DNA of 64,000 nt from Dyella sp. M7H15-1 (GTDB lineage: Bacteria; Pseudomonadota; Gammaproteobacteria; Xanthomonadales; Rhodanobacteraceae): positions 3,224,001 to 3,288,000 of the forward strand of contig NZ_CP035300.1 of NCBI RefSeq assembly GCF_004114615.1, read 5' to 3'. Every line of letters starts with the position of its first letter. Position 1 is the first letter of the stretch. The translations under genes were made by a program, and so were the position numbers. This document shows positions 1 through 64,000 of the stretch, piece by piece. The notes beneath the pieces were generated by a model. The model did not search any database and was not told the DNA's origin. It saw nothing but the letters and a program-made list of their open reading frames with translations.

Positions 1-22
1 AGGTCAAACCCTGGCGCGTTGA

Positions 23-139
23 CTGAGCGCTTACTTCGCGACTATCTTTGCGCCGATCAGCCGCTACCCCTTCCCCTTCGGTACCTTCTATCTCTTCTGG
101 CAGGTAGATACGTCAAATCGCTATGGATGTTCAAGGTAA
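23..139 (+). other. possible 3' remnant of a coding region
   Basis: This frame is open for 38 codons after a stop at 20-22 and ends with TAA at 137-139. It is rich in aromatic and hydrophobic residues (FAPISRYPFPFGTFYLFW) and looks protein-like, but it has no start codon and cannot be extended upstream. It may be the degraded end of a gene lying before the window. No function can be assigned and it may be chance. Confidence 0.2.
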
Positions 140-196
140 AGAACAGGAGACTTGACCTCCGAGTGCTCCACCGTCATGGAGCGACATACGCTCTGA

Positions 197-1060
197 GTGA
201 CAAAAGTGGATCCATTCTCCGACCATTTGCCCGCATTGAAGTCTTTTTCAACGATCGCGGACGAAAAGATAGAGCCAAAAGACCCCCAGTCGCTCTTTCT
301 ACTCGAATCGGCCTTACGCGACCTTGCCTTTGGTTCTGACATGCGCCAGCAGTTGGCGGCGCATGAACTTCGAGCAATCGCCTCCGACCCCAGCTATCAG
401 TCGTTTGCTTGGGATCCCTTTTACATTCAACTAGCCGGGAACCAACATTGGCAGCTACGCGTCGGCTTGTACCGCCACTCATCTGAATACATCTACACAA
501 TCCCAATGCACCTTCTGGTTGCGGTGATTGGTCCAGGCGATCTGCAAGCTGTTCATTACAGAATGCCCCCAAACATTATCAATCATACCTTTGACCCCAA
601 CGCCCGCTTGCAGGCCGGAACACGTCGAAGCTACAAACCCGGTGATATTGCGATAGTTGACGGTCGATATGACATCTTTGATGTGAGGATCGATCGCCCT
701 ATTGTGGCGCTCAAGCTGACGTCCGGAATACATCAATCATTACAGTGGGCGTTCCACCGCGAGAGCCTCCTGGCAACCCAAGCCATCGCGGCCGACCCTA
801 TTGATTCTGAGCTTGTATCCATGGCTCAAGCATTAGGAGCTATGCGCCATCATTCCTCCACAGCAACTCTGACCGAACTCGCCAATCACCCAAAGCACTT
901 CGTGAGGTGGGCGGCCATTCAAGCATTGGGACAGATTAATCCCGAAGTTGCGATAGAGAAGCTGAAGGAAGCGACATCCGACAAGCACTCGCACATACGC
1001 CGTGCCGCGATTGCCGGGTTACAAAAGCTAACCAAAGCGAGGGATGAACATGCCTCTTAG
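197..1060 (+). CDS. cupin-like/HEAT-repeat protein A (287 aa), first gene of the peptide locus
   Basis: Function unknown. Residues about 75-185 read as a beta-rich, cupin-like segment, and residues about 200-285 contain two HEAT-type helical repeats (for example HPKHFVRWAAIQALGQI and HSHIRRAAIAGLQKL). It is a diverged paralogue of the next gene: same length, same order of parts. At the position where the next protein has HDHN, this one has HSSEY, and the later His is missing, so the presumed metal site is lost and it may be a non-catalytic partner. The start is GTG at 197 because a TGA lies directly upstream in frame; no good ribosome site is visible, so a later start is possible. It overlaps the next gene by 17 bases, which argues for co-translation. 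Base composition is more A/T-rich than the genes after 6100. Confidence 0.75.
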   Translation: MTKVDPFSDHLPALKSFSTIADEKIEPKDPQSLFLLESALRDLAFGSDMRQQLAAHELRAIASDPSYQSFAWDPFYIQLAGNQHWQLRVGLYRHSSEYIYTIPMHLLVAVIGPGDLQAVHYRMPPNIINHTFDPNARLQAGTRRSYKPGDIAIVDGRYDIFDVRIDRPIVALKLTSGIHQSLQWAFHRESLLATQAIAADPIDSELVSMAQALGAMRHHSSTATLTELANHPKHFVRWAAIQALGQINPEVAIEKLKEATSDKHSHIRRAAIAGLQKLTKARDEHAS

Positions 1061-1955
1061 CGCAACTCCAGACACCGCTGATTCGATTTCTTTACCCGCA
1101 TTTCTTAGCCACGTAGAAGAAAAGGTCGACCTCACATCACCTGATGGCCTCTTTCAGGCATCAGCACAGATGGGATCTCTGGCAAACAATCGATGTTTTC
1201 TAGCCGAATATTTTAACGATGCCATAAAGCGCTTTTGGCATGACGGCATGCTAGCCGCCTATACGCCACAATCAGTCTTGCTTGGCCAAGGGCGTGGCTT
1301 TTTCATGCGCGCCAACATATGGACACCATTAAAGCTCGAGTCTCAGTTCCGCAGTCAAGAAGAAAAGGTCTTCAGCTATCGCAATACCCATGATCACAAC
1401 TTCATGTTTATGACAGTTGGTTATTTTGGCCAGGGATACGAGACCGACATCTATCACTATGACCCATCAAAGGTTATCGGCTATGTCGGTGAGCCCATTG
1501 ATTTGGAATTCATGGGAAGAGAACGTTTAAGTATGGGCAGGGTGATGGTATACAAGGAAAAGGAGGACGTTCATACCCAATTTCCACCAGATGAATTATC
1601 GATTTCCTTGAACGTCATGGTGACTCCAAATACCGATCTCATGTCTGACCAATATTTTTTTGATCCTCATCAAAAGCGGATCACAGACATGCCAGAGATT
1701 GCGCTGGTACATAAAAGAGCATCAATAATCGCCATGCTTGGCTTTATAGCCAACGACAATTCCTTGCAGATATTGCACGATTTAATCGCGAAAGCGCCTT
1801 GCCGACGGGTTCGAGAAGCAGCACTTGTTGCCATATCTAACATGGCAAATTTTAATTCTTCTGATAAAGATTACCTCTATCGCATCGGCGCATCGGACAA
1901 AGATGAATCTGTTCGACGCACCGCGAGGAAACATATTCAAGGACTTAAGGGCTAA
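1044..1955 (+). CDS. cupin-like/HEAT-repeat protein B (303 aa), candidate peptide-modifying enzyme
   Basis: Residues about 100-205 form a beta-rich block with a candidate metal-binding set: THDHN near residue 115 and VHTQFPPDE near 172, a spacing that resembles cupin 2-His/3-His iron sites. Residues about 225-300 are HEAT-type repeats (RRVREAALVAISNMA, DESVRRTARKHI). HEAT repeats commonly bind other proteins or peptides. Placed directly before a 39-codon peptide gene and an ABC transporter, it could be an oxygenase-like enzyme acting on that peptide; this is inference from context, not homology to a characterised enzyme. Alternative start codons exist near 1050 (MPLSAT). There is no signal peptide, so it should be cytoplasmic. 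Confidence 0.75.
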   Translation: MNMPLSATPDTADSISLPAFLSHVEEKVDLTSPDGLFQASAQMGSLANNRCFLAEYFNDAIKRFWHDGMLAAYTPQSVLLGQGRGFFMRANIWTPLKLESQFRSQEEKVFSYRNTHDHNFMFMTVGYFGQGYETDIYHYDPSKVIGYVGEPIDLEFMGRERLSMGRVMVYKEKEDVHTQFPPDELSISLNVMVTPNTDLMSDQYFFDPHQKRITDMPEIALVHKRASIIAMLGFIANDNSLQILHDLIAKAPCRRVREAALVAISNMANFNSSDKDYLYRIGASDKDESVRRTARKHIQGLKG

Positions 1956-1976
1956 TCTGGTGATGCAATGAGAAAA

Positions 1977-2001
1977 GCCGTGGCATGCACCCAGCCACGG
2001 C
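1977..2001 (+). promoter_or_regulatory. stem-loop upstream of the small peptide gene
   Basis: GCCGTGGC at 1977-1984 pairs perfectly with GCCACGGC at 1994-2001 across a 9-base loop. It sits between the end of protein B and the peptide start at 2040. No T-run follows, so it is not a classic terminator. It could be a processing or stabilising hairpin that sets a different level for the peptide message. Confidence 0.5.
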
Positions 2002-2039
2002 ATCCAGTCGATGGGTGCAAATTTGGACAGGAAAACAAC

Positions 2040-2159
2040 ATGAAAGCGATTCACCTAGATGATCTTGAAGTATCCATTGCGCCAACCGGAGCCTCTGATG
2101 CGGTCGGCGGCGCCGTTTGCGGCGGTGTTTTCGTAGTGCTTCTCCTCGTGCCAATGTGA
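2040..2159 (+). CDS. 39-aa peptide with Gly-Gly motifs, candidate secreted precursor peptide
   Basis: An acidic N-terminal half (MKAIHLDDLEVSIAPT) is followed by GASDAVGGAVCGG and then a very hydrophobic tail ending LLLVPM, with a single Cys. The ATG at 2040 is preceded by AGGA at about -12 to -9 (GACAGGAAAACAAC); the longer in-frame start at 1968 runs through the 1977-2001 hairpin and is less likely. The acidic leader plus GG, lying between modifying-enzyme-like genes and an ABC transporter, is the arrangement of bacteriocin or RiPP precursors (established for those families). No match to a known peptide family is recognised. It could instead be a one-helix membrane peptide. Confidence 0.6.
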   Translation: MKAIHLDDLEVSIAPTGASDAVGGAVCGGVFVVLLLVPM

Positions 2160-2176
2160 CAAAGCGATAGGGCATC

Positions 2177-2207
2177 GCAAGACGGCGAATGAACTTCACC
2201 GTCTTGC
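2177..2207 (+). promoter_or_regulatory. hairpin directly after the peptide gene (attenuator-like)
   Basis: GCAAGACGG at 2177-2185 pairs with CCGTCTTGC at 2199-2207, loop 13 bases. It starts 18 bases after the peptide stop and covers the first possible start (2189) of the permease. A hairpin between precursor and transporter genes often lowers expression of downstream genes; here that is an inference. It also favours the later permease start at 2222. Confidence 0.45.
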
Positions 2208-3348
2208 ATGTCTCGTCTAATATGACCTACGAATCCTTGACGCAATTCGAGAAGAAGCTGGCACGACATCTTCCGCGCACGGCGGCAAATGTGTCGCGGC
2301 TTTATTCCCGACATTGGAGGGAGCGAACCAAGCGGCCAGAAACGCTTTATTTCGCATGTCTGATCGCGACGTGTTTATCTGCTTGCATATATCTTGTTAT
2401 GGGTAAACATACGCCCTACACCAGGGCACTACCTGTATCCTCGTTAGTTGGTATTGCAAGCGTAGTCTTGTTTATCGGTGCCATCTTTGGTCTAAAAATC
2501 TCGTCTTGTTTACATGATTCACGAATTAGTCACTGGCTTTTTTGGTCTCATTCACCGTTGCAAGCTCGACGTCAGGCTATCTTTACAGTTATTGTCTCGC
2601 TCGGCTCAGCGCTGAGCATCTCGCAGCTTATAATTTTTGTTCTGTCAAAATTGTTTTTTTTTTGCCTGATCAAAGTCAGATGTGGATCGCAGGATCCTGC
2701 ATTGCTGGATTTATGGCGACATTTTTCTGCACATCCGTATATCCAAGACGTGGAATATATTCGTCATCGTCGCTTATCTTGCGACGGCTTCCCACGGTCA
2801 CTGCAACGCAAATAACGAATCTTCCGTTGCTCGCAGGAATAGCTGGCAGCTTCTTGTTCATAACTTGCGGATTGGCTGCCCTGGCTGTTTTCGAGAATGC
2901 CATCGGTGCGACGTATATCGGCGGCGCTTCTGCGAGCATAGGTTTCTGGTTGAGCTTAAGCGCTCTTAATTCAGGCCTGGTCCGGTTGCACAACCTCCTG
3001 TCTTGGACCGGCGTTGATTTTTTCACGATCGCTATTCGGGCCTTATATCTACCCTTGGTCGCGGCGATCTTGTTATTTTTGCCGCTTATCATTAGCTGTC
3101 TTTGGCTAGGACAATGGTTGTTATTGGCACTATTTGTGGCGGCGTTAATCTTTTTAAGTCATTTAACCTGGATCTGGCTCGTCTCAGACTTAATGGTCTT
3201 GCAGGAAAGGAGCGCCAGGCTTTTTCTGATCGTGAATGGTGTGATTGCAGCGTTGATTGTATCTAGCGGCCCCCTAGCCTTACTCCTCGGCCCTATTCAT
3301 TGGTATTGGGTTGCACGTAAGGGGGCCTCATCATGGAACTCGACATGA
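2189..3348 (+). CDS. ABC transporter permease, interrupted by a frameshift at a T10 run
   Basis: Multi-pass membrane protein of about 386 aa if the two frames are joined. The first frame (2189-2815) gives three membrane segments, and the second (usable from about 2656 to 3348) gives about six more. The switch falls in ten T at 2654-2663: reading changes from KLFFFCLIKV to FFLPDQSQMW. Eleven or eight T, or a -1 slip, would restore one protein. It belongs with the ATPase that overlaps its end by 16 bases and probably exports the peptide or protects against it. No C39 peptidase domain is seen, so leader removal would need another protease. Start uncertain (2189 or 2222). It may be a pseudogene, a slippage-controlled gene, or a sequencing error. 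Confidence 0.65.
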
Positions 3349-4097
3349 CGCCCGTGATTAGCATTGAACAGCTTTGTTTCAGCTACGGAGCGCGTTCTGT
3401 TTTGCAGGGCATCGAGGTTTCCATTGGTGTCGGCGAACTGATCGCGCTGATTGGGGCCAATGCTTCCGGAAAATCCACGCTGATAAATCTCGTTGCCGGC
3501 CTCTTGCGTGGATCTTCAGGGTCGGTCGTCTTTTCGGGGTGGCGCGAAGGCCAACGCTTGCCCATTGGGTATGCCGTGGCACCGGAACGCCTCCCCAAAG
3601 AGCTTACGGGCTATCAGGCTATGGAGTTGGTTGCCGCGGCGCTTCATGCGCATGATTTGCATCGCGCGCTTGCCTATGCCAAGACCGTCGACCTGGAAGG
3701 ACAGCTCGGCCGCTCGCTGTCTTCCTATTCCCTGGGAACGAAGCAGAAACTTGCCATTGCCCTGGCTCTGATCGGATGCCCCCAGTTGCTGCTGCTAGAT
3801 GAATCGCTCAATGGACTTGATATTTATAGCGTTGGCAAGACCTTGGCGTTTCTTAACCACGAAGCTCGGCAATCGCAACTAAGCACCTTGCTGGTGACGC
3901 ACAATCTCGATCTCGCCCAACACTACGCTGACCGGGTATGGCTGCTGGAACAAGGGAGTCTGGTAAAAAAATGGACGCCTCAGGATCTTGCGTGCATGCG
4001 TCGTCGCGGCACGTCCCTGTCCAGGGAAGTGTTGGATCGAGCCTTGGGTGACCTCGCGCCGCTAAATCCTGCCGCCGCGCCATCAAGCCACGCGTAG
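3333..4097 (+). CDS. ABC transporter ATP-binding protein
   Basis: Complete nucleotide-binding subunit, 254 aa. Walker A is GANASGKST near residue 41, the signature is a variant (SYSLGTKQK near 138), Walker B is LLLLDES near 157, and the switch His is in VTHNLD near 192. This is the NatA/BcrA type that pairs with a separate membrane subunit, found in drug or bacteriocin export and self-immunity. It overlaps the permease gene by 16 bases, so the two are translationally coupled. An alternative start at 3345 (MTPVIS) also fits; AAGGGGG at 3318-3324 supports 3333. It closes the peptide locus; after it come about 66 bases and then the end of an insertion sequence. Confidence 0.9.
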   Translation: MELDMTPVISIEQLCFSYGARSVLQGIEVSIGVGELIALIGANASGKSTLINLVAGLLRGSSGSVVFSGWREGQRLPIGYAVAPERLPKELTGYQAMELVAAALHAHDLHRALAYAKTVDLEGQLGRSLSSYSLGTKQKLAIALALIGCPQLLLLDESLNGLDIYSVGKTLAFLNHEARQSQLSTLLVTHNLDLAQHYADRVWLLEQGSLVKKWTPQDLACMRRRGTSLSREVLDRALGDLAPLNPAAAPSSHA

Positions 4098-4163
4098 CGG
4101 GAACTGGCCACAACGATCTACCCGTCTCCGTCCTAAAGGAAAAAGGGGTTGTACTTTCACTCG

Positions 4164-4176
4164 CCTGATTCCGTGA
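4164..4176 (+). repeat. left terminal inverted repeat of the IS
   Basis: CCTGATTCCGTGA, the exact reverse complement of the right end at 5939-5951. Confidence 0.7.
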
Positions 4177-4323
4177 GCTCCCGACTCGCAATCCGCATAC
4201 ACACTTGCTTTGCGAATGATCTCCAACTCACCCACCGGGTGAGCGCTTGCCATGAGTGATCGCTATTCACGCCGCCCTAGCGCTCGATTACGCTAGCGAC
4301 TGGTTCATCGCCGCGTCACTTTC

Positions 4324-5710
4324 ATGCATCCCACGCCCTTCGTTATTCGCCAATCCCCCCGCGACCTAACCGCGATGTCGGGTCTGGCCTTTGTGGGCAT
4401 CGCACTGCACCGCTTTGCCCAGATCGCGCAACACATCGATCCGAAGTTTCCCACGCGCCAGGGTTTGCCAAGCAGCCAGATTCTGGCCGGTTACATCGGC
4501 TTGCTGGCCGAAGGTAAAAGCGACTTCGAGGCGATCGAAGGCAAGCGTGGCGATCGGTTCTTCGCGCAATCGCTGGGCTTGTCCGGTGTGCCGTCGGCGG
4601 CGACCTTGCGTCAGCGCATGGACGCGCTGGGCGTGGCCGGTTCGGAAAGCGTCGATGCGTTCGCTGCGGGTGCCGCTGCTCAAGCGTGGCCGGGCGCATT
4701 TCTCGCCCGTGATCACCGGCCATGTGCCGCTCGATCTGGACGTATTTTGCCTGGACAATTCCGATAGCAAGAAGGAAGGCGTCGGACGCACCTATGCCGG
4801 TTACGACGGGTTCGCGCCCATCGCGGCCTATTTGGGCGGGGAAGCCGGCTATTGTCTGGCGCTGGAGCTGCGCGATGGCACCCAGCACAGCGCCAAGGAA
4901 ACCCAGTACGTGCTGGAGCGGGTGATTCCACGGGCGCGGGCGTTGACCAGCGCGCCGATCCTGCTGCGCTGGGATTCGGGTTTCGACAGCGAGCGCATGT
5001 TCGTCACCGCGCTCGAACAAGGCCAAGGCCGCGTCGATGTGTTGGGCACATGGAATCCACGCAGCTTCGATGTCGAAGGCTGTGCGGCGGACAAGCGTGC
5101 CGATGCCACGACGGCGTGGGTGTCGCCCCGCGAGGGCAAGCGCATCACCACCTGGGAAACCCAAGGGCGAATGCTCACCTTGGCCGATGGCCGCAGCGTG
5201 CGCTTGCGGCGCATCCTGCGTCTGACCGAGCGCACGATCAAAGCCGACGGCACTGCACTGTTGTTTCCCGAAGTGGAGATCGACGGTTGGGAAACCACCC
5301 TGGCCGAGCCGATCGAAACGATCATCGCGTTGTACCAGGATCACGGCACTCACGAGCAGTTCCACAGCGAGTTCAAGAGCGACCTGGACCTGGAGCGCTT
5401 GCCGAGCGGCAAATTCAACACCAACGCTCTGGTGCTGAGCTTGGCGGCAGTGGCTTACAACTTCCTGCGTCTGATCGGCCAGCAAGCGCTGCTGGGCAAG
5501 GATGTCCCGCTGCGTCATCCGGTCAAACGTCGACGCTTGAAGACGGTGATGCAGGAGATGATGCGGATAGCCGCGCAACGGACCCTGCACGCGCGACGGG
5601 TGACGCTCAACTTCGACCGGCACTGTCCCGTGTTCAAGGTGTGGCGGACGCTCTATGTCACCTGGACCGCCGACGACTGGCTGCCGCCTGTGGCGGCGCG
5701 CTGCACCTAG
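4324..5710 (+). pseudogene. IS1380-family transposase, frameshifted
   Basis: A DDE transposase of about 461 aa if repaired. Typical IS1380 features are DNSDSKKEGVGRTYAGYDGF near the first catalytic region and LGGEAGYCLALELRDG, then RWDSGFDSE and a C-terminal DHGTHEQFHSEFKSDLD. The N-terminal part (about 116 aa) is in one frame and the rest in another. The break is in GGG at 4668-4670: removing one G reads VDAFAAVPLLKR and restores the frame. The element is therefore probably unable to transpose by itself unless slippage or a sequencing error is involved. A long open frame on the opposite strand is only a shadow of this gene. Confidence 0.85.
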
Positions 5711-5938
5711 CCCGGGCCTGGCCAGCAACTCATCAATCATCCCTACGCGCGAACGATCGCGAGATGTGCGGCTGCACGCAAGCATGGAAATGACCCCGGC
5801 GATGCCTGCAAGCGGCGGTGTAAAAGCCCGCGCGCCGCGGTGAGTGGTTCTTTTCCTGACATCCGATAGCCGAATGCGGCATCACCATCGCGCTGATTGC
5901 CTCCTTGGACGGCCAAGCGGAATCATGCCGAGGAGGGG

Positions 5939-5951
5939 TCACGGAATCAGG
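5939..5951 (-). repeat. right terminal inverted repeat of the IS
   Basis: TCACGGAATCAGG, pairing with 4164-4176 over all 13 bases. Confidence 0.7.
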
Positions 5952-6138
5952 TAGTGTCTAAAGTAAATTACGACATGTTAATAGGGTCCACTTTAAGTCT
6001 GCAGAGCGACGTAAGATCGTGAATGGCAAAACATCCGATTCGAAAGAAGCGCTCCGCGAAGACAAAAGTGATAGCCCAAAGGAGTACATGCAGGTACCAC
6101 GGATACAAAAGAAAAAAAGAGGGACAAAAATTGGGTGA
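5952..6138. other. A/T-rich spacer without a recognisable gene
   Basis: This stretch lies between the right end of the insertion sequence and the rsmE stop. A 71-codon open frame on the minus strand exists here, but it has no ribosome site, runs into rsmE and shows no recognisable motif. I see no promoter or terminator that I can defend. Confidence 0.4.
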
Positions 6139-6876
6139 TTAAAAATCCCCATGCAACGCCTGCAGCGCGGCAAGCGTTGCCAGGCCAGCAGTCTCCGTGC
6201 GCAAAATCCGCGGCCCTAATCGCAAGCCCTGAAAACCCGCCTCCCGCAAGGCCGCCACATCGCGCTCGCCAAGGCCACCCTCCGGTCCCACCACCAGCAA
6301 GCCGCCGGCATCGCCAAAGCGCAACTCGCGCGCCCGCAACGTTCCTTCAGGCAACAGCGCCAAGCGTTGCGCACCGTTGTCATCAGCCAGGCTGTTCAGC
6401 CAATCCGGCAATGTCTGCGCCGGCATCACTTCAGGCATACGAACCCGACCACTTTGCTCACACGCACTAGCCATTACCGCACGCCAATGCAGCAGGCGCT
6501 TTTCCGCGCGCGATGCATCCAGCTTGACTTCGGAGCGTTCGGTAAGCAGTGGCACGAGACGAACAACACCCAGTTCGGTGGCCTTCTGCACGATCAGGTC
6601 CATTTTTTCACCGCGAGCGACGCCTTGCGCGAGGGTGAGCTTAAGGGGTGATTCGTTGCGGATTTGCTCGCGGTCTTCGATGCGCACGGTGGCGTCGCGT
6701 TTACCGATGGAGGTGAGGGTGGCGGTGTAGTCATAACCATCGCCATTGAAGAGGGTGAGTATGTCGCCGGCATCCATACGCAGTACGCGCGTCACGTGCT
6801 CGGCTGCCTGTTGGGGCAGGGCCAGTTCGGCGGTGAGGGAGAGCGGTTGGTCGATGTGAATGCGGGTGCTGCGCAT
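6139..6876 (-). CDS. rsmE: 16S rRNA (uracil(1498)-N3)-methyltransferase
   Basis: Methylates U1498 of 16S rRNA using S-adenosylmethionine. Length 245 aa is typical. The N-terminal PUA-like part (residues 1-70, with HVTRVLRMDAGD) precedes a SPOUT (knotted) domain whose late motifs are VGPEGGLGERDV near residue 192 and LRLGPRILRTETA near 217, which form the cofactor-binding knot. The central EKMDLIVQKATELGV segment is characteristic of the family. It is transcribed alone on the minus strand, with a short A/T-rich upstream gap containing a 14-bp palindrome. Confidence 0.95.
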   Translation of the reverse strand: MRSTRIHIDQPLSLTAELALPQQAAEHVTRVLRMDAGDILTLFNGDGYDYTATLTSIGKRDATVRIEDREQIRNESPLKLTLAQGVARGEKMDLIVQKATELGVVRLVPLLTERSEVKLDASRAEKRLLHWRAVMASACEQSGRVRMPEVMPAQTLPDWLNSLADDNGAQRLALLPEGTLRARELRFGDAGGLLVVGPEGGLGERDVAALREAGFQGLRLGPRILRTETAGLATLAALQALHGDF

Positions 6877-6881
6877 ACAAG

Positions 6882-6895
6882 TTTTGTTAACAAAA
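6882..6895. promoter_or_regulatory. 14-bp perfect palindrome in front of rsmE
   Basis: TTTTGTTAACAAAA lies 5 bases upstream of the rsmE start. A perfect A/T palindrome in a GC-rich genome could be an operator or part of the promoter region; no known regulator consensus is recognised. Confidence 0.3.
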
Positions 6896-7053
6896 AGATT
6901 GTCTCAGCATACAACTTGCTGTGTTTGGCTGTTCATCCAGATGAACATAAATAGCCGTCTTTATGGATGGCCCTTGCGGTGGGGGCGGCACCGTATCAGC
7001 ATTGCTGGTTGTCCACGAAGGCTCGTTTCCCCGATCGCGAGCAGGAGGTTGCC

Positions 7054-7383
7054 ATGTCCAAGCTTGTTTCCGTTGTTGTGTTGCTGGCCACTGCCGGCTT
7101 TGCTATGGCGACACGCGGAGCGCCGCAAACGACCGTCCCGCCGTCCAACCAAGCCGCAGCCACCGCCGCCGCACCGAACAATCATTCACCGATCAAGCCC
7201 GGCGACCATAATTGTGTGCGTGATACGGGCAGCTTGATTCCGCCCAAGAAGGGCGAGTGTCTGCCCGTGACCGGTCGCAGCTACAGCAAGCAAGACATTG
7301 ATCGCACCGGTAAAACCACGGTCGCGGGCGCGCTGAAGGATCTGGATCCGAGCGTTACGGTCCGCGGTAACGGTGGCAATTAG
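7054..7383 (+). CDS. small secreted protein of unknown function (109 aa)
   Basis: Residues 1-23 form a signal peptide (MSKLVSVVVLLATAGFAMA), followed by a low-complexity Ala/Pro/Thr linker to about residue 50. The mature part has two Cys (HNCVRD and GECLPV) that may form a disulfide, and then RSYSKQDIDRTGKTTVAGALKDLDPSV, a helix-like motif. The ATG at 7054 has AGGAGG 5 bases upstream and begins the signal peptide, so it is preferred over the longer frame from 6967. It is probably periplasmic. The family is not recognised. It ends 28 bases before the convergent bioA. Confidence 0.75.
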   Translation: MSKLVSVVVLLATAGFAMATRGAPQTTVPPSNQAAATAAAPNNHSPIKPGDHNCVRDTGSLIPPKKGECLPVTGRSYSKQDIDRTGKTTVAGALKDLDPSVTVRGNGGN

Positions 7384-7411
7384 TCTTGTTATTTGATTGC
7401 TGGTCGGCGAC

Positions 7412-8821
7412 TCAGCGCTTTACGGCTTGCTCGATGCCCTCACCAGCCACCCGCACGAGGTGGTCGATGTCGTTTTCGTCAACGACATAAGGCGGCATGA
7501 AATAAATCACATGGCCTAACGGGCGCAACAAGGCGCCGTGTTGCAAGCCGTGCAGGTAAACCCGCAAGCCGCGCCGTTCTTCCGCAGGGAAAGGCAAGCG
7601 CGTTGCCTTATCGGCAACCAGCTCGATCGCCGCGATCATGCCTTGCTGACGCACATCGGAGACATGTGGATGATCGCGGAACGGTTCCAGCCGCTTGGCA
7701 AGGTGGGCGGACAGCACACGATTGCGCGCTAGCACGGGTTCGTCGCGAAAGATAGCCAAGGTTTCCAATGCGGCACGGCAGGCCAGCGGATTGCCGGTGT
7801 AGCTGTGGGAATGCAGGAATGCCTTGCCCGCGCTGTATTCGGCATAGAACGCGTCATAGATAGGCTGTGTGGTCAGTACCGCCGATAGCGGCAGCGTACC
7901 GCCGGTCAATCCCTTGGACAGGCACATGAAGTCGGGCGCGATGCCTGCCTGTTCGCAAGCAAACAGGGTGCCGGTGCGGCCAAAGCCCACGGCGATTTCA
8001 TCGGCGATCAGATGCACGTTGTAGCGATCGCATAGGCTGCGCAATCCACTCAGATAGCTGGGGTGATACATGCGCATGCCGCCGGCGCATTGCACCAGTG
8101 GCTCGACGATCACGGCACAGGTTTCATGAGCATGGTGTTCAAGCAGGTGACGCATGGCTTCGAGCCGCCGTGTGGCGGTCTGCTCTGGCGATTCCCCCGG
8201 CTCACCTTCATAGGCATCGGGTGATGGCGCAAGCAGGGGGGTAAGCAGCAACGGTGCATAGGTCTTGCGATACAACGCAACATCGCTCACCGACAAAGCC
8301 CCTAGCGTTTCACCGTGATAGCTGCCGGTGAGCGCGATAAAGCGGGTCTTCTGGCCATGGCCTTGGTTGAGCCAGTAGTGGAAGCTCATCTTCAGCGCCA
8401 CTTCGATGGCGGCCGAACCATTGTCCGCGAAGAACACTTTGTCGAGCCCGGCCGGCGTGATCTTGACCAACTGCTCTGCCAGCTCAATCGCCGGTGGATG
8501 GGTGAAGCCGGCAAAGATCACGTGTTCCAGCGTTTTGGCCTGCTCGGCGAGGCCCGCCGCGATGCGTGGATTGGCGTGGCCAAACAGGTTGGTCCACCAG
8601 GAGCTGATGCCGTCCAGATAACGGCGACCGTCGGCATCGATCAGCCACGGACCTTCACCCCGCACGATGGGCACCATCGGCACGTGTTCGTGATCGTGCA
8701 TCTGGGTGCAGGGGTGCCAGATGTGCTGCAGGTCGCGCCGGGCCAGGGCGATGTTGGCGTCGTGGGGTTGAGTCATCCGGCTATGATCGGGGGATTGGGC
8801 CGTGGTCTCAAGGGCAGACAT
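7412..8821 (-). CDS. bioA: adenosylmethionine-8-amino-7-oxononanoate aminotransferase
   Basis: Biotin synthesis enzyme that transfers the amino group of SAM to KAPA to make DAPA, using PLP. Class III aminotransferase landmarks are HIWHPCTQMHDH near the N-terminus, DGISSWWTNLFGH, GSYHGETLGALSV, the DEIAVGFGRTGTLFACE stretch, and the PLP lysine in LSKGLTGG. The IWHPCTQM and SSWW motifs are typical of BioA rather than of other class III enzymes. I chose ATG 8821 (MSALETT) because GGAG stands 10 bases before it; the frame extends further upstream, and a start at 8776 (MTQPHD) is possible but lacks a ribosome site. Length 469 aa. It is divergent from gspN with about 50 bases between starts, so the two promoters must share this short gap or overlap. 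Confidence 0.95.
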   Translation of the reverse strand: MSALETTAQSPDHSRMTQPHDANIALARRDLQHIWHPCTQMHDHEHVPMVPIVRGEGPWLIDADGRRYLDGISSWWTNLFGHANPRIAAGLAEQAKTLEHVIFAGFTHPPAIELAEQLVKITPAGLDKVFFADNGSAAIEVALKMSFHYWLNQGHGQKTRFIALTGSYHGETLGALSVSDVALYRKTYAPLLLTPLLAPSPDAYEGEPGESPEQTATRRLEAMRHLLEHHAHETCAVIVEPLVQCAGGMRMYHPSYLSGLRSLCDRYNVHLIADEIAVGFGRTGTLFACEQAGIAPDFMCLSKGLTGGTLPLSAVLTTQPIYDAFYAEYSAGKAFLHSHSYTGNPLACRAALETLAIFRDEPVLARNRVLSAHLAKRLEPFRDHPHVSDVRQQGMIAAIELVADKATRLPFPAEERRGLRVYLHGLQHGALLRPLGHVIYFMPPYVVDENDIDHLVRVAGEGIEQAVKR

Positions 8822-8874
8822 GCCTCGCCGCTCCATCACTCCATAACGGCATCCCTTCAATGCGGTTTTCATGA

Positions 8875-9657
8875 ATGAAATATTTGCGCACCGTACTGAC
8901 AAGCCTTGCCGTATTCGTGGTTGCACTGGGTCTGCTGATCGGGTTCATGCCCGCGTACTTGGCGTTGCCACTGATGCAATCGCGGCTCCATGGACTGCGT
9001 TTCAGCGACGTGGGCGGCACGCTTTGGCAAGGGCACGCAGCGCAGGTGTCCGCGCCGGACGGTACGGCGTTGGGCAGCCTTACCTGGACTCTTTCGCGAC
9101 GTGCGTTGCTTGGCGATGTGCAGTTGCGGCTGGCGCTCCACCAGCCGAAGTTTCAAGTGCGAGGACAGATGCACCGCATCTCGGACACGCAGGAAGATTG
9201 GCGCGATGTTGCCTTGCAGCTTGATATGTCGATGCTGGGAATGCAGCCGTTGTTGCAAGGAGAGCCGCAGGGACAGCTCGATGTGCACATCATGCAAGCA
9301 CGCTTGCAGGGAGGGTGGCCGATGCAGGTCGATGCCTTCGGTACGTGGTCGCAGGCTGCCGTGCGTACGGCGCAAGGTGTGCTCCCGCTCGGCACGCTGT
9401 TGCTCCGGATCAATGGCCAGGCAGGCGTTTTGAAAGCGGTGTTGGACGATGATGGAAGCGGACCCTTGCAGACGGCTGGACGGCTATCTTTCAGTCCGCT
9501 TGGTTGGGACCTTCAACTGAGTCTGAAACCGCGTGGCGATAATCCGCCGCTCATGCACTGGCTGCATGATCTTGGCCCGGTGGCTGCGGACGGCAGCGTG
9601 CAACTTCGCTATCGTGGCGGCCTCTCTCACCTCAACGCGAACACGGAAAATCCATGA
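8875..9657 (+). CDS. gspN: type II secretion system protein N (GspN-like)
   Basis: One N-terminal membrane segment (residues 5-27) followed by a periplasmic domain of about 230 aa. The pattern near residues 40-75 (LRFSDVGGTLWQGHAAQV, LTWTLS) is the GspN family hallmark. GspN is an accessory inner-membrane component of type II secretion. Here it stands away from any other gsp gene in the window, as the first gene of an operon of nucleotide and phosphate enzymes. It overlaps the next gene by an ATGA junction. An orphan gspN may work with gsp genes elsewhere or be a relic. Confidence 0.85.
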   Translation: MKYLRTVLTSLAVFVVALGLLIGFMPAYLALPLMQSRLHGLRFSDVGGTLWQGHAAQVSAPDGTALGSLTWTLSRRALLGDVQLRLALHQPKFQVRGQMHRISDTQEDWRDVALQLDMSMLGMQPLLQGEPQGQLDVHIMQARLQGGWPMQVDAFGTWSQAAVRTAQGVLPLGTLLLRINGQAGVLKAVLDDDGSGPLQTAGRLSFSPLGWDLQLSLKPRGDNPPLMHWLHDLGPVAADGSVQLRYRGGLSHLNANTENP

Positions 9658-10433
9658 ATGACCAGACATGGGATGCCGCGCTGAAAGCCGCGCGCGACGC
9701 AGCGGAGGCCGCAGCGGAAGTCATTCGGCATTACTGGCGTTGCGGTGTCGATGTCGAAATCAAGTCCGACGCCACACCGGTTACGATTGCCGATCGCGAA
9801 GCCGAACAGGCGATCCGCGCTATCCTCGCGCCGGCCTTGCCAGGCGCGGCGATCTATGGCGAGGAATTTGGCTTGGATGGCAGCTGCGATGGCTTGCTCT
9901 GGCTGGTCGATCCCTTGGACGGCACCAAGAGTTTCGTGCGGCGCACTCCGTTTTTTTCCACCCAGATTGCGTTGATGCATCGGGGGGAGTTGGTGTTAGG
10001 TGTATCGAGCGCCCCCGTTTACGGCGAGACCATGTGGGCGAGTGTCGGCGGTGGAACCTGGTTTAATGGCGCGCGTGTGCGAGTGGCACCGACGTCGGAC
10101 ATGGCCCAGGCCTCGATGTCTACCGGCAATGTAAAAACCCTTACCGCCGATGTTCGCTGGCAGGTGTTGGGCGGGTTGATCCGCGATAGCAACCGCATCC
10201 GCGGTTACGGCGATTTTTGCCACTACCACCTGCTCGCGCAAGGTGGACTGGATCTGGTGATCGAGTCGGACGTCAATATTCTCGATATTGCCGCGCTGGC
10301 AGTGATCGTGCGGGAGGCTGGGGGCGTGTTTACCGATCTGGAGGGACAACCGCTGACGTTGGAGACGCGGAGTGTGCTGGCAGGCACACCCGCTATCCAC
10401 GCGCAGGCGCTGCGTCGCCTTGCCTTGTGCTAA
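9654..10433 (+). CDS. inositol monophosphatase-family phosphatase, histidinol-phosphatase-like
   Basis: Metal-dependent phosphatase of the IMPase superfamily, 259 aa. Motif A is DPLDGTKSFVRRTPFFSTQIAL near residue 87, the upstream metal Glu is in YGEEFG near 67, and the C-terminal motif is ILDIAALAVIVREAGG near 212. The KSFVRR..FFSTQIAL pattern resembles HisN-type histidinol-phosphatases rather than CysQ or SuhB. The usual Trp before the metal Asp (WD) is Leu here, but the Asp remains. Its position beside cysQ, with nudE between, suggests a phosphate-ester clean-up operon. The substrate is uncertain. The start overlaps gspN by four bases. Confidence 0.85.
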   Translation: MNDQTWDAALKAARDAAEAAAEVIRHYWRCGVDVEIKSDATPVTIADREAEQAIRAILAPALPGAAIYGEEFGLDGSCDGLLWLVDPLDGTKSFVRRTPFFSTQIALMHRGELVLGVSSAPVYGETMWASVGGGTWFNGARVRVAPTSDMAQASMSTGNVKTLTADVRWQVLGGLIRDSNRIRGYGDFCHYHLLAQGGLDLVIESDVNILDIAALAVIVREAGGVFTDLEGQPLTLETRSVLAGTPAIHAQALRRLALC

Positions 10434-10504
10434 CTCCAGCCCTCGCGCCAGCAGGGAGGGAGCAAAGCGCAGAGATGAAACCAAAAGCCCGCTACAATCG
10501 CTCG

Positions 10505-11062
10505 ATGCCACGCTATCCCATCATTCACGCCAAGTACGATTCGGATGCCAGCAGTTTCCTGCACGTAGAAAAGGTGGATCTGGAATTTTCCAACGGCGAA
10601 CACCGCACCTACGAGCGCCTGAAGGGCCGCGGTCTGGGTGCGGTGATCATTGTGCCGATGATCGATGACGAGACCGTGCTGCTGGTGCGCGAATACGGCG
10701 TGGGCGTGGAGCGTTACGAACTGAGCCTGCCCAAGGGCCGGCTCGATCAGGACGAAACCGTGGAGCAGGGTGCGGATCGCGAGCTGAAGGAAGAGGTCGG
10801 CTATGGCGCGCGCAAGCTCAAGATCCTGCACAACCTGTCGCTGTCGCCGTCTTACATGACGCATATGGCGCATGTGGTGCTGGCGCAGGATCTATACCCT
10901 GAAAGCCTTCCCGGCGATGAGCCCGAGCCGCTGGAAGTGGTGCCGTGGAAGCTTGCCGATCTGCATACCCTGGTCTCGCGTGACGACGTCACCGAAGGCC
11001 GTTCCATCGCGGCGCTGTTCATGGCGCGCGAATACTTAGCCGGACGCCTGCAACGAACGTGA
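10505..11062 (+). CDS. nudE: ADP compounds hydrolase NudE (Nudix)
   Basis: Nudix hydrolase, 185 aa. The Nudix box reads G-R-L-D-Q-D-E-T-V with RELKEEVGYGA, giving the GX5EX7REUXEEXGU pattern around residues 78-101. Family members split ADP-ribose, Ap3A and NADH-type compounds. ATG 10505 (MPRYPIIHA) matches the family's usual beginning; a start 30 bases earlier (10475) is also possible and has a GGGAGG-like sequence before it. Its stop overlaps the GTG start of cysQ, so the two are translationally coupled. Confidence 0.9.
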   Translation: MPRYPIIHAKYDSDASSFLHVEKVDLEFSNGEHRTYERLKGRGLGAVIIVPMIDDETVLLVREYGVGVERYELSLPKGRLDQDETVEQGADRELKEEVGYGARKLKILHNLSLSPSYMTHMAHVVLAQDLYPESLPGDEPEPLEVVPWKLADLHTLVSRDDVTEGRSIAALFMAREYLAGRLQRT

Positions 11063-11880
11063 GCGATACACTCGATCACCCACTGTTACATGACATCGGC
11101 TTGCTGGCGCGTTGCGCCGGCGAAGCGATCATGGCGGTCTATCGCGAAGATTTTGATGTCGAGGTCAAGGAAGACTGCTCGCCACTCACCGCAGCCGATC
11201 TTGCTGCGCAAAAGGTCATCGCCTCCGGCCTGGCCGAACTCGACCCGGTGCTTCCGCTCGTTTCGGAAGAGGCCAGCCAAGCGCCTTGGGAACAGCGTCA
11301 GGTGTGGTCGCGCTATTGGCTGGTTGATCCGCTGGACGGCACGCGCGAATTCATCAAGCGCAATGGCGAATTCACCGTCAACATCGCCCTGATCGATCAG
11401 GGCGAGCCGGTGATGGGCGTGGTGCTGGCGCCAGCGACTGGGGAGCTGTTTGTCGCCGCACGCGAGCACGGTGCCTGGTGGCAGGTGCAGGCTGGCGCCG
11501 AGTGGGAGCGCATCTTTACGCGCGAGCTGGCCAAGCCGCCGGTGGCCGCTGGCAGCCGCTCGCACGGCGGCATGACCGAAACCGCGATGCGCCGGCTGCT
11601 GGGGGATGACTATCATCTGCAACCGCTGGGTTCCTCGCTCAAGTTCTGCCTGCTCGCGCGGGGTGCGGCGGATGTGTATTTGCGCCGTGGTCCTACCAGC
11701 GAATGGGATACCGCCGCCGCCCAATGCGTGCTGGAAGAAGCGGGTGGCGCAGTACTCGATCTCAATGGCAAGCCGTTGCGCTACAACCGTGGCGAATCGC
11801 TGATTAATCCGGAATTTCTGGCCGTGGGCGATGCCGGCATCGATTGGGCCTCGCGCCTGCGCGATGCGGGCCTGCCGTGA
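11059..11880 (+). CDS. cysQ: 3'(2'),5'-bisphosphate nucleotidase CysQ
   Basis: Removes the 3'-phosphate of PAP (from sulfate assimilation) to give AMP. IMPase-fold motifs: PLTAADLAAQ near residue 42, LVSEEAS near 69, WLVDPLDGTREFIKRNGEFTVNIALI from about 92, and the C-terminal SEWDTAAAQCVLEEAGG near 214 with the metal Asp. REFIKRNGEFTVNIAL is characteristic of CysQ. The GTG start at 11059 overlaps the nudE stop, and the gene ends by a GTGA overlap with mazG. Length 273 aa is normal. The linkage nudE-cysQ is common in gammaproteobacteria. Confidence 0.95.
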   Translation: MSDTLDHPLLHDIGLLARCAGEAIMAVYREDFDVEVKEDCSPLTAADLAAQKVIASGLAELDPVLPLVSEEASQAPWEQRQVWSRYWLVDPLDGTREFIKRNGEFTVNIALIDQGEPVMGVVLAPATGELFVAAREHGAWWQVQAGAEWERIFTRELAKPPVAAGSRSHGGMTETAMRRLLGDDYHLQPLGSSLKFCLLARGAADVYLRRGPTSEWDTAAAQCVLEEAGGAVLDLNGKPLRYNRGESLINPEFLAVGDAGIDWASRLRDAGLP

Positions 11881-12683
11881 GCACGACGACGCGCCACAAC
11901 CTTGCCGACCTGCTCGCCATCATGGCGCGCCTGCGCGATCCGCAACGCGGCTGCCCGTGGGATCTGCAGCAGGATTTCAGCACCATCGCGCCCTACACGA
12001 TCGAAGAAGCTTACGAAGTCGCCGACGCCATCGACCGCAAGGACTGGCACGATCTGCGCGACGAGCTGGGCGATCTGCTGCTGCAAGTGGCGTTCCATGC
12101 GCAGATGGCGCAGGAGCAGGGCCTGTTCGATTTCGACGACGTGGCGCATGCCATCAGCGAAAAAATGCTGCGCCGCCACCCGCACGTATTCGGCGACGCC
12201 AGCTACGCCGACGTGGAAGAACAGAAGCGTGCCTGGGACGACATCAAGGCGGCCGAGCGCGCAGCGAAAGGCGAGTCGCACGACGACAGCGCGCTGGCCG
12301 GCGTCTCGCGCGGCCAGCCCGAATGGCAGCGCGCGCTGAAGCTGCAGCAGCGCGCAGCCACCGTCGGCTTCGACTGGCCGGATCACCGGCCGGTAATCGG
12401 CAAGCTGCACGAGGAACTGGCCGAAGTCGCAGCTGAATTCGATGCCGGCGCCGATCACGCGCGGCTGGAAGACGAGATCGGCGACGTGCTGTTCGTGGCG
12501 GTGAACCTGGCGCGGCACGCCAAGGTGGATTTCGCGCGCGCGCTCAAGCACGCCAATGCGAAGTTCGAACGGCGCTTCCGGCGCATGGAGCAGTTGGCGG
12601 CCGAAGCCGGCAAGCCGCTTTCCGCCTCGGAACTGGCGGAGCAGGAAGTGCTGTGGCAGCGGGCGAAGATGGAGGAGCGGTAA
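11877..12683 (+). CDS. mazG: nucleoside triphosphate pyrophosphohydrolase MazG
   Basis: Hydrolyses NTPs and dNTPs to NMP and pyrophosphate. Two MazG domains are visible: residues about 5-125 with CPWDLQQDFSTI and EEAYEVADAID...DELGDLLLQVAFHAQ, and residues about 160-265 with HEELAEVAAEF...LEDEIGDVLFVAVNLARH. The EExxE and ExxD metal-binding patterns are intact in both. The GTG at 11877 overlaps the cysQ stop (GTGA) and gives the family's usual start; an upstream ATG at 11844 would overlap cysQ by more than 30 bases. Length 268 aa. Likely the last tightly coupled gene of the operon. Confidence 0.95.
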   Translation: MSTTTRHNLADLLAIMARLRDPQRGCPWDLQQDFSTIAPYTIEEAYEVADAIDRKDWHDLRDELGDLLLQVAFHAQMAQEQGLFDFDDVAHAISEKMLRRHPHVFGDASYADVEEQKRAWDDIKAAERAAKGESHDDSALAGVSRGQPEWQRALKLQQRAATVGFDWPDHRPVIGKLHEELAEVAAEFDAGADHARLEDEIGDVLFVAVNLARHAKVDFARALKHANAKFERRFRRMEQLAAEAGKPLSASELAEQEVLWQRAKMEER

Positions 12684-12758
12684 GCTGCAACCCGCAACCT
12701 GCAACCTTTTGCCGGCGGCCTGCATCAGAAGCATTCGAGCACCATCCGGAGAACCTGC

Positions 12759-13532
12759 ATGCGTTACCTACTCGTTTCATTGGCCCTGCTGCTGGCCCTG
12801 CCTCTGACCGCCGCGGCCCATGAATGCCGCTACACCGCCCCACGCAACCTGCACGACGATCTTGCCGGCATACGCGGCGTGCAGATCGAACTGCACAGCC
12901 AGGACATGCACCTGACCGGCGACGGCAACAGCAAAACGCTGGATGTGACCGGTCGAGCCTGTGCCTCCTCGCAATCCGCTCTGGAGCATCTGCAGCTGAC
13001 GACGCGCCGGGAAGGCGATCAGCTCATCATCGACGTGGGTGGCGGTGGATTCGAAGTTCGCCTGTTCGGCGTGTCATACGCCTATCTGGACCTGCAGATG
13101 AAGCTGCCCGCGAACATGCCGATCAGCATCAACACCGGTTCCGGCGACGCCTACGTGCATGGATTGGCGCAATTGAACGCGCAGGCCGGCTCAGGCGATC
13201 TGCATATCGATGACATCAGCGGCGAGGTTTCCGTCACCACGGGTTCGGGCGACGTGGAGCTTTCCGACGTGGGCAGCCTGCGTGCCGGCTCGATTGGTTC
13301 CGGCGATCTGCAGGCGCGTTCCATCCATGGGGATGCGCATCTGGGCAGTGTCGGTTCCGGCGACGTGACGTTGGAGAACGTAGGCGGCAACGTCGACGTG
13401 GGCACGATCGGTTCCGGCGATCTCGTGGTGAGGGATGTGCGCGGCAACTTCACCGTGGGCGCGAAGGGCAGTGGCGACGTGTCGCATAGCAATATCGGCG
13501 GCAAGGTGAGCGTGCCGCGCGACGACGATTGA
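12759..13532 (+). CDS. secreted DUF4097-type protein with seven GSGD repeats
   Basis: Residues 1-20 are a signal peptide (LLVSLALLLALPLTAAA). From about residue 125 on, the tetrapeptide GSGD recurs seven times at near 20-residue spacing, each followed by a hydrophobic strand (DAYV, DLHI, DVEL, DLQA, DVTL, DLVV, DVSH). This is the regular rung pattern of the DUF4097/adhesin-like right-handed beta-helix. The exact function is unknown; exported or periplasmic location is inferred. It starts 75 bases after mazG, so it may be read from the same transcript. It is followed by a REP-like hairpin at 13601-13679 that could end the transcript. Confidence 0.8.
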   Translation: MRYLLVSLALLLALPLTAAAHECRYTAPRNLHDDLAGIRGVQIELHSQDMHLTGDGNSKTLDVTGRACASSQSALEHLQLTTRREGDQLIIDVGGGGFEVRLFGVSYAYLDLQMKLPANMPISINTGSGDAYVHGLAQLNAQAGSGDLHIDDISGEVSVTTGSGDVELSDVGSLRAGSIGSGDLQARSIHGDAHLGSVGSGDVTLENVGGNVDVGTIGSGDLVVRDVRGNFTVGAKGSGDVSHSNIGGKVSVPRDDD

Positions 13533-13600
13533 TTGAGCACGCGGGCTCGGATGTTCGTTCATTCGGCCACGTTCCCTTAAAAGCATGAAAATCCTCAAGC

Positions 13601-13679
13601 CGTCATCACGGCGAAAGCCGGGACCCAGTGACTTCGAGATCTAAAAAGTCGCTGGGTCCCGGCTTTCGCCGGGATGACG
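13601..13679. repeat. REP-like palindrome, copy 1
   Basis: Two 33-base arms (13601-13633 and 13647-13679) are reverse complements with two mismatches, around a 13-base loop. The arms carry GGCGAAAGCCGGGACCCAG. The same design with shorter arms returns at 21081-21153, so it is a dispersed family. It sits between convergent genes and may act as a transcription end signal. Confidence 0.85.
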
Positions 13680-13761
13680 ATTCAAGATTTTTCGCTGCAT
13701 TCGAACGAATGGGCGGCTTAAGCTAGTGCGACTGCCATAAAGTTCCAAACAGAACGAACCA

Positions 13762-14898
13762 TCACACTAACAACCGCATCAACAGATACACCAGCGGCGC
13801 GCAAACCAACAGAAACGGCACCGACACCTCGTGAAACAGCCGCATCCCATGCGACTGTTTCGCCAACCTCAGCGCAATCAGGTTAGCCAGTGAACCGGTT
13901 GCTACGCCGAAGCCGCCTACGTTCACCGCCACGGCCAGCGCCATCGCGTCCTGCGCGCGATCCAGCAGCAATACCGTGGCCGGCACGTTGCTGATGAGCT
14001 GCGAGCCGACGATGCCGCTCAGGTAAAGCGCGAGCGGCCGGCCGAAATCGATCTGGTCGAGCGCATGCTGCACGATCGGCAGCGCGGCGAAATGGCCAAG
14101 GCCCAGAAAGATCGCCGCGAAGGTGATCATCAACAGCCAGTCGATGTGCCTGACGGTGCGCCGGGAAAGCAGCGCAAAAGGAATCGTCAGCAGCAAGGCA
14201 CCCAAGGGCGCGCGGCCGTGTTCCATCATCAGCACCATCAACGCGAGGGCCGCCAAGGACAGCGCTGCCAGCGGCGCCGACACGGGGTGCCCGTCGAGGC
14301 GATCCTCATTCAGCTGCACACGGCCTTTCGGTATCCAGCACCAGGCAAGCGCGGCGACCAGCACGAACATCAGCGCCGCAGCGGGCAGCATGCTGCCGAC
14401 GAATTGCGGAAACGAAATCCGCGCATGCTGCCAGATCAGCAGGTTTTGCGGATTGCCGATCGGACTGAGCGTGGAGCCGGCATTGACGGCCAGCGCTTCC
14501 AGCACCGCCATGCGCGCGATCGGCAAGTTGGACATGTTTCCGATCGCCACCGTCAGCGGCACGATCAGGAACAGACTCACGTCATTGGTCAGCACCGTCG
14601 ACAGCACCGCCGTCATGCTCACCAACAGCACGGCGACGCCGCGCAGCGTATGCATGCGCGCCACCAGCATGCCAGCGATACGCTGCACCAGCCCGCTGTC
14701 GCGAATGCCTTGAATGGCGATCAGCAGGCCGAGCAGGCCGCACAACGTGGGCCATTGCAGCCACTGCCGATAACGCGTGAGCGGCTGCGGATCAATACAG
14801 GCCAATACGACGGCAAGTGCGGCGAACAGCAGCAACAGCCATTCATGCTTGAGGCGATGAAGCCATGGGTGAGTGCGGGAGGTATGCGTGTTCATCAA
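13762..14898 (-). CDS. SLC13/ArsB-NhaD superfamily membrane transporter
   Basis: About ten membrane segments in 378 aa. Two inverted family motifs are recognisable: TVLTNDVSLFLIVPLT with NAGSTLSPIGNPQN near residues 100-150, and SQLISNVPATVLLL with VGGFGVATGSLANLIAL near 300-345. Such ND...P and SN.P re-entrant loops define the ion transporter superfamily (ArsB, NhaD, SLC13 dicarboxylate carriers). The substrate cannot be told: arsenite, sodium/proton exchange or carboxylates are all possible, and no ars regulator lies nearby. It is single on the minus strand. Confidence 0.85.
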   Translation of the reverse strand: MMNTHTSRTHPWLHRLKHEWLLLLFAALAVVLACIDPQPLTRYRQWLQWPTLCGLLGLLIAIQGIRDSGLVQRIAGMLVARMHTLRGVAVLLVSMTAVLSTVLTNDVSLFLIVPLTVAIGNMSNLPIARMAVLEALAVNAGSTLSPIGNPQNLLIWQHARISFPQFVGSMLPAAALMFVLVAALAWCWIPKGRVQLNEDRLDGHPVSAPLAALSLAALALMVLMMEHGRAPLGALLLTIPFALLSRRTVRHIDWLLMITFAAIFLGLGHFAALPIVQHALDQIDFGRPLALYLSGIVGSQLISNVPATVLLLDRAQDAMALAVAVNVGGFGVATGSLANLIALRLAKQSHGMRLFHEVSVPFLLVCAPLVYLLMRLLV

Positions 14899-14951
14899 CG
14901 ATGCGACGTGTCAGTTCCTTCTCCCCCGAAGGGGAGGAAGAAAAACAAGCA

Positions 14952-15584
14952 TCACCACTCCGTCAAACCCTCCAGCTCATACAGCTTTTTCCAACTCGGT
15001 CGCGCCCGCACCCGATCGGCCAGCCGTTTCAACGCAGGCCATTCGGTAGCCGGGCGCGGCATGTTGCGCGACCAGCGCATCAGCATGGTGAGCATCAGGT
15101 CCACGCCGGAAAATTCAGCGCCCAGCAGATACGGCCCGTGCGCGGAAAGCTGCGCTTCCAGGCGATCCCAGATGCCTTCGATCTTGCGCTGCACGGCGGC
15201 GCGGATCTCCGGCGGCGACTCCTGGTGACCCAGTTCGCCGGGATAGAACCACAAGCGATAGGTGGACATCAGCGCATTGCTGAGGAATACCGTCCATTGC
15301 AGCCATGCATCGCGTTCCGGCGTGCTGGGCGGTGGGATCAGCTTCGCTTCGGGATGGCGTTCGGCCAGGATGATCAGCAGCGCGCCCGATTCGTAGACCG
15401 CACGTCCATCGATCAACAGCGTTGGCACGTGGCCGCCGGGATTGAGCTTGCGGTAATCGGCGCTGTCCTGTTCCCGCTTGTCGCTGATGTCGACCAGCTT
15501 GAGCTGATACGGCGCGCCGATCTCCAGCAGCGCCAGATGCACCACCATGCTGGCGGTGCCGGGGGAGTAGTGGAGGGTGTACAT
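14952..15584 (-). CDS. glutathione S-transferase family protein
   Basis: The N-terminal thioredoxin-fold half (residues 1-80) has YTLHYSPGTASMVVHLALLEIGAPY, and the GSH-binding cis-Pro region GHVPTLLIDG with the following ESGALLIILAER. The C-terminal all-helical half is complete (210 aa in total, usual length). The catalytic residue is probably the Ser or Tyr near the N-terminus. A glutathione-dependent detoxification role is inferred; the specific substrate is unknown. It is a separate gene on the minus strand. Confidence 0.9.
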   Translation of the reverse strand: MYTLHYSPGTASMVVHLALLEIGAPYQLKLVDISDKREQDSADYRKLNPGGHVPTLLIDGRAVYESGALLIILAERHPEAKLIPPPSTPERDAWLQWTVFLSNALMSTYRLWFYPGELGHQESPPEIRAAVQRKIEGIWDRLEAQLSAHGPYLLGAEFSGVDLMLTMLMRWSRNMPRPATEWPALKRLADRVRARPSWKKLYELEGLTEW

Positions 15585-15644
15585 GCGCGGGCAACCCTTG
15601 TCAGGATGGAATCAAGCATCGTACCGCGCTCGTATGGTGCTTCG

Positions 15645-15758
15645 TTATCCCATGTGGGCGTTGGTGCAACCATCACGGGGAAGTCGGTTGCTCTGCGTGG
15701 CCGGGGCCAGCGCGCAGCCGCCCACCAGCAGTGCGATAAGGAAGGTCCAGGGGCGCAT
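15645..15758 (-). pseudogene. truncated second copy of the DUF2931 lipoprotein gene
   Basis: The first 28 codons match the neighbouring lipoprotein almost exactly: MRPWTFLIALLVGGC, then ALAPATQSNRLP. After that the frame runs into unrelated sequence and stops at residue 37. The DNA at 15676-15758 is nearly identical to 16365-16443. It directly follows the full gene, so this is a partial tandem duplication that kept only the lipoprotein signal. Tandem or decaying immunity copies are common behind T6SS effectors. Confidence 0.7.
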
Positions 15759-15768
15759 GCAAGTCACT

Positions 15769-16452
15769 TCACTTGGCGATGTTGTCGGGCCCATCGCTGT
15801 GGGGGCACCGCCAAGAGTCGTAGGGAATGGGTGGATGGGTGTTTACGTAGGCTTCGATGTCCTTGGCCACGGGGCGGTATTTGCCATGGGACAAGCCCTG
15901 ATACGGCCCCTTGGGTTCGATCGGCACGCGGGTGCATAGCACTTCCACCGGCTTGCTGCCAGGACTCATGACCCAGGCTTTGACCCATCCGCCCGGTGCC
16001 AGGCCAAAGCTTAGAAAACGTTGATACTCGTAGCGCCCGGACACCAATGTGGATGGGGCCTCGGCAAGCATCATGCGCCGCGCATGTTCGGGAATCTCGA
16101 TGATGCCGCCGTAGGTCTGCCGTTCCACCAGCGATTGCCAGCGCAGGTAGATACGGCGTGGCAGGCCGGCGTTGTAGATATCACGGCCTGCGCCGGAACC
16201 AATGCTGCTTCCCCAACCTGGTCGGTTGCTGCGGAACGCAATGGCAACCGTGCCTTGCATCACGCCGAGAAAAACGCGCCCTTCGATGTCTTCGACGTTG
16301 GCGGTCTCCAGCCAGACTTCCATGCGGTCGGGGGCCTGGAATCCCAGATACCAGCTGTCGTAGGGAAGTCGGTTGCTCTGCGTGGCCGGGGCCAGCGCGC
16401 AGCCGCCCACCAGCAGTGCGATAAGGACAATCAGGGGACGCATGCGGGTCAC
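15769..16452 (-). CDS. DUF2931-family lipoprotein, probable immunity protein
   Basis: 227 aa with a lipobox: hydrophobic residues 5-16 followed by LVGGC, so the Cys would be lipidated and the protein placed in the periplasm. DUF2931-like features include RLPYDSWYLGFQAPDRMEVWLE and RSNRPGWGSSIGSGAGRD. Its start overlaps the stop of the PAAR-phospholipase gene by four bases, the classic arrangement of a T6SS effector and its periplasmic immunity protein. The immunity role is inferred from that context and from DUF2931 genes generally lying near such effectors. A truncated copy follows 10 bases later. Confidence 0.8.
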   Translation of the reverse strand: MTRMRPLIVLIALLVGGCALAPATQSNRLPYDSWYLGFQAPDRMEVWLETANVEDIEGRVFLGVMQGTVAIAFRSNRPGWGSSIGSGAGRDIYNAGLPRRIYLRWQSLVERQTYGGIIEIPEHARRMMLAEAPSTLVSGRYEYQRFLSFGLAPGGWVKAWVMSPGSKPVEVLCTRVPIEPKGPYQGLSHGKYRPVAKDIEAYVNTHPPIPYDSWRCPHSDGPDNIAK

Positions 16453-18315
16453 TTGTTCTGGTTGCCGAGCACGCTGCGCTTTGCCGACGGATCGGGGCGA
16501 TTGAAGTAGATCAGCTCGGGGCCGGTGCTGCGCTGGAAACTGGAAAGATTCCAGTTGGCGGACTGATGCAGGTAGCGGCGCGCCAAGAGATTTTCCTGGG
16601 CGTGGCTCAAGGCTTGCCCGGCCAGCAACTGGTCGGCGATCGGCTGTAACTCGGTGGGCAAGGAATAATTCGGATCGTCGTCGTCAATCGATCCGAAAGC
16701 GACGCCTGCGGCCACCGCATGGCGATGCATCACCCGCAACGGGATCAGTTGATAGCGCCAGTCGATGGGACGATCCAGCCGCAGCGTGGCATAGGCGACG
16801 GGTTGCCGGATGCGTTGCGCGCCGGCATGCCTGGCGGTCTGCCCTTCCATCCTGACCCAGCCATCCACGCGCAGATGGTCGTCATCGATGGCACCCAGGT
16901 GCAGTTTCCATAATTGTCGCAACGTGTCGGCTTGGCGCCACGCTTCGGTCTGTTCGGGCAGCGGCATGTAGTGGTTGCCATCGCGTTCGATGGGCGCTTC
17001 CAGGCTGCGTATCGGCTTGATCAGCATCAGCGGGCCTTCGTGGTCGTCGCGATAACCGCCGCCGAGATCGGAATGGGCGCCGGGCAAGGCGATCTCCTGA
17101 TGCGGCGGGCTGACAGTGGTGAGCATGAAGTTCGCGCGATGCTCATCGCGCGCTACAAGCTGCACCACTTTGCGGGCGCAGCCTTCGGGCAGGGCCACCT
17201 TGATCGGATCGGTGCCTTGGCGGCGCACGTCGAAGCCGTCGGCCTGGCTGGCGTGGGCGACCACGGTGTCGAACAGTCCGACGAAGTTGACCCGGAAATC
17301 GTGCTGGGCGACGAAGGTTGGCACCCGCTTGACGCCGGTGGCTTGCACGACAGGCAGCAGGGGGCTGGCATGGTCGCGTTTGATTTCGTGCACGAAGTGC
17401 CGAGCGGCGGCCGCACTGCGACTGAAGCCGAATACGTCGAATTCCAGGGCTTCAACGGCAATGTCAGGGTGATTACGGGCGAATAGGGAAATTTGTGTAG
17501 GAATCAGCTTTGCGATGGCCTGTTCCACTTTGGCGAGTATGCCCGTATCGCCAATGCCCAAGGCCATGCCCAGGAGGTTGTCCGGCTGGCCGGTGACGGG
17601 TGCCGATGCCTTCGACGTAGATGCGAATGAAGTATTCCTTGTCATCTTCTCCAAATGGCTCGGGTGTGCTGTCCCGATACAGCTGATACAACCGCCACAC
17701 ATTGGTATAGCCATTGGCATAGCTGCTGGAAGGATCGCTCACATAGGGCTTGCAGTGGCCGAGGATGGCGTCCTGTTCCTGCTGGTCCTGGCCGAGCGCG
17801 CTGGCGGTGGAGGCTTGGCATTGCGAGAACGTCTCGGTATTGCCGGCGTTGTTGCGCGTGCCGTCGAAGAATATGCCGATGCGCAGAATGCAGCGGCGTT
17901 CGGCGGCGCTTTGCGTGCGGTGTTGTGGCATGGCCGGTGTGGTGGTGGTCGCGGGTGGTGGCACGGCCTCGCGCAGCACCATGGCGGCCGGGATGGCGAC
18001 CGCAGAGGTTGCCGCCGCCGTGGCGGCGCGTGCGCCACCATGCGGGTGGCGATAATGCATGTTGCGGGCTTCGGCGATGACCCGGTTTTTCTTGCAGGGG
18101 CAAATGATAGAGTCTTGATCCAGGACGGCAGCGCGTCCCATGCAGACCATGTGCGTGCCGGTTGCCGCGATGGGCCAGGCCCCTGGACAGGTGCCGCAGG
18201 TGGCTTGGTCGCCAGCTACCGCGAGGCGGCTACCATCGTTGAACATCGTGGAAAGGGTGGCGATGACGACGCCGCCCGTGGTGGTGGGGTCACCGTGTTT
18301 GCTGATGGTCGACAT
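16449..18315 (-). pseudogene. PAAR-DUF2235 phospholipase T6SS effector (Tle1-like), frameshifted
   Basis: If one base is removed it encodes about 621 aa. Residues 1-85 are a PAAR domain (KHGDPTTTGGVVI, HMVCMGRAAV, DQDSIICPC) that tips the T6SS spike. From about 165 comes the DUF2235 alpha/beta-hydrolase: LRIGIFFDGTRNN at the start, a nucleophile elbow GFSRSAAAARH, and LPGAHSDLGGGY. The usual GxSxG-type elbow is GFSRGA; here the last Gly is Ser. The frame breaks in GGG at 17598-17600 (plus strand); deleting one base reads EGIGTVTGQPDN. Start is ATG 18315, as a longer frame begins inside unrelated sequence. The 242 bases before it hold only a weak 68-codon frame. Whether the gene is dead, slippage-controlled or misread is open. 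Confidence 0.8.
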
Positions 18316-18557
18316 GACGAGTGCTTCCCGTAGCGATGGCGCCAAAGACGCGCGTGAACGGTGAAGCAAACAACGTCAGCACTCGGGCGTCATCGGGATT
18401 GGGCGCGTTGCATGGTAGGAAAATGACCACGTTTCTGTAGTCGGCCCGATGGCACTCGCGCTGCGGCCGGTACCGGCCCAGCAAGCGGATGTCCATTGCG
18501 GGGGTTGCTTGGAACCGCCTGCACCTGACCGTGCCAGGTGTCCCGCGATAGGCGCAA

Positions 18558-21041
18558 TCACTCCGCCCGCAACAAGCGCATCGGCGGGGTATGCGTCACC
18601 TTGCGCGTACCGGCCAGGCCAAGCAGCATCACCACCGTTGCAGCGGCCAACGCGGCCAGCGCCAATGGCACGGCGTGCGGCATGAAATCCTTGATGTGAA
18701 ACACGCTGCGTCCCAGCCACCAGCCGCCGGCCATCGAACCGAACGCGGCGGTGATGCCGGCGATCAGGCCAAGCAGGGCGAATTCGCATGCGGCGGCGAT
18801 GCGCAGCAGATTGCGGCGTGCGCCGAGGGTGCGCAGCAGGGCCGCTTCGTGGCGGCGTTCCTGTCCGCTGGTGGCGAGTGCGGCGGCCAGGACCAGCGCG
18901 CCGGCCAGCAGGCTGAAGCCCAGTACCCAGCGCACTGCGCCGGTCACGCGTTGCACGATTTCGCGCACGCGGTCCAGCAAGGCATCCACGTCCATCAGGC
19001 TGAGGTTCGGATAATCGCGCGAGAGTGCGGCGAGTGCTTCGGCGTTGCCGCGCGGCAGGTAGAAGCTGGCGAGCCAGGTGTGCGGCAATGCTTGGGCGTG
19101 CGCCGGGTCGAGCAGCAGGAAGAAGTTCACGCGGAATGAACTCCAGTCGACGTGGCGAAAGCTGGTGACGCGCGCATCGAGCTGGCCTTCGCCCACGTCG
19201 AAGCGCAGGGTGTCGCCAAGCTTGAGTGCATACATGTCGCGCCACATCGTATCCACCGACACTTCCGCCTGCGCAGGATGCGGCGCGAACCAGGTTCCGG
19301 CGATCACGGTGTTGGAGGGCGGCAATGCGTCGGACCATGAAAGCCGCAACTGGCGATCGCTCCATTGCTTCGCGCGTTCGTCCTGGAAATGCATGGTGTC
19401 GATGGGGTGGCCATTGATAGCGGTGAGCTTGCCCACCGCCAGCGGCATCATGTTGAGCTGGTTGGCGCCGATGCGCGCGAGCGCCTGGCTGAAGCCGTCG
19501 CGTTGATCGTCCTGCAGATTGAGCACGAACCAGTTGGGCGTATCGCTCGGCAATTCCTTGCGCCAACCGTCCAGCAGCGAGGGCGCCACCACGGCCATCA
19601 GCAACAGCGCGGTGAGGCCCATGCTCAGCGCGGTGGCCTGCACGATGCTCAGTCCGCGTCGCCGCGCCAGCGCGGCCATGCCCAGCCGCAACGCTGGATG
19701 TCCGCCGGGCGCGATGCGCCGCGCGATCCACAGCAGCGAAGCGGCCAGCAGCGCTGCCACCACGGCGACGCCGAGCAGGCTGGCGGCGAGGATGCCGGCG
19801 AGTTTGGCCGAACCGCTGAGATTCCAGATCAGCGCCAGCGCCACCAGTGCGGGAATCAGGTACAGCACGTCGAAGCGGCGGATGCGCCGCGCCAGACTGG
19901 CGCGGAATACCGCGACCGGCGGCACGTCGGCCAGCCGCACCAGCGGCGGCAGCGCAAAGCCGACCAGCACCGCGATGCCCATGCCGGCGGCGGCGAAGGC
20001 AGGCAGGATCGGCAGCACCGTCGGCACGCCGGCGAAGAGCTGGCTGGCGAACATCCATGCCGCTTGCGCGAGCACCAACGCAAGCAGCATGCCGGTCGCT
20101 GCGGCGGGCAATGCCAGACCGCCCAACGTGCCCAGCAACAAACCGAATACGCGTGCGCGCGACGTGCCCAATGCGCGTAATAGCGATACCTCGCCTGTTT
20201 TGCGTCGTGCATAACGCTGCGCAGCGAGCGCGATCGCTACACCAGAAAGCAGTGCGGAAAGCAAAGCGGTGAGGCGAAGGAACGAACCTGCGCGATCGAA
20301 TGCGCTGCGCATCCGCTCCTGCGTTTGTTCCGGCGTGATCAACTCTCCGCCTTGCGGCAATGCCGTGCCTTGCGCCCACTGGCGCCAGCGTTGCACCGCT
20401 GCCGGTTCGCCGGCCAGCAACAAGCTGTGCCGTGCACGGCTGCCGACGCCTAGCAATCCCGCTTGCCGCGCGTCATCCAGATTCATCAACGCACGCGGCG
20501 CCATTGCCACCAGTTCGCCGCCATCGGGTTGCTGGATCAGCTCGCCGGCGATGCGCAGGTCACGGCCACCCAGTTGCACGGTATCGCCAACGTGCCGATG
20601 CAAGGCGACCAACGCGCGATGATCGAGCAACACCGTTCCACTCGCCGGGCCGTGGCGCAGTTGTTGTCGCCCGTTGGCATCGCCGACCAGCAAGGTGCCG
20701 CGTAGCGGATAGGCGGTATCCGTCGCCAGCACGTCCAGCAACTGGCTTTGCTGTTGCGCAAAGGCAACGCTGGGAAAGCTGGCCGTGCGGCTGATGGCCA
20801 AGCCACGCTCGCTCGCTGCAGCGGCAGATGTTTCAGGGATGTCCTGTGGCGCGGAGACACCCACATCGCCGCCGATCAACTCGGCTGCACTGGCGAGTAC
20901 GCCGTGTTCCATGCGTGCGGTAAGCGTGGCAACGACACCGAGCGCGACGACCGCGAGCACCAGCGAAGCGGCAAGGGTGCGCAATTCCGGCAGGCGCCAT
21001 TCGCGGCGCAGGCTGCGCAGGGCGAGAAGCAGGATTTTCAT
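18558..21041 (-). CDS. ybbP: FtsX-family ABC transporter permease (YbbP-like)
   Basis: Very large permease of 827 aa. There is one membrane segment at residues 20-42, a periplasmic stretch, three segments around 260-400, then another group around 425-515, and a final FtsX block with three segments at 695-820. This 10-segment duplicated FtsX layout is the YbbP type. It pairs with the ATPase YbbA and, with TesA, forms the conserved tesA-ybbA-ybbP neighbourhood known from E. coli. The role is thought to involve extraction or export of lipophilic molecules, but it is not settled. A 163-base gap with a REP-like palindrome separates it from ybbA. Confidence 0.9.
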   Translation of the reverse strand: MKILLLALRSLRREWRLPELRTLAASLVLAVVALGVVATLTARMEHGVLASAAELIGGDVGVSAPQDIPETSAAAASERGLAISRTASFPSVAFAQQQSQLLDVLATDTAYPLRGTLLVGDANGRQQLRHGPASGTVLLDHRALVALHRHVGDTVQLGGRDLRIAGELIQQPDGGELVAMAPRALMNLDDARQAGLLGVGSRARHSLLLAGEPAAVQRWRQWAQGTALPQGGELITPEQTQERMRSAFDRAGSFLRLTALLSALLSGVAIALAAQRYARRKTGEVSLLRALGTSRARVFGLLLGTLGGLALPAAATGMLLALVLAQAAWMFASQLFAGVPTVLPILPAFAAAGMGIAVLVGFALPPLVRLADVPPVAVFRASLARRIRRFDVLYLIPALVALALIWNLSGSAKLAGILAASLLGVAVVAALLAASLLWIARRIAPGGHPALRLGMAALARRRGLSIVQATALSMGLTALLLMAVVAPSLLDGWRKELPSDTPNWFVLNLQDDQRDGFSQALARIGANQLNMMPLAVGKLTAINGHPIDTMHFQDERAKQWSDRQLRLSWSDALPPSNTVIAGTWFAPHPAQAEVSVDTMWRDMYALKLGDTLRFDVGEGQLDARVTSFRHVDWSSFRVNFFLLLDPAHAQALPHTWLASFYLPRGNAEALAALSRDYPNLSLMDVDALLDRVREIVQRVTGAVRWVLGFSLLAGALVLAAALATSGQERRHEAALLRTLGARRNLLRIAAACEFALLGLIAGITAAFGSMAGGWWLGRSVFHIKDFMPHAVPLALAALAAATVVMLLGLAGTRKVTHTPPMRLLRAE

Positions 21042-21080
21042 GCGAACCTCTTCTTGCGCTTGCCATACCCTTCAACCTGT

Positions 21081-21153
21081 CGTCCCGGCGCAAGCCGGGA
21101 CCTAGTGACTTTTATCGCCATCAAGACACTGGGTCCCGGCCTGCGCCGGGACG
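21081..21153. repeat. REP-like palindrome, copy 2
   Basis: Arms 21081-21107 and 21127-21153 are reverse complements apart from a few changes, and share GGGACC and CAAGCCGGG with copy 1 at 13601-13679. It lies between ybbA and ybbP, inside the presumed operon, where it may reduce read-through or protect the ybbA message. Confidence 0.8.
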
Positions 21154-21204
21154 ACGGGGTGGAGATTTCGGTGGGATGAGGTGTCTCGCTGGCGAGGTGA
21201 TTGT

Positions 21205-21891
21205 TCATACCAACGCCTCCAACTTCCCTTCCCGCAATTCCACGCTTCGCGCGCAACGTTCGGCCAACTGCAAATCATGCGTCACCAACACCAGTGTGGT
21301 GCCGTGATCCTTGTTCAGCGCAAACAGCAAATCGCACACATGTCGTCCAGTGCGGCGATCCAGATTGCCGGTGGGCTCATCGGCAAACAACACACGCGGG
21401 CCATGCACGAAGGCGCGCGCAATCGCCACGCGCTGCTGTTCGCCACCAGAAAGTTGTGCGGGATAGTGCTTGCGGCGGCCACGGAGTTCGACTGCTTCCA
21501 GTGCTTCCCGTGCGTGCTCGCGGGCGGCGGGATTGCCTTCCAGTTCCAACGGCAACATGACGTTCTGCTCTGCCGTCAGCGCAGGCAACAGGTGGAACGA
21601 CTGGAACACGAAGCCGACCAGCCTGCGCCGCAAATCCGCGCGTGCTTCCTCGTCGAGCTGTTCCAGCGAGTGGCCATCCAGCCGGATGCTGCCGTGCGTG
21701 GGGGTGTCCAGCCCAGCCAGCAGGCCGAGCAAAGTGGTCTTGCCGGAGCCGGATGCGCCGACGATGGCAAAGCTTTCGCCAGCGTTCACCTGCATCACGA
21801 TGTCGCTGAGAATATCCAGCCTTCCCTCGGGACCGTTGACGGACTTGCTAACATCCCGGACATCGAGAACCAGATGCGAACCACCACTCAT
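21205..21891 (-). CDS. ybbA: ABC transporter ATP-binding protein YbbA
   Basis: 228 aa nucleotide-binding subunit of the MacB/LolD type. Walker A is [16 protein letters not shown] near residue 45, the Q-loop is [12 protein letters not shown], the signature [15 protein letters not shown] near 146, Walker [13 protein letters not shown], and the switch His is in VTHDLQLAE. It partners YbbP. Its ATG at 21891 has AAAGGA about 9 bases before it and overlaps the tesA ATG on the other strand within one CATG. The two genes therefore share start codons and must be transcribed from within each other's 5' ends. Confidence 0.95.
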
Positions 21892-22516
21892 GCGTCGTTT
21901 CCTTTATCTGTTTGTTCTGCTTTGCGGTGCCGGTGCTTTGCAGGCTACGCCATCCAAAGTCGCCACCACGAAAAGTGTGCTGGTGCTGGGCGACTCGCTG
22001 TCCGCCGCGCATAACATTCCGGTGGAATCGGGCTGGGTGCATCTGCTGGAAGTACGTTTGAACGACATGGAGCCGGGCTGGGCTGTCGTCAATGCCAGTA
22101 TCAGCGGTGAAACTTCGTTGAGCGGACGCCATCGTCTGCCAGCCCTGCTAGCGCAGCATCATCCACGCATCGTGGTGATTGAGCTGGGGGCCAATGACGG
22201 CCTGCAAGGGCTACCGCTGGCTAACCTGCGTGACAACCTCGGCGCCATGATCGATGCGGCCCAGCACGCAGGCGCCCGAGTGCTGCTGCTGGGGATCGAG
22301 TTGCCGCTGAACTATGGGTCGCAATATCGGGATGGCCTGCGTGCCATCTATGCCGATCTGGCCCGCGAAAAGCACACGGTCCTGGTGCCTTTCCTGCTCG
22401 ACGGGGTAGCGCTGAACCCGGCCCTGATGCAAGAAGATGGCCTGCACCCGGTAGCCGCCGGGGAGCCGATCGTGCTCAACACCGTGTGGGCTCAACTCAA
22501 GTCATTGCTGCACTGA
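21890..22516 (+). CDS. tesA: arylesterase / acyl-CoA thioesterase I (TesA)
   Basis: SGNH hydrolase of 208 aa with signal peptide (residues 1-20). Block I is VLVLGDSLSAAHNIP with the nucleophile Ser near residue 37, block II has the Gly in SISGETSLSG, block III has IVVIELGANDGLQGLP, and block V has EDGLHP with the catalytic Asp and His. This is the TesA/ArelA periplasmic multifunctional thioesterase-esterase. I see no clear ribosome site before ATG 21890, and the ATG overlaps the ybbA start, so translation may be leaderless or weak. Divergent tesA-ybbA is a conserved arrangement. Confidence 0.95.
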   Translation: MRRFLYLFVLLCGAGALQATPSKVATTKSVLVLGDSLSAAHNIPVESGWVHLLEVRLNDMEPGWAVVNASISGETSLSGRHRLPALLAQHHPRIVVIELGANDGLQGLPLANLRDNLGAMIDAAQHAGARVLLLGIELPLNYGSQYRDGLRAIYADLAREKHTVLVPFLLDGVALNPALMQEDGLHPVAAGEPIVLNTVWAQLKSLLH

Positions 22517-22577
22517 GAATTTCTCTACGGTTTTCTAGTCGGAAATTCACATTTCGCTTACGCCCGGGGCCGTTAGC

Positions 22578-22593
22578 CTTCACAAATGTGAAG
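22578..22593. promoter_or_regulatory. inverted repeat, candidate operator of the response regulator
   Basis: CTTCACA-AA-TGTGAAG, perfect 7-bp arms, ends 25 bases before the response-regulator ATG at 22619. A further TTCACA lies at about 22545. OmpR-type regulators bind repeated half-sites upstream of their own genes, so autoregulation is a reasonable guess. A CRP-type regulator (TGTGA halves) cannot be excluded. Confidence 0.45.
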
Positions 22594-22618
22594 ACGCGCG
22601 GTAGCCGACGAGGGGAAC

Positions 22619-23350
22619 ATGAGTTCACGTGACGAACATGCTGGATTTATCCTGTTGGTCGAAGACAATCGCCAGATCGCCGAGATGGTGGGGGAATTCC
22701 TGGAACGGCGCGGCTACTCCATCGATTTTGCCCAAGATGGGGTAAGCGGACTGCACCTGGCGGTGTCGAACAGCTACGACGTGGTGGTACTGGACCTGAT
22801 GCTGCCGGGCATCGATGGGCTGGATGTATGCCGCAAGCTGCGCTCCGAGGCCAAGAAGTCCACGCCGGTGTTGATGCTGACCGCGCGGGATACCTTGGAA
22901 GACAAGCTGGTGGGTCTTGAATCCGGCGCCGACGATTACTTGGTGAAGCCATTCGCAGTGCTCGAACTAGAGGCCCGTTTGCGAGCGCTGATCCGCCGCG
23001 ACCGTCGCCAGATATCCAGCGAGGTGCTGCACGTGGGCGACATGACCCTGGACACCGCCACGCTGCGTCTGACCCGCGGCGGCCAGGAGCTGACGGTTTC
23101 ACCGATTGGTCTCAAGCTGTTAGCGATCCTCATGCGAGAATCGCCACGCGTGGTAAGCCGGCGCGACATTGAGCGCGAGATCTGGGGCGATACTTTGCCC
23201 GATTCCGATACTTTGCGTTCGCACCTGTACAACTTGCGACGGATTATCGACAAACCTTTCCAACGTCCACTGCTGCATACCATCCATTCGGCCGGATACC
23301 GCCTGGCCGATCTTGACTCAGAGACCGTCGCAACCAGCCATTTTGCCTGA
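22619..23350 (+). CDS. OmpR-family response regulator
   Basis: 243 aa. Receiver domain at residues 10-125: LLVEDN at the first acidic pair, VVVLDLMLPGIDG with the phospho-Asp near 57, MLTARD with the switch Thr, and YLVKPF with the conserved Lys near 107. The winged-helix effector domain follows at 140-235 (LTVSPIGLKLLAILM, RRDIEREIWGD, SDTLRSHLYNLRRIID, HSAGYRL). It is followed 20 bases later by the sensor kinase. An inverted repeat just upstream may be its own binding site. Target genes are unknown. Confidence 0.9.
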   Translation: MSSRDEHAGFILLVEDNRQIAEMVGEFLERRGYSIDFAQDGVSGLHLAVSNSYDVVVLDLMLPGIDGLDVCRKLRSEAKKSTPVLMLTARDTLEDKLVGLESGADDYLVKPFAVLELEARLRALIRRDRRQISSEVLHVGDMTLDTATLRLTRGGQELTVSPIGLKLLAILMRESPRVVSRRDIEREIWGDTLPDSDTLRSHLYNLRRIIDKPFQRPLLHTIHSAGYRLADLDSETVATSHFA

Positions 23351-23370
23351 CCGCTCAATCCAAACTATCC

Positions 23371-24351
23371 ATGACACAAAAGGGTGCGCCAACCCAACGT
23401 GTTGCGTCCGCACGCGGTGGACTCCATCGCCGGTTGCTGCTGATTTTCGGGCTGCAACTGGTGGCGATCGTGTTGGCTTGTCTGATGGGTTATTACAATG
23501 TCGCGCCGGTAGGGGCGGTGCTGGCGCTGATCGTGATCGTCAGCGCACTCGCCTGGCTGGCCGCGCAACGCGCCTGGCGTTCCGTCAGTGTGCTGGCGCA
23601 ACTTGTGGGCAACTGGCAAGAAGGGCAGGGGGGACTGGAAACCCTGCCGCCAGATCATCTGCTGCATCGCGTTGACGCGGACGTTGCCATGCTGGCGCGC
23701 AGCTTCCATCACTTCGCCAACCGCATCGCAGGCTATAACGAGCGTGAACGTAATTTCACCCGCGATGCCAGCCACGAGCTACGCAGCCCGTTGACCGTGA
23801 TCAAGATGTCCATCGATATGCTGGAGGATGAGGCGGGTCTGAGTGATTTCGGCAAGCGTTCCGTGGAGCGCATTCGCCGTGCGACACGCGAGATGGAAGC
23901 GCTGGTGGAGGCGATGCTGATTCTGGCGCGTGAAGCCGACAACGGTCAGAGTGAGCAGGATTTCGTGGTGAACGACGTACTGCGTGGCGAACTGGCCGAT
24001 GCGCGCGAAATGTTGCATGGGCATCCGATCGAATTGCAGTTCGAAGAGTCCGCCAAGTTTGCTTTACACGGTTCGCCACGGGTGTTTGCGGTGTTGTGTT
24101 GGCAACTGATTCGTCATGCCAGCCAATACACGGGACAGGGTACGGTGTTGGTGACAGTGTTGCCGGGGGTGGTGAGTGTGTGTGCTACCGCTGGTGCGGA
24201 CCTCGATCCGCGTCTGCCTGGGCAACAGGGGTTTGAATACGCCATCGCACGGCGGATCAGCGAGCGTTTTGCATGGCCACTGGATTTGCATGTGCAGGGC
24301 GGCAACAGCTATGTAGCGGAGATACGGTTTCCGCAGACGTTGCCTGTTTAG
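23371..24351 (+). CDS. sensor histidine kinase with a degenerate ATP-binding domain
   Basis: 326 aa with two N-terminal membrane segments (residues 22-70) and almost no periplasmic loop, so it probably senses within the membrane. The dimerisation domain is normal: RDASHELRSPLTVIKMSIDML, phospho-His near residue 135. The catalytic domain is eroded. The N-box reads VLCWQLIRHASQYT, without the two Asn that hold Mg-ATP, and the G1 box is CATAGADLD rather than DxGxG. A late GQQGFEYAIARRI resembles the G2 box. It may lack kinase activity and act as a phosphatase or switch for the response regulator. Paired with the regulator 20 bases upstream. Confidence 0.85.
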   Translation: MTQKGAPTQRVASARGGLHRRLLLIFGLQLVAIVLACLMGYYNVAPVGAVLALIVIVSALAWLAAQRAWRSVSVLAQLVGNWQEGQGGLETLPPDHLLHRVDADVAMLARSFHHFANRIAGYNERERNFTRDASHELRSPLTVIKMSIDMLEDEAGLSDFGKRSVERIRRATREMEALVEAMLILAREADNGQSEQDFVVNDVLRGELADAREMLHGHPIELQFEESAKFALHGSPRVFAVLCWQLIRHASQYTGQGTVLVTVLPGVVSVCATAGADLDPRLPGQQGFEYAIARRISERFAWPLDLHVQGGNSYVAEIRFPQTLPV

Positions 24352-24353
24352 CA

Positions 24354-24444
24354 GGAATTGGGAATTGGGAATCGCAAGATCGAGACCCGGCAAGCTTGTG
24401 ATTTGCCGCCCTTAAACTATTGACGATTCCCGATTCCCGATTCC
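24354..24444. terminator. inverted repeat between convergent genes, probable shared terminator
   Basis: Left arm 24354-24374 repeats GGGAATT; right arm 24424-24444 carries CGATTCCC three times. The arms are complementary at 19 of 21 positions, with 49 bases between. It stands between the stops of the sensor kinase and the CoA-transferase. The short iterated GGGAATC units suggest a repeat-derived element rather than a classic T-tailed terminator. Confidence 0.5.
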
Positions 24445-24445
24445 T

Positions 24446-25801
24446 TCACAGCAACGACGGATGTACTTCGAACGCACACCCCGTCTTCGCCTTCACTTCA
24501 TCCACTGTCACGCCCTCCTGCAATTCGATCAAGGTCAGGCCCTTGCCCTTCGCCACTTCGAACACGCACAGGTCGGTGATGATCAAATCCACCACCTGTT
24601 TGCCGGTCAACGGCAGGTCGCACTGGTTCTTGATCTTGGGCGAACCATCTTTCGCGGTGTGCTCCATCAGCACCACCACGCGCTGCACGCCGCTGACCAG
24701 GTCCATCGCGCCACCAGGGCCTTTCACCATCTTGCCTGGCACCATCCAATTGGCCAGGTCGCCGGTGCAGGACACTTCCAGGCCACCGAGAATGGACAGG
24801 TTGATGTGTCCACCGCGGATCATCGCGAATGATTCGGCGCTGGAGAAATAGCTCGAACCGGGCAGGGCGGTAATCGTCTGCTTGCCGGCGTTGATCAGGT
24901 CGGGATCGACGTGCACATCATCCGGGAACGGGCCGATGCCAAGCAGGCCGTTCTCCGATTGCAGGGTGACATCCATGCCTTGTGGAATGAAGTTGGCCAC
25001 CAGCGTGGGAATGCCGATACCCAGGTTTACATAGAAACCATCGCGCAGTTCCTTCGCGGCGCGGTGCGCCATGGCCATGCGGACTGGACTTTCCTTGCCG
25101 GCGTTGGCGCCGGCCACGGTGCGGAACTCGATGCGCTTCTCGTACTTCTCGCCTTTGATGATGCGGTCGACGTAGATGCCTGGCACGTGGATCTGTTCTG
25201 CGTCCAATTCGCCCACTTCCACCAGTTCTTCCACTTCCGCCACGCAAACCTTGCCGCAGGTGGCGATCATCGGATTGAAGTTGCGCGCCGTCTTGCGAAA
25301 AACGAGGTTACCGAGTTTGTCGCCTTTCCACGCTTTGACGATGGAAACGTCGGCGTGGATGGCTGCTTCCAGCACGTACTCCTTGCCGTCGAAATTTTTT
25401 GTTTCCTTGCCTTCAGCCAGCTGGGTGCCGTAGGCAGTACGCGTGTAGAAACCGGGGATGCCCGCGCCGCCGGCACGCAGCTTCTCTGCCAGCGTGCCTT
25501 GCGGCACCAGATGCAGTTCCAGCTCGCCGGCCAATACCTGACGCTCGAATTCCTTGTTCTCGCCCACGTAGGAGGCATATACGCGCTTGACCTGGCGTGT
25601 CTTCAGCAACGGTCCCATGCCGAAATCGTCCACGCCGGCATTGTTGCCAACGATGGTCAATCTTTTGGGGCCGGCGGCTAGCACTGCGCCGATCAGGTTT
25701 TCTGGAATGCCGCACAGGCCGAAGCCGCCTGCCGCGATGGTCATGTCGTCAAACAGCAGGCCGTCCAGAGCCGTTGCCGCGGTTGCATAAACCTTGTCCA
25801 T
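24446..25801 (-). CDS. 3-oxoacid CoA-transferase, subunits A and B fused in one chain
   Basis: Transfers CoA from succinyl-CoA to acetoacetate (SCOT-type). Residues about 1-225 are subunit A ([44 protein letters not shown]), residues about 240-451 are subunit B ([22 protein letters not shown]). The catalytic Glu lies in [10 protein letters not shown]. Both halves are complete and joined by roughly 15 residues, like the mitochondrial enzyme; many bacteria have two genes. ATG 25801 is chosen because AGAAGG lies 7 bases upstream and it opens the domain normally; the longer frame adds 21 residues with no family match. Role: ketone-body or acetoacetate use. Confidence 0.9.
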
Positions 25802-25907
25802 GTGGGTGCCTTCTAGCGGGGGAGATATAGCTTCCAAGGATACGACGGAATGGTCTCCATGCACGCTAACGCATGGCGTTGCCTTAATGGCAAGGGCAAC
25901 ATGATGA

Positions 25908-26495
25908 TCACAGCGATTGCTCGGGCCGCTCCCGCACCGGATGCTTGCTCAACTTGCGCTGCAGTGTGCGGCGATGCATGCCGAGCCGGCGCGCGGTTTC
26001 GGAGATATTGCCTTCGCATTCAGTGAGTACGCGCTGGATGTGTTCCCATTCCAGACGGCGCAATGCAAGTGGCGCTTCGGGTGCATCGATGACTTCGTCG
26101 TCGACATGTTGTGCGCTGTCGCCGTCAAGCAGGGCACGAACCACCACGTCGGCGTCGACGGGTTTGGACAGGTAATCATGCGCGCCACGCTTGATGGCTT
26201 CGACGGCCGTGGCGATCGAGGCGTAGCCGGTGAGCAGCAGGATGCGCATGTCCGGTACCAGCTCGTGTAGTTCCGGAATCAGGCGCAGGCCGTTTTCCTC
26301 GCTCAGCTTGAGGTCTAGCACACAATGGCGTGGCTGGTGGCGGCGTGAGAGGGTACGGGCTTCATCGGCGCGGCTGGTGGAGATGACGTCGAAACCGCGG
26401 GAGGTGAGGGCACGGCTGAGTACGCGTACAAAGGTGGCGTCGTCATCCACGATCAACAGTGAACGTGTGCTGCTTGCCTGGTTCGGGTGGATCAT
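25908..26495 (-). CDS. regA: RegA/PrrA/ActR-type response regulator
   Basis: 195 aa. Receiver domain residues 12-125 ([14 protein letters not shown], phospho-Asp in [39 protein letters not shown]). A short C-terminal Fis-type helix-turn-helix reads [17 protein letters not shown]. This short receiver-plus-Fis design and the sequence [12 protein letters not shown] are characteristic of the global redox regulators RegA, PrrA and ActR. The RegB-like sensor follows upstream on the same strand, separated by about 75 bases. In known systems it controls respiration, carbon and nitrogen genes. Confidence 0.9.
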
Positions 26496-26569
26496 TTGCT
26501 GCTACCGGTCGTATTCGCCCGCCTATTTTGCCGCATTTGATGGCCGCATGCAGGCATGCGAGCCTGCGG

Positions 26570-27841
26570 TCAGGCAATCATCGACAATGGCAACCGCAGT
26601 CGCATCTCCGCACCATGTTCGGTATTGACGGCGATCAATTCACCATTCAATCGTTCGGCCGTGGCTTCGGCCAGCGCCAAGCCGATACCCAGGCCACTTT
26701 GCTTGCCGCTTTCACCAATCGAAGCCGTTGCGCCACTCGGCGTAAAGCCTGGACCGTGATCGCGCACGATCCATTCCAGCCAGTCACCATCGCGGCGGAC
26801 TTCCAGTTCAACGCTGTTGGAATCACGCATCACCGAGGCGTCGGCAGCGTTGTTGAGCAGATTGATCAAGGCGTGCCGCAGGCCAGGTGGGGTGCGCAAC
26901 ACCAGCGGTTCGAGCGCTGATGATACGAGTAGTTCAAGTTCGGCTTCCGGGCGCAGCAGCTTGAAACGTTCGATGAAGTGGTGAATGAATGCCTGGAGTT
27001 TCAGTCGCTCTGGCTCCTGTGATAACTGAGTTTTGCCGAATGCCACCATCTCGCGCAGGATGGTGCGACAGCGTTCGACCTGGCCTTCCAGCAGTTCAAG
27101 ATCTTCAGCCAACGCAGCATCGCCGGCATGTTCGCGCCGTAGTTCCGGTAGCAGGGTACGCATGGTCGACAATGGTGTGTTGAGTTCGTGCGCGGCACCG
27201 GCGGCTTGCGTGGCCATGGCCAGGATGCCTTCGTCGCGCAAGGCGCGCTCGCGCACACGCTGCACTTCCAGTTGCTGCATGCGCACGGCAGTCGCCAGAC
27301 GGTTGATGAAGAAGCCAAGCAGCACGGCCGTGATGGCGAAGTTCACGCCCATGCCGGCCACATGCAGCGAGAAACCGTGGTCGGCACCCGTCAGCGCATT
27401 CATCGGCAAGGGCACGTACCAGCGCAACACGACGAAGTAGGCGGCGCCAGCGATGACTGCGACGGAAAGTATGGCACGCACTGAGAGTGCCGCGGCACTC
27501 AGCGCGATGGGCACCAGTAACAGGGTAACGAAGGGGTTGCTGGCGCCGCCGGTGAAGTAGAGCAGATAGCCCAGTATCAGCGTATCTGTGACAACATGAC
27601 ACACCGTTTCCCATTCCCGCACTGGCCAGGGCTGGCTGATACGCCAGGCGGCGAACACTGCAAAGACGGCGAGCAGGTCGATGCCGAGGAGCAGCGAGAG
27701 GGTGGGAATGTCGATCCGCATCCACCAGGAGCAGATCATCACGGCGATACTCTGGCCGGTAATGGCGCACAGGCGCAGCCAGACAAGGGTGCGCGTCAGT
27801 GCAAAAGGCCCGATGGGTTGTTTGAGCTGGTGAGGGGGCAT
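26570..27841 (-). CDS. regB: RegB/PrrB-type redox sensor histidine kinase
   Basis: 423 aa with six membrane segments in residues 18-185. Two known redox elements are visible: the quinone-binding motif GGASNPF near residue 98, and a Cys in VERCRTILREM near 260, corresponding to the redox-active Cys of RegB. The H-box is GAAHELNTPLSTM with the phospho-His near 218, followed by LLNNAADAS, DHGPGF and GIGLALA ATP-binding boxes. It should report the state of the quinone pool to the RegA-like partner encoded downstream. Assignment rests on these motifs plus the gene pair. Confidence 0.92.
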   Translation of the reverse strand: MPPHQLKQPIGPFALTRTLVWLRLCAITGQSIAVMICSWWMRIDIPTLSLLLGIDLLAVFAVFAAWRISQPWPVREWETVCHVVTDTLILGYLLYFTGGASNPFVTLLLVPIALSAAALSVRAILSVAVIAGAAYFVVLRWYVPLPMNALTGADHGFSLHVAGMGVNFAITAVLLGFFINRLATAVRMQQLEVQRVRERALRDEGILAMATQAAGAAHELNTPLSTMRTLLPELRREHAGDAALAEDLELLEGQVERCRTILREMVAFGKTQLSQEPERLKLQAFIHHFIERFKLLRPEAELELLVSSALEPLVLRTPPGLRHALINLLNNAADASVMRDSNSVELEVRRDGDWLEWIVRDHGPGFTPSGATASIGESGKQSGLGIGLALAEATAERLNGELIAVNTEHGAEMRLRLPLSMIA

Positions 27842-27942
27842 AAGCGCGTGAACAGGTTTGTCTTCATCCCGCTATCGACGGGGAGGTGTGGAGGGTGTTG
27901 CACCCACCCACTTCAGCGCAAGCGTGAATAATCCTGCACCAA

Positions 27943-27966
27943 CCCTCCCCCGCGAGCAGGGGAGGG
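27943..27966 (-). terminator. hairpin downstream of the POT transporter
   Basis: CCCTCCCC (27943-27950) pairs with GGGGAGGG (27959-27966), loop CGCGAGCA. It lies 13 bases past the transporter stop. No clear T-run follows, so it may be a repeat-derived or Rho-assisted end. Confidence 0.4.
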
Positions 27967-27978
27967 GGGCTTGAAGCA

Positions 27979-29529
27979 TTAGGGCGTGTCGAATTCTTCG
28001 CTGCGCACGGCGGGCAACGGGTTGTGATTCGTCGCCGCGCCGGAATGACTGGCGGAAAGGCGATTCATCAGCGGTAGCATGATGACGGCCAGCGCAGTGC
28101 AGCCGATGCCCACGAAGCCAAGGATGTTGAACAGGTGCGTATAGATCGTGAGCGACTGCAGCGGATCGGTAAGATCTTCGGGGATGTGGGCAATGTTCGC
28201 CACAACGCTGCCCAGGTACTGCGAAATACCCACTGCAACGAAGTACGCGCCCATCATGAAACCGCCCATGCGCGCGGGCACGTAGCGGGCGATCATGGCC
28301 AGGCCAAGGCCGCTCACCAGTAGTTCGCCGAGTGAGTACAGGCCGTAACCCCAGATCATCACCCACGACGACACCTGGCCGTTCACCGCCCAGACCGCGC
28401 CGAAGCCATACATGAAAAAGCCCAGCGCCACGGCCGCGAAACCCCAGGTAAACTTCGCCGCAACCGAAGGATCCTTGCCGACGCGGCCGAGCGAGTTATA
28501 GATGAAAACCAACACCGGGCTGAGGATCACGATCCAGATGGCGTTCAAGTTCTGGTACTGCTCGGGAATCCAGTTGAACAGATGCACGCCGAACACGTCG
28601 AAAGACAGGTCGACGTTGCGCTGCGCAAACAGATTCAGTGACGTGGCCATCTGCGCATAGAAAATGAAGAAGAAGATCGTCTGCACGGTCAGTACCAGTG
28701 CAGCGATTAATCCGGCACGTTCACTGGGCTGGCTGCTGCGGATAAGGTGCACGAAGATGCCGAGAATCACGATGCCGGCTGCGTAAACGCAGAGTTTGGC
28801 AATGCCCTGGTCTTGTAGGATGAATGCGGATGCGAACACCATGGCGACGCCGCCGGCCAGCACGGTGAGCAGGTGTTTGAGATTGACCGGACGGTTGTCC
28901 GCGGGAGAGCCGATATGCTTCAGTGTGCGGCTCATCATAGAGTAATTGATCAGGCCCAGGATCAGGCCGATCGAGCAGACGCCAAAAGCGGTGTGCCAAC
29001 CCATTGAGTCGCCGTAATCCGCTGCCACCACGTCGCGGATAAGCGGCGTGGCGGTCATCGAGATCATCGAGCCGATGTTCACCGCCATGTAGTAAATGGT
29101 GAAGGCGCTGTCGATGCGGGTTTCATCGCCCTCGTAGATCTTGCGCACCAGATTGCCGGCATTCGGTTTGAAGAAACCGTTGCCCACTACAATCACGCCG
29201 AGGGCGGCGTAGGTCATGTAGGCATCATTGGAAGGTATCCATAGCATGGCGTAGCCCAACGCCAGGATGGTTGCGCCCATCAGCATGGTGCGGCGGGTAC
29301 CAAGCAGTTTGTCGCCGACCCAGCCGCCGATGGCGGGCGTGGCGTAAATCAGCGCCGCGGCGGCGCCCCAGACCAAATTGGCCTGGGTATCGACGAAGCC
29401 CAGCTTCTTCATCATGTAGGTGACCATCAACACCTGCATGCCGTAGAAGCCGAAGCGCTCCCACATTTCGATCAGGAAGACCGTGCTGAACGAGCGGGTT
29501 TGTGAAAAGGGGCGAGTCTGAGTTGCCAT
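27979..29529 (-). CDS. POT-family proton-dependent di/tripeptide transporter
   Basis: About 516 aa and roughly 12-14 membrane segments. The ExxERF proton-coupling motif is EMWERFGFYGM near residue 20, followed by the PTR signature region GWVGDKLLGTRRTMLMGA and GNGFFKPN, and DSAFTIYYMAVNIGSM. This is the PTR2/DtpA type which imports di- and tripeptides with protons. ATG 29529 (MATQTR) is preferred, with GGAA 7-10 bases upstream; a start 12 bases earlier is also possible. It lies upstream of the RegB/RegA pair on the same strand. Confidence 0.92.
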   Translation of the reverse strand: MATQTRPFSQTRSFSTVFLIEMWERFGFYGMQVLMVTYMMKKLGFVDTQANLVWGAAAALIYATPAIGGWVGDKLLGTRRTMLMGATILALGYAMLWIPSNDAYMTYAALGVIVVGNGFFKPNAGNLVRKIYEGDETRIDSAFTIYYMAVNIGSMISMTATPLIRDVVAADYGDSMGWHTAFGVCSIGLILGLINYSMMSRTLKHIGSPADNRPVNLKHLLTVLAGGVAMVFASAFILQDQGIAKLCVYAAGIVILGIFVHLIRSSQPSERAGLIAALVLTVQTIFFFIFYAQMATSLNLFAQRNVDLSFDVFGVHLFNWIPEQYQNLNAIWIVILSPVLVFIYNSLGRVGKDPSVAAKFTWGFAAVALGFFMYGFGAVWAVNGQVSSWVMIWGYGLYSLGELLVSGLGLAMIARYVPARMGGFMMGAYFVAVGISQYLGSVVANIAHIPEDLTDPLQSLTIYTHLFNILGFVGIGCTALAVIMLPLMNRLSASHSGAATNHNPLPAVRSEEFDTP

Positions 29530-29780
29530 GTGGTATTCCATAAACGTGTACTACCAAGGTCGTAGTGACCTGTTTTTGCGCCCTTTGGGACGGACGCAAC
29601 CGGCGAAGGGTAACCCATTCGTCATCAACTTGAAGTTGCAGTGCGGCATGCAAAATCCTGCGGGCGCCGGGGAAGGGCGTGCGGCTTGTGGCATCATGTC
29701 GCGCTTGTGACCGCCCTCGGGAGCTTCGCCCGCTATGCCGAAAAACGCTGTAACTCCCTTGGCGACTTGCCATTCCTACC

Positions 29781-30155
29781 ATGCCTGGTAGTGGATTTCG
29801 GGGCGAGCCGCGCCAGCTCTGGCGCGCCTTCCTCTGGTCGATGAGCGGGCTGCGCGCCGGCTGGCGCCACGAGGCTTCGTTCCGGCTTGAGGCCATGCTC
29901 ACTGTCATTCTGGTGCCGGTCGGTTTGTGGGCGGGGCACGGGGCGCTGGAAAAGATCGCGCTGATCTCGCCGGTGATTCTGATGTTGTCGGTGGAATTGC
30001 TCAATTCCGCCATCGAGGCCGTCGTGGACAAAGTCAGCCCGGAATTTCATGAGCTGGCCGGTCGCGCCAAGGACATGGGCTCGGCGGCGGTATTCATGCT
30101 GCTGGTGCTGGTGGCGCTGAGCTGGGGGCTGATCCTGGGCCCGCGTTGGTTCTAA
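29781..30155 (+). CDS. dgkA: diacylglycerol kinase (prokaryotic DgkA)
   Basis: 124 aa with three membrane helices. Family landmarks are WRHEASFRLEA near residue 28 and the active-site helix ELLNSAIEAVVDKV near 74, followed by HELAGRAKDMGSAAV, which contribute the Glu and Asp needed for Mg-ATP. It phosphorylates diacylglycerol to phosphatidate, recycling lipid left from periplasmic glucan or LPS modification. It stands alone; the 250 bases before it hold nothing I can identify beyond a promoter-sized gap. Confidence 0.95.
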   Translation: MPGSGFRGEPRQLWRAFLWSMSGLRAGWRHEASFRLEAMLTVILVPVGLWAGHGALEKIALISPVILMLSVELLNSAIEAVVDKVSPEFHELAGRAKDMGSAAVFMLLVLVALSWGLILGPRWF

Positions 30156-30171
30156 CTGCCGTGGCCGGTAG

Positions 30172-30233
30172 CAAGCGAAGCGAACCCCAGCCCGACCTAC
30201 CCCAAGTTAGGCGTATGGGGTCCGCTCCGCTTG
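30172..30233. repeat. 18-bp inverted repeat after dgkA
   Basis: CAAGCGAAGCGAACCCCA at 30172-30189 and TGGGGTCCGCTCCGCTTG at 30216-30233 pair at 16 of 18 positions with a 26-base loop. It begins 17 bases after the dgkA stop and could end that transcript, or be a small dispersed palindrome. Confidence 0.5.
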
Positions 30234-30357
30234 GTCGTTAGCTTATGGGCTTCGTTGCATTTTAGGTCGTAGGAAAAGGATTGTTTGTTGTCCGTAAGAG
30301 ATTGCATCTGTGTAATCCTGATGCTGCAATGACCCCGTACTGGAAAGGAGTACTCCA

Positions 30358-30978
30358 ATGAAAATTGTCCATTTGGCGCTGTTGATGCTGTTGGTCGTTG
30401 CATTGTCAGGCTGCGGCTATAACTCGATTCAGAAGCAGGATGAGGCGGTCAAGGCGCAATGGTCTGAAGTGCTCAACCAGTACCAGCGCCGCGCCGACCT
30501 CGTACCCAACCTGGTGAATACCGTGAAAGGGTATGCCACGCATGAAGAGAAGGTCTTCACCGAAGTGACCGATGCCCGCTCGCGCGTAGGTAGCATCCAG
30601 ATCAATGCCGACGATGCGGAGTCGCTGGCGAAATTCCAAGCTGCGCAGGGGCAGTTGACCGGAGCACTGTCCCGTCTCATGGCGGTCAGCGAAAACTATC
30701 CGAACCTGAAGGCCGATGGCCTGTTCCAGAACCTGCAGGCGCAGCTCGAAGGCACGGAGAACCGCATCACCGTAGCACGCAACCGCTATATCCAGGCGGT
30801 GCAGCAGTACAACACGATGATCCGCACCTTCCCGAACAACCTCACTGCGAAGATGTTTGGCTATCAGCCCAAGCCGAACTTCACGGTCGAGAACGAAAAA
30901 GCGACCTCCACCGCGCCGACCGTCGATTTCGGCAATTCCGCACCAGCCAATCCGGCGCCTGCTGCCTCGGCACACTGA
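30358..30978 (+). CDS. lemA: LemA family lipoprotein
   Basis: 206 aa. A lipobox (LSGCG) ends the signal at residue 20, so it is probably membrane-anchored in the periplasm. The LemA domain is clear: EAVKAQWSEVLNQYQRRADLVPNLV, followed by a coiled-coil region (ENRITVARNRYIQAVQQYN) and FPNNLTAKMFGY. The last 30 residues are a Ser/Ala/Pro tail. Function in bacteria is unresolved. It is followed directly by two TPM-domain proteins, the LemA-YgcG association seen in many genomes. Confidence 0.93.
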   Translation: MKIVHLALLMLLVVALSGCGYNSIQKQDEAVKAQWSEVLNQYQRRADLVPNLVNTVKGYATHEEKVFTEVTDARSRVGSIQINADDAESLAKFQAAQGQLTGALSRLMAVSENYPNLKADGLFQNLQAQLEGTENRITVARNRYIQAVQQYNTMIRTFPNNLTAKMFGYQPKPNFTVENEKATSTAPTVDFGNSAPANPAPAASAH

Positions 30979-30979
30979 T

Positions 30980-31837
30980 ATGATGCGGCGCTGGGTGTGC
31001 CTGTGGATGCTGTTGGCGATAGCCTTGCTATCGCCGTGGCCGCTGCACGCCGATGATTTGCCGCCAGTGCCGACGCTTGCGCGGCACGTCACCGATCTCA
31101 CCGGCACACTGACTTCGCAGCAGGTCGATCAGCTCGACGCGCAGCTCACCGCACTGGAAAAGCAGAAGGGCGCGCAGCTGGTAGTGCTGATGGTGGGAAC
31201 CACTCAGCCTGATGACTTCGACGATTACTCCCTGCGCGTCGCCGAGCAGAACAAGCTTGGTCGCAACGGTGTCGACGATGGCGTGTTGCTGCTGATCGCC
31301 AAGAATGATCGGCAGGTGCGCATCGAAGTGGGTTACGGATTGGAAGGCGCGATACCCGACGCAGCCTGCGCACGCATCATCCGCGAATACATCGCGCCGA
31401 AGTTTCGCATCAGCGATTACGCGGGAGGCATCAACGATGCTGTGGGTGCGCTGACACAGCTCATCAACGGGGAGCCCTTGCCACCGCCGGTGCGTGGCAA
31501 TGAAGTCGAGCACCGTGGCGTCGATCTGCAAGGCCTGTTCTTCCTCGCCATCTTTGCTGTGCTGTTCATGCGTGGCGTTTTCGCGCGTGCACCAGCACTG
31601 GTGCGCGTGCCGATGGGCGGTTTTGTGGTGGGCGGCCTGCTGTGGATGCTGGCCTCAGCAGGTGTCGGAATTTTCGGTGGCGTCGTCGGTGGCTTGCTGA
31701 TGTTGTTGCCGGCGGGAGCCGGACGTTCCATCGGCGGCGGTGGCTGGGGTGGATTCGGTGGCGGCGGCTTCGGCGGCGGGGGATTCAGTGGCGGTGGCGG
31801 CAGCTTTGGCGGCGGCGGTGCATCAGGGAGCTGGTGA
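30980..31837 (+). CDS. TPM-domain membrane protein YgcG-like
   Basis: 285 aa. A signal peptide (residues 1-24) leads to a TPM domain at about 28-170: RHVTDLTGTLTSQQVDQLDAQL, the LLLIAKNDRQVRIEVGYGLEGAIPD stretch, and ISDYAGGINDAVGAL. Two membrane segments follow (about 180-250), and the C-terminus is almost only Gly, Ser and Phe (GGGGFGGGGFSGGGG). This is the classic YgcG/TPM layout. Start is ATG 30980 overlapping the lemA stop region, with a second ATG immediately after. Biochemical role is not established; a link to membrane or photosystem repair is known only in plants. Confidence 0.9.
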   Translation: MMRRWVCLWMLLAIALLSPWPLHADDLPPVPTLARHVTDLTGTLTSQQVDQLDAQLTALEKQKGAQLVVLMVGTTQPDDFDDYSLRVAEQNKLGRNGVDDGVLLLIAKNDRQVRIEVGYGLEGAIPDAACARIIREYIAPKFRISDYAGGINDAVGALTQLINGEPLPPPVRGNEVEHRGVDLQGLFFLAIFAVLFMRGVFARAPALVRVPMGGFVVGGLLWMLASAGVGIFGGVVGGLLMLLPAGAGRSIGGGGWGGFGGGGFGGGGFSGGGGSFGGGGASGSW

Positions 31838-31838
31838 C

Positions 31839-32342
31839 ATGTCCATATCGCAACGACTGTTCGCAAACCTCTTTGACGGCTGGTTCCAGTTGCATCGGCG
31901 CTTTCCGCCCGAACTGCTCGATGACATCACGGCGGCGATTGCCGACGGCGAACATAGCCATCTGGGCGAGTTGCGTTTGGCCATTGAATCGAGACTTTCC
32001 GCACTGGACGTGTGGGCGGGGCTCGATGCGCAGACACGCGCGCGGCAGGTGTTTGGCCAGCTTAGTGTGTGGGATACCGAGCACAACTGCGGTGTGCTGC
32101 TTTATTTGCTGATGGCCGAGCACCGCATCGAAATTGTTGCTGATCGCGGCATAGCACGGCGGGTGAAGCCGGAAGAGTGGACGTCGATCTGCACGGCGAT
32201 GCAGGAAAGCTTTGCCGCAGGACAATGGCGTACGGGCGTGTTGCATGGCATTACCGAAGTGCATGCCTTGCTGGCGACGCATTTCCCGAGTCATGGCAAG
32301 GCTCGGCCGGATGAGTTGCCAGATCAGCCGGTATTGCTTTGA
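31839..32342 (+). CDS. second TPM-domain protein, cytoplasmic-type (167 aa)
   Basis: A shorter TPM-family protein without signal peptide. Recognisable are HSHLGELRLAIESRLSAL, ARQVFGQLSVWDTEHNCGVLLYLLMAEHRIEIVADRGIARRV, and the final GVLHGITEVHALLATHFP. It begins one base after the stop of the preceding YgcG-like gene, so lemA and the two TPM genes form one operon. The start at 31839 is taken from its position and the family's usual length; the frame extends upstream only inside the glycine-rich coding region. Confidence 0.88.
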   Translation: MSISQRLFANLFDGWFQLHRRFPPELLDDITAAIADGEHSHLGELRLAIESRLSALDVWAGLDAQTRARQVFGQLSVWDTEHNCGVLLYLLMAEHRIEIVADRGIARRVKPEEWTSICTAMQESFAAGQWRTGVLHGITEVHALLATHFPSHGKARPDELPDQPVLL

Positions 32343-32368
32343 TCTCCAAGCTTTTTACCAACGGCTTT

Positions 32369-32534
32369 CCTGATTCGTTCCGAAGTTCAGCTGCCTTCGA
32401 CTCGTAAGCCAACTGCCATGCGGGGTTCAGCCAAATTTGTAGGGTGCGAACACGCACCATCAGTGGAGCCACTAATAGTGGCTGTATCAAGCCGGTTCCT
32501 CAGCCTTATCAGCTGAACTCTGGAACGAATCAGG
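32369..32534. mobile_element. MITE-like element, 166 bp, with 8-bp target duplication
   Basis: Terminal inverted repeats of 24 bp (32369-32392 and 32511-32534) begin CCTGATTCGTTCC and differ at two central positions. The element is flanked by a perfect direct repeat ACGGCTTT (32361-32368 and 32535-32542), the mark of an insertion event. Inside are two small hairpins (32443-32458 and 32468-32482) and no open reading frame. The first eight bases resemble the IS end at 4164, but an 8-bp duplication is not what IS1380 elements usually leave. It lies between convergent genes. Confidence 0.8.
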
Positions 32535-32643
32535 ACGGCTTTTGCGTCGAATTTATTCGTAGGTCAAACCTTGGTGAGTTATAGCGCAATAACGTGCTGC
32601 CATTGTCCCGTTTTTCCCTTTTTGTTCATTTCATAAATCGTGA

Positions 32644-34299
32644 TTATTGTTCTGTCCACCGGCCATTGTTGAATACAAGGTTTACCGTCGTTCCACGAGC
32701 GATTTCATGTGACTTGTTGCCATAGGTCAGTTGAACCGGGTATTGAGATTGCACAATCAAATTGAATTTTGCTTTCTCCCTGCTGTGTGCCGGCAAGATG
32801 ATTTCACGAGTCCAATTGCCATCGCTGGTTCGCACACTAACGCGATAGCCACGAAGGAATTTTTCATCCAGATAGTTGGGGTCGGCCGCAATGCGGTCCA
32901 TTTCCTGTTGAGTGGTTATGTATTCGTAAGGATTGTTGAGACTCAGGTGGGCGTTTAGCCTGCTCACCGCACCATCAGCAGGCTCGCCGATGAAACGATT
33001 TCCGCCTGTACTCAGAAAGAAACCATGAATGCGCTGCTCCTTGGGCACGGCTAGTAGGTCGGTATCGCCGTAATCGTAGTTGAAACATAGTGAGCCGTGG
33101 CCATAGCCGGGGTCGTAGGGCCTGGAGAAGTAACCTTCCTCCACGGCTTCGATGTGCTCGCCTCCCGGCGCCATTTTGTAGATGGAAGAGAAGATCGCGC
33201 TACGCTCTTCCGAGGCTGCACAGGAATATTGGTCATCCGCATATTGCTCCAAGAATGCGGCAGGCGTTGTTGGATAGTAATCGGACGGCGCAGGAACACG
33301 GATGACGGCATACGTCGCACCATTGATGGTCAGTGCGAAGTCTATGTTGTCGGGTATCGTATGGCGCGCTTCAATCTCAAACGCATATGTTTTTTCGGTG
33401 TCCCAATTGTAGTCCTGAAAGCATTGCATGAATGATCCCTCGGCCGAATCCATGTGCTCCTTGCAGTACTCGCTGGGGCCTTCGATGAGATGCGCTACAC
33501 CAGTGCCGCGATTCCATATCGTAAAGATAATCTTTTTATTTTCTGGATTCGTTGACGGTCCGGTTTGTTGCAATCCAAAATATCCGCCGTTCCAGTTCGC
33601 AACCTGAAAAAAGGTCATCGGCGCAGATGCTATCGGCGTGACGCTGACCAGGAATCTTGTCCATGTTTTGTTGCCATCAAGTCCATAGAGCAAGTAAGGT
33701 GCCGGCGCCAGGTTTCTGAAATTGATGTCCGAAACGATGCCATTCAATTCGACCTTTTGGCTGCTTCCCGGAATTTCTGCTACAAGCTTGGGTAGCGGAT
33801 TGGTTCCTGCAATCCACCAACCGGATACATAGCCGTTTGAGTCAGAGACAGGCGGCTGCCCATGCTCGTAGTAGAAATGGCCATCATTGCCTGCGGCCGG
33901 ATGAATTTTTACCAGGCAACCTTCGACCGGAGAACCTGAGGCGATGAGCCTGAAGCGAATCAGCTTCGGTGTCCATGCGGAATTGCCTTGTTGGTATTGC
34001 GTGTTCGAAAATAGCGAGTTGGGCATGGCCAATAGATTGCCGCTTTCCGTTTGAATAGCGGCACTACTGCAGTGCGGATTGTTCTTGCCGGATGCAGGTA
34101 ATGTTGATGAGCCAGATTTAGCCCATGCAAGGGATTGTGCGTTTGGCATGGAGAGAAGACACATTAGGAAAAGTGACAGCACCGCACACCGACGGCATAT
34201 GGATGACGCCTTGCAAGGCCAATGTTGGGATGGCAATCCTAGCTTCGTGATGGTCTCCCGATGCAGGGATTTGCATCCCAGCTGATGTCTGGCTCTCAT
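32644..34299 (-). CDS. secreted DUF3472-domain protein
   Basis: About 551 aa. A hydrophobic signal (CAVLSLFLMCLLSMPNAQSLA) is followed by a beta-rich protein. The middle holds a DUF3472-like stretch: FFQVANWNGGYFGLQ and, downstream, IIFTIWNRGTGVAHLIEGPS with a Cys-containing loop. The C-terminus has further beta-strands (YPVQLTYGNKSHEIA). Function is unknown; some DUF3472 proteins are carbohydrate-associated, but I cannot show that here. The start is uncertain: ATG 34299 is used, though the frame continues to 34389 and the signal sequence begins some 30 residues after the ATG. The region is richer in A/T than its neighbours. Confidence 0.6.
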   Translation of the reverse strand: MRARHQLGCKSLHRETITKLGLPSQHWPCKASSICRRCAVLSLFLMCLLSMPNAQSLAWAKSGSSTLPASGKNNPHCSSAAIQTESGNLLAMPNSLFSNTQYQQGNSAWTPKLIRFRLIASGSPVEGCLVKIHPAAGNDGHFYYEHGQPPVSDSNGYVSGWWIAGTNPLPKLVAEIPGSSQKVELNGIVSDINFRNLAPAPYLLYGLDGNKTWTRFLVSVTPIASAPMTFFQVANWNGGYFGLQQTGPSTNPENKKIIFTIWNRGTGVAHLIEGPSEYCKEHMDSAEGSFMQCFQDYNWDTEKTYAFEIEARHTIPDNIDFALTINGATYAVIRVPAPSDYYPTTPAAFLEQYADDQYSCAASEERSAIFSSIYKMAPGGEHIEAVEEGYFSRPYDPGYGHGSLCFNYDYGDTDLLAVPKEQRIHGFFLSTGGNRFIGEPADGAVSRLNAHLSLNNPYEYITTQQEMDRIAADPNYLDEKFLRGYRVSVRTSDGNWTREIILPAHSREKAKFNLIVQSQYPVQLTYGNKSHEIARGTTVNLVFNNGRWTEQ

Positions 34300-34389
34300 T
34301 CCTAAAGAAAGTATCCCTGGGTCCGTGAAAGTGGTGTCATGACTCTGTTTGGCTTGCCCCACCATCACACCGAAATCCGCTCCCATCAC

Positions 34390-35082
34390 ACCTAGCTCGG
34401 CATGAGGTAATCCCCCGGTTTTGGTGTGTCACGAACACGAGCGCAAGCTTGTGATGCTGTATCAAAGATGAGAGAGGGCCTCTCGAAGTCGGCTTGCAGG
34501 AGCAGGCTTCAAACCGCCCGATGCCGCGGCGTTCAAAAGGCGCGGTGGTGAGCAATCGGGAAAAGTCACCGTAAAGTGGCAGGTACGTGTTGGGAAGATG
34601 AGCGAGAGCAAACCGTCCGACGATGTGCATCGGTACTTGGCCTCCCTTGTCCGGTTGTACCGTTCCCTTCGCATCGTGGTCTCCTGCGTTCCGTGTTGAA
34701 GCTTGTACCTCGGTCACGCTGCCTGAATACGGAGGCCAGAAGACCCACATTCCCGTTAGCTGTCTGCTTTTGCTCATCAGGCTCGTCCCCAGCCCGACTT
34801 TCGATCTCATCTCATGCGTTTCGGTACGTCGCGGGCAGTTCACTCTCGTTCGTCTCCACAGCGCTCACTTTTCGACCCTGCGCGTTCACCACCACAACCT
34901 CGCGGCTGCAGCAACACCGGGGTTTTGCGCGTTGTCCAGGGTGGCGTAGAGGTCGTAGTAGTAGGCGTAGCTTTGGCTGCCTGTATGAGCAGAGGGGCAA
35001 TGGACTGGGAAGGGTTGGCCTGGTCTTGCCGATAGCCGTCTTCGGAGACCATCAGATTTTTACAACATGCTACGCTTTCGGC
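34390..35082. other. long intergenic stretch without a supported gene
   Basis: About 690 bases between the DUF3472 gene and mltB. Several open frames of 60-170 codons overlap on both strands, but their translations are rich in Arg, Ser and Pro, lack domains and lack ribosome sites. It may be decayed coding DNA. I could not identify what it derived from. Confidence 0.35.
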
Positions 35083-36072
35083 ATGAAAGAGCGGATTAAG
35101 TTTCTACTTTTAGCACTTTGCTTCATCGCGCCGATAGCCGCCTGGGCCGAGCATCCCGGCCAGATGCAACTGGTCAGCGAAGTGGCGAAAGACACTGGCA
35201 AGAATCCGGCCACCTTGAACGCTTTGCTCGATGGCGCGAAGCGGCAGCAAGGCATTCTCGATGCGATCAGTCGTCCGGCCGAAGCGAAGCCGTGGAGTGA
35301 ATATCGCCAGATTTTCCTCACCCAGGCGCGTATTGACGCAGGCGTGCGGTTCTACCTCGATCATCAGGCACTGCTGGAACAGATCGGCAAAAAGTACGGC
35401 GTTGACCCGGAGTATCTCGTCGCGATTCTTGGTGTGGAAACCTTCTATGGTCGCAACACCGGTAAGTACAAGGTGCTCGATGCGCTGGTGACGCTGGGCT
35501 TGTATTACCCGCCGCGAGCCGCTTTTTTTCGCGGTGAGCTGAAGACGCTGTTGGAACTGCCTGACAACCACCTTGCCAGTCCTGTCGACGCGCTTACGGG
35601 TTCTTATGCTGGCGCGCAGGGCTGGGGGCAGTTCATGCCCAGCAGCATTCGAGACTTTGCCGTGGATGAAGACGGCGATGGCCGCATCGATCTGCAGAAT
35701 TCCATGCCGGATATCCTGGCCAGCGTTGCCAACTATTTCGCCAAGCATGGCTGGGTCACTGGCGGCACGGTGGCAGCGCGTGCGCAGCCGGATGCCGCCG
35801 CCAAGCCACTCACCGTTAAAGACTCCACGCCGCAATGGACCATCGAGCAGCTCGAAGCCTGGGGGTATGCACCGGTGCAGCACCTCGATCCAGGGGCCAG
35901 CAGCAGCTTACAGACCTTCCAGGGGCTCCATGGTCCGGAGTATTGGTTCACCTTCCAGAACTTCTACGTGATCACTCGCTACAACCGCAGCCCGATGTAT
36001 GCGATGGCGGTGAACCAGCTCGCGCAGGCCATCACCGAAGGCGTGAACGCACAGGAGCGCTTCACGCAATGA
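35083..36072 (+). CDS. mltB: membrane-bound lytic murein transglycosylase B
   Basis: 329 aa. Signal peptide residues 1-22. The catalytic domain has YLVAILGVETFYGRNTGKYKVLDAL with the catalytic Glu near residue 126, then SYAGAQGWGQFMPSS and FAVDEDGDGRIDL, a Ca-binding-like loop. It cuts peptidoglycan glycan strands, producing 1,6-anhydromuramic ends. No lipobox Cys is visible in the signal, so it may be a soluble SltB-type member. ATG 35083 begins the signal peptide; the frame runs far upstream but without meaning. It overlaps rlpA by ATGA, linking the two cell-wall genes. Confidence 0.93.
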   Translation: MKERIKFLLLALCFIAPIAAWAEHPGQMQLVSEVAKDTGKNPATLNALLDGAKRQQGILDAISRPAEAKPWSEYRQIFLTQARIDAGVRFYLDHQALLEQIGKKYGVDPEYLVAILGVETFYGRNTGKYKVLDALVTLGLYYPPRAAFFRGELKTLLELPDNHLASPVDALTGSYAGAQGWGQFMPSSIRDFAVDEDGDGRIDLQNSMPDILASVANYFAKHGWVTGGTVAARAQPDAAAKPLTVKDSTPQWTIEQLEAWGYAPVQHLDPGASSSLQTFQGLHGPEYWFTFQNFYVITRYNRSPMYAMAVNQLAQAITEGVNAQERFTQ

Positions 36073-36977
36073 GGGCAGCCTGGCGCCTGACCTGGTTGCT
36101 CGCGATCACGTGGGTGCTGGTCGGCTGCGGTGGCCATCGCAGCACGCGGCCGTCTTCGTCGTCGCGCGGCGGCAGTTCCAGCAACTATGCCTCCGGCGCC
36201 TCTGACGACACCCGCCGACCGCAGAGCAGCCGCTATCGCAGCAGCAGCGACAGCGTGCCGGGTGGTCCGCCACCCGATCTGAGCAACCTGCCCGAGCCGG
36301 TGCCGAAGGTCGAATCGCGTTCGCTTTACGGCAACAAGTCACCCTACACCGTGCTGGGTCAAACCTATGCCGTGTTGCCAAGCGCGCGAGGTTACGACGA
36401 GCGCGGCATCGCCTCGTTCTACGGCAGCAAATTTCACGGCTACAAGACCTCGAATCTCGAGGACTACGACATGTACCAGTTCACCGCGGCCAGCAAGGTG
36501 CTACCGCTACCCAGCTACGCGCGAGTGACCAATCTGCAGAATGGCAAGAGTGTCGTCGTGCGCATCAACGATCGCGGGCCGTTTCGCGAAGACCGCATCA
36601 TTGATCTTTCTTATGCCGCAGCCGTGAAGATCGGCGTGTGGCCCAAGGGCACTGGCCTGGTGGAAGTGCAGGGCATCGATCCTTCCGCCCCGGCTCAGCA
36701 AGCATCCCCGCCACCGCCAGTGGTGACGCCCTTGACGCCGCCTCCGGGTATTTATCTGCAGGTGGGGGCCTTTGCCGACCCTGTCAATGCCCAGAAAGTG
36801 GCTGCCCAGTTGCGCGTGGCGAATTTCGCTCCGGTGCAGGTGGTAGATGCCACCATTGCTGGCAGGCTCGTGCATCGCGTACGAGTGGGGCCCCTGGCCA
36901 ATGTGGATACCGCTGACCGGGTGACTTCCCAGATCGATCAAATGGGCCTACCACACCCGCAGGTCGCGGTAGACTGA
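36069..36977 (+). CDS. rlpA: septal ring lytic transglycosylase RlpA with SPOR domain
   Basis: 302 aa lipoprotein: the signal ends VLVGCG at residue 20, giving a lipid-anchored Cys. A Ser-rich linker follows. The double-psi beta-barrel holds GIASFYGSKFHGYKTS and VRINDRGPFREDRIIDLSYAAA, with the catalytic Asp and the RxNDRGPF motif. The C-terminal SPOR domain (about residues 225-300, IYLQVGAFADPVNAQKVAAQL) binds denuded glycan at the septum. The start overlaps mltB (ATGA), so both are made together, and dacC follows. Confidence 0.95.
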   Translation: MRAAWRLTWLLAITWVLVGCGGHRSTRPSSSSRGGSSSNYASGASDDTRRPQSSRYRSSSDSVPGGPPPDLSNLPEPVPKVESRSLYGNKSPYTVLGQTYAVLPSARGYDERGIASFYGSKFHGYKTSNLEDYDMYQFTAASKVLPLPSYARVTNLQNGKSVVVRINDRGPFREDRIIDLSYAAAVKIGVWPKGTGLVEVQGIDPSAPAQQASPPPPVVTPLTPPPGIYLQVGAFADPVNAQKVAAQLRVANFAPVQVVDATIAGRLVHRVRVGPLANVDTADRVTSQIDQMGLPHPQVAVD

Positions 36978-37057
36978 GCGTTCTCTTTTTGAGTACTCCC
37001 TCTTTTAGCGGCGTCACACGCGCCGAGATCTAAAGCAAAAACGGATGTAAGCCCACG

Positions 37058-38305
37058 ATGAATTTGTTCCGCCGTCCCCTATACGTTATTGCCGCTGCCG
37101 CCCTGGTATTCGGCGCCAGCGCCATTGCGCAGCAGACACCCAAGCCCGACGCGCTGCCACCCAAGCCGGTCCCCAACGCGCCCGCAAACCCCGCCGCGGT
37201 ACAGGTGCCGGTGCCGCCACCGCCGGATGTGGACGGCAAGGCATGGGTGCTGATGGATTATGCCACTGGGCAGATCCTCGCCTCCAAGGAAGAGGATGCT
37301 CGCCTCGTGCCGGCTTCGATCACTAAAGTGATGACCGACTACGTGATCTCCGCGCAGATCGCCGCAGGCAAAATTCATCTCACCGATCAGGTCACCATCA
37401 GCGAGCATGCATGGCGCTCCGGCGGTGCGGGCACGGATGGTTCCACCAGCTTTCTCAAACTCAACAGCCAGGTGCCGCTGAAAGATCTGTTGTACGGCAT
37501 GATCATCCAGTCCGGTAACGACGCCGCCATTGCGCTGGCCGAACACACCGCCGGTTCTGAAGAGACCTTTGCCAACCTCATGAACGCCTATGCCAAGCAA
37601 TTGGGCATGGTGAACACCCACTTCGTGAATGCGTCGGGCTATCCAGTCGACAACCACTACACCACTGCGCATGACATCGCGATCCTTACTCGCGCGCTGA
37701 TCCACGACTATCCCGAAGACTACGCGATCTCCGCGATCAAGGAATTCGAGTGGAACGGCATCAAGCAGGGCAACCGCAACACGTTGCTGTGGCGTGACCC
37801 CAGCGTGGATGGCGTGAAGACCGGCCACACCTCCGAAGCAGGCTTTTGCCTCGACGCATCGGCCAAGCGTGGTGACCAGCGCATGATCGCCATCGTCATG
37901 GGTTCCAGCAGTGAGAAGACGCGCGCCAATGCAGCGATGGCGCTGCTTAACTACGGATTCCGCTTCTTCGAAACCCACAAGCTCTACGAAGCCGGCAAGC
38001 CGCTGGCCACGCCGCGCCTGTGGAAAGGTGAAGAGGACCAGATCCCGCTCGGTGTTGAGCAAGATGTGCTGGTGACTGTGAAAACCGGGGACTACGACAA
38101 GCTCAAGGCGACCATGGACATCCCGTCCACGCTGATCGCTCCGTTCAAAAAGGGGCAGCAAGTGGGCACACTGCACGTCACCGAAGACGGTCATCCGGTG
38201 CTCGACGTGCCGCTGGTGGCGATGAACGATGCGCCGCAGGGCGGTTTTTTCAAGCGCCTATGGGACAGCATCCTGTTGTGGTTCCACGGCAGCGGCAAGA
38301 AGTGA
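37058..38305 (+). CDS. dacC: D-alanyl-D-alanine carboxypeptidase (PBP5/6 family)
   Basis: 415 aa with signal peptide (residues 1-24) and a Pro-rich linker to about 55. Active-site motifs: SITK near residue 91, SGN in IIQSGNDAAIALAE near 150, and KTG in DGVKTGHTSEAGF near 254. A C-terminal amphipathic tail (FKRLWDSILLWFHG) fits the membrane-anchor helix of PBP5/6. It trims the terminal D-Ala of pentapeptides. The mltB-rlpA-dacC order is common in gammaproteobacteria and serves wall remodelling at division. Confidence 0.95.
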   Translation: MNLFRRPLYVIAAAALVFGASAIAQQTPKPDALPPKPVPNAPANPAAVQVPVPPPPDVDGKAWVLMDYATGQILASKEEDARLVPASITKVMTDYVISAQIAAGKIHLTDQVTISEHAWRSGGAGTDGSTSFLKLNSQVPLKDLLYGMIIQSGNDAAIALAEHTAGSEETFANLMNAYAKQLGMVNTHFVNASGYPVDNHYTTAHDIAILTRALIHDYPEDYAISAIKEFEWNGIKQGNRNTLLWRDPSVDGVKTGHTSEAGFCLDASAKRGDQRMIAIVMGSSSEKTRANAAMALLNYGFRFFETHKLYEAGKPLATPRLWKGEEDQIPLGVEQDVLVTVKTGDYDKLKATMDIPSTLIAPFKKGQQVGTLHVTEDGHPVLDVPLVAMNDAPQGGFFKRLWDSILLWFHGSGKK

Positions 38306-38318
38306 GCGCTCCGGTTCT

Positions 38319-38431
38319 CATAATCACATGCATGGATTCGCCCTCGCCTGGTAAGGGCTCACGGGCCAGTGGAGAAGAGTAAAACGGTCCACCGTCGATT
38401 TGATGAGCAAGGGTGAGCCCAAGTGATTATG
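38319..38431. ncRNA. structured intergenic element upstream of queC (candidate)
   Basis: Two nested inverted repeats: CATAATCAC (38319-38327) with GTGATTATG (38423-38431), and GGGCTCAC (38355-38362) with GTGAGCCC (38413-38420). Between them, GCCCT/AGGGC and GTGGA/TCCAC can form inner stems. It lies between dacC and queC. It does not match the preQ1 riboswitch pattern. It could be an unknown structured RNA leader, a small RNA, or a palindromic repeat element. Strand is not decided. Confidence 0.4.
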
Positions 38432-38522
38432 CGTTCGTCGCGTTTTTCATACGCACTGATCTGTGTCGCCGGTAGCGTCTTCCGGCCGGTGACCGGTCGT
38501 TTCAAAGTGTTGGAACCAAACC

Positions 38523-39203
38523 ATGTCAGCAACAACTCTCCGCAAGGCCGTCGTGCTAGTTTCCGGCGGCATGGATTCCGCCGTCACCATCGCTATCGCT
38601 CGTGAGCAGGGTTATCAGGTTCATGCCTTGAGCGTGGCCTATGGCCAGCGCCACCATTCCGAACTGGAAGCTGCTGAGCGCGTGGCGCAGATGCTCGGCG
38701 CGGTCAGGCACAAAACCGTCTATGTCGATTTACGCAGCATCGGCGGCTCGGCCCTCACCGCCGATATCGATGTGCCAGAACAAGGTGGCGAAGGTATCCC
38801 TGTCACCTACGTGCCGGCGCGCAACACCATCATGCTGTCGATTGCCATGGGCTGGGCCGAAGTACTCGGTTCCACCGATATCTGGTGCGGCGTCAATGCC
38901 GTGGATTATTCCGGCTATCCCGATTGCCGCCCTGCCTTCATCGAGGCTTTCGAGCGCCTGGCCAACGTCGCCACCAAAGTCGGCGTGGAAGGCGCGGACA
39001 TCCGTATCCATGCACCGCTGATGGTCATGAGCAAGGCTGATATTGCGCGCGAAGGCCAGCGCCTGGGCGTCGATTTCGCTGTCACCGTTAGTTGCTATCG
39101 GGCCGATGCCGAAGGCCGCGCCTGCGGTCATTGCGATGCTTGCCGCCTGCGGACCCAGGGTTTTCGCGAAGCTGGGTTGCCCGATCCCACCCGATATGCC
39201 TGA
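38523..39203 (+). CDS. queC: 7-cyano-7-deazaguanine synthase
   Basis: Makes preQ0 from 7-carboxy-7-deazaguanine with ATP, a step of queuosine biosynthesis. The PP-loop is [11 protein letters not shown] near residue 13, followed by [12 protein letters not shown], and [14 protein letters not shown]. The zinc-binding Cys set at the C-terminus is [22 protein letters not shown]. Length 226 aa is normal. It lies just upstream of tRNA-Lys(UUU), which is not itself a queuosine tRNA, so this is position only. The leader region holds a nested inverted-repeat structure. Confidence 0.95.
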
Positions 39204-39256
39204 TTTACTTGTGCCTGAGGCGCTAAGGCCATAAAATGGTCAGCTAATTTTCTTCC

Positions 39257-39332
39257 GGGCCGTTAGCTCAGTCGGTAGAGCAGTAGACTTTTAATCTATT
39301 GGTCGACAGTTCGAATCTGTCACGGCCCACCA
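39257..39332 (+). tRNA. tRNA-Lys (anticodon TTT)
   Basis: 76 bases ending in encoded CCA. Acceptor GGGCCGT pairs with ACGGCCC; D-arm GCTC/GAGC; anticodon stem GTAGA/TCTAT (one G-T pair) with loop CTTTTAA and anticodon TTT at 39290-39292; T-arm GACAG-TTCGAAT-CTGTC. All are standard. Confidence 0.97.
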
Positions 39333-39365
39333 ATTGCAGACCCATCTGGCTGTTGCAAATACAGC

Positions 39366-40118
39366 TCAAGCCCGCGCGCCGCCATCCACCACGATCACCT
39401 GGCCATTCATGTCGATCGCATCAAGCATCAGCATGCGAATCACAGGGACGACGTGCTGAGGCTTCATCAGTCGGCCGGTGACGGTTCTGCGCGCGATACT
39501 GGCGCGCTGCGCGGAGCCCAGTGGCGCGGACATGTCCGACTCGAAGAAACCCGGTGCTACACAATTGACCAGGATGCGACCGCGCGCTTCGTGGGCGAGC
39601 ACGAGTGTGGCCGCCTCCATGCCTGCCTTGGTGGCAGCATAGACGGCCAAGCCTGGATAGGTGCGACGCGCAGCTATCGAGGTGATCGTGACGATCCGGC
39701 CGGGTCTGCGCGCATGTAGCAGCTTGCGCGCGAAGCTGCGGATTAGGCATAGCGGATGGGTCAGGTTGCTGCCGATCAGGGCGGCGATCGTTTCCGTCGA
39801 GGTGTGGCATAGCAGGGAATCTTGTCCGACCGCCGCGTTGCAGATCAGGCCGTCCAGTGATCCCAACCTTTCGGAAGCATCCAGCATGAAGCGATTCACT
39901 GCGTGCATATGGTTGGCGTCGACGCAGGCGGCGAACAGCCACTCGCCGAACTCCTGTTGCAATTGCTGGAGTTCTTCGCTCATCGTTCTGGCAAATGTGG
40001 CGACGCGAACGCCGTTTTGAAGCAGCTCGCGCACCACGGCCAAGCCGAGTCCGCGCGAGCCGCCGGTCACGAGTACGGCAGAGGCAGGCGGCACTGTCGG
40101 CGCAGGAGGCTCATACAT
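39366..40118 (-). CDS. short-chain dehydrogenase/reductase, FabG-like ketoreductase
   Basis: 250 aa Rossmann-fold enzyme. Cofactor loop VTGGSRGLGLAVV near residue 17, NAAV near 94, a catalytic Ser in TITSIAARRTYPG, and YAATKAG with the YxxxK pair. An expected NADPH preference cannot be read reliably. Its start overlaps the stop of the acyl-AMP ligase gene by eight bases, and the ligase in turn overlaps an acyl carrier protein gene, so all three are one translational unit. It could reduce a 3-oxoacyl group held on that carrier. The product is unknown. Confidence 0.88.
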   Translation of the reverse strand: MYEPPAPTVPPASAVLVTGGSRGLGLAVVRELLQNGVRVATFARTMSEELQQLQQEFGEWLFAACVDANHMHAVNRFMLDASERLGSLDGLICNAAVGQDSLLCHTSTETIAALIGSNLTHPLCLIRSFARKLLHARRPGRIVTITSIAARRTYPGLAVYAATKAGMEAATLVLAHEARGRILVNCVAPGFFESDMSAPLGSAQRASIARRTVTGRLMKPQHVVPVIRMLMLDAIDMNGQVIVVDGGARA

Positions 40119-41316
40119 GGCTCTTGCCCGTCAGGGTTTCCGGGATATGGGCGAGGATGCGGAAGCCTCGCGGCACGCCGTAGTCGGGCAAGCGCGCCGC
40201 ACACCATTGGCGTAATTCCGCCGTATCTACCAGTGTCTGCAAGACTACCTCGGCCACGGGTATCTGTCCCACCAGCGACGAGCGCCGTGGGCTCAGGTGT
40301 GCCCAAGCTACCGCCGGGTGCTGCAATAAAACCTGTTGGATCACCGAAGCGGCAATCTTGGCGCCGCCTACCTGGATTTCGTCCGCGCAAACGCGTCCCG
40401 GCAACAACACTCGTTCGCCTACGATTACTGCGCGGTCGCCGGTGGCGCTGAAGTGCTGCGAACCGGGACAGGTCTCGATCCATAGTTCGCCATCGACGAT
40501 GCGTAGGGCACGCTGTCCGGGCAGGCGTTGCTGCAGCCATGTTGCGGGGAATCCCGCGCGTCCGTCGCGAACGATGATGGACGCGCCGTGCTCGGTCGAT
40601 GCGTATGTCCACCACACATGCGCTCGAGGCAAGGCTTCGTGCAGCCGGTCCAGCAGTATTTGCGGCACCGGTTCGCCGCCAAGTGCAATATGTTCGATGG
40701 GCAGGTGCGACAATCGGTCCCAGTAATGCAGTACGGCGCGCCACCAGAACGTGGGCGTGCCGGATACGGCAGTGACACCCTCCCGTTCGGCAATCAGCGG
40801 CCAGACTGGGCGATCGTCCGGTTCCAGCAGTACCAAGTCTTGCCCGGGTTGTGTCAATGCGAGCGACACCAATTGCCACCATGCGTAAGTGCCGGGTGAA
40901 TAGGCACATAGCCATCGCCGTGGTGGTTGCTTGGAGAGGTGCGTCATCAGTGTGCCGAATCGATGCGGCACGCGTTTGGGACGTCCCGTGCTGCCGCTGG
41001 TCGATAGCCATAGCAGGCCGGGTGTGGGGTCGCGTAACGTGAACGGCGATTGCGTGGTCTGGGCGTCTGCGTCGACTAAGGCGAAGCCTGCGTGGCGCAG
41101 TTCGCGCTGGCTGCTGGTGTCCAGTCGACGCGGTTCGGCGATCAACGTTTCCAATGGCGCTGTACGGACGTGACCGTACAGCGCGCGCAGGCCCAGGTAC
41201 TGGTTCGATACCAGGCAAGCGGCTACGGTGGGACGTTCGAGTGGCGGCAATTCCTGCCAGCAGCCGCGAAATCCCCGTGTAATAAGCCTGTTGTCAAGGC
41301 CGGCCAGTTCATCCAT
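40111..41316 (-). CDS. AMP-dependent acyl/aryl-acid ligase
   Basis: About 401 aa, shorter than the usual 500. Adenylation motifs: LWLSTSGSTGRPKRVPHR (A3) near residue 104, GGEPVPQI (A4-like), TYASTEHGA (A5), TGDRAVIVGER and GRVCADEIQVGGAKI (A7-A8), and the catalytic Lys in ETLTGKSHV (A10) at the end. It should activate an acid as acyl-AMP and load it, most simply on the carrier protein encoded just upstream. ATG 41316 (MDELAG) overlaps the end of that carrier gene. Substrate choice cannot be inferred; no condensing enzyme lies nearby. Confidence 0.87.
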   Translation of the reverse strand: MDELAGLDNRLITRGFRGCWQELPPLERPTVAACLVSNQYLGLRALYGHVRTAPLETLIAEPRRLDTSSQRELRHAGFALVDADAQTTQSPFTLRDPTPGLLWLSTSGSTGRPKRVPHRFGTLMTHLSKQPPRRWLCAYSPGTYAWWQLVSLALTQPGQDLVLLEPDDRPVWPLIAEREGVTAVSGTPTFWWRAVLHYWDRLSHLPIEHIALGGEPVPQILLDRLHEALPRAHVWWTYASTEHGASIIVRDGRAGFPATWLQQRLPGQRALRIVDGELWIETCPGSQHFSATGDRAVIVGERVLLPGRVCADEIQVGGAKIAASVIQQVLLQHPAVAWAHLSPRRSSLVGQIPVAEVVLQTLVDTAELRQWCAARLPDYGVPRGFRILAHIPETLTGKSHV

Positions 41317-41578
41317 GAGCAGGTACCTGCGCAATTTGTTGCAGAAAGAAATCCAGCAGAGCCCCCACGGTCTCCATCTGGCGCATGGGGGCGGCATCGA
41401 AGTTCAACTCGCGGCCGATCTCGTCTTCCACCAACATCGCTGCTTCGGAGATATCAAGCGACTGGAAACCGATTTCAGCCAGCTTCACGTCATCATGCAA
41501 GAGCGCTGGCACAATACCGGTTCCCTTGGATTGGGCATGAACACGTTGCACGATCTCGCGTAACTCTTCCCTCGTCAT
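41309..41578 (-). CDS. acyl carrier protein
   Basis: 89 aa. The phosphopantetheine Ser lies in AEIGFQSLDISEAAML (LGxDSL-type motif), near residue 39, followed by LVEDEIGREL, the usual helix III pattern. ATG 41578 (MTREEL) has GGGAGG 8-14 bases before it; a start at 41605 would add nine odd residues. It is the first gene of the acp-ligase-SDR cassette. The carrier needs a phosphopantetheinyl transferase, not encoded here. It is likely dedicated to a special product, since no other fatty-acid genes lie nearby. Confidence 0.85.
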   Translation of the reverse strand: MTREELREIVQRVHAQSKGTGIVPALLHDDVKLAEIGFQSLDISEAAMLVEDEIGRELNFDAAPMRQMETVGALLDFFLQQIAQVPAHG

Positions 41579-41957
41579 CGGTTTGCCTCCCGCATTTATG
41601 CACATCCGTGTAAGCGAATATCGACACTGTGAAGAAGACTCGCAAATCGTTCTGCGGTGGCGATCTAGCAGCGGCGGAGCGTCATGAAGCGATAATCGTT
41701 AAGTTATGCACGTTCGACGTCATGCACGACGCCTGGCGGTATTCGCAAATTTCGTTGCAATCGCCGCATTCACGTACCTATGGATACGCTTCATCAACAT
41801 GGCAATATCGCTAGAAAAGCGTCGTGATTTTTCTGTGACTGGCGTGTCGAGCGTCTTGTCCGATGATGGAAGCGTGATGCAGGTCAAACGGCGTCGGTCA
41901 ACTGCTTTTTTACCTACGCGGCATGACGCAAGTTTCCCGACCCAAGGTATTGGGTAA
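41579..41957. other. intergenic stretch between two divergent-looking gene groups
   Basis: About 380 bases with A/T-rich character. It should hold the promoter of the acyl-carrier cassette near its left side. An 83-codon plus-strand frame (41706-41957) has a hydrophobic stretch but no ribosome site and no recognisable domain, so I do not call it a gene. I see no repeat or RNA gene. Confidence 0.35.
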
Positions 41958-42692
41958 TCAGGACTGGTTCCCAGCGTTATCTGAGTGCGACGTCGACGGA
42001 TGCCAGCGCGACTTGAGCCGCTCCAGCGCCAGCGGCACCAGCGACAGCAGGGCTAGTACACCCAGCGGAGCGATCACACTGGGCTCGAAGATCAGGTTGA
42101 ATCCGAACTGCTGACCATGGCTCAGCGCATGCCCAAGGCCTGCACCTATGGATGTCTCAAAGGCCAGCATGATGGTGCCGCCGATCCACGTGGCGCCCAG
42201 GAACAACCAGAACGGGCAGCGCAGCCAGGCCAGCGCTACTGTGATAAGGCCAAAAGGGGCAACTGGCACCAGGCGCAGAAACAGGGTGTAGACCACTGGG
42301 TGGCGTTCAAAGCCGTGATGGAGTTTGTCCGCGATGGCAGGCGGGTGCTTGCTGCCGGCGCCAAAGGCATAGCGGCTGGCGAGGAACAGGATCAGCGAAC
42401 CCAAGGTAAGGCCGATAGAGGAGTAAGTGGTGCCCTCAACCACGCCAAAGGCGAATCCGCTGGCCAAGATCAGCACGATGGTGACCGGAATGCCAGTACA
42501 CGTCGCGAGCGTCAGCAGGCCGATATAGACCAGCCGGCTCAGCCAGGGGTTTTCATTGATGTGCGCGCGAAATTCTTGCTGATGCGCGACAAGCTGTTCC
42601 GGATGGATGCGGTCGAATACGCCAGAGGCGACTAGCACCATGCCTGCTGCGATAAGCAACAGTAGCGGCAGAGCAGCGCGCAGGCGGTTCAA
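41958..42692 (-). CDS. TVP38/TMEM64 (DedA-like) membrane protein
   Basis: 244 aa, about six membrane segments. The VTT domain is clear: ATCTGIPVTIVLILASGFAFG near residue 65, TTYSSIGLTLGSLILFLASRYAFG, FLRLVPVAPFGLITVALAW and FLGATWIGG. These proteins help move or balance membrane lipids; the exact role in bacteria is not settled. Its start overlaps the deaminase stop by four bases, so both belong to one operon although their functions seem unrelated. Confidence 0.9.
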   Translation of the reverse strand: MNRLRAALPLLLLIAAGMVLVASGVFDRIHPEQLVAHQQEFRAHINENPWLSRLVYIGLLTLATCTGIPVTIVLILASGFAFGVVEGTTYSSIGLTLGSLILFLASRYAFGAGSKHPPAIADKLHHGFERHPVVYTLFLRLVPVAPFGLITVALAWLRCPFWLFLGATWIGGTIMLAFETSIGAGLGHALSHGQQFGFNLIFEPSVIAPLGVLALLSLVPLALERLKSRWHPSTSHSDNAGNQS

Positions 42693-43249
42693 TAGCTCCT
42701 CCCGGTGGCACCGTAGGTGGCCAGTATGGTGCGAGCGTCGTCGCGCAAGATATCCCGGCGCACGGCGATACCACGGCGTTCCAGCTCGCCGACCCAGTCA
42801 GCGGGCAGGGGACCTTCGTCGAACTCCGTAAGTTCCTCCACGTCTTCGGCACGTGCGCCGATCAGCAATGTGTCGATACCCGCCCAAACCGTGGCGCCAT
42901 AGCATTGGCAGCAAGGCTGGGAACTGCTGGCCAGGGTGTAGTGGCCACCATGTTCGTTGAGCCGGTAGCTGGCCAGGCGCTGCTGGGCGGCCATGTAGGC
43001 CAGCATCTCGGCATGCGCGACGGAGCAAGCCTGCGGCATCACACGGTTGGCCGCGGCGGCAATCAGCCGGCCATGTTCGTCGAACACAGCCGCGCCGAAT
43101 GGTCCACCCGTACTGTGCTGGATATTGCGCCGCGACAGCTCGATCGCCAGACCTACCCGCTCCTCATCGGTGAGATAGCGCGGCCGGGTGTCGGCCACTT
43201 CTTCGATCCAGGGCGGGAGAGTAAGGTGGATCTGCAGCGGCAGCATCAT
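42689..43249 (-). CDS. nucleoside/guanine deaminase, CMP-dCMP deaminase fold
   Basis: About 186 aa. The zinc site is VAHAEMLAY (His, catalytic Glu) and SSQPCCQCYGA (PCxxC), separated as in GuaD/TadA-type deaminases; GGPFGAAVFDEHGRLIAAAANRV is the preceding strand pair. The substrate is most likely guanine or a related purine, but cytosine types cannot be excluded. Start chosen at MMLPLQ (43249 or 43246); a longer frame to 43282 has no support. Overlaps the membrane protein gene by four bases. Confidence 0.87.
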   Translation of the reverse strand: MMLPLQIHLTLPPWIEEVADTRPRYLTDEERVGLAIELSRRNIQHSTGGPFGAAVFDEHGRLIAAAANRVMPQACSVAHAEMLAYMAAQQRLASYRLNEHGGHYTLASSSQPCCQCYGATVWAGIDTLLIGARAEDVEELTEFDEGPLPADWVGELERRGIAVRRDILRDDARTILATYGATGRSY

Positions 43250-43417
43250 GCGAAGAGTCTGCCGGCGGCCGCACTGTGGCAACCCTTCGGACCGGGTCTG
43301 TTTGCTCGCCGAGCTGCGTCCTCTTTCAGTTGTGTATCGACATACACGCCTTCGTTCCTCCTTGCCCGTCAGGCAAACAGATCCCGGCGCGGGCCACGCC
43401 GAGACCGCCGGCGGGCT

Positions 43418-45166
43418 CTAACGAGCCCAGGTATCGCGTAGGGTTACCGTGCGGTTGAACACCGGAGCATCCGGGCGGTGGTCGATGCGATCGGCCACAA
43501 AGTAGCCCAAGCGCTCAAACTGGAAGCACTGCTCCGGTTTGGCGCTGGCTGCGGAGGGCTCCAGCCACCCCTGCACGATGCGTTTGGCATCGGGATTGAT
43601 GTGCTCGATCCAGGTCTTGCCGCCGCTTTCATCGTCCGGTGTGGGAACGTTGAATAGGCGGTCGTAGATGCGGATTTCCGCGCTGACGGCGTGCTTGGCG
43701 CTGACCCAGTGAATGGTGCCTTTCACCTTGCGATCGGCGCCGGGCATGCCCGAACGGGACTCCAGGTCGAGCGTGCAGTGCAGTTCGGTGACGTTGCCGT
43801 CGGCATCCTTGACGATCTGCTCGCATTTCACGATGCCGACGCCACGCAGGCGCACTTCACCTTCCGGCTTCAGGCGGTGGAAACCCTTCGGCGGCACTTC
43901 GGCGAAGTCTTCGCGCTCGATCCACAGCTCGCGCGCGAACGGTACTTGACGGGTGCCAAAGCTCTCATCCTTGGGATGGTTTGGGAGGCTCAACGTTTCC
44001 TCGTGGTCTTCAGGCAGATGGGTGATCACCAGCTTGAGCGGATCGATCACCGCCATGCGGCGTGTTGCGCTGGCGTCGAGATCTTCGCGCACGCAATTCT
44101 CCAAGATGGCGTAATCGATCACGCTATTTTGCTTGCTGACACCCAGGCGCTCGATCAGCAGGCGGATGCCACCCGGCGTAAAGCCGCGACGACGCAGGCC
44201 GCGCAAAGTGTTCATGCGCGGATCGTCCCAGCCATCCACCCACCCCTCGTTCACCAACTGCGCCAGCTTGCGCTTGCTGGTGATCATGTAGCTCAGGTTG
44301 AGGCGCGAGAACTCGATTTGTCGCGGCTTGGCCGGTTCGGTGCGAAACCCCGCTTCCTGCATGTGCTCCCACAGTTCCGGGTGGTTGGGCAGGTCCACTT
44401 TGTCCACGAACCAGTCGTAGAGCGGGCGGTGATCTTCGAATTCCAGCGAGCAGAGCGAGTGCGTGATGCCTTCCAGTGCATCGGACAGGCAATGCGCGTA
44501 GTCGTACATCGGGTAGATCGGCCACGCATCGCCGGTGTTCTGATGAGTGACCTTGCGGATGCGGTAGATCGCCGGATCGCGCAGGTTGATGTTGCCCGAA
44601 GCCATATCGATCTTTGCGCGCAGCGTCTTACTACCATCTTCGAACTCGCCTGCGCGCATACGGCGGAACAGATCAAGGTTTTCCTCCACGCTGCGGTCGC
44701 GGAAAGGCGAATGGCGGCCCGGTCCGGTCAGTGTGCCGCGGTATTCGCGCATCTGCTCGGCGGTGAGGTCGTCCACGTAGGCGTGCCCGTCCTGGATCAG
44801 CTTGATCGCGGCACGGTAGAACACCTCGAAGTAATCGGACGCGTGGCGCAAGTCATGCCATTCGTAGCCTAGCCAACGCACATCGTCCTTGATGCCTTCG
44901 ACGAATTCCGGATCTTCCTTGCCCGGGTTGGTATCGTCCAGGCGCAGGTTGCACCAGCCGCCGAATTCCCGGGCGATACCGAAATCCAGCCAGATCGCTT
45001 TGGCATGGCCGATATGCAGATAGCCATTGGGCTCCGGCGGAAAGCGGGTACGGATGGCGCTGTGCTTGCCCTTGGCCAGATCCTCGCGAACGATCTGGCG
45101 GATGAAATCGCGCGGCGCATCGATTTCGGGGCTGTCGGCTGGCTTGGCGGCGGATTCGTTGGACAT
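43418..45166 (-). CDS. glnS: glutaminyl-tRNA synthetase
   Basis: 582 aa class I synthetase. The HIGH signature is in PPEPNGYLHIGHAKAIWLDF near residue 45, the KMSKS-like loop is YMITSKRKLAQLV near 288, and the tRNA-acceptor region has DDTNPGKEDPEFVEGI. C-terminal beta-barrel anticodon domains follow (EGEVRLRGVGIVKCEQIV). All are typical of gammaproteobacterial GlnS, charging tRNA-Gln directly. coaE lies about 49 bases upstream on the same strand. Confidence 0.97.
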   Translation of the reverse strand: MSNESAAKPADSPEIDAPRDFIRQIVREDLAKGKHSAIRTRFPPEPNGYLHIGHAKAIWLDFGIAREFGGWCNLRLDDTNPGKEDPEFVEGIKDDVRWLGYEWHDLRHASDYFEVFYRAAIKLIQDGHAYVDDLTAEQMREYRGTLTGPGRHSPFRDRSVEENLDLFRRMRAGEFEDGSKTLRAKIDMASGNINLRDPAIYRIRKVTHQNTGDAWPIYPMYDYAHCLSDALEGITHSLCSLEFEDHRPLYDWFVDKVDLPNHPELWEHMQEAGFRTEPAKPRQIEFSRLNLSYMITSKRKLAQLVNEGWVDGWDDPRMNTLRGLRRRGFTPGGIRLLIERLGVSKQNSVIDYAILENCVREDLDASATRRMAVIDPLKLVITHLPEDHEETLSLPNHPKDESFGTRQVPFARELWIEREDFAEVPPKGFHRLKPEGEVRLRGVGIVKCEQIVKDADGNVTELHCTLDLESRSGMPGADRKVKGTIHWVSAKHAVSAEIRIYDRLFNVPTPDDESGGKTWIEHINPDAKRIVQGWLEPSAASAKPEQCFQFERLGYFVADRIDHRPDAPVFNRTVTLRDTWAR

Positions 45167-45214
45167 CGGGTCAAAGCTTCGTGCGAGGGGTGGGAATCCC
45201 CCAGTTTAACCGTT

Positions 45215-45865
45215 TCAAATCCGACCCGCCGCCAATTCCAGGTAGCGTTGGTGAAGCTTCGCTACTTGCGCATCCAGTACAGCCTCCGGCCCCGAGTTGT
45301 TGATCACATCGTCCGCCAGCGCCAGGCGCGCAGAACGGGACACCTGGCTGGCGAGGATGCGATGGGCCAAGGCCTCGTCGATTCCATCGCGCGCAATCAG
45401 CCGCCGGATCTGGGTCTCCTCCGACACATCCACTACCACGATTCGGTCGACCCAACGGTAGTGCCTGATGTTCTCAATGAGCAGTGGAATGGACAGCATG
45501 ACGTAGGGCCCTTCAGCATGCTGTGCATGCTCCAGCATCCATTGCCGTACCCGCGGATGCACGATCGCCTCAAGGGTCGCGCGCGCGGAGGGATCGACAA
45601 AGATGCGTTGGCGCATCGCGGGCCGATCGAGGCGGCCTTGCGAATCAAGCACGTCTCCGCCAAACACATCAACGATGGCCGCCAAGCCATCGCTGCCAGG
45701 TTCCACCACCACGCGTGCCGCGTAATCGGCATCGCACACAGGCACGCCCAAATCCATGAAGCGTTGTTCCACCAGGCTCTTGCCGGAGGCGATACCGCCT
45801 GTAAGAGCTATCGTATAGTCGGTTTGGTGGCTGGATAAGGGCAAAAAATTTTCCTTATCTTTCAT
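45215..45865 (-). CDS. coaE: dephospho-CoA kinase
   Basis: 216 aa. It phosphorylates the ribose 3' hydroxyl of dephospho-CoA, the last step of CoA synthesis. P-loop LTGGIASGKSLVEQRF near residue 22, then VCDADYAARVV, HPRVRQWM and IDRIVVVDVSEE-like strands (VDRIVVVDVSEETQ). It begins three bases before the stop of the upstream membrane transferase gene. In many relatives coaE follows pilD in the pilBCD operon; here one gene is inserted between. Confidence 0.95.
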   Translation of the reverse strand: MKDKENFLPLSSHQTDYTIALTGGIASGKSLVEQRFMDLGVPVCDADYAARVVVEPGSDGLAAIVDVFGGDVLDSQGRLDRPAMRQRIFVDPSARATLEAIVHPRVRQWMLEHAQHAEGPYVMLSIPLLIENIRHYRWVDRIVVVDVSEETQIRRLIARDGIDEALAHRILASQVSRSARLALADDVINNSGPEAVLDAQVAKLHQRYLELAAGRI

Positions 45866-45867
45866 GC

Positions 45868-47580
45868 CTAAGGATTGGCAGGGATAACCACCTCACAACC
45901 CTTGCCAAACTGTGCTTTGTCGAGGTCTGTGGGCCAGAATCCGTTAACGATGCGGGGGTGATAACTCCATTGCGAGTTGAATAGACTCCAGGATTCATTA
46001 TGTCCAGGAAAGTCGATGCCGGCCATGTCGGCAAGTGACTCGAAGGTGGATGCGCTTAACGTGCGCTGGCTTGCGTTCTCGCGTAGTTTGGCGACACGCT
46101 CCGGAAATTGAGCCGCATACGCATCGGAATACCAGAACAGGGCGGGCACCATATAGTCGTATCGTGTTCCGATGTCGTGTCCCGACATGGAGCAGGTCGG
46201 CGTAGGCAAGGTTTCACCATGATCGGACTCATACCACAATGCCGAAACCGCCCTGCTCTTGTTCAATATATCTATCACCTGAGTGAGAACGTGGTCTGTG
46301 TACAAGATCGTATTGTCGTAGCTATTTCTAAAACGTAATTCTTGCGAGGCGCTGCCGTGGGCTTCGTAAAGGATAGGGGTGAACTTCTGGTAGGCCGGTG
46401 GATAGCGTAGGTCATAAGGTTGATGGCTCCCCATCATGTGGAGAACGATAAATAAGTTCTTCTCAGACGTTTTCGTCAGAGCTTCTTGTAGGGATGGGGC
46501 GAGATTACCGTCAAAATTGTTACTTTCAGTCCAGGTTGCATGATTAATGAATATGAGATGTTTGGCTTCTAGCGCGTATGTGGATACCGGCGAATCGTAT
46601 TTTCCAATGGCGAGCTGATTTGATATCCACCACGTATCATAGCCAGCCTCTTCCATGGCGCGCAGAATCGACGCTTCATGCCAGGTGAAGCTTTTATAAG
46701 TGATTGGCTTTCGCGTAAGAATCAGGGGCACAGCCATCATGGTTTCCGGCCATGAAGTGACCATGTCGGTAATGCGGATCAAATTCCGGACTTTTGTGAG
46801 TCCCGGATTGGTCGGGCGTTCATAGCCGAACAGTTGCCAGTGATTACGCCGGCTGCTTTCACCGATGACAAGGACATAGATCTGGCGTTGATTGACGGGC
46901 GTGCGTTCGGTGGCATGGAAGCGAAAAGTACTAAGTTGCGCATAGGTGGCATACATGGCCTTCCACGCGATCCAAAAGTTCCATATACGAAGGGCCGGCC
47001 CGAATGGATATCCGTCTTCGATGGGTGAGCGCAGAGATGTGAGTGTGCGTGCTCCGTCCGTGAAGTGATCGCGCAGGTTGCCCTTTCCATTTATGCCGCC
47101 AACGATAAATATCATCAATGGCAAAATGATTCCGCTTGCAAATATCCACTCGCGAGTACGGTTTGACCATCGTAGCTTGGATCGATAGCACATTCGGGCT
47201 GCGAGCAATGCCAGCAGGAGCCCACCCAGCATGCAAAGTGCAAGTGGCAGAAGCAGCTTGCCGAAGTAACCAAGCGTTTCGCCCGGGTTGGTTGCGAAGA
47301 TAGAGCCTAGTATTTCCGCGGAGCTAGGGCGCCGATACGCTGCGATGTAAAAGCATTCGATCGGAGCCAGCATGGCAAACGGCGATAGCGCCAAGCATGC
47401 GAACCAGAGGCGCGTGCCAAATACCGCGAAAAGTAACAGCAAAAGCAGCGTCGGGATGATGAGCGCACTGTCCCACTGGCGACCCCTCACGCCTTCGATC
47501 AGCCATATGATATTTGGCAGCATCAACAGACTGATCAGTACTGCGAGGGTTACTTTTGCCAACATTTTATTGTCGATCAT
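45868..47580 (-). CDS. membrane phosphoethanolamine transferase-like protein (sulfatase fold)
   Basis: 570 aa. Five membrane helices lie in residues 10-165, followed by a periplasmic sulfatase-fold domain. The metal and nucleophile motif is VLVIGESSRRNHWQLFGYERPTNP near 235; the position that is Thr in EptA/MCR-type enzymes is Ser here. Further fold motifs are MMGSHQPYDLRYP and WYESDHGE with metal-binding Asp and His. It likely transfers phosphoethanolamine to a surface lipid or glycan, but other phospho-donors are possible. Start at 47580 (MIDNKM) is a choice between this and 47604. It lies between pilD and coaE. Confidence 0.85.
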   Translation of the reverse strand: MIDNKMLAKVTLAVLISLLMLPNIIWLIEGVRGRQWDSALIIPTLLLLLLFAVFGTRLWFACLALSPFAMLAPIECFYIAAYRRPSSAEILGSIFATNPGETLGYFGKLLLPLALCMLGGLLLALLAARMCYRSKLRWSNRTREWIFASGIILPLMIFIVGGINGKGNLRDHFTDGARTLTSLRSPIEDGYPFGPALRIWNFWIAWKAMYATYAQLSTFRFHATERTPVNQRQIYVLVIGESSRRNHWQLFGYERPTNPGLTKVRNLIRITDMVTSWPETMMAVPLILTRKPITYKSFTWHEASILRAMEEAGYDTWWISNQLAIGKYDSPVSTYALEAKHLIFINHATWTESNNFDGNLAPSLQEALTKTSEKNLFIVLHMMGSHQPYDLRYPPAYQKFTPILYEAHGSASQELRFRNSYDNTILYTDHVLTQVIDILNKSRAVSALWYESDHGETLPTPTCSMSGHDIGTRYDYMVPALFWYSDAYAAQFPERVAKLRENASQRTLSASTFESLADMAGIDFPGHNESWSLFNSQWSYHPRIVNGFWPTDLDKAQFGKGCEVVIPANP

Positions 47581-47590
47581 TTGGTGGTTA

Positions 47591-48448
47591 CTATCCCATC
47601 CCAAACAGAGTCAGGTAACAATGCTGCAACCAGTCGCCCCCCATGAACCAGATCCATCCGGCCATGGCGAGGAACGGCCCGAACGGTATGGGGATCTCAC
47701 GGCTGTGCCGTCGCATCACGATCAAGGTAACCCCAGTCATGGCCCCAACAAGCGACGACAACAAAACGATGGGCAGGATCGATAATGGTCCCATCCATGC
47801 CCCGAGGGCACTCAACAATTTGAAATCACCAAAGCCCATTCCCTCTTTGCCTGTCAGAAACTTGAACAACCAGTACACGCTCCAAAGGCTGATGTAGCCG
47901 ATCACGGCACCAAGGATGGCTGTTTTAGGTTCGGTAAAGAGATGGCAAAGGCTTAGCAGCAAGCCGGCCCAGAGCAAGGGCAAGGTAATCTGATCGGGTA
48001 GTAGTTGGGTGCGAAAATCGATACCAGATAGTGCTATCAGCGACCAGGTAAGGAATAGCCCGGCCAGGGCAGTCCAGGTAAGGCCGAACTTCCAGACCAC
48101 GATCGCACTGAGAATCGCAGTCAGCAGTTCCACCAAGGGGTATTGGGCCGAAATAGGTGCATGGCAATAGCGGCAGTGCCCTCTCAGGAAAAGCCAACTG
48201 AAAAGCGGGATGTTGTCGTAAGCTGCCAAGAGGTGCTTGCAGTGGGGGCAATGCGATGACTCGCGCACAATCCCTGGTGGCAAGGGGTCTGGGGAGGTTT
48301 CCAGGCCCAGCACATCATGGGCTTCCTGACGCCATAGTGCATCCAGTCGCACAGGCAGGCGCAGAATAACCACATTGAGAAAACTGCCAATCAGCAGACC
48401 GAATATTCCAGCAATGAGCACCCACATGATAAGCGGCAAGTCCGGCAT
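47591..48448 (-). CDS. pilD: prepilin leader peptidase/N-methyltransferase PilD
   Basis: 285 aa, about eight membrane segments. The cytoplasmic loop has the zinc-binding CPHCK...CRYC set near residues 72-100. The aspartic-protease motifs are LSGIDFRTQLLPD and GMGFGDFKLLSALGAW. It cuts before Phe in GFTLIEL leaders and methylates the new N-terminus, so it would process both pilins encoded at 60936 and 61790. ATG 48448 (MPDLPLI) is the family start; a GTG 63 bases upstream is less likely. Confidence 0.96.
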   Translation of the reverse strand: MPDLPLIMWVLIAGIFGLLIGSFLNVVILRLPVRLDALWRQEAHDVLGLETSPDPLPPGIVRESSHCPHCKHLLAAYDNIPLFSWLFLRGHCRYCHAPISAQYPLVELLTAILSAIVVWKFGLTWTALAGLFLTWSLIALSGIDFRTQLLPDQITLPLLWAGLLLSLCHLFTEPKTAILGAVIGYISLWSVYWLFKFLTGKEGMGFGDFKLLSALGAWMGPLSILPIVLLSSLVGAMTGVTLIVMRRHSREIPIPFGPFLAMAGWIWFMGGDWLQHCYLTLFGMG

Positions 48449-48523
48449 GCCTGGATCCTGGTTACGAAGGCGCGCCACGTTATCGCCGCAATGTGGCAAA
48501 TCATGTGGCACAGTGTGGAACGA

Positions 48524-49792
48524 TTAGAACGTGCCGGCGAGTTTGAAGATGGGGAGGTAGAGTGCAATCACGATGCCGCCGACCACCACACCCAGGATCA
48601 CCATCATTAAAGGTTCGAGCAACGAGGCTAAGGAGTCGACGGCATTGCCAACTTCTTCTTCATAAAACTCAGCACACTTGAACAACATATGGTCCAATGC
48701 GCCCGATTCTTCGCCGATCGCGACCATCTGCGTGACCATGTTTGGAAAGAGTCCAGTTTGTCGCATGGCCAATTGCAGTTGGTGACCTACAGCTACGTCA
48801 TCGCGCATTTGGTGCACGGCCTCGGCGTAAACACTGCTGCCAGTCGCGCCGGCGACAGCGTCCATAGCTTCAACCAGGGGTACGCCTGCGCGGAAGGTGA
48901 CGCCCAAGGTACGCGAAAAACGTGCAATAGCTGACTGGCGAAAAATATTGCCGATCACCGGTATTTTTAGGGTCATGCGATCGAGGAAATGGGCAAATTT
49001 CACTGATCGCTTCTTTGCCATGATGATAGCCACGATGCCGCCGGCAACACTGCCGAGAACAAGCCACCAGTACTGTTGCATGAACTGTGACATTGTCACT
49101 AGCAGTTGAGTGGGTGTCGGCAGTTGCGCGCCAGCGTCCTTGAAGGTCTTGGCAAATATAGGCACCACGAACAGCAACATGATCATGATGACGGCAACGG
49201 CGACCATCATCACCATGATCGGATAGAAGAGCGCCTTCTTGATCTTGCCTTTGATGCTTTCGGTTTTCTCTTTGTAAGTAGCGACAGTTTCCAGAATCGT
49301 GTCAAGCACACCCGCCGATTCGCCAGCGCGGACCAGGTTTCGGTATAACGCGTCAAATTGCACCGGGTATCTACCCAGCGCTTCATTTAGCGTCGAGCCG
49401 CCCTCAATGTCCTGTTTTACATCGATCAGCATGTTCTTGAAGCGAGGATTCTTCTGGCCATCAGCAATGATGTCGAAGGCCTGCACCATGGGGACGCCGG
49501 ACGCCATCATCGTGGCGATCTGACGGCTGAAAATTGCTACATCCCTGGGTTTGACCACGCTGCCGGTAGAGCCGAACAGCGGCTTGGCGCGCTCCTTCAC
49601 CGTTTGCGGGTTCATGCCTTGACGGCGTAGCTCGGCCTTGACCAGCGAGGCATTTTTCGCTGGCATCGAACCTTTCATCCGTTTGCCGCGCTTATCCAGC
49701 GCCACCCATTCATAGACGGGCATCTGGCTTATCTGGGCGCGTTGAGCACCCTGTTGCCGGGTATTTTTCGTGGCAGCGGTAACCGTGGCCAT
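48524..49792 (-). CDS. pilC: type IV pilus inner-membrane platform protein PilC
   Basis: 422 aa with two repeated GspF/PilC domains, residues about 85-205 and 290-415, each ending in membrane helices. Landmarks: FSRQIATMMASGVPMVQAFDIIADGQ and FSRTLGVTFRAGVPLVEAMDAVAGATG. PilC is the core of the pilus assembly platform at which PilB acts. Start is at MATVTAATK (49792), with GGGGAAAG upstream. pilB lies on the same strand 149 bases upstream; the major pilin genes, which often sit between, are elsewhere. Confidence 0.96.
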   Translation of the reverse strand: MATVTAATKNTRQQGAQRAQISQMPVYEWVALDKRGKRMKGSMPAKNASLVKAELRRQGMNPQTVKERAKPLFGSTGSVVKPRDVAIFSRQIATMMASGVPMVQAFDIIADGQKNPRFKNMLIDVKQDIEGGSTLNEALGRYPVQFDALYRNLVRAGESAGVLDTILETVATYKEKTESIKGKIKKALFYPIMVMMVAVAVIMIMLLFVVPIFAKTFKDAGAQLPTPTQLLVTMSQFMQQYWWLVLGSVAGGIVAIIMAKKRSVKFAHFLDRMTLKIPVIGNIFRQSAIARFSRTLGVTFRAGVPLVEAMDAVAGATGSSVYAEAVHQMRDDVAVGHQLQLAMRQTGLFPNMVTQMVAIGEESGALDHMLFKCAEFYEEEVGNAVDSLASLLEPLMMVILGVVVGGIVIALYLPIFKLAGTF

Positions 49793-49941
49793 GCGTAATC
49801 TTTCCCCAATGATTCGAACCAGCACTGCCGCAAATACTTTCAGCAGATCAGTCTGCAGCTTATGTCACTTTAGAAGGGCATTTCCGTGGTCCTCGGCGCA
49901 AGTCCGGCACAAAATACCCCCGGTTTAGTCGCTTTGGGCCA

Positions 49942-51666
49942 TCAATCTTTGGTTACGCGATCAATTTCGGCAAGGCTGGTTATCCCATTTTTGACCTTCA
50001 ACAAGGCTGAAGCGCGTAGGTCATCGATGCCGATTTTACGGGCGGCTTCGGCGATTTGCAGAGCATTTCCGCCCTCCAGCACGATCTTCTGAATATCTTC
50101 CACCATAGGCATAACTTGATAGATACCCACGCGTCCTTTATAGCCCTCGTTGCATTCCGCGCAGCCAACCGCCTCATAGATCGTCATTCCTGCATCGATC
50201 TCTTCCTGGGTAAAGCCAGCGGCAAGCAAGGTCTTGGCCGGCAGGGTCATTTGCTTTTTGCAACTATGTAGGCGGCGTGCCAAGCGCTGAGCGATAACCA
50301 GTGTCACTGATGAGGTGATGTTGTAGGGGGCGATACCCATGTTCATGAGTCGCGAGATGGTTTGCGGTGCATCATTAGTGTGCAGGGTCGACAACACCAT
50401 GTGGCCTGTCTGAGCCGCCTTGATGGCAATTTCGGCCGTTTCCAGATCGCGGATTTCGCCCACCATGATCACGTCAGGGTCTTGGCGCAGGAAGGAGCGC
50501 AGGGCCGCTGCGAAGGTCATGCCTCGCTTGGTGTTTTGCTGCACCTGATTGATACCTTCGACGCGAATTTCCACCGGGTCTTCCACGGTGGAAATATTGC
50601 GTTCGGTGGTATTGAGAATGTTCAGCGCGGTATAGAGCGAAACGGTTTTGCCAGAACCCGTGGGGCCGGTGACCAAGACCATCCCATACGGTTTGTGGAT
50701 GGCGTCAAGGTAAAGCTTTTTTTGTTGGTCCTCATAACCCAGCTTGTCGATGCCTAGCTTGGCTGAAGAACTATCTAGGATACGCAAGACAATCTTCTCG
50801 CCAAACAGGGTTGGTAAGGTGCTGACGCGAAAATCCATTGCGTGGCTTTTGGAAAGATTGAGCTTGATGCGCCCGTCTTGAGGTACGCGGCGCTCGGCGA
50901 TATCCAGTCCGGCCATCACTTTCAAGCGGGAAGAAATGCGGTTGGACAGTTTCATCGGGGGACTGGCAACAGCTCGTAACATGCCGTCCATTCGCAACCG
51001 CACCCGGTACTGGGTCTCATAAGGTTCGAAATGGATGTCCGAGGCGCCACGGCGAATGGCATCCACCAGAATCTTGTTCACAAATTTGACGACGGGGGCG
51101 TCGTCATTTGCGGTGGCGTCAATACCACCCCCCGTATCTGCTTCATCGTCCCTGGACTCTAGGGCCAAGTCGTCCAGGTCACCGCCGCCCAGGTCGGGGG
51201 TAACGTTATTGAGCGCACTTATGGCATTCTCAATCGCGCGTCCCAACTGAGACCTTTCAACCAGAATTGGTTCCACCATGCAATTGGAGTGGAACTTGAT
51301 CTCATCCAGTGCATGTAGCTGCATCGGGTCGGCAATACCGACAAACAGACGTTTGCCTCGTTTGAAAAGGGGGAGCGCCTGATGCTTGCTTATCAACTCC
51401 TGGCTGATAAGGCTTAAAGGCATACTGGATGGATCGAGCGCCATGACATCCAGCATGGGCATGCCGAATTCGGCGGATGAGACTTGGGCGAGCTGTGCGC
51501 TGTCCAACAGGCCCCGGTCCAAGAGCCAAACGGTCAGCGCTTTCTTTTGCTGGCTCGATTCGAGCACGGCCCTACGGACATCGGCCTCTGGAAGCAGTCC
51601 TTCGGACACCAGGCGGCGGGCCATGCCTGACAAGCTATGTGTGGTGGGCTGCGGTTGTGATGACAT
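49942..51666 (-). CDS. pilB: type IV pilus assembly ATPase PilB
   Basis: 574 aa. N-terminal MshEN/GspE-N region residues about 20-140. The hexameric motor domain has Walker A VTGPTGSGKTVSLYTAL, Asp box EDPVE, Walker B DPDVIMVGEIRD, and a His box (TGHMVLSTLHTND). Cys sets for zinc are LHSCKK and CAECNEGYKGRVGIY. It powers pilus extension. Start ATG 51666. Upstream, 267 bases separate it from a divergent glycosyltransferase gene; the promoter must lie there. Confidence 0.97.
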   Translation of the reverse strand: MSSQPQPTTHSLSGMARRLVSEGLLPEADVRRAVLESSQQKKALTVWLLDRGLLDSAQLAQVSSAEFGMPMLDVMALDPSSMPLSLISQELISKHQALPLFKRGKRLFVGIADPMQLHALDEIKFHSNCMVEPILVERSQLGRAIENAISALNNVTPDLGGGDLDDLALESRDDEADTGGGIDATANDDAPVVKFVNKILVDAIRRGASDIHFEPYETQYRVRLRMDGMLRAVASPPMKLSNRISSRLKVMAGLDIAERRVPQDGRIKLNLSKSHAMDFRVSTLPTLFGEKIVLRILDSSSAKLGIDKLGYEDQQKKLYLDAIHKPYGMVLVTGPTGSGKTVSLYTALNILNTTERNISTVEDPVEIRVEGINQVQQNTKRGMTFAAALRSFLRQDPDVIMVGEIRDLETAEIAIKAAQTGHMVLSTLHTNDAPQTISRLMNMGIAPYNITSSVTLVIAQRLARRLHSCKKQMTLPAKTLLAAGFTQEEIDAGMTIYEAVGCAECNEGYKGRVGIYQVMPMVEDIQKIVLEGGNALQIAEAARKIGIDDLRASALLKVKNGITSLAEIDRVTKD

Positions 51667-51933
51667 GAATGAAACCTGCTAAAACCACCGATTGGTCTCG
51701 AATCTAGCGCACATTTGACCTGTAGGCTATCGGTTCGGAACCGTTTGCGTGGGCAAGTTGGTCGCAATTCCGGCGATGGGGCCCTTAGCAATACCTATCC
51801 TGGCGACTCGGGGTCGATTCTTGGGTGATGTGCATGGCAGTTCCGTAAAAATTTTAGGGCATGACTGTCTGAGGCCATAGGTGCTTTCTGATCCCCGCGC
51901 TATGATCAGCCGTCGTTTCGGGAAGCCATCTGA

Positions 51934-52788
51934 TTGAACAGTCTCAGTATCGTCCTGCCTGCCAAAAATGAAGCGCTGGCGTTAGCAGAATTGTTGCCTC
52001 GTCTACGTGCCGTCCAGCCCGCCGCTGAGATCATCGTGGTAGATGATGGCTCTACTGACGAGACCCCGGAAATCTGTGCGCGGCATGGAGTCAAGTGCCT
52101 GACCTCGCCCTATTCAATGGGCAATGGTGCTGCAATCAAGCGAGGGGCCCGCGTAGCACTGGGTGAAATTCTGGTCTTCATGGATGGCGACGGTCAACAC
52201 GACCCCATCGACGTGTCGCGTCTGGTTGAAAAATTGGAGCAAGGCTACGACATGGCTGTGGGCGCGCGCGATTGGGAGAGTCAGGCGGGCGTGGGACGTG
52301 GTCTTGCCAATACGCTCTACAACTGGCTTGCCAGTCGTATGACAGGTCACGTGGTGGCCGATCTGACCTCCGGATTCCGGGCGGTGCGCGCGGCGCGTTT
52401 TCGTGAATTCTTGCACCTTTTGCCCAACGGTTTTTCCTACCCGACGACCAGTACCATGGCGTTTTTCCGTAGCGCCTATCCCGTGGCCTATGTTCCCATC
52501 AAGGCTGCCCAACGGATCGGCAAAAGCCATATCAAGCCCTTGCGTGATGGCCCGCGTTTCTTGTTGATCATTTTCAAGATAGCTACCCTCTATTCGCCGC
52601 TGAAACTGTTCGTTCCTACAAGTGCGTTGTTCTTTGTAGTAGGGGGGCTCAATTACGCATGGACTTTCATCCATAGCGATCGCTTGACTAACATGAGCAC
52701 TTTGATGTGGAGCGCGGCGGTCATCGTCTTTCTGATCGGTCTGGTTTCGGAACAGATCACAGCGTTGACTTATCGACGCGATACCTGA
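51934..52788 (+). CDS. family 2 glycosyltransferase (DPM1/GtrB type) with C-terminal membrane anchors
   Basis: 284 aa. GT-A fold: LSIVLPAKNEALALAELLP at the start, VVDDGSTDETPEI, then MDGDGQHDPIDV (DxD metal site). GFRAVRAARFREFLHLLPNGFSYPTTSTM is typical of polyprenyl-phosphate glycosyltransferases. Two membrane helices lie at residues about 222-245 and 253-275. The start is TTG at 51934; GGGAAG stands 8-14 bases before it and no ATG fits. It probably loads a sugar on a lipid carrier for the nearby GT-C enzymes or a surface glycan. Begins the plus-strand glycan genes. Confidence 0.88.
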   Translation: MNSLSIVLPAKNEALALAELLPRLRAVQPAAEIIVVDDGSTDETPEICARHGVKCLTSPYSMGNGAAIKRGARVALGEILVFMDGDGQHDPIDVSRLVEKLEQGYDMAVGARDWESQAGVGRGLANTLYNWLASRMTGHVVADLTSGFRAVRAARFREFLHLLPNGFSYPTTSTMAFFRSAYPVAYVPIKAAQRIGKSHIKPLRDGPRFLLIIFKIATLYSPLKLFVPTSALFFVVGGLNYAWTFIHSDRLTNMSTLMWSAAVIVFLIGLVSEQITALTYRRDT

Positions 52789-52792
52789 ATCG

Positions 52793-53908
52793 ATGCAGCG
52801 ACAGTTTATTTTTGTCATCGGTACGCGGGCGCAATTGATCAAGGTTGCGCCGGTTGTAGTTGAGTGCGAAAAGCGCGGTATGTTGACGACTTTGCTCATG
52901 ACCGGTCAGCACAAAGAAACCATGCGAGACCTGCTTGAGGAGTTTTCGATTACTTCCAGGCAGGTGGAGGCTTTTCCCGCATCCGAGCGGCTGACGATCA
53001 GGTCTTTGCTGCGTTGGCTTCCCCAAGCCTATCGAGGTTTGGAAAGACAGCTCAAGCAATTGAGGCAACCCAATATCGAGCAGTACGTGCTTGTGCACGG
53101 TGATACGCTTTCCACCTTGCTGGGAGCATTTGCAGCGAGAAGGTGCGATGCCAGGGTGGTTCATCTGGAAAGCGGCCTTACCTCTGGAAGGTTGTTCAAT
53201 CCCTTTCCAGAGGAAATATGTCGTCGGTTGGTGTTTCGGATGACCGACGTCGCCATGTGTCCGGATACCCGTGCGGCCATGTACATGCGGAATCATCACA
53301 AAGCGCAGGTAGTCGATACCGGCGGTAACACCATCGTCGATGCCGTCAACTTGGCGTGTGTTTCGGATGCATGGGACGGTGTGCGCTCGACTTACTTGGT
53401 CGCCTCGCTCCATCGCTTTCAAAATATCTATAACACTCGGCGGCTACGGTACCTGGTGGATTTGATCATCAGGCTTGCGGAAAACAATCCCGTCCATTTC
53501 GTCTTGCATCCGGCAACCCGTAAACGTCTTGACGCCGAAGGCTTAATGGTTGAACTGGCTGAAAATAAAAACGTAAAGTTGTTGCCGCGCATGGGATATC
53601 GCGATTTCCTCCGCCTGGCGGCAGGCGCTACGTGTGTGCTGACGGATGGAGGCTCCAACCAGGAGGAGCTTGCGGCGCTTGGCGTTCCAACGCTGGTGAT
53701 GCGTGAGTACACGGAACGGCAGGACGGACTTGGCGGCAATGCCATCATGGAGGCGGATATCCAGGGGGACGTCGAGTCATTTATACGGCAAGGACGCTTC
53801 GAGGGGCTGAGAAAATCGCCAGCTACTTTTCCAGGTAGTGGCCCCTCTCATCGCATTGCGACGTTCCTCGGCGGGGACGCATCGATATCTGAATCGGTCA
53901 TCCGCTGA
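52793..53908 (+). CDS. UDP-N-acetylglucosamine 2-epimerase-like protein (WecB family, divergent)
   Basis: 371 aa. GT-B-like fold: VIGTRAQLIKVAPVV, HGDTLSTLLGAFAA, HLESGLTSGRLFNPFPEE, and DGGSNQEELAALGVPTLVMR. These align with WecB motifs (GTRPE, HGDT, HVEAGLRS, DSGGxQEE), though several key residues differ (for example GTRAQ for GTRPE and DGGS for DSGG). It may be an epimerase acting on a UDP-sugar or a related enzyme. Begins four bases after the GT2 stop, so they are coupled. Confidence 0.82.
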   Translation: MQRQFIFVIGTRAQLIKVAPVVVECEKRGMLTTLLMTGQHKETMRDLLEEFSITSRQVEAFPASERLTIRSLLRWLPQAYRGLERQLKQLRQPNIEQYVLVHGDTLSTLLGAFAARRCDARVVHLESGLTSGRLFNPFPEEICRRLVFRMTDVAMCPDTRAAMYMRNHHKAQVVDTGGNTIVDAVNLACVSDAWDGVRSTYLVASLHRFQNIYNTRRLRYLVDLIIRLAENNPVHFVLHPATRKRLDAEGLMVELAENKNVKLLPRMGYRDFLRLAAGATCVLTDGGSNQEELAALGVPTLVMREYTERQDGLGGNAIMEADIQGDVESFIRQGRFEGLRKSPATFPGSGPSHRIATFLGGDASISESVIR

Positions 53909-53977
53909 CAGCGCGGCTCCTCGTAACAAGTGGTTGGATGATGTTGGCGGATGGGATCAATATCTGCTGTGGATAGC

Positions 53978-55000
53978 ATGATGAACAAACCTTTGAGAGT
54001 TTGGCTGCCGGCTATCCGCGTTGGAAGTGGTGCTGACGTTTTTGTCGAGCGATTGGCTGAAGGCCTCAGTCGAGCTGGACATTTGCCACGTTTGCAGTGG
54101 TTTCCTCACTCCTATGAGTTCTTTCCGGAGCTGATGCGCGTCTACGTGCCGGTTAAGGAAATCGACCTGATTCATGCAGGGAGTTGGGGCGGGAATGCCT
54201 TCATTGGAATGCGGGTGCCATTGGTGACAACCGTGCTGCATCTGGTTCACGATCCTGCTTATGCACCCTATAGAACCGCGGCACAAGCCATCTACCACCG
54301 GGTGCATGTACGCTGGCGCGAAGGCATGGCCATACGTGCCAGTGCCGCGATCACCGCCATTTCGGATTACGTGGCTGGCACGGTGCGTTCCGTATTCAAA
54401 CGTAACGATGTTCACGCGATACCGTGCTGGGTGGATCTGGATCGCTACAAGCCTGTAAGGCTTTCCTCGAGTGAGGTTGGCAGGCCTTTCCGTTTGTTGA
54501 TGGTCGGCAACCAGACCAAGCGGAAAGGTGTGGATCTGTTTGAAGATTTGGTGAAAGGACTTGGTGAGTCGTTCGAGCTTTCCTGCACGGGAGGGCTACG
54601 AATGGTCCACTCCCGCACCTTCCACGCTGCGGGAGTGAGGTTTCTCGGTCGAATCTCCGAACAGGATCTGATTCAGGAGTATCAGCGCTGCGATGCCGTG
54701 GTTTCCCTGTCGCGCTACGAGGGTTTCGGTTACACCGCTTTGGAAGGCATGGCTTGCGGCAAGCCATTTATCGGATTTGATACCAGTGGTTTAAGCAATG
54801 TAGTCGCCCATGGCGAAACAGGAATGTTGGTGCCCACCAATGATTTGCGGGCATTGATTGAGGCATGCAGGACGCTGGCCGCGGATGCGGCCAAGTGTGA
54901 AACCATGGGGCGGTCTGCGCGCGCGCGCGCTGTGGATCACTTCAAGGGAGAGGACGCCATCGAAAGATATGTGGCGATTTACAGAAATGTACTGTCCTGA
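53978..55000 (+). CDS. family 4 glycosyltransferase
   Basis: About 340 aa. GT-B fold with a C-terminal donor domain: RLLMVGNQTKRKGVDLFEDLV, VRFLGRISEQDLIQEYQRCDAVVSLSRYEGFGYTALEGMACGKP, where EGFGYTALE is the retaining GT4 E(x7)E motif. A catalytic-type N-terminal domain is present. Start is ATG 53978 or 53981 with a GTGGA before it; ATG 53951 is an alternative. It lies 69 bases after the epimerase gene. Probably makes an oligosaccharide for a surface structure. Confidence 0.88.
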   Translation: MMNKPLRVWLPAIRVGSGADVFVERLAEGLSRAGHLPRLQWFPHSYEFFPELMRVYVPVKEIDLIHAGSWGGNAFIGMRVPLVTTVLHLVHDPAYAPYRTAAQAIYHRVHVRWREGMAIRASAAITAISDYVAGTVRSVFKRNDVHAIPCWVDLDRYKPVRLSSSEVGRPFRLLMVGNQTKRKGVDLFEDLVKGLGESFELSCTGGLRMVHSRTFHAAGVRFLGRISEQDLIQEYQRCDAVVSLSRYEGFGYTALEGMACGKPFIGFDTSGLSNVVAHGETGMLVPTNDLRALIEACRTLAADAAKCETMGRSARARAVDHFKGEDAIERYVAIYRNVLS

Positions 55001-55043
55001 ATCGAAAGGGTCGTACAGATGACCGCTCGTATGGGGATAAAGC

Positions 55044-55571
55044 ATGGGATTGGATAAAGAAGCTTGCAAAATTCTGAATTTGGGTTGTGGTGAGCTCTAT
55101 GCCGATGACGCAGTCAATGTTGACCTCTATGCCAAGCGTGTGGATAGCAGATTCGATTTAAACGTCACGCCTTATCCTTTCGAGGCGGGACGTTTTGTGG
55201 AGATAAGGTGCCTGAATATCATTGAGCATCTTGATGACGTTTTTCGAATCATGCTCGAGCTTCATCGCATATCTGACAAGGGTTCGCTCATAAAGATCCG
55301 TGTGCCCCATTTCAGGAGCGCATGTTTATATGAGGACATCACGCATAAACATGGTTTTGCCTGGCGAAGCTTCGATATCTTTACAGATCAGAAGACAATT
55401 TACGGTGAGTATACGGAACCTAAGTTCCGCATAGCGGGCCGGCGTTACACGCCTTATTTGCTGCCATTTCTCTACAGATGGCTTTCGAAGGCGCCGGTGC
55501 TCACCGACAATTTGATCAGCAAATATATTCCGATGGCATCCATCGAGTTTGAGCTGGAAGTTTTAAAGTGA
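55044..55571 (+). CDS. small SAM-dependent methyltransferase-like protein
   Basis: 175 aa. The SAM-binding loop is ILNLGCGELYADDAVNVDLY at residues 10-29, followed by FVEIRCLNIIEHLDD, the acidic second loop, and LIKIRVPHF. It lacks part of the usual C-terminal region, so it is a short class I methyltransferase. It lies 43 bases after the GT4 gene and may methylate a sugar of the same glycan. Substrate unproven. It ends seven bases before the convergent flippase gene. Confidence 0.8.
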   Translation: MGLDKEACKILNLGCGELYADDAVNVDLYAKRVDSRFDLNVTPYPFEAGRFVEIRCLNIIEHLDDVFRIMLELHRISDKGSLIKIRVPHFRSACLYEDITHKHGFAWRSFDIFTDQKTIYGEYTEPKFRIAGRRYTPYLLPFLYRWLSKAPVLTDNLISKYIPMASIEFELEVLK

Positions 55572-55578
55572 AACTTGG

Positions 55579-56841
55579 TTAATCGATACAGGCGAAGTCG
55601 AGCCTTCGCACATTTTTCTGAATCCGCCACCAGCCTATGATCATCATGGATAGTTCCGAGCCAATAACAGCAATGATCAATCCGATCGTGTGCAGTATCG
55701 GTGTAAGGCATACGATGCCTGTTATCAGAAACATTGCGCCGCTAAGCTCAAAGAGCAGTCGTTCGAGAGGTTTGCCCAGTGCTACCAGGATCCCTCCCGC
55801 CGCCATGCGCAGTGTAAGGAATGGCATAGTGATGGCCAGCCATGGCACGAGCTTCCCGGTTTCGGCATAGGCATTCCCGAGTAGCCAAGGGATCAATGGA
55901 TGAAAGCTGGCAAACAGAAAGGTGCCCGCTATACCCCAAGCCAGTGCGATCAAGCCGATGATGCCGATCAGACGCCTGTTTTGCAGATGCGTATCTTTGG
56001 AATGGCGCAGCAAACGAGGTTGCGCGGCCAGCAAAAGTGCCGCAATCGGAGTCGCAAAGGCGCCAAGTATGCGGGATGCGGCTGTATAGATGCCCGCACC
56101 ATGAGCCCCAAGGCTACGCACGGCAACGATCTTATCCAATTCAGAGGGGTTGTATGCAACAAGAAGCATCGCAGCGTAAGAGGCTCCCAGGCGAAGCTCT
56201 TGGCGAGTCATGAATCTCGGGCGCCATGTCAGTGACACTAGTCGTCTCACGACAATCAAGCCTGCTCCACAACCCAGGAATGATGCAATCAATTGGAGTC
56301 CGGCGAAACCAGTCAGGCGATCGGACTGGGGAAGATTGAAGCAAGCGAGCACGGCGATAGCGCGCAGAAGTAACGGGAGCCATTGCAGAAATTGACTGGT
56401 GGCGACTTTTTCGCACCCTTGCATGATGAAGCTAAACAACATGGTGAGCGGGTTGAAGATCAGCTCCGCCATGCCTAGAAATACTAGGATTTCAACGGAA
56501 AAGCCGGTGTTTCCGGTGATGTATCTACCGAAGCCCGCATAGATGACGAGCAGAAAAAGGCCGAGGACGAGGGTGAGTGGCCACGCATAACGCCACGTAT
56601 GCGCAACGGTGGTTTTATCTACGGCAGCACGTGCAAGCAAGATGTAGCCGGAGCCCATGCTGGGCAAGGTTCCCAACACGACAGCTAGCGATGCTGCCGA
56701 GGCATAGTCGCCGTAAGTCGCCGGGGCAAGAAGCCTGGAAAGAAGGATCAAGGTTGCAGCCTGGGTGACTATACGCAAACCGAGCATCAAGGCTGTACGC
56801 AAGGTGCTTTGGGCGAGCCGCCCTCTCACTTGATAATCCAA
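55579..56841 (-). CDS. Wzx-like polysaccharide flippase
   Basis: 420 aa with about 12 membrane segments. The N-terminal pattern LILLSRLLAPATYGDYASAASLAVVLGTLPSMGSGYILL is typical of O-antigen/MVF-fold flippases (SRxLxPxxyG). It probably flips a lipid-linked oligosaccharide across the inner membrane. On the minus strand, next to the plus-strand glycosyltransferases and the GT-C enzymes, which suits a glycosylation or capsule system. Confidence 0.87.
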   Translation of the reverse strand: MDYQVRGRLAQSTLRTALMLGLRIVTQAATLILLSRLLAPATYGDYASAASLAVVLGTLPSMGSGYILLARAAVDKTTVAHTWRYAWPLTLVLGLFLLVIYAGFGRYITGNTGFSVEILVFLGMAELIFNPLTMLFSFIMQGCEKVATSQFLQWLPLLLRAIAVLACFNLPQSDRLTGFAGLQLIASFLGCGAGLIVVRRLVSLTWRPRFMTRQELRLGASYAAMLLVAYNPSELDKIVAVRSLGAHGAGIYTAASRILGAFATPIAALLLAAQPRLLRHSKDTHLQNRRLIGIIGLIALAWGIAGTFLFASFHPLIPWLLGNAYAETGKLVPWLAITMPFLTLRMAAGGILVALGKPLERLLFELSGAMFLITGIVCLTPILHTIGLIIAVIGSELSMMIIGWWRIQKNVRRLDFACID

Positions 56842-56867
56842 TTTTTATATAAGGGATGTGTCATGAG

Positions 56868-58844
56868 TCATTGCTGTAATGATTTCAGGTCAGAATCAAG
56901 GCTTCCGCCAATATTCAACTGTCTCAGTTCGTCGATTTGATCCTTTGCTTCATCACGCTTGTTCGATGCGATCAGCATACGGATCAGTGTGATGCGATAG
57001 GCGGGCTCTCGCGGAGCGAGCAACACCGTTTTTCTGGCCACGCGAAGCCCTAGTTCGTGATCTTGCATCATGTTCCATGCGAAATCAGCATACATGGCAA
57101 GAAGGCGGGCATTAGGGTTGGGGTGCGAGAGCGCGGCCGTGTAAGCACGCTCCATCTGATCAAGCGGCAAGGTGCAATCCTGCTCGTGATCGCATCGAGT
57201 CAGTGCTTCCAGCGAACTTTCATCTTGTACGGTTGGTTTGCGTGCTTTGAGCTTGGCGACCATGCTGTCCCACCACGCTTGCCGGAGCGGCAGGCGCATG
57301 CGCGAATTCATGAAGATCAGGGCCTGTTCCGGCAATATTGACGACCCTGGAATCGCTGCGGACCGCTCCAGCGGCGCATAGGCGAGTTTGGTAAAAGGTG
57401 AGTTGGGATCGTAATGAGAGTAGATAATATAGGTACGCCCCAATTCATATTGGGCACGCGGAGAGTCGGGGGCGCGAGTGGCCAATTCGATGGACAGTCT
57501 CAGTGGCGTGCTCCATGCCATGGCTGTCATCGCAGTCTCACATGCCCACAGTGCGAGCAGGCCGATGAGCAATGTCCAGCGAGCAATGGAAAATTTGGCA
57601 GGTGAATGGTTGATCGCCTCCTGCTTCGGTACCAGTACCGGCACTAGCGCCAGCAAAAGCCCCATGCTGGCAAAATAATTGCGGTGTTCATAAACAAGTT
57701 CCAGGGGAAGAATGGTAGCTGTCAGCCATTGGCACCCTAGAAAGAGCAGGATGCCAAGGCTGACGAGTGGTTTTCTGCGGCGCAACCACAGTGCAACAGC
57801 AACCAAGCCGACAAGGGCAGCCATGCTGGCAAGTGTCGTCGCGGGGCTCAGTAGTCCGGTCGAGATTTGGAAGTTGTCGTGATAGAACGACAACTCGTTG
57901 GGAACCGGCAGCAGAATCCAGGCGATGTAGTTCACCACGATACGTGCTTCGCTCAACAGCCGTTCGCTCAGGCTGAAGCCGCGCGCAACCCATGTGGCCG
58001 AATTCAAAACGTTTGGCAGAAGCCAAAGCATGCCCAGGATAAATGGAAGGGCAAGAACCGCAACAAACAAAATGATGATTCTCGAGTCCCTACCTTCGAT
58101 CTGAGATTCGTTGTTCTGGGTGCCAATGGAAAAGCGCTTGAAGCCGAACAACACCCACTCCATCAGAAAGGCATATAGCGGCAGCATCGCGGCTGTTTCC
58201 TTGGCCAGGCATCCGATCCCAGTGGGAATGATGATGCTGCCCGCGCAAAGCAGAAACCCTTTCCATTCCATCTTGGATAAAGTTGGATCCTGCATGGAGG
58301 CGTTGCAGTCTCGCATGTGCCGGCGTCCGGCCAGATAGCCGATCATGCCGGCAAGCACAAACAGATTAGCCATGCTTTCCATGCGCTGCACGACGTACAG
58401 CACGGCCGTTGCATTGATGGGCAATAGGAGCCAACCGGCGGCTATCAAGCTTGCTACAAAACCATGTCGCTTCTTGTTCGATGCTTGGCTTTCGTAAGTC
58501 AACAGAGCCTTGGCGAGGACAAATACCAGTACGCCATTCAAAAGATGAATGAACAGATTGGTGAGCTTCATCCAATAAGGGTCTAAACCGCTGGCCAAGT
58601 AGTTCACCGCAAAAGTTAGCGAGGCCAGCGGGCGCTTGAAGTCGCTGGCTGGGGACGAAAGCGCGGCGCGAACCAGCGATCCAAGATCGGCTGATTGTGG
58701 CTGTACCCCTCTGTTGTCGACAATGTTGGGATAGTCGTCGAACAGGAAGCCGCCGGAGAGGCCAGGCCAGTAAACGGTTGCAGTTAGTAGAAGCGCGGCG
58801 GCAACAACAAACCAATGAGCGGTCAATCGGAAGCTTTTATTCAT
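56868..58844 (-). CDS. GT-C type membrane glycosyltransferase-like protein with TPR-like tail, copy 1
   Basis: 658 aa, about ten membrane segments to residue 430, then a soluble helical tail (TPR-like, TRAPDSPRAQYELGRTYIIYS). A first-loop acidic motif GGFLFDDYPNIVDN, then RPLASLTFAVNYLASG, and the conserved LELVYEHRNYFASMGL are shared with its upstream neighbour. This pattern (FDDY..., RP(L), HRNYF) occurs in TMTC/DUF1736-type O-glycosyltransferase families. ATG 58844 is chosen as it overlaps the neighbour's stop (ATGA). The function suggested is pilin or surface-protein glycosylation; unproven. Confidence 0.82.
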   Translation of the reverse strand: MNKSFRLTAHWFVVAAALLLTATVYWPGLSGGFLFDDYPNIVDNRGVQPQSADLGSLVRAALSSPASDFKRPLASLTFAVNYLASGLDPYWMKLTNLFIHLLNGVLVFVLAKALLTYESQASNKKRHGFVASLIAAGWLLLPINATAVLYVVQRMESMANLFVLAGMIGYLAGRRHMRDCNASMQDPTLSKMEWKGFLLCAGSIIIPTGIGCLAKETAAMLPLYAFLMEWVLFGFKRFSIGTQNNESQIEGRDSRIIILFVAVLALPFILGMLWLLPNVLNSATWVARGFSLSERLLSEARIVVNYIAWILLPVPNELSFYHDNFQISTGLLSPATTLASMAALVGLVAVALWLRRRKPLVSLGILLFLGCQWLTATILPLELVYEHRNYFASMGLLLALVPVLVPKQEAINHSPAKFSIARWTLLIGLLALWACETAMTAMAWSTPLRLSIELATRAPDSPRAQYELGRTYIIYSHYDPNSPFTKLAYAPLERSAAIPGSSILPEQALIFMNSRMRLPLRQAWWDSMVAKLKARKPTVQDESSLEALTRCDHEQDCTLPLDQMERAYTAALSHPNPNARLLAMYADFAWNMMQDHELGLRVARKTVLLAPREPAYRITLIRMLIASNKRDEAKDQIDELRQLNIGGSLDSDLKSLQQ

Positions 58845-60865
58845 CGATGCGTGTTGCCCTCGCACTGGCTAGGAAAGGAGTAACTTGAACCTTCGGACTT
58901 AGTGTCCGCAAGGAGCTGCTGTCGAAGATGATCTATTTCATTCGGCCAGTAATTCTGCTGTTTTAGAATCCATGCATGCAACATGGCCATGCCTATGCCG
59001 GGCGCTACGACCTTGTCCTGCTCGTGCTGGTAATGATCGAGCAGGCATAGTCCTTGGACCGGATAACCGGCCATGCCCAAGGTTGCGGCGCCTTTAAGTG
59101 CGACAGCCGGCCGTATTTTGCGATCCAATGCCTCAGTAAAGTCGTTCAAGGCCAGGTCGGGTTTCTTATCGACCAGCGCGATGCGTCCGCGCGCAAAGAT
59201 GAAATCTTGCTGATAACCGGCGGCATCCAGGCGAGGGTTTTGCAACCCTGCATCGATAACATTCCGGATGTCCTGTAGGTTGAAGCCTGGGCAGCTTCCA
59301 TCCCGTGCGATGGGCAAGACGCGATCGAACCAGTGCGTGAACAAACTGCTCATGCTCGACGTCGTTCGCATGGAAGTTAGTGCCGCTTCGATGTCCTCGT
59401 TGCTGACGCCGCCTGTCATGCAGCGAGCACCAAGCATATTCAAAGCGATTTGTGGCTCATTGGGATCTTTCTGCAGAGCGACTTCCAACCGTTGGAGCGC
59501 CTTCCGTGGTGCCCCGTTTTCCATTTCCACTTGCGCTGCGTGTGTTTGCGCACGAGGTGAGTCTGGATTGATGCGCGCCCAGATGAGGGCCTGTTCCTTT
59601 TCGTTTCCCCATATCTGAGCGGAGATATAGGTCATCGAAGCCAAGCCGAGTGGCAATACAGCCATCAGGATGTATTTAGGTACCGGCATGGAACGCAAGT
59701 CGGCCAGCCATAACCCGAGGGGCCAGAACATCAACAATGCCGGCACGTAATTACGATGCTCGTAATACAGTTCAAGCGGTATGGACGTGGATTCCATCAA
59801 ATGTCCGGCAAAAAAGAACAGAATGGCCAGCGTCAATGCCGGGTGCTTGCGGCGTACCCCATAGCCATAGCCAATGAGAGCAGATACGGCGAGCAACCCG
59901 GTTAGTGTAGACATGGGATGCCATAACGAAGCGGACACTATGTATTGATCGTTGAAAAGTCCGCTCGAAAAAGGGCGGGGAAGCCATAGCAGAGAGAGGT
60001 AGTCCATGACGATGCGCGGCTCTGTCAAAAGCCTCTGCGCATAAGTCCACGAGCGCCCACTAGCGTTGCCGCCAGACAACATGCCATGCACGCCAATGTA
60101 AGCCAGATAGAGCAAGACAGCGGCAGTAGGTGCAACGCTCAACCATTGCATGATATTGCAATAGAGGCGCCTCGGTGCATCGGAAACTATCGCTTGGCGT
60201 TTGCTTAGCAGAACGGTTTCGATAAGAAGGGTATACAACGGCAGCAAGGCACCGTTGGCCTTGGAGAGTATGCCCAAGGCCGTGAAGAAAACCAGGCTGA
60301 TCACGCAATAAGCGATGCCGAGTTTGCTGCGCCCCTCCGCAATATGTTGGCGACCCTGCAGCCAGGTCAGCAATCCTGCTAGCACGCAGGTGGCTGGCAG
60401 CATGGCTTCACGTTGCACAATGTATAGGGTGGTGGATACCAGCAAAGGATGGAGTAACCACAATGCGGTACCGATTAGAGCTGCGATGTAGGGACGTGCT
60501 GTCCGCGAATGGGTAAGTAATTGGCCCAGGCGTACCAATAGGGTATACAGCAGCACACCGTTGAACAGGTGTAACGCCAGATTTGAATACTTGAATGGGA
60601 GCGGACTGGTTGGCCAATGCCGCGCGTTAAGTAGGAACGTCAGCAAGGTCAGCGGTCGACCAGTAGGGTCGGCGGTGCCCGATGTGATATAGCGCCAAAA
60701 GGCCGGCCAATTATCGATCGGACCGCTATCGCCCAGAGCGGGTAAGTTGGCGAAATCGTCAAAAAGAAAGCCACCGTGCAAGCCTGGGCCATAGGCTGCG
60801 GCGGTGAGCAGCAAGACCATGGCCAGAATCAGCCATGCTCTGATGGGGGTCAAATGAGTAAACAT
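58841..60865 (-). CDS. GT-C type membrane glycosyltransferase-like protein with TPR-like tail, copy 2
   Basis: 674 aa paralogue of the gene downstream. Shared features: GGFLFDDFANLPAL in the first periplasmic loop, GRPLTLLTFLLNA, LYIVQREAMLPATCVL, LELYYEHRNYVPALLM, then a helical tail with NPDSPRAQTHAAQVEMENG and ALQRLEVALQKDPNEPQIAL. The acidic DD of the first loop is where GT-C enzymes place their catalytic acid, an inference. It starts just after the pilin terminator at 60873-60909, so it may need its own promoter or read-through. Likely acts with the pilin encoded directly upstream. Confidence 0.82.
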   Translation of the reverse strand: MFTHLTPIRAWLILAMVLLLTAAAYGPGLHGGFLFDDFANLPALGDSGPIDNWPAFWRYITSGTADPTGRPLTLLTFLLNARHWPTSPLPFKYSNLALHLFNGVLLYTLLVRLGQLLTHSRTARPYIAALIGTALWLLHPLLVSTTLYIVQREAMLPATCVLAGLLTWLQGRQHIAEGRSKLGIAYCVISLVFFTALGILSKANGALLPLYTLLIETVLLSKRQAIVSDAPRRLYCNIMQWLSVAPTAAVLLYLAYIGVHGMLSGGNASGRSWTYAQRLLTEPRIVMDYLSLLWLPRPFSSGLFNDQYIVSASLWHPMSTLTGLLAVSALIGYGYGVRRKHPALTLAILFFFAGHLMESTSIPLELYYEHRNYVPALLMFWPLGLWLADLRSMPVPKYILMAVLPLGLASMTYISAQIWGNEKEQALIWARINPDSPRAQTHAAQVEMENGAPRKALQRLEVALQKDPNEPQIALNMLGARCMTGGVSNEDIEAALTSMRTTSSMSSLFTHWFDRVLPIARDGSCPGFNLQDIRNVIDAGLQNPRLDAAGYQQDFIFARGRIALVDKKPDLALNDFTEALDRKIRPAVALKGAATLGMAGYPVQGLCLLDHYQHEQDKVVAPGIGMAMLHAWILKQQNYWPNEIDHLRQQLLADTKSEGSSYSFPSQCEGNTHR

Positions 60866-60872
60866 CGGGATA

Positions 60873-60909
60873 ATCTAAAAGAGAGAAGGGCCGCACAAGG
60901 CGGCCCTTC
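60873..60909 (-). terminator. intrinsic terminator after the first pilin gene
   Basis: On the minus strand GAAGGGCCGC pairs with GCGGCCCTTC over ten bases around loop CTTGT (plus-strand 60885-60894 and 60900-60909), followed by TCTCTCTTTT. It ends 27 bases past the pilin stop. A strong terminator behind a highly expressed pilin gene is expected. Confidence 0.85.
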
Positions 60910-60935
60910 GATAGGCGGTCATGCTAAGCCTGTTA

Positions 60936-61379
60936 TCAGCCGCCGTTACGGCAGCTAGTGGGCAGGTACTTCTGGGGAACGGTGGTTTGGGTGCTGCCGC
61001 AGTGCCAAACGATGCTGCCCGCACTGGTAATGGGCGACAGCGCAAAAATGTCACTATAGATGGCAGCGTTGGTGGCGGCCTGACTGAAGGCTGCGGTGAT
61101 TCCGGTGCCGGCGACTGTAACGGAGCTGACGTACTTACCGGTGATGCTGGTGGACGCCGCGAGACCAGCAGAGGTGTTGTTGCCTGGCAGGCGGCCCGTA
61201 TTGGTAAAGAACTCGCCTACAGCCGTCTTGGCGCCATCGGCTAGCACCGCACCTTCAGAAACTTGTGCGCGGATCAGGTAGTTCTGATAAGCCGGGATGG
61301 CAATGGCCGCTAGGATGGCAATGATCGCAACTACGATCATCAGTTCGATAAGGGTGAAGCCCTGCTGGATTTTCTTCAT
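60936..61379 (-). CDS. pilA: type IV major pilin, copy 1 (147 aa)
   Basis: The type III leader is MKKIQQG, cut before [20 protein letters not shown], and Glu5 of the mature chain is present. The membrane helix is followed by [27 protein letters not shown], the usual beta-sheet head, and a C-terminal disulfide loop from [18 protein letters not shown]. The pilin would be processed by PilD (47591-48448). Ser/Thr-rich segments (STSITGK) could carry glycans added by the adjacent GT-C enzymes. A terminator follows immediately. Confidence 0.95.
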
Positions 61380-61789
61380 GGTAGTTCCTCTTATTACGTT
61401 TGGTTAGCTAACCGCTGTTGATGCCACCTGAACCCCAGCCCCGAATCCCTAGGCGGGATCAGGCTCCATGCAAGTGTAGTCAGGAATACCAGGAAGCGAG
61501 GAAGCAGCATATATGCCATGTATATGGTTGCTCTAGCAGTTCTGGCTCTGAGTTCTTGATTGCGTGGTGAGGTTCACGAAATTTGGATCTTTTTTTCACT
61601 GTGGTGAAGGGCGGATGTCACTGCAACAAGGTATTGGCGGCGAAATCGGTTATTTTGTGTCAATAAGTGACGTTGAATGTCACGTTAATAGTGGGGCGTG
61701 ACGACTATTGGCGACCTGCTGGCGTTACGCGGTGGTTGACTGGATCGTAAGTCCATGCTGACACGGTGAAACACGTGCTGGCTCACCCG
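61380..61789. other. intergenic region between the two pilin genes
   Basis: About 410 bases, A/T-richer than the genes. It must contain the promoter of pilin copy 1 near its left end. I looked for a sigma-54 (-24/-12) pattern but could not find a convincing one. A short inverted repeat GTGAC...GTCAC lies near 61668-61684. No open frame or RNA gene is convincing. No clear terminator was found for copy 2. Confidence 0.35.
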
Positions 61790-62230
61790 TTATTTATGGC
61801 AAGGGATGGGCAGGTATGTGGCGGGTATCGTGGTCTTGTCGGCGCAGTTCCAAGTAATGCTTCCCGCAGCAGTGATTGGCGACAGCACAAATAGATCACT
61901 CACGATAGCTGTATTCGTGTTGTTGGTGTTGAAAGTGACGGTGATCAATCCCGAGGTAACGGTGACCGAGGATACGTATTTGCCGACGATGGAGGAACTT
62001 GAAGTCAAGTCCGCCGATTGGTTGTTTCCGGGAAAGCGGCCAGTATTCGCGATAAAGTCCCCCACGGCATCCTTGGCCCCGGTGGCCAGGTCGATACCCT
62101 CCGATACCTGTGCGCGGATCAAGTAGTTCTTGTAGGCCGGTATGGCGATGGCTGCCAGGATGGCAATGATCGCGACCACGATCATCAGTTCGATCAAGGT
62201 AAAGCCATTGGAAATAGGTTGGCTGTGCAT
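61790..62230 (-). CDS. pilA: type IV major pilin, copy 2 (146 aa)
   Basis: Leader MHSQPISNG followed by [20 protein letters not shown]. The head resembles copy 1 ([36 protein letters not shown]), while the middle and end differ, with the disulfide loop NCADKTTIPATYLPIPC. Adjacent pilin paralogues are common where pilin variation or glycan attachment is used. The two copies are separated by 410 bases, so they probably have separate promoters. A CRP/Clp-like palindrome lies about 110 bases before this start. Confidence 0.95.
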   Translation of the reverse strand: MHSQPISNGFTLIELMIVVAIIAILAAIAIPAYKNYLIRAQVSEGIDLATGAKDAVGDFIANTGRFPGNNQSADLTSSSSIVGKYVSSVTVTSGLITVTFNTNNTNTAIVSDLFVLSPITAAGSITWNCADKTTIPATYLPIPCHK

Positions 62231-62339
62231 GATGAGACCCCGTTGACCCTCATCTATTCAGGCAGGATCCGTACCAGCTTTTGCCGTTGGATAGGGGGGG
62301 GCTTGTCGAAACGGTTTGTTAGGCCGGATGCTCGGTAGC

Positions 62340-62353
62340 GTGATCTGCATCAC
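62340..62353. promoter_or_regulatory. CRP/Clp-like palindrome upstream of pilin copy 2
   Basis: GTGATCTGCATCAC with arms GTGAT/ATCAC, close to the CRP half-sites TGTGA-N6-TCACA. It lies about 110 bases before the pilin start (minus) and about 92 bases past the end of the glycosyltransferase gene. Clp is the CRP homologue that controls motility and surface genes in Xanthomonadales (established knowledge); binding here is inferred. Confidence 0.5.
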
Positions 62354-62444
62354 GAGAGCTTTGGCGTACGCGCCTCGCCCATAAGGTGGATGAAACAGTG
62401 GTTGGCAGAGACTGCTACATAGAATGATGAATTGATCTCCTGAT

Positions 62445-63866
62445 TTAACATTTCATAAGCAATGGCAGGCGTGATTGGGATGAGTTTGGCGGTTGTTTCC
62501 GGCTGCGCGTACGGAGTTTAGGCCATTGTGCTATCAGCCAGTAAGCAGCGAAAACACCGAGCAAAATTTCAGCGCAGCGGTAAGGAATCGAATAGCGCGG
62601 TTCGGCCTGCAAGGCAGTATGAATGGCTGTAACGGTGAGAAGTAGCAGTGCGACACCCGCCATGCTCGAGTGATTGGATTTGCGCAAAGCCAACAGGCCC
62701 CCCGTCAGAGCGAGCAACGCAAGCACCCCATTGCCTCCATGGCACGCTGCTTCCACCGCACGCCACAACGGATTGTCGTCAAAAGGCGAGTGGTAGGTGA
62801 CATAAACATAGATATCCCCAACACCGATACGGATACTCCAATCCCAAAGCATTGCTGGCTTTTGCAAATACCAGAGGATGTAGTAGCCAGGATCGCGTGA
62901 CATACGTTCCAGCATCATTGATACTCCTGCTTTGCGATCAGCCTCGATGACCGCGATTTCGCTGTTGATCTGATTCATGATGTCGACGGCTTGTGGGTCA
63001 TGCGAAAGGGTGCTGGCCATGTCCGCCTTGTGATACAGCGGCCATGAGCCTTCCACCAAGTTCATAAGTGCTCGATTCGCCGATGATGCTGGGCTGGGTG
63101 GCAGCCTGCTGTTGCGGATCAGCCATGGTGCGGTGAGACATAGTGTGCTTGCCATCAGCGCGACCCCGATCCAAGGCGGAAATTTTCGCCGGATCAGCAT
63201 GTAAAGCATCAACAACACGGAAAAGGGAAGCAATACGCTATTTGTCAGCGCAGCCGCTGCAAAGCACGCGCCGCAGATAAGAGCCCAGCGGATGTTGGGT
63301 TTATCCACTCCCAGGCTATAGACAAACATGGCAAGCGCCACTAGGAAGCCGTAGAGGGTCTCCGAAAGAAGGTGGCTACTCATGGAAATGCTATGTGGCC
63401 ACACCGCCATAAGCACGCCGGCGACAGTGAGCCATCTCCAGGGCATCCAATATCTTCCCACTCCTAGCCACAACATGACCGTTGCGGTGCTGAGAATGAC
63501 CTGGCTGAAAATGATGGCGACATACCAGCTATCCCATTGCGGGAAGATCTTCATCCATGCCGCCATGAACACCGGATACCCGGGGTCGCGAAAACTGTCA
63601 CTAACAGGGAGGGAATTACCTGGTGCTTCGACCGAGTAAATGCCATGCTGGACAAGGTTTCGGGCATAATTGTAGTACTGAACAGCGTTACCCTTGGCGC
63701 CGTGTGCATTGGCTGGCTGAAACATGACCACGTGGGTGACATAGTAAAAACGCAGCCCAAGCGCGAGCACTGAGAGTAATGTAAAACAAAGCCACCCATG
63801 CCTTGGAACACGTGCCGGCTTGGTGACACTTAGCAATGAGTCATTGCGCATATCTTGAGGTCGCAA
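62445..63866 (-). CDS. ArnT/GT39-like membrane glycosyltransferase
   Basis: 473 aa, about ten membrane segments. The first loop has an aspartate in the SDSFRDPGYPVFMA motif, and the short motif NARNLVQHGIYSVEAPG precedes it, consistent with the GT39/ArnT/PglL-related GT-C fold. It transfers a sugar from a polyprenyl carrier to a lipid or protein. It is divergent from the partial gene at 63889 and shares the minus-strand direction of the pilins. It could contribute another sugar to the same glycosylation system. No unique family was recognised. Confidence 0.8.
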   Translation of the reverse strand: MRPQDMRNDSLLSVTKPARVPRHGWLCFTLLSVLALGLRFYYVTHVVMFQPANAHGAKGNAVQYYNYARNLVQHGIYSVEAPGNSLPVSDSFRDPGYPVFMAAWMKIFPQWDSWYVAIIFSQVILSTATVMLWLGVGRYWMPWRWLTVAGVLMAVWPHSISMSSHLLSETLYGFLVALAMFVYSLGVDKPNIRWALICGACFAAAALTNSVLLPFSVLLMLYMLIRRKFPPWIGVALMASTLCLTAPWLIRNSRLPPSPASSANRALMNLVEGSWPLYHKADMASTLSHDPQAVDIMNQINSEIAVIEADRKAGVSMMLERMSRDPGYYILWYLQKPAMLWDWSIRIGVGDIYVYVTYHSPFDDNPLWRAVEAACHGGNGVLALLALTGGLLALRKSNHSSMAGVALLLLTVTAIHTALQAEPRYSIPYRCAEILLGVFAAYWLIAQWPKLRTRSRKQPPNSSQSRLPLLMKC

Positions 63867-63888
63867 GTTTTCGGTCTAGGGAGTTCTC

Positions 63889-64000
63889 ATGAAACTGTTG
63901 TTCGCAGCGATGTTGCTGGCCGTCACAGGCATATCTTTGGCGGCAAGTGTTCCGGCCACCGGAGGCGTATTGATTGAAAGCCATTCCTCGCACCCTTTCG
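63889..64000 (+). CDS. partial gene for a secreted protein (window ends inside it)
   Basis: Starts ATG 63889 with GGGAG 7-11 bases before it. Residues 1-19 are a signal peptide (LLFAAMLLAVTGISLAA), followed by SVPATGGVLIESHSS. Only 37 residues are visible. Its identity cannot be told. It is divergent from the glycosyltransferase. Confidence 0.6.
   Translation, partial: MKLLFAAMLLAVTGISLAASVPATGGVLIESHSSHPF

Follow-up and report, generated by a model that had tools for sequence, protein, structure and literature searches.

Thiol dioxygenases (CDO, the 3-mercaptopropionate dioxygenase of structure 4tlf, and ADO/PCO) are the described enzymes closest to the products of two neighbouring genes, A and B, in a 64,000-nucleotide stretch of Dyella sp. 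M7H15-1 DNA that was analysed as a whole (hereafter, the window). The cupin fold is common to these enzymes and to the predicted structures of A and B, and the three histidine iron ligands of thiol dioxygenases (HDH...H) are also found in B, in a colinear profile alignment. Unlike thiol dioxygenases, A and B carry a C-terminal HEAT domain, are always paired with a paralogue and are encoded beside precursor peptides.

Several other systems share parts of this logic. Daptides (PMC10036551) have a similar acidic, Leu-containing leader, a hydrophobic core, several precursors, a two-protein oxidative step and ABC export, but A/B loci show none of the daptide dehydrogenase, aminotransferase, methyltransferase, RRE or C-terminal Thr. 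PbsQ, a cupin-like (JmjC-type) RiPP hydroxylase (PMC12257519), is likewise a cupin-fold oxygenase working on a RiPP precursor; it is a JmjC-related tailoring enzyme acting after an MNIO and an arginase, whereas the thiol-dioxygenase-type A/B pair is the sole candidate modifying enzyme at its locus. The HEAT-repeat phycobilin lyases CpcE/CpcF are also two-subunit HEAT proteins that act on a polypeptide, but they attach bilins and have neither a cupin domain nor a precursor peptide. Weak matches of A to these lyases were observed at the level of the HEAT repeats, to which the likeness is confined. We found no known family or paper that covers the A-B-peptide system; the search for papers linking RiPPs to HEAT proteins together with cupin or CDO proteins, which mostly did not extend to subscription journals, returned none.

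The genes for A, B, the peptide P, an ABC permease and an ATPase all lie on the + strand, as read from the ORF list and the sequence (Table 1). A and B overlap by 17 nt, and the GC content is 44-57% over the locus against about 61% outside it, which confirms the five-gene, same-strand, A/T-richer locus described in the initial annotation. The ORFs around A/B in the window encode ABC proteins, IS transposases, rsmE and bioA; as had been noted earlier, no LanM, YcaO, radical SAM, MNIO or other known RiPP signature enzyme is found among the ORFs neighbouring A/B. IS elements are present on either side of the island, and there is a 30-bp direct repeat. Two other ideas about the locus were dropped: plasmid carriage, for which there was a single weak match, and a role in anti-phage defence, for which the PADLOC matches were HEAT-only for A and generic AAA for the ATPase.

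Table 1. Features of the locus, in window positions
Feature	Position	Strand	Details
Gene A	197..1060	+	287 aa, GTG start
Gene B	1044..1955	+	ORF, 303 aa
B codons H116-D117-H118	1389..1397	+	proposed iron ligands 1-2, opposite HDH of CDO_I proteins
B codon H177	1572..1574	+	proposed iron ligand 3
B S188-x-N190-x-M192	1605..1619	+	replaces Ser-His-Tyr triad; hhalign against CDO_I proteins
Gene P	2040..2159	+	39-aa precursor peptide MKAIHLDDLEVSIAPTGASDAVGGAVCGGVFVVLLLVPM; AGGA ribosome-binding site upstream of ATG
ABC permease, frameshift-broken	2189..3348	+	ORFs 2189-2815 and 2542-3348
T10 homopolymer at permease frameshift	2654..2663	+	splits the permease
ABC transporter ATPase	3333..4097	+	PF00005, 3e-19

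The cupin-like character that the initial annotation assigned to both proteins was borne out by structure prediction and Foldseek. The AF2 model of A (pLDDT 95.8) had the thiol dioxygenase 4tlf as its top match (1e-7), and that of B (pLDDT 93.6) also matched 4tlf (E = 8.2e-8, probability 1.00), followed by CDO and MSDO. The HEAT repeats claimed for the pair were recovered clearly in A (PF13646, HEAT_2, 1.3e-13) and weakly in B (1e-5, slightly below the cut-off). A is a paralogue of B (hhalign, 1.6e-10); in the alignment of the two, the HDH of B lies opposite a gap in A and H177 opposite a Phe. By its model and this alignment, the window A is a predicted thiol-dioxygenase-fold protein with C-terminal HEAT repeats that has lost the three-histidine site, and we propose that it is a partner or leader-binding pseudoenzyme.

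Aligned with CDO_I proteins by hhalign, B matches them in colinear order, with its HDH opposite theirs and H177 opposite their third His. By sequence profile B resembles CDO weakly (E about 1e-3), and with a threshold of E 0.1 the Pfam CDO_I model (PF05995) matched none of the 66 B proteins searched. Residues H116, H118, H177, T124, Q179 and Q203 are invariant in 81/81 B homologues, across phyla. B is thus predicted to be a catalytic thiol-dioxygenase-fold domain followed by C-terminal HEAT repeats, and its three histidines are proposed to form a metal-binding iron site of the thiol-dioxygenase type. The earlier view of B as the enzyme and A as its partner fits this invariant site and its loss from the window paralogue. 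Small-molecule thiol dioxygenases have a Ser-His-Tyr triad (PMC10966181), at whose columns B has Ser-Asn-Met/Leu and the protein-directed ADO/PCO enzymes have X-D-L; neither the triad nor CDO Arg60 is kept in B in the profile alignment. R89 had been considered as the counterpart of Arg60 and was rejected because Arg60 aligns opposite P75/Q76; similarly, a first assignment of the triad columns to S186/S188/N190 was replaced, on the profile alignment, by S188/N190/M192.

P has its leader motif at about residues 6-18, followed by a hydrophobic, Gly/Val tail that includes Cys27. The X. bromi and X. axonopodis peptides share 79% identity with it and occupy the same position at the locus. Since 31/39 amino acids but only 83/120 nucleotides are identical to those of X. 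bromi, P is conserved beyond chance in a relative, contrary to one refuting condition of the initial annotation, and is under purifying selection.

Short peptides that share the leader L..L[DE]..[VT][GA]..[GS][SA] but vary in their hydrophobic tail are present at no fewer than 52 loci, and peptides with this leader motif are approximately 175-fold denser around the start of A than elsewhere in the same loci. The A/B-adjacent peptides were recovered by hydrophobicity alone and, separately, by motif. A profile trained on 38 peptides from one locus group, nearly all from Alphaproteobacteria, ranked A/B-adjacent peptides in the top 23 positions of 4,922 short ORFs of the remaining loci, and this out-of-group profile matched the Xanthomonas copy at 3.5e-5. 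Homologues of the HEAT proteins do have small ORFs as neighbours, contrary to another refuting condition of the initial annotation. Tandem precursor copies occur in Ferrimonas and Rheinheimera, and one locus each of Lysobacter (L050) and Sphingomonas (L065) has several precursors that resemble each other in the leader but differ in the tail, an arrangement typical of RiPP precursors. The family therefore shows what is expected of a RiPP, namely an encoded precursor with a conserved leader and a variable core, beside candidate modifying enzymes. The C-terminal residue of P is Met, and C-termini vary across the precursors; GG was not borne out as a universal cleavage motif among them, and no protease that might remove the leader was identified.

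Homologues of B were detected in 225 stretches of the genome_contigs collection. B is nearly always directly downstream of A, the two are adjacent in nearly all loci examined, and the A-B-peptide trio is shared by members of several bacterial phyla. In Xanthomonas, Lysobacter, Rheinheimera, Ferrimonas, Niveispirillum and others, A/B have ABC exporters next to them, and the ABC export suggested initially thus suits part of the family; no exporter cluster was seen at sphingomonad loci, where A/B units sit among housekeeping genes. The peptide itself is present both with and without ABC genes. In the window, only the ATPase half of the ABC pair claimed earlier stands as annotated (its identity to the ATPase next to A-B-P in X. 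bromi is 50%), while the permease is split by the T10 frameshift into two ORFs; its X. bromi homologue is a single intact 383-aa ORF (L022:10141-11292). Because the permease is broken, export by the window copy is doubtful, and this copy may be decaying.

We conclude that the locus is probably a copy of a RiPP-like system that is widespread and as yet undescribed, in which leader-bearing peptides would be modified by A/B and often exported by ABC proteins. Recurrence, conserved peptides, the predicted folds and the three-histidine set of B take the case for a new peptide-maturation system well past the evidence available to the initial annotation. The N-terminal half of P, which carries the motif, would serve as a recognition leader, and the hydrophobic, Gly/Val/Ile-rich C-terminal half as the core. 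A, having lost its metal site, would form a complex with B and bind the leader, perhaps through its HEAT repeats, while B would use its iron site and O2 to oxidise a core residue. In the window, Cys27 in the VGG..C motif is a possible target; in Cys-less precursors another residue would be oxidised, and the adjoining ABC proteins would then export the product. A more far-reaching version, which we put forward tentatively and as somewhat short of an even chance, is that of a new RiPP class of Proteobacteria, Bacteroidota, Acidobacteriota, Planctomycetota and Actinomycetota. Here a heterodimeric thiol-dioxygenase-HEAT enzyme (catalytic B and pseudoenzyme A) would act in an O2-dependent manner on non-Cys as well as Cys residues and constitute a third branch of the thiol-dioxygenase fold, devoted to peptide maturation.

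B could instead be a Cys-specific peptide thiol dioxygenase, a counterpart of ADO/PCO that converts Cys27 of P to cysteine sulfinic acid (+32 Da). The fold and the three-histidine site are consistent with this, ADO/PCO act on the N-terminal Cys of proteins (PMC8503633, PMC10966181), and VGG..C recurs in seven genera (Xanthomonas, Pseudoduganella, Niveispirillum, Lysobacter, Ferrimonas, Rheinheimera and Sphingosinicella). However, Cys is present in only 22/57 precursors and absent from 35/57, with the same B active site throughout, and no active-site column among those counted clearly separates Cys from non-Cys loci. Thus, the modification of Cys by B that was proposed initially may apply to P but cannot hold for all precursors, the family as a whole cannot be accounted for by one thiol-oxidation reaction, and we regard strict Cys specificity as rather unlikely.

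Small hydrophobic peptides are frequently membrane subunits, and A/B might accordingly perform no chemistry, the HEAT repeats and metal cupin forming a complex with a holding or sensing role (for example as a chaperone or O2/thiol sensor) for an unmodified small hydrophobic membrane peptide, such as a small ABC subunit or a bacteriocin. The exporter-less sphingomonad units and the loss of the CDO triad from B would agree with this. It is nevertheless improbable: the metal-site residues of B are invariant, as for a catalyst, the occurrence of the peptide does not follow that of ABC genes, and diversifying tails with a retained leader and tandem arrays are characteristic of RiPP substrates and not of a subunit. 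The window copy could also be a dying, horizontally acquired island with no present function, as the flanking IS elements, the direct repeat, the broken permease and a frameshift of A in X. axonopodis might indicate, but the window still has intact A, B and P genes, the same association is seen in several phyla and decay in one copy would leave the family unexplained, which makes this reading quite doubtful. Membership in daptides, or in some other known RiPP class that uses a two-component oxidative step, suggested by the shared logic set out above and by 2/35 peptides that touch the daptide precursor model (E 0.028), was rejected as very improbable, since the PF00465 dehydrogenase, PLP aminotransferase, methyltransferase and RRE are all absent from the ORFs of window positions 1-8000 and from neighbours common across relatives, the precursors have no invariant C-terminal Thr and daptide models match neither A nor B.

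If the RiPP-like reading is true, it would add a class with a modifying enzyme of the thiol-dioxygenase fold, which has so far been associated with sulphur metabolism and with oxygen sensing, and would explain hundreds of hypothetical HEAT-repeat proteins together with unannotated short ORFs. Since the triad is replaced while the three histidines are invariant, the B family bears on which residues decide the activity of such an iron site. Tandem precursors and wide spread would provide many independent substrates for working out the chemistry.

The positions that the initial annotation gave for the island, i.e., the paired genes A and B, the candidate precursor peptide gene P (39 aa) and genes for an ABC permease and ATPase, were borne out by open reading frames, all on the forward strand. 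The expected permease is present, but a frameshift at a T10 run (window 2654-2663) splits it into two overlapping ORFs; the X. bromi permease is a single 383-aa ORF. GC content across the island genes is 44-57% vs. ~61% outside.

Positions of the island genes and of the flanking direct repeat
Feature	Position	Strand	Remark
A	197-1060	+	ORF
B	1044-1955	+	ORF; 17-nt overlap with A
P	2040-2159	+	ORF; AGGA site before ATG
Permease	between P and ATPase	+	two overlapping ORFs
ATPase	3333-4097	+	ORF
Direct repeat, copy 1	L004:1921-1950		80 bp before window start
Direct repeat, copy 2	window 5922-5951

The AlphaFold2 models of B and A are confident (pLDDT 93.6 and 95.8), and the top PDB match of both is a P. 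aeruginosa thiol dioxygenase, 4tlf (8.2e-8 for B, 1.0e-7 for A), followed by CDO, mercaptosuccinate dioxygenase and, for A, also ADO. Twelve residues are identical in 81/81 B proteins: R89, W93, H116, H118, N119, F120, T124, G131, Y132, H177, Q179 and Q203. Profile alignment of B with genuine CDO_I proteins retrieved for this purpose was weak (E 8e-4 to 2e-3) but colinear, with HDH over HDH, H177 over the third His and SISLNVM over AVSLHIY, an arrangement by which the Ser-His-Tyr triad of small-molecule thiol dioxygenases would be replaced in B by Ser-Asn-Met/Leu. The protein-directed ADO/PCO enzymes carry X-Asp-Leu at this position (PMC10966181). P75/Q76 of B fall opposite Arg60, by which CDO holds the carboxylate of its substrate (PMC8503633). 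As read from the alignment, both differences would be in keeping with B acting on a peptide and not on a free amino acid. The N-terminal domain of B is covered by no Pfam or NCBIfam model. A conserved active site was looked for in A and none was found; in the window A, hhalign with B leaves a gap opposite HDH and puts Phe in place of H177. The same genome (G000) has two ordinary CDO_I (PF05995) genes, at G000:C1:1706289 and G000:C1:555618, unrelated in place to the island.

A and B are paralogues (hhalign E 1.6e-10). Searching genome_contigs with a single pattern from an alignment of seven B proteins retrieved 225 stretches encoding B. The 80 kept come from Xanthomonas, Lysobacter, Nevskia, many sphingomonads, Alteromonas, Rheinheimera and Ferrimonas, and also from Acidobacteria, Blastopirellula, Bacteroidota, Nannocystis and Streptomyces. 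In nearly all loci with both genes called, A is the immediate upstream neighbour of B.

A motif-free scan of the flanks, in which a short ORF had to have a ribosome-binding site and to contain a hydrophobic stretch, yielded peptides in ~35 loci. With the motif as a guide, the number of loci rose to 52, a set that takes in the identical or near-identical L022 (X. bromi) and L040. The precursors, for which there is no Pfam or NCBIfam model, have in common L..L[DE]..[VT][GA]..[GS][SA] and, after it, a variable tail rich in Gly/Val/Ile. Many precede A by ~150 bp; those of Xanthomonas and the window lie downstream of B. Near the A start, the motif plus hydrophobic tail has a density of 0.526 per kb vs. 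0.003 per kb in the rest of the loci; these figures are circular, the motif having been derived from those very loci. We therefore built a profile on 38 peptides, almost all from Alphaproteobacteria, and ran it against the short ORFs (4,922) of a further 32 loci. The 23 best matches were these precursors, among them the Xanthomonas P at 3.5e-5; low-scoring matches lie upstream of A in Bacteroidota (L047, MNTNFKRVRLNDLEVNVSPVQSEQSSQAVVSLVVVVIIAL, and L044) and Streptomyces (L028). Compared with its X. bromi counterpart, the window P has 31/39 identical residues at 83/120 identical nt (dN 0.14, dS saturated); the identities of A and B to their X. bromi counterparts are 45% and 55%. Three different precursors each are found at L050 and L065. 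Tandem arrays of at least four identical or near-identical precursor genes occur in Ferrimonas (L062:7122-7912) and Rheinheimera (L069:7197-7902). In Nevskiaceae (L025:7522-7659 and L024:7800-7937), the peptides of this style (MNEQIIEVLEIAELEYDVGGVG...) are found not upstream of A but ~2.5 kb downstream of B.

An ABC ATPase and permease, or HlyD, ABC and MacB, adjoin A/B in Xanthomonas, Lysobacter, Niveispirillum, Ferrimonas, Rheinheimera, Tahibacter, Alteromonas and Dyella. Since the usual A/B neighbours in sphingomonads are housekeeping genes, the system is not defined by export at the locus.

To the left of the island are seryl-tRNA synthetase and an IS21-type element, to the right a broken transposase (PF13701), rsmE and bioA; serS and bioA are what we take these genes to be from their translations. 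Window B is 55-58% identical to Xanthomonas proteins vs. 30-32% to proteins from its own GTDB genus, and 11/148 genomes of the family are positive. This patchy spread, the closeness to Xanthomonas and the IS elements suggest that the locus was gained horizontally. The frameshifted transposase, of IS1380 type, forms the right-hand end (window 4324-5710), and an istA/istB pair of IS21 type lies just left of the window (L003:15382-17773, reverse strand). A perfect 30-bp direct repeat, ATCATGCCGAGGAGGGGTCACGGAATCAGG, stands on both sides of the island, 6,002 bp apart, with a third copy of its 28-bp core at G000:C1:2045582; it may mark the boundary of an insertion or of a recombination event, or be what is left of an IS. 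Next to the IS21-like element (L004:1780-1920) are short repeats of the type CGGTCACG...CCGAAA, present in either orientation, which are probably the terminal repeats of that element. Cluster decay is repeated among xanthomonads: gene A is frameshifted in X. axonopodis, where the permease is likewise broken, and apparently interrupted in X. populi (L020:8109-8997, L021:1823-2647).

We consider it likely that the locus is a peptide-maturation system, and there is a reasonable case that B is an O2-dependent peptide oxygenase. A and B would bind leader-bearing peptides, and B, using iron and O2, would oxidise a residue of the core; the product would be exported by dedicated ABC proteins where these are present. 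A special case that differs in its prediction, sulfination of Cys27 as the reaction on P, appears unlikely; thiol oxidation alone cannot account for the family, because only 22/57 precursors contain Cys. Daptides have a similar layout, yet their enzymes differ and their C-terminal Thr is invariant (PMC10036551), and cupin-type RiPP oxygenases such as PbsQ are JmjC-related tailoring enzymes, unlike A/B (PMC12257519). Our search of open-licence papers found none linking RiPPs with HEAT-cupin or thiol-dioxygenase proteins. On these grounds, the probable peptide-maturation system formed by A, B and P is a candidate new RiPP class.
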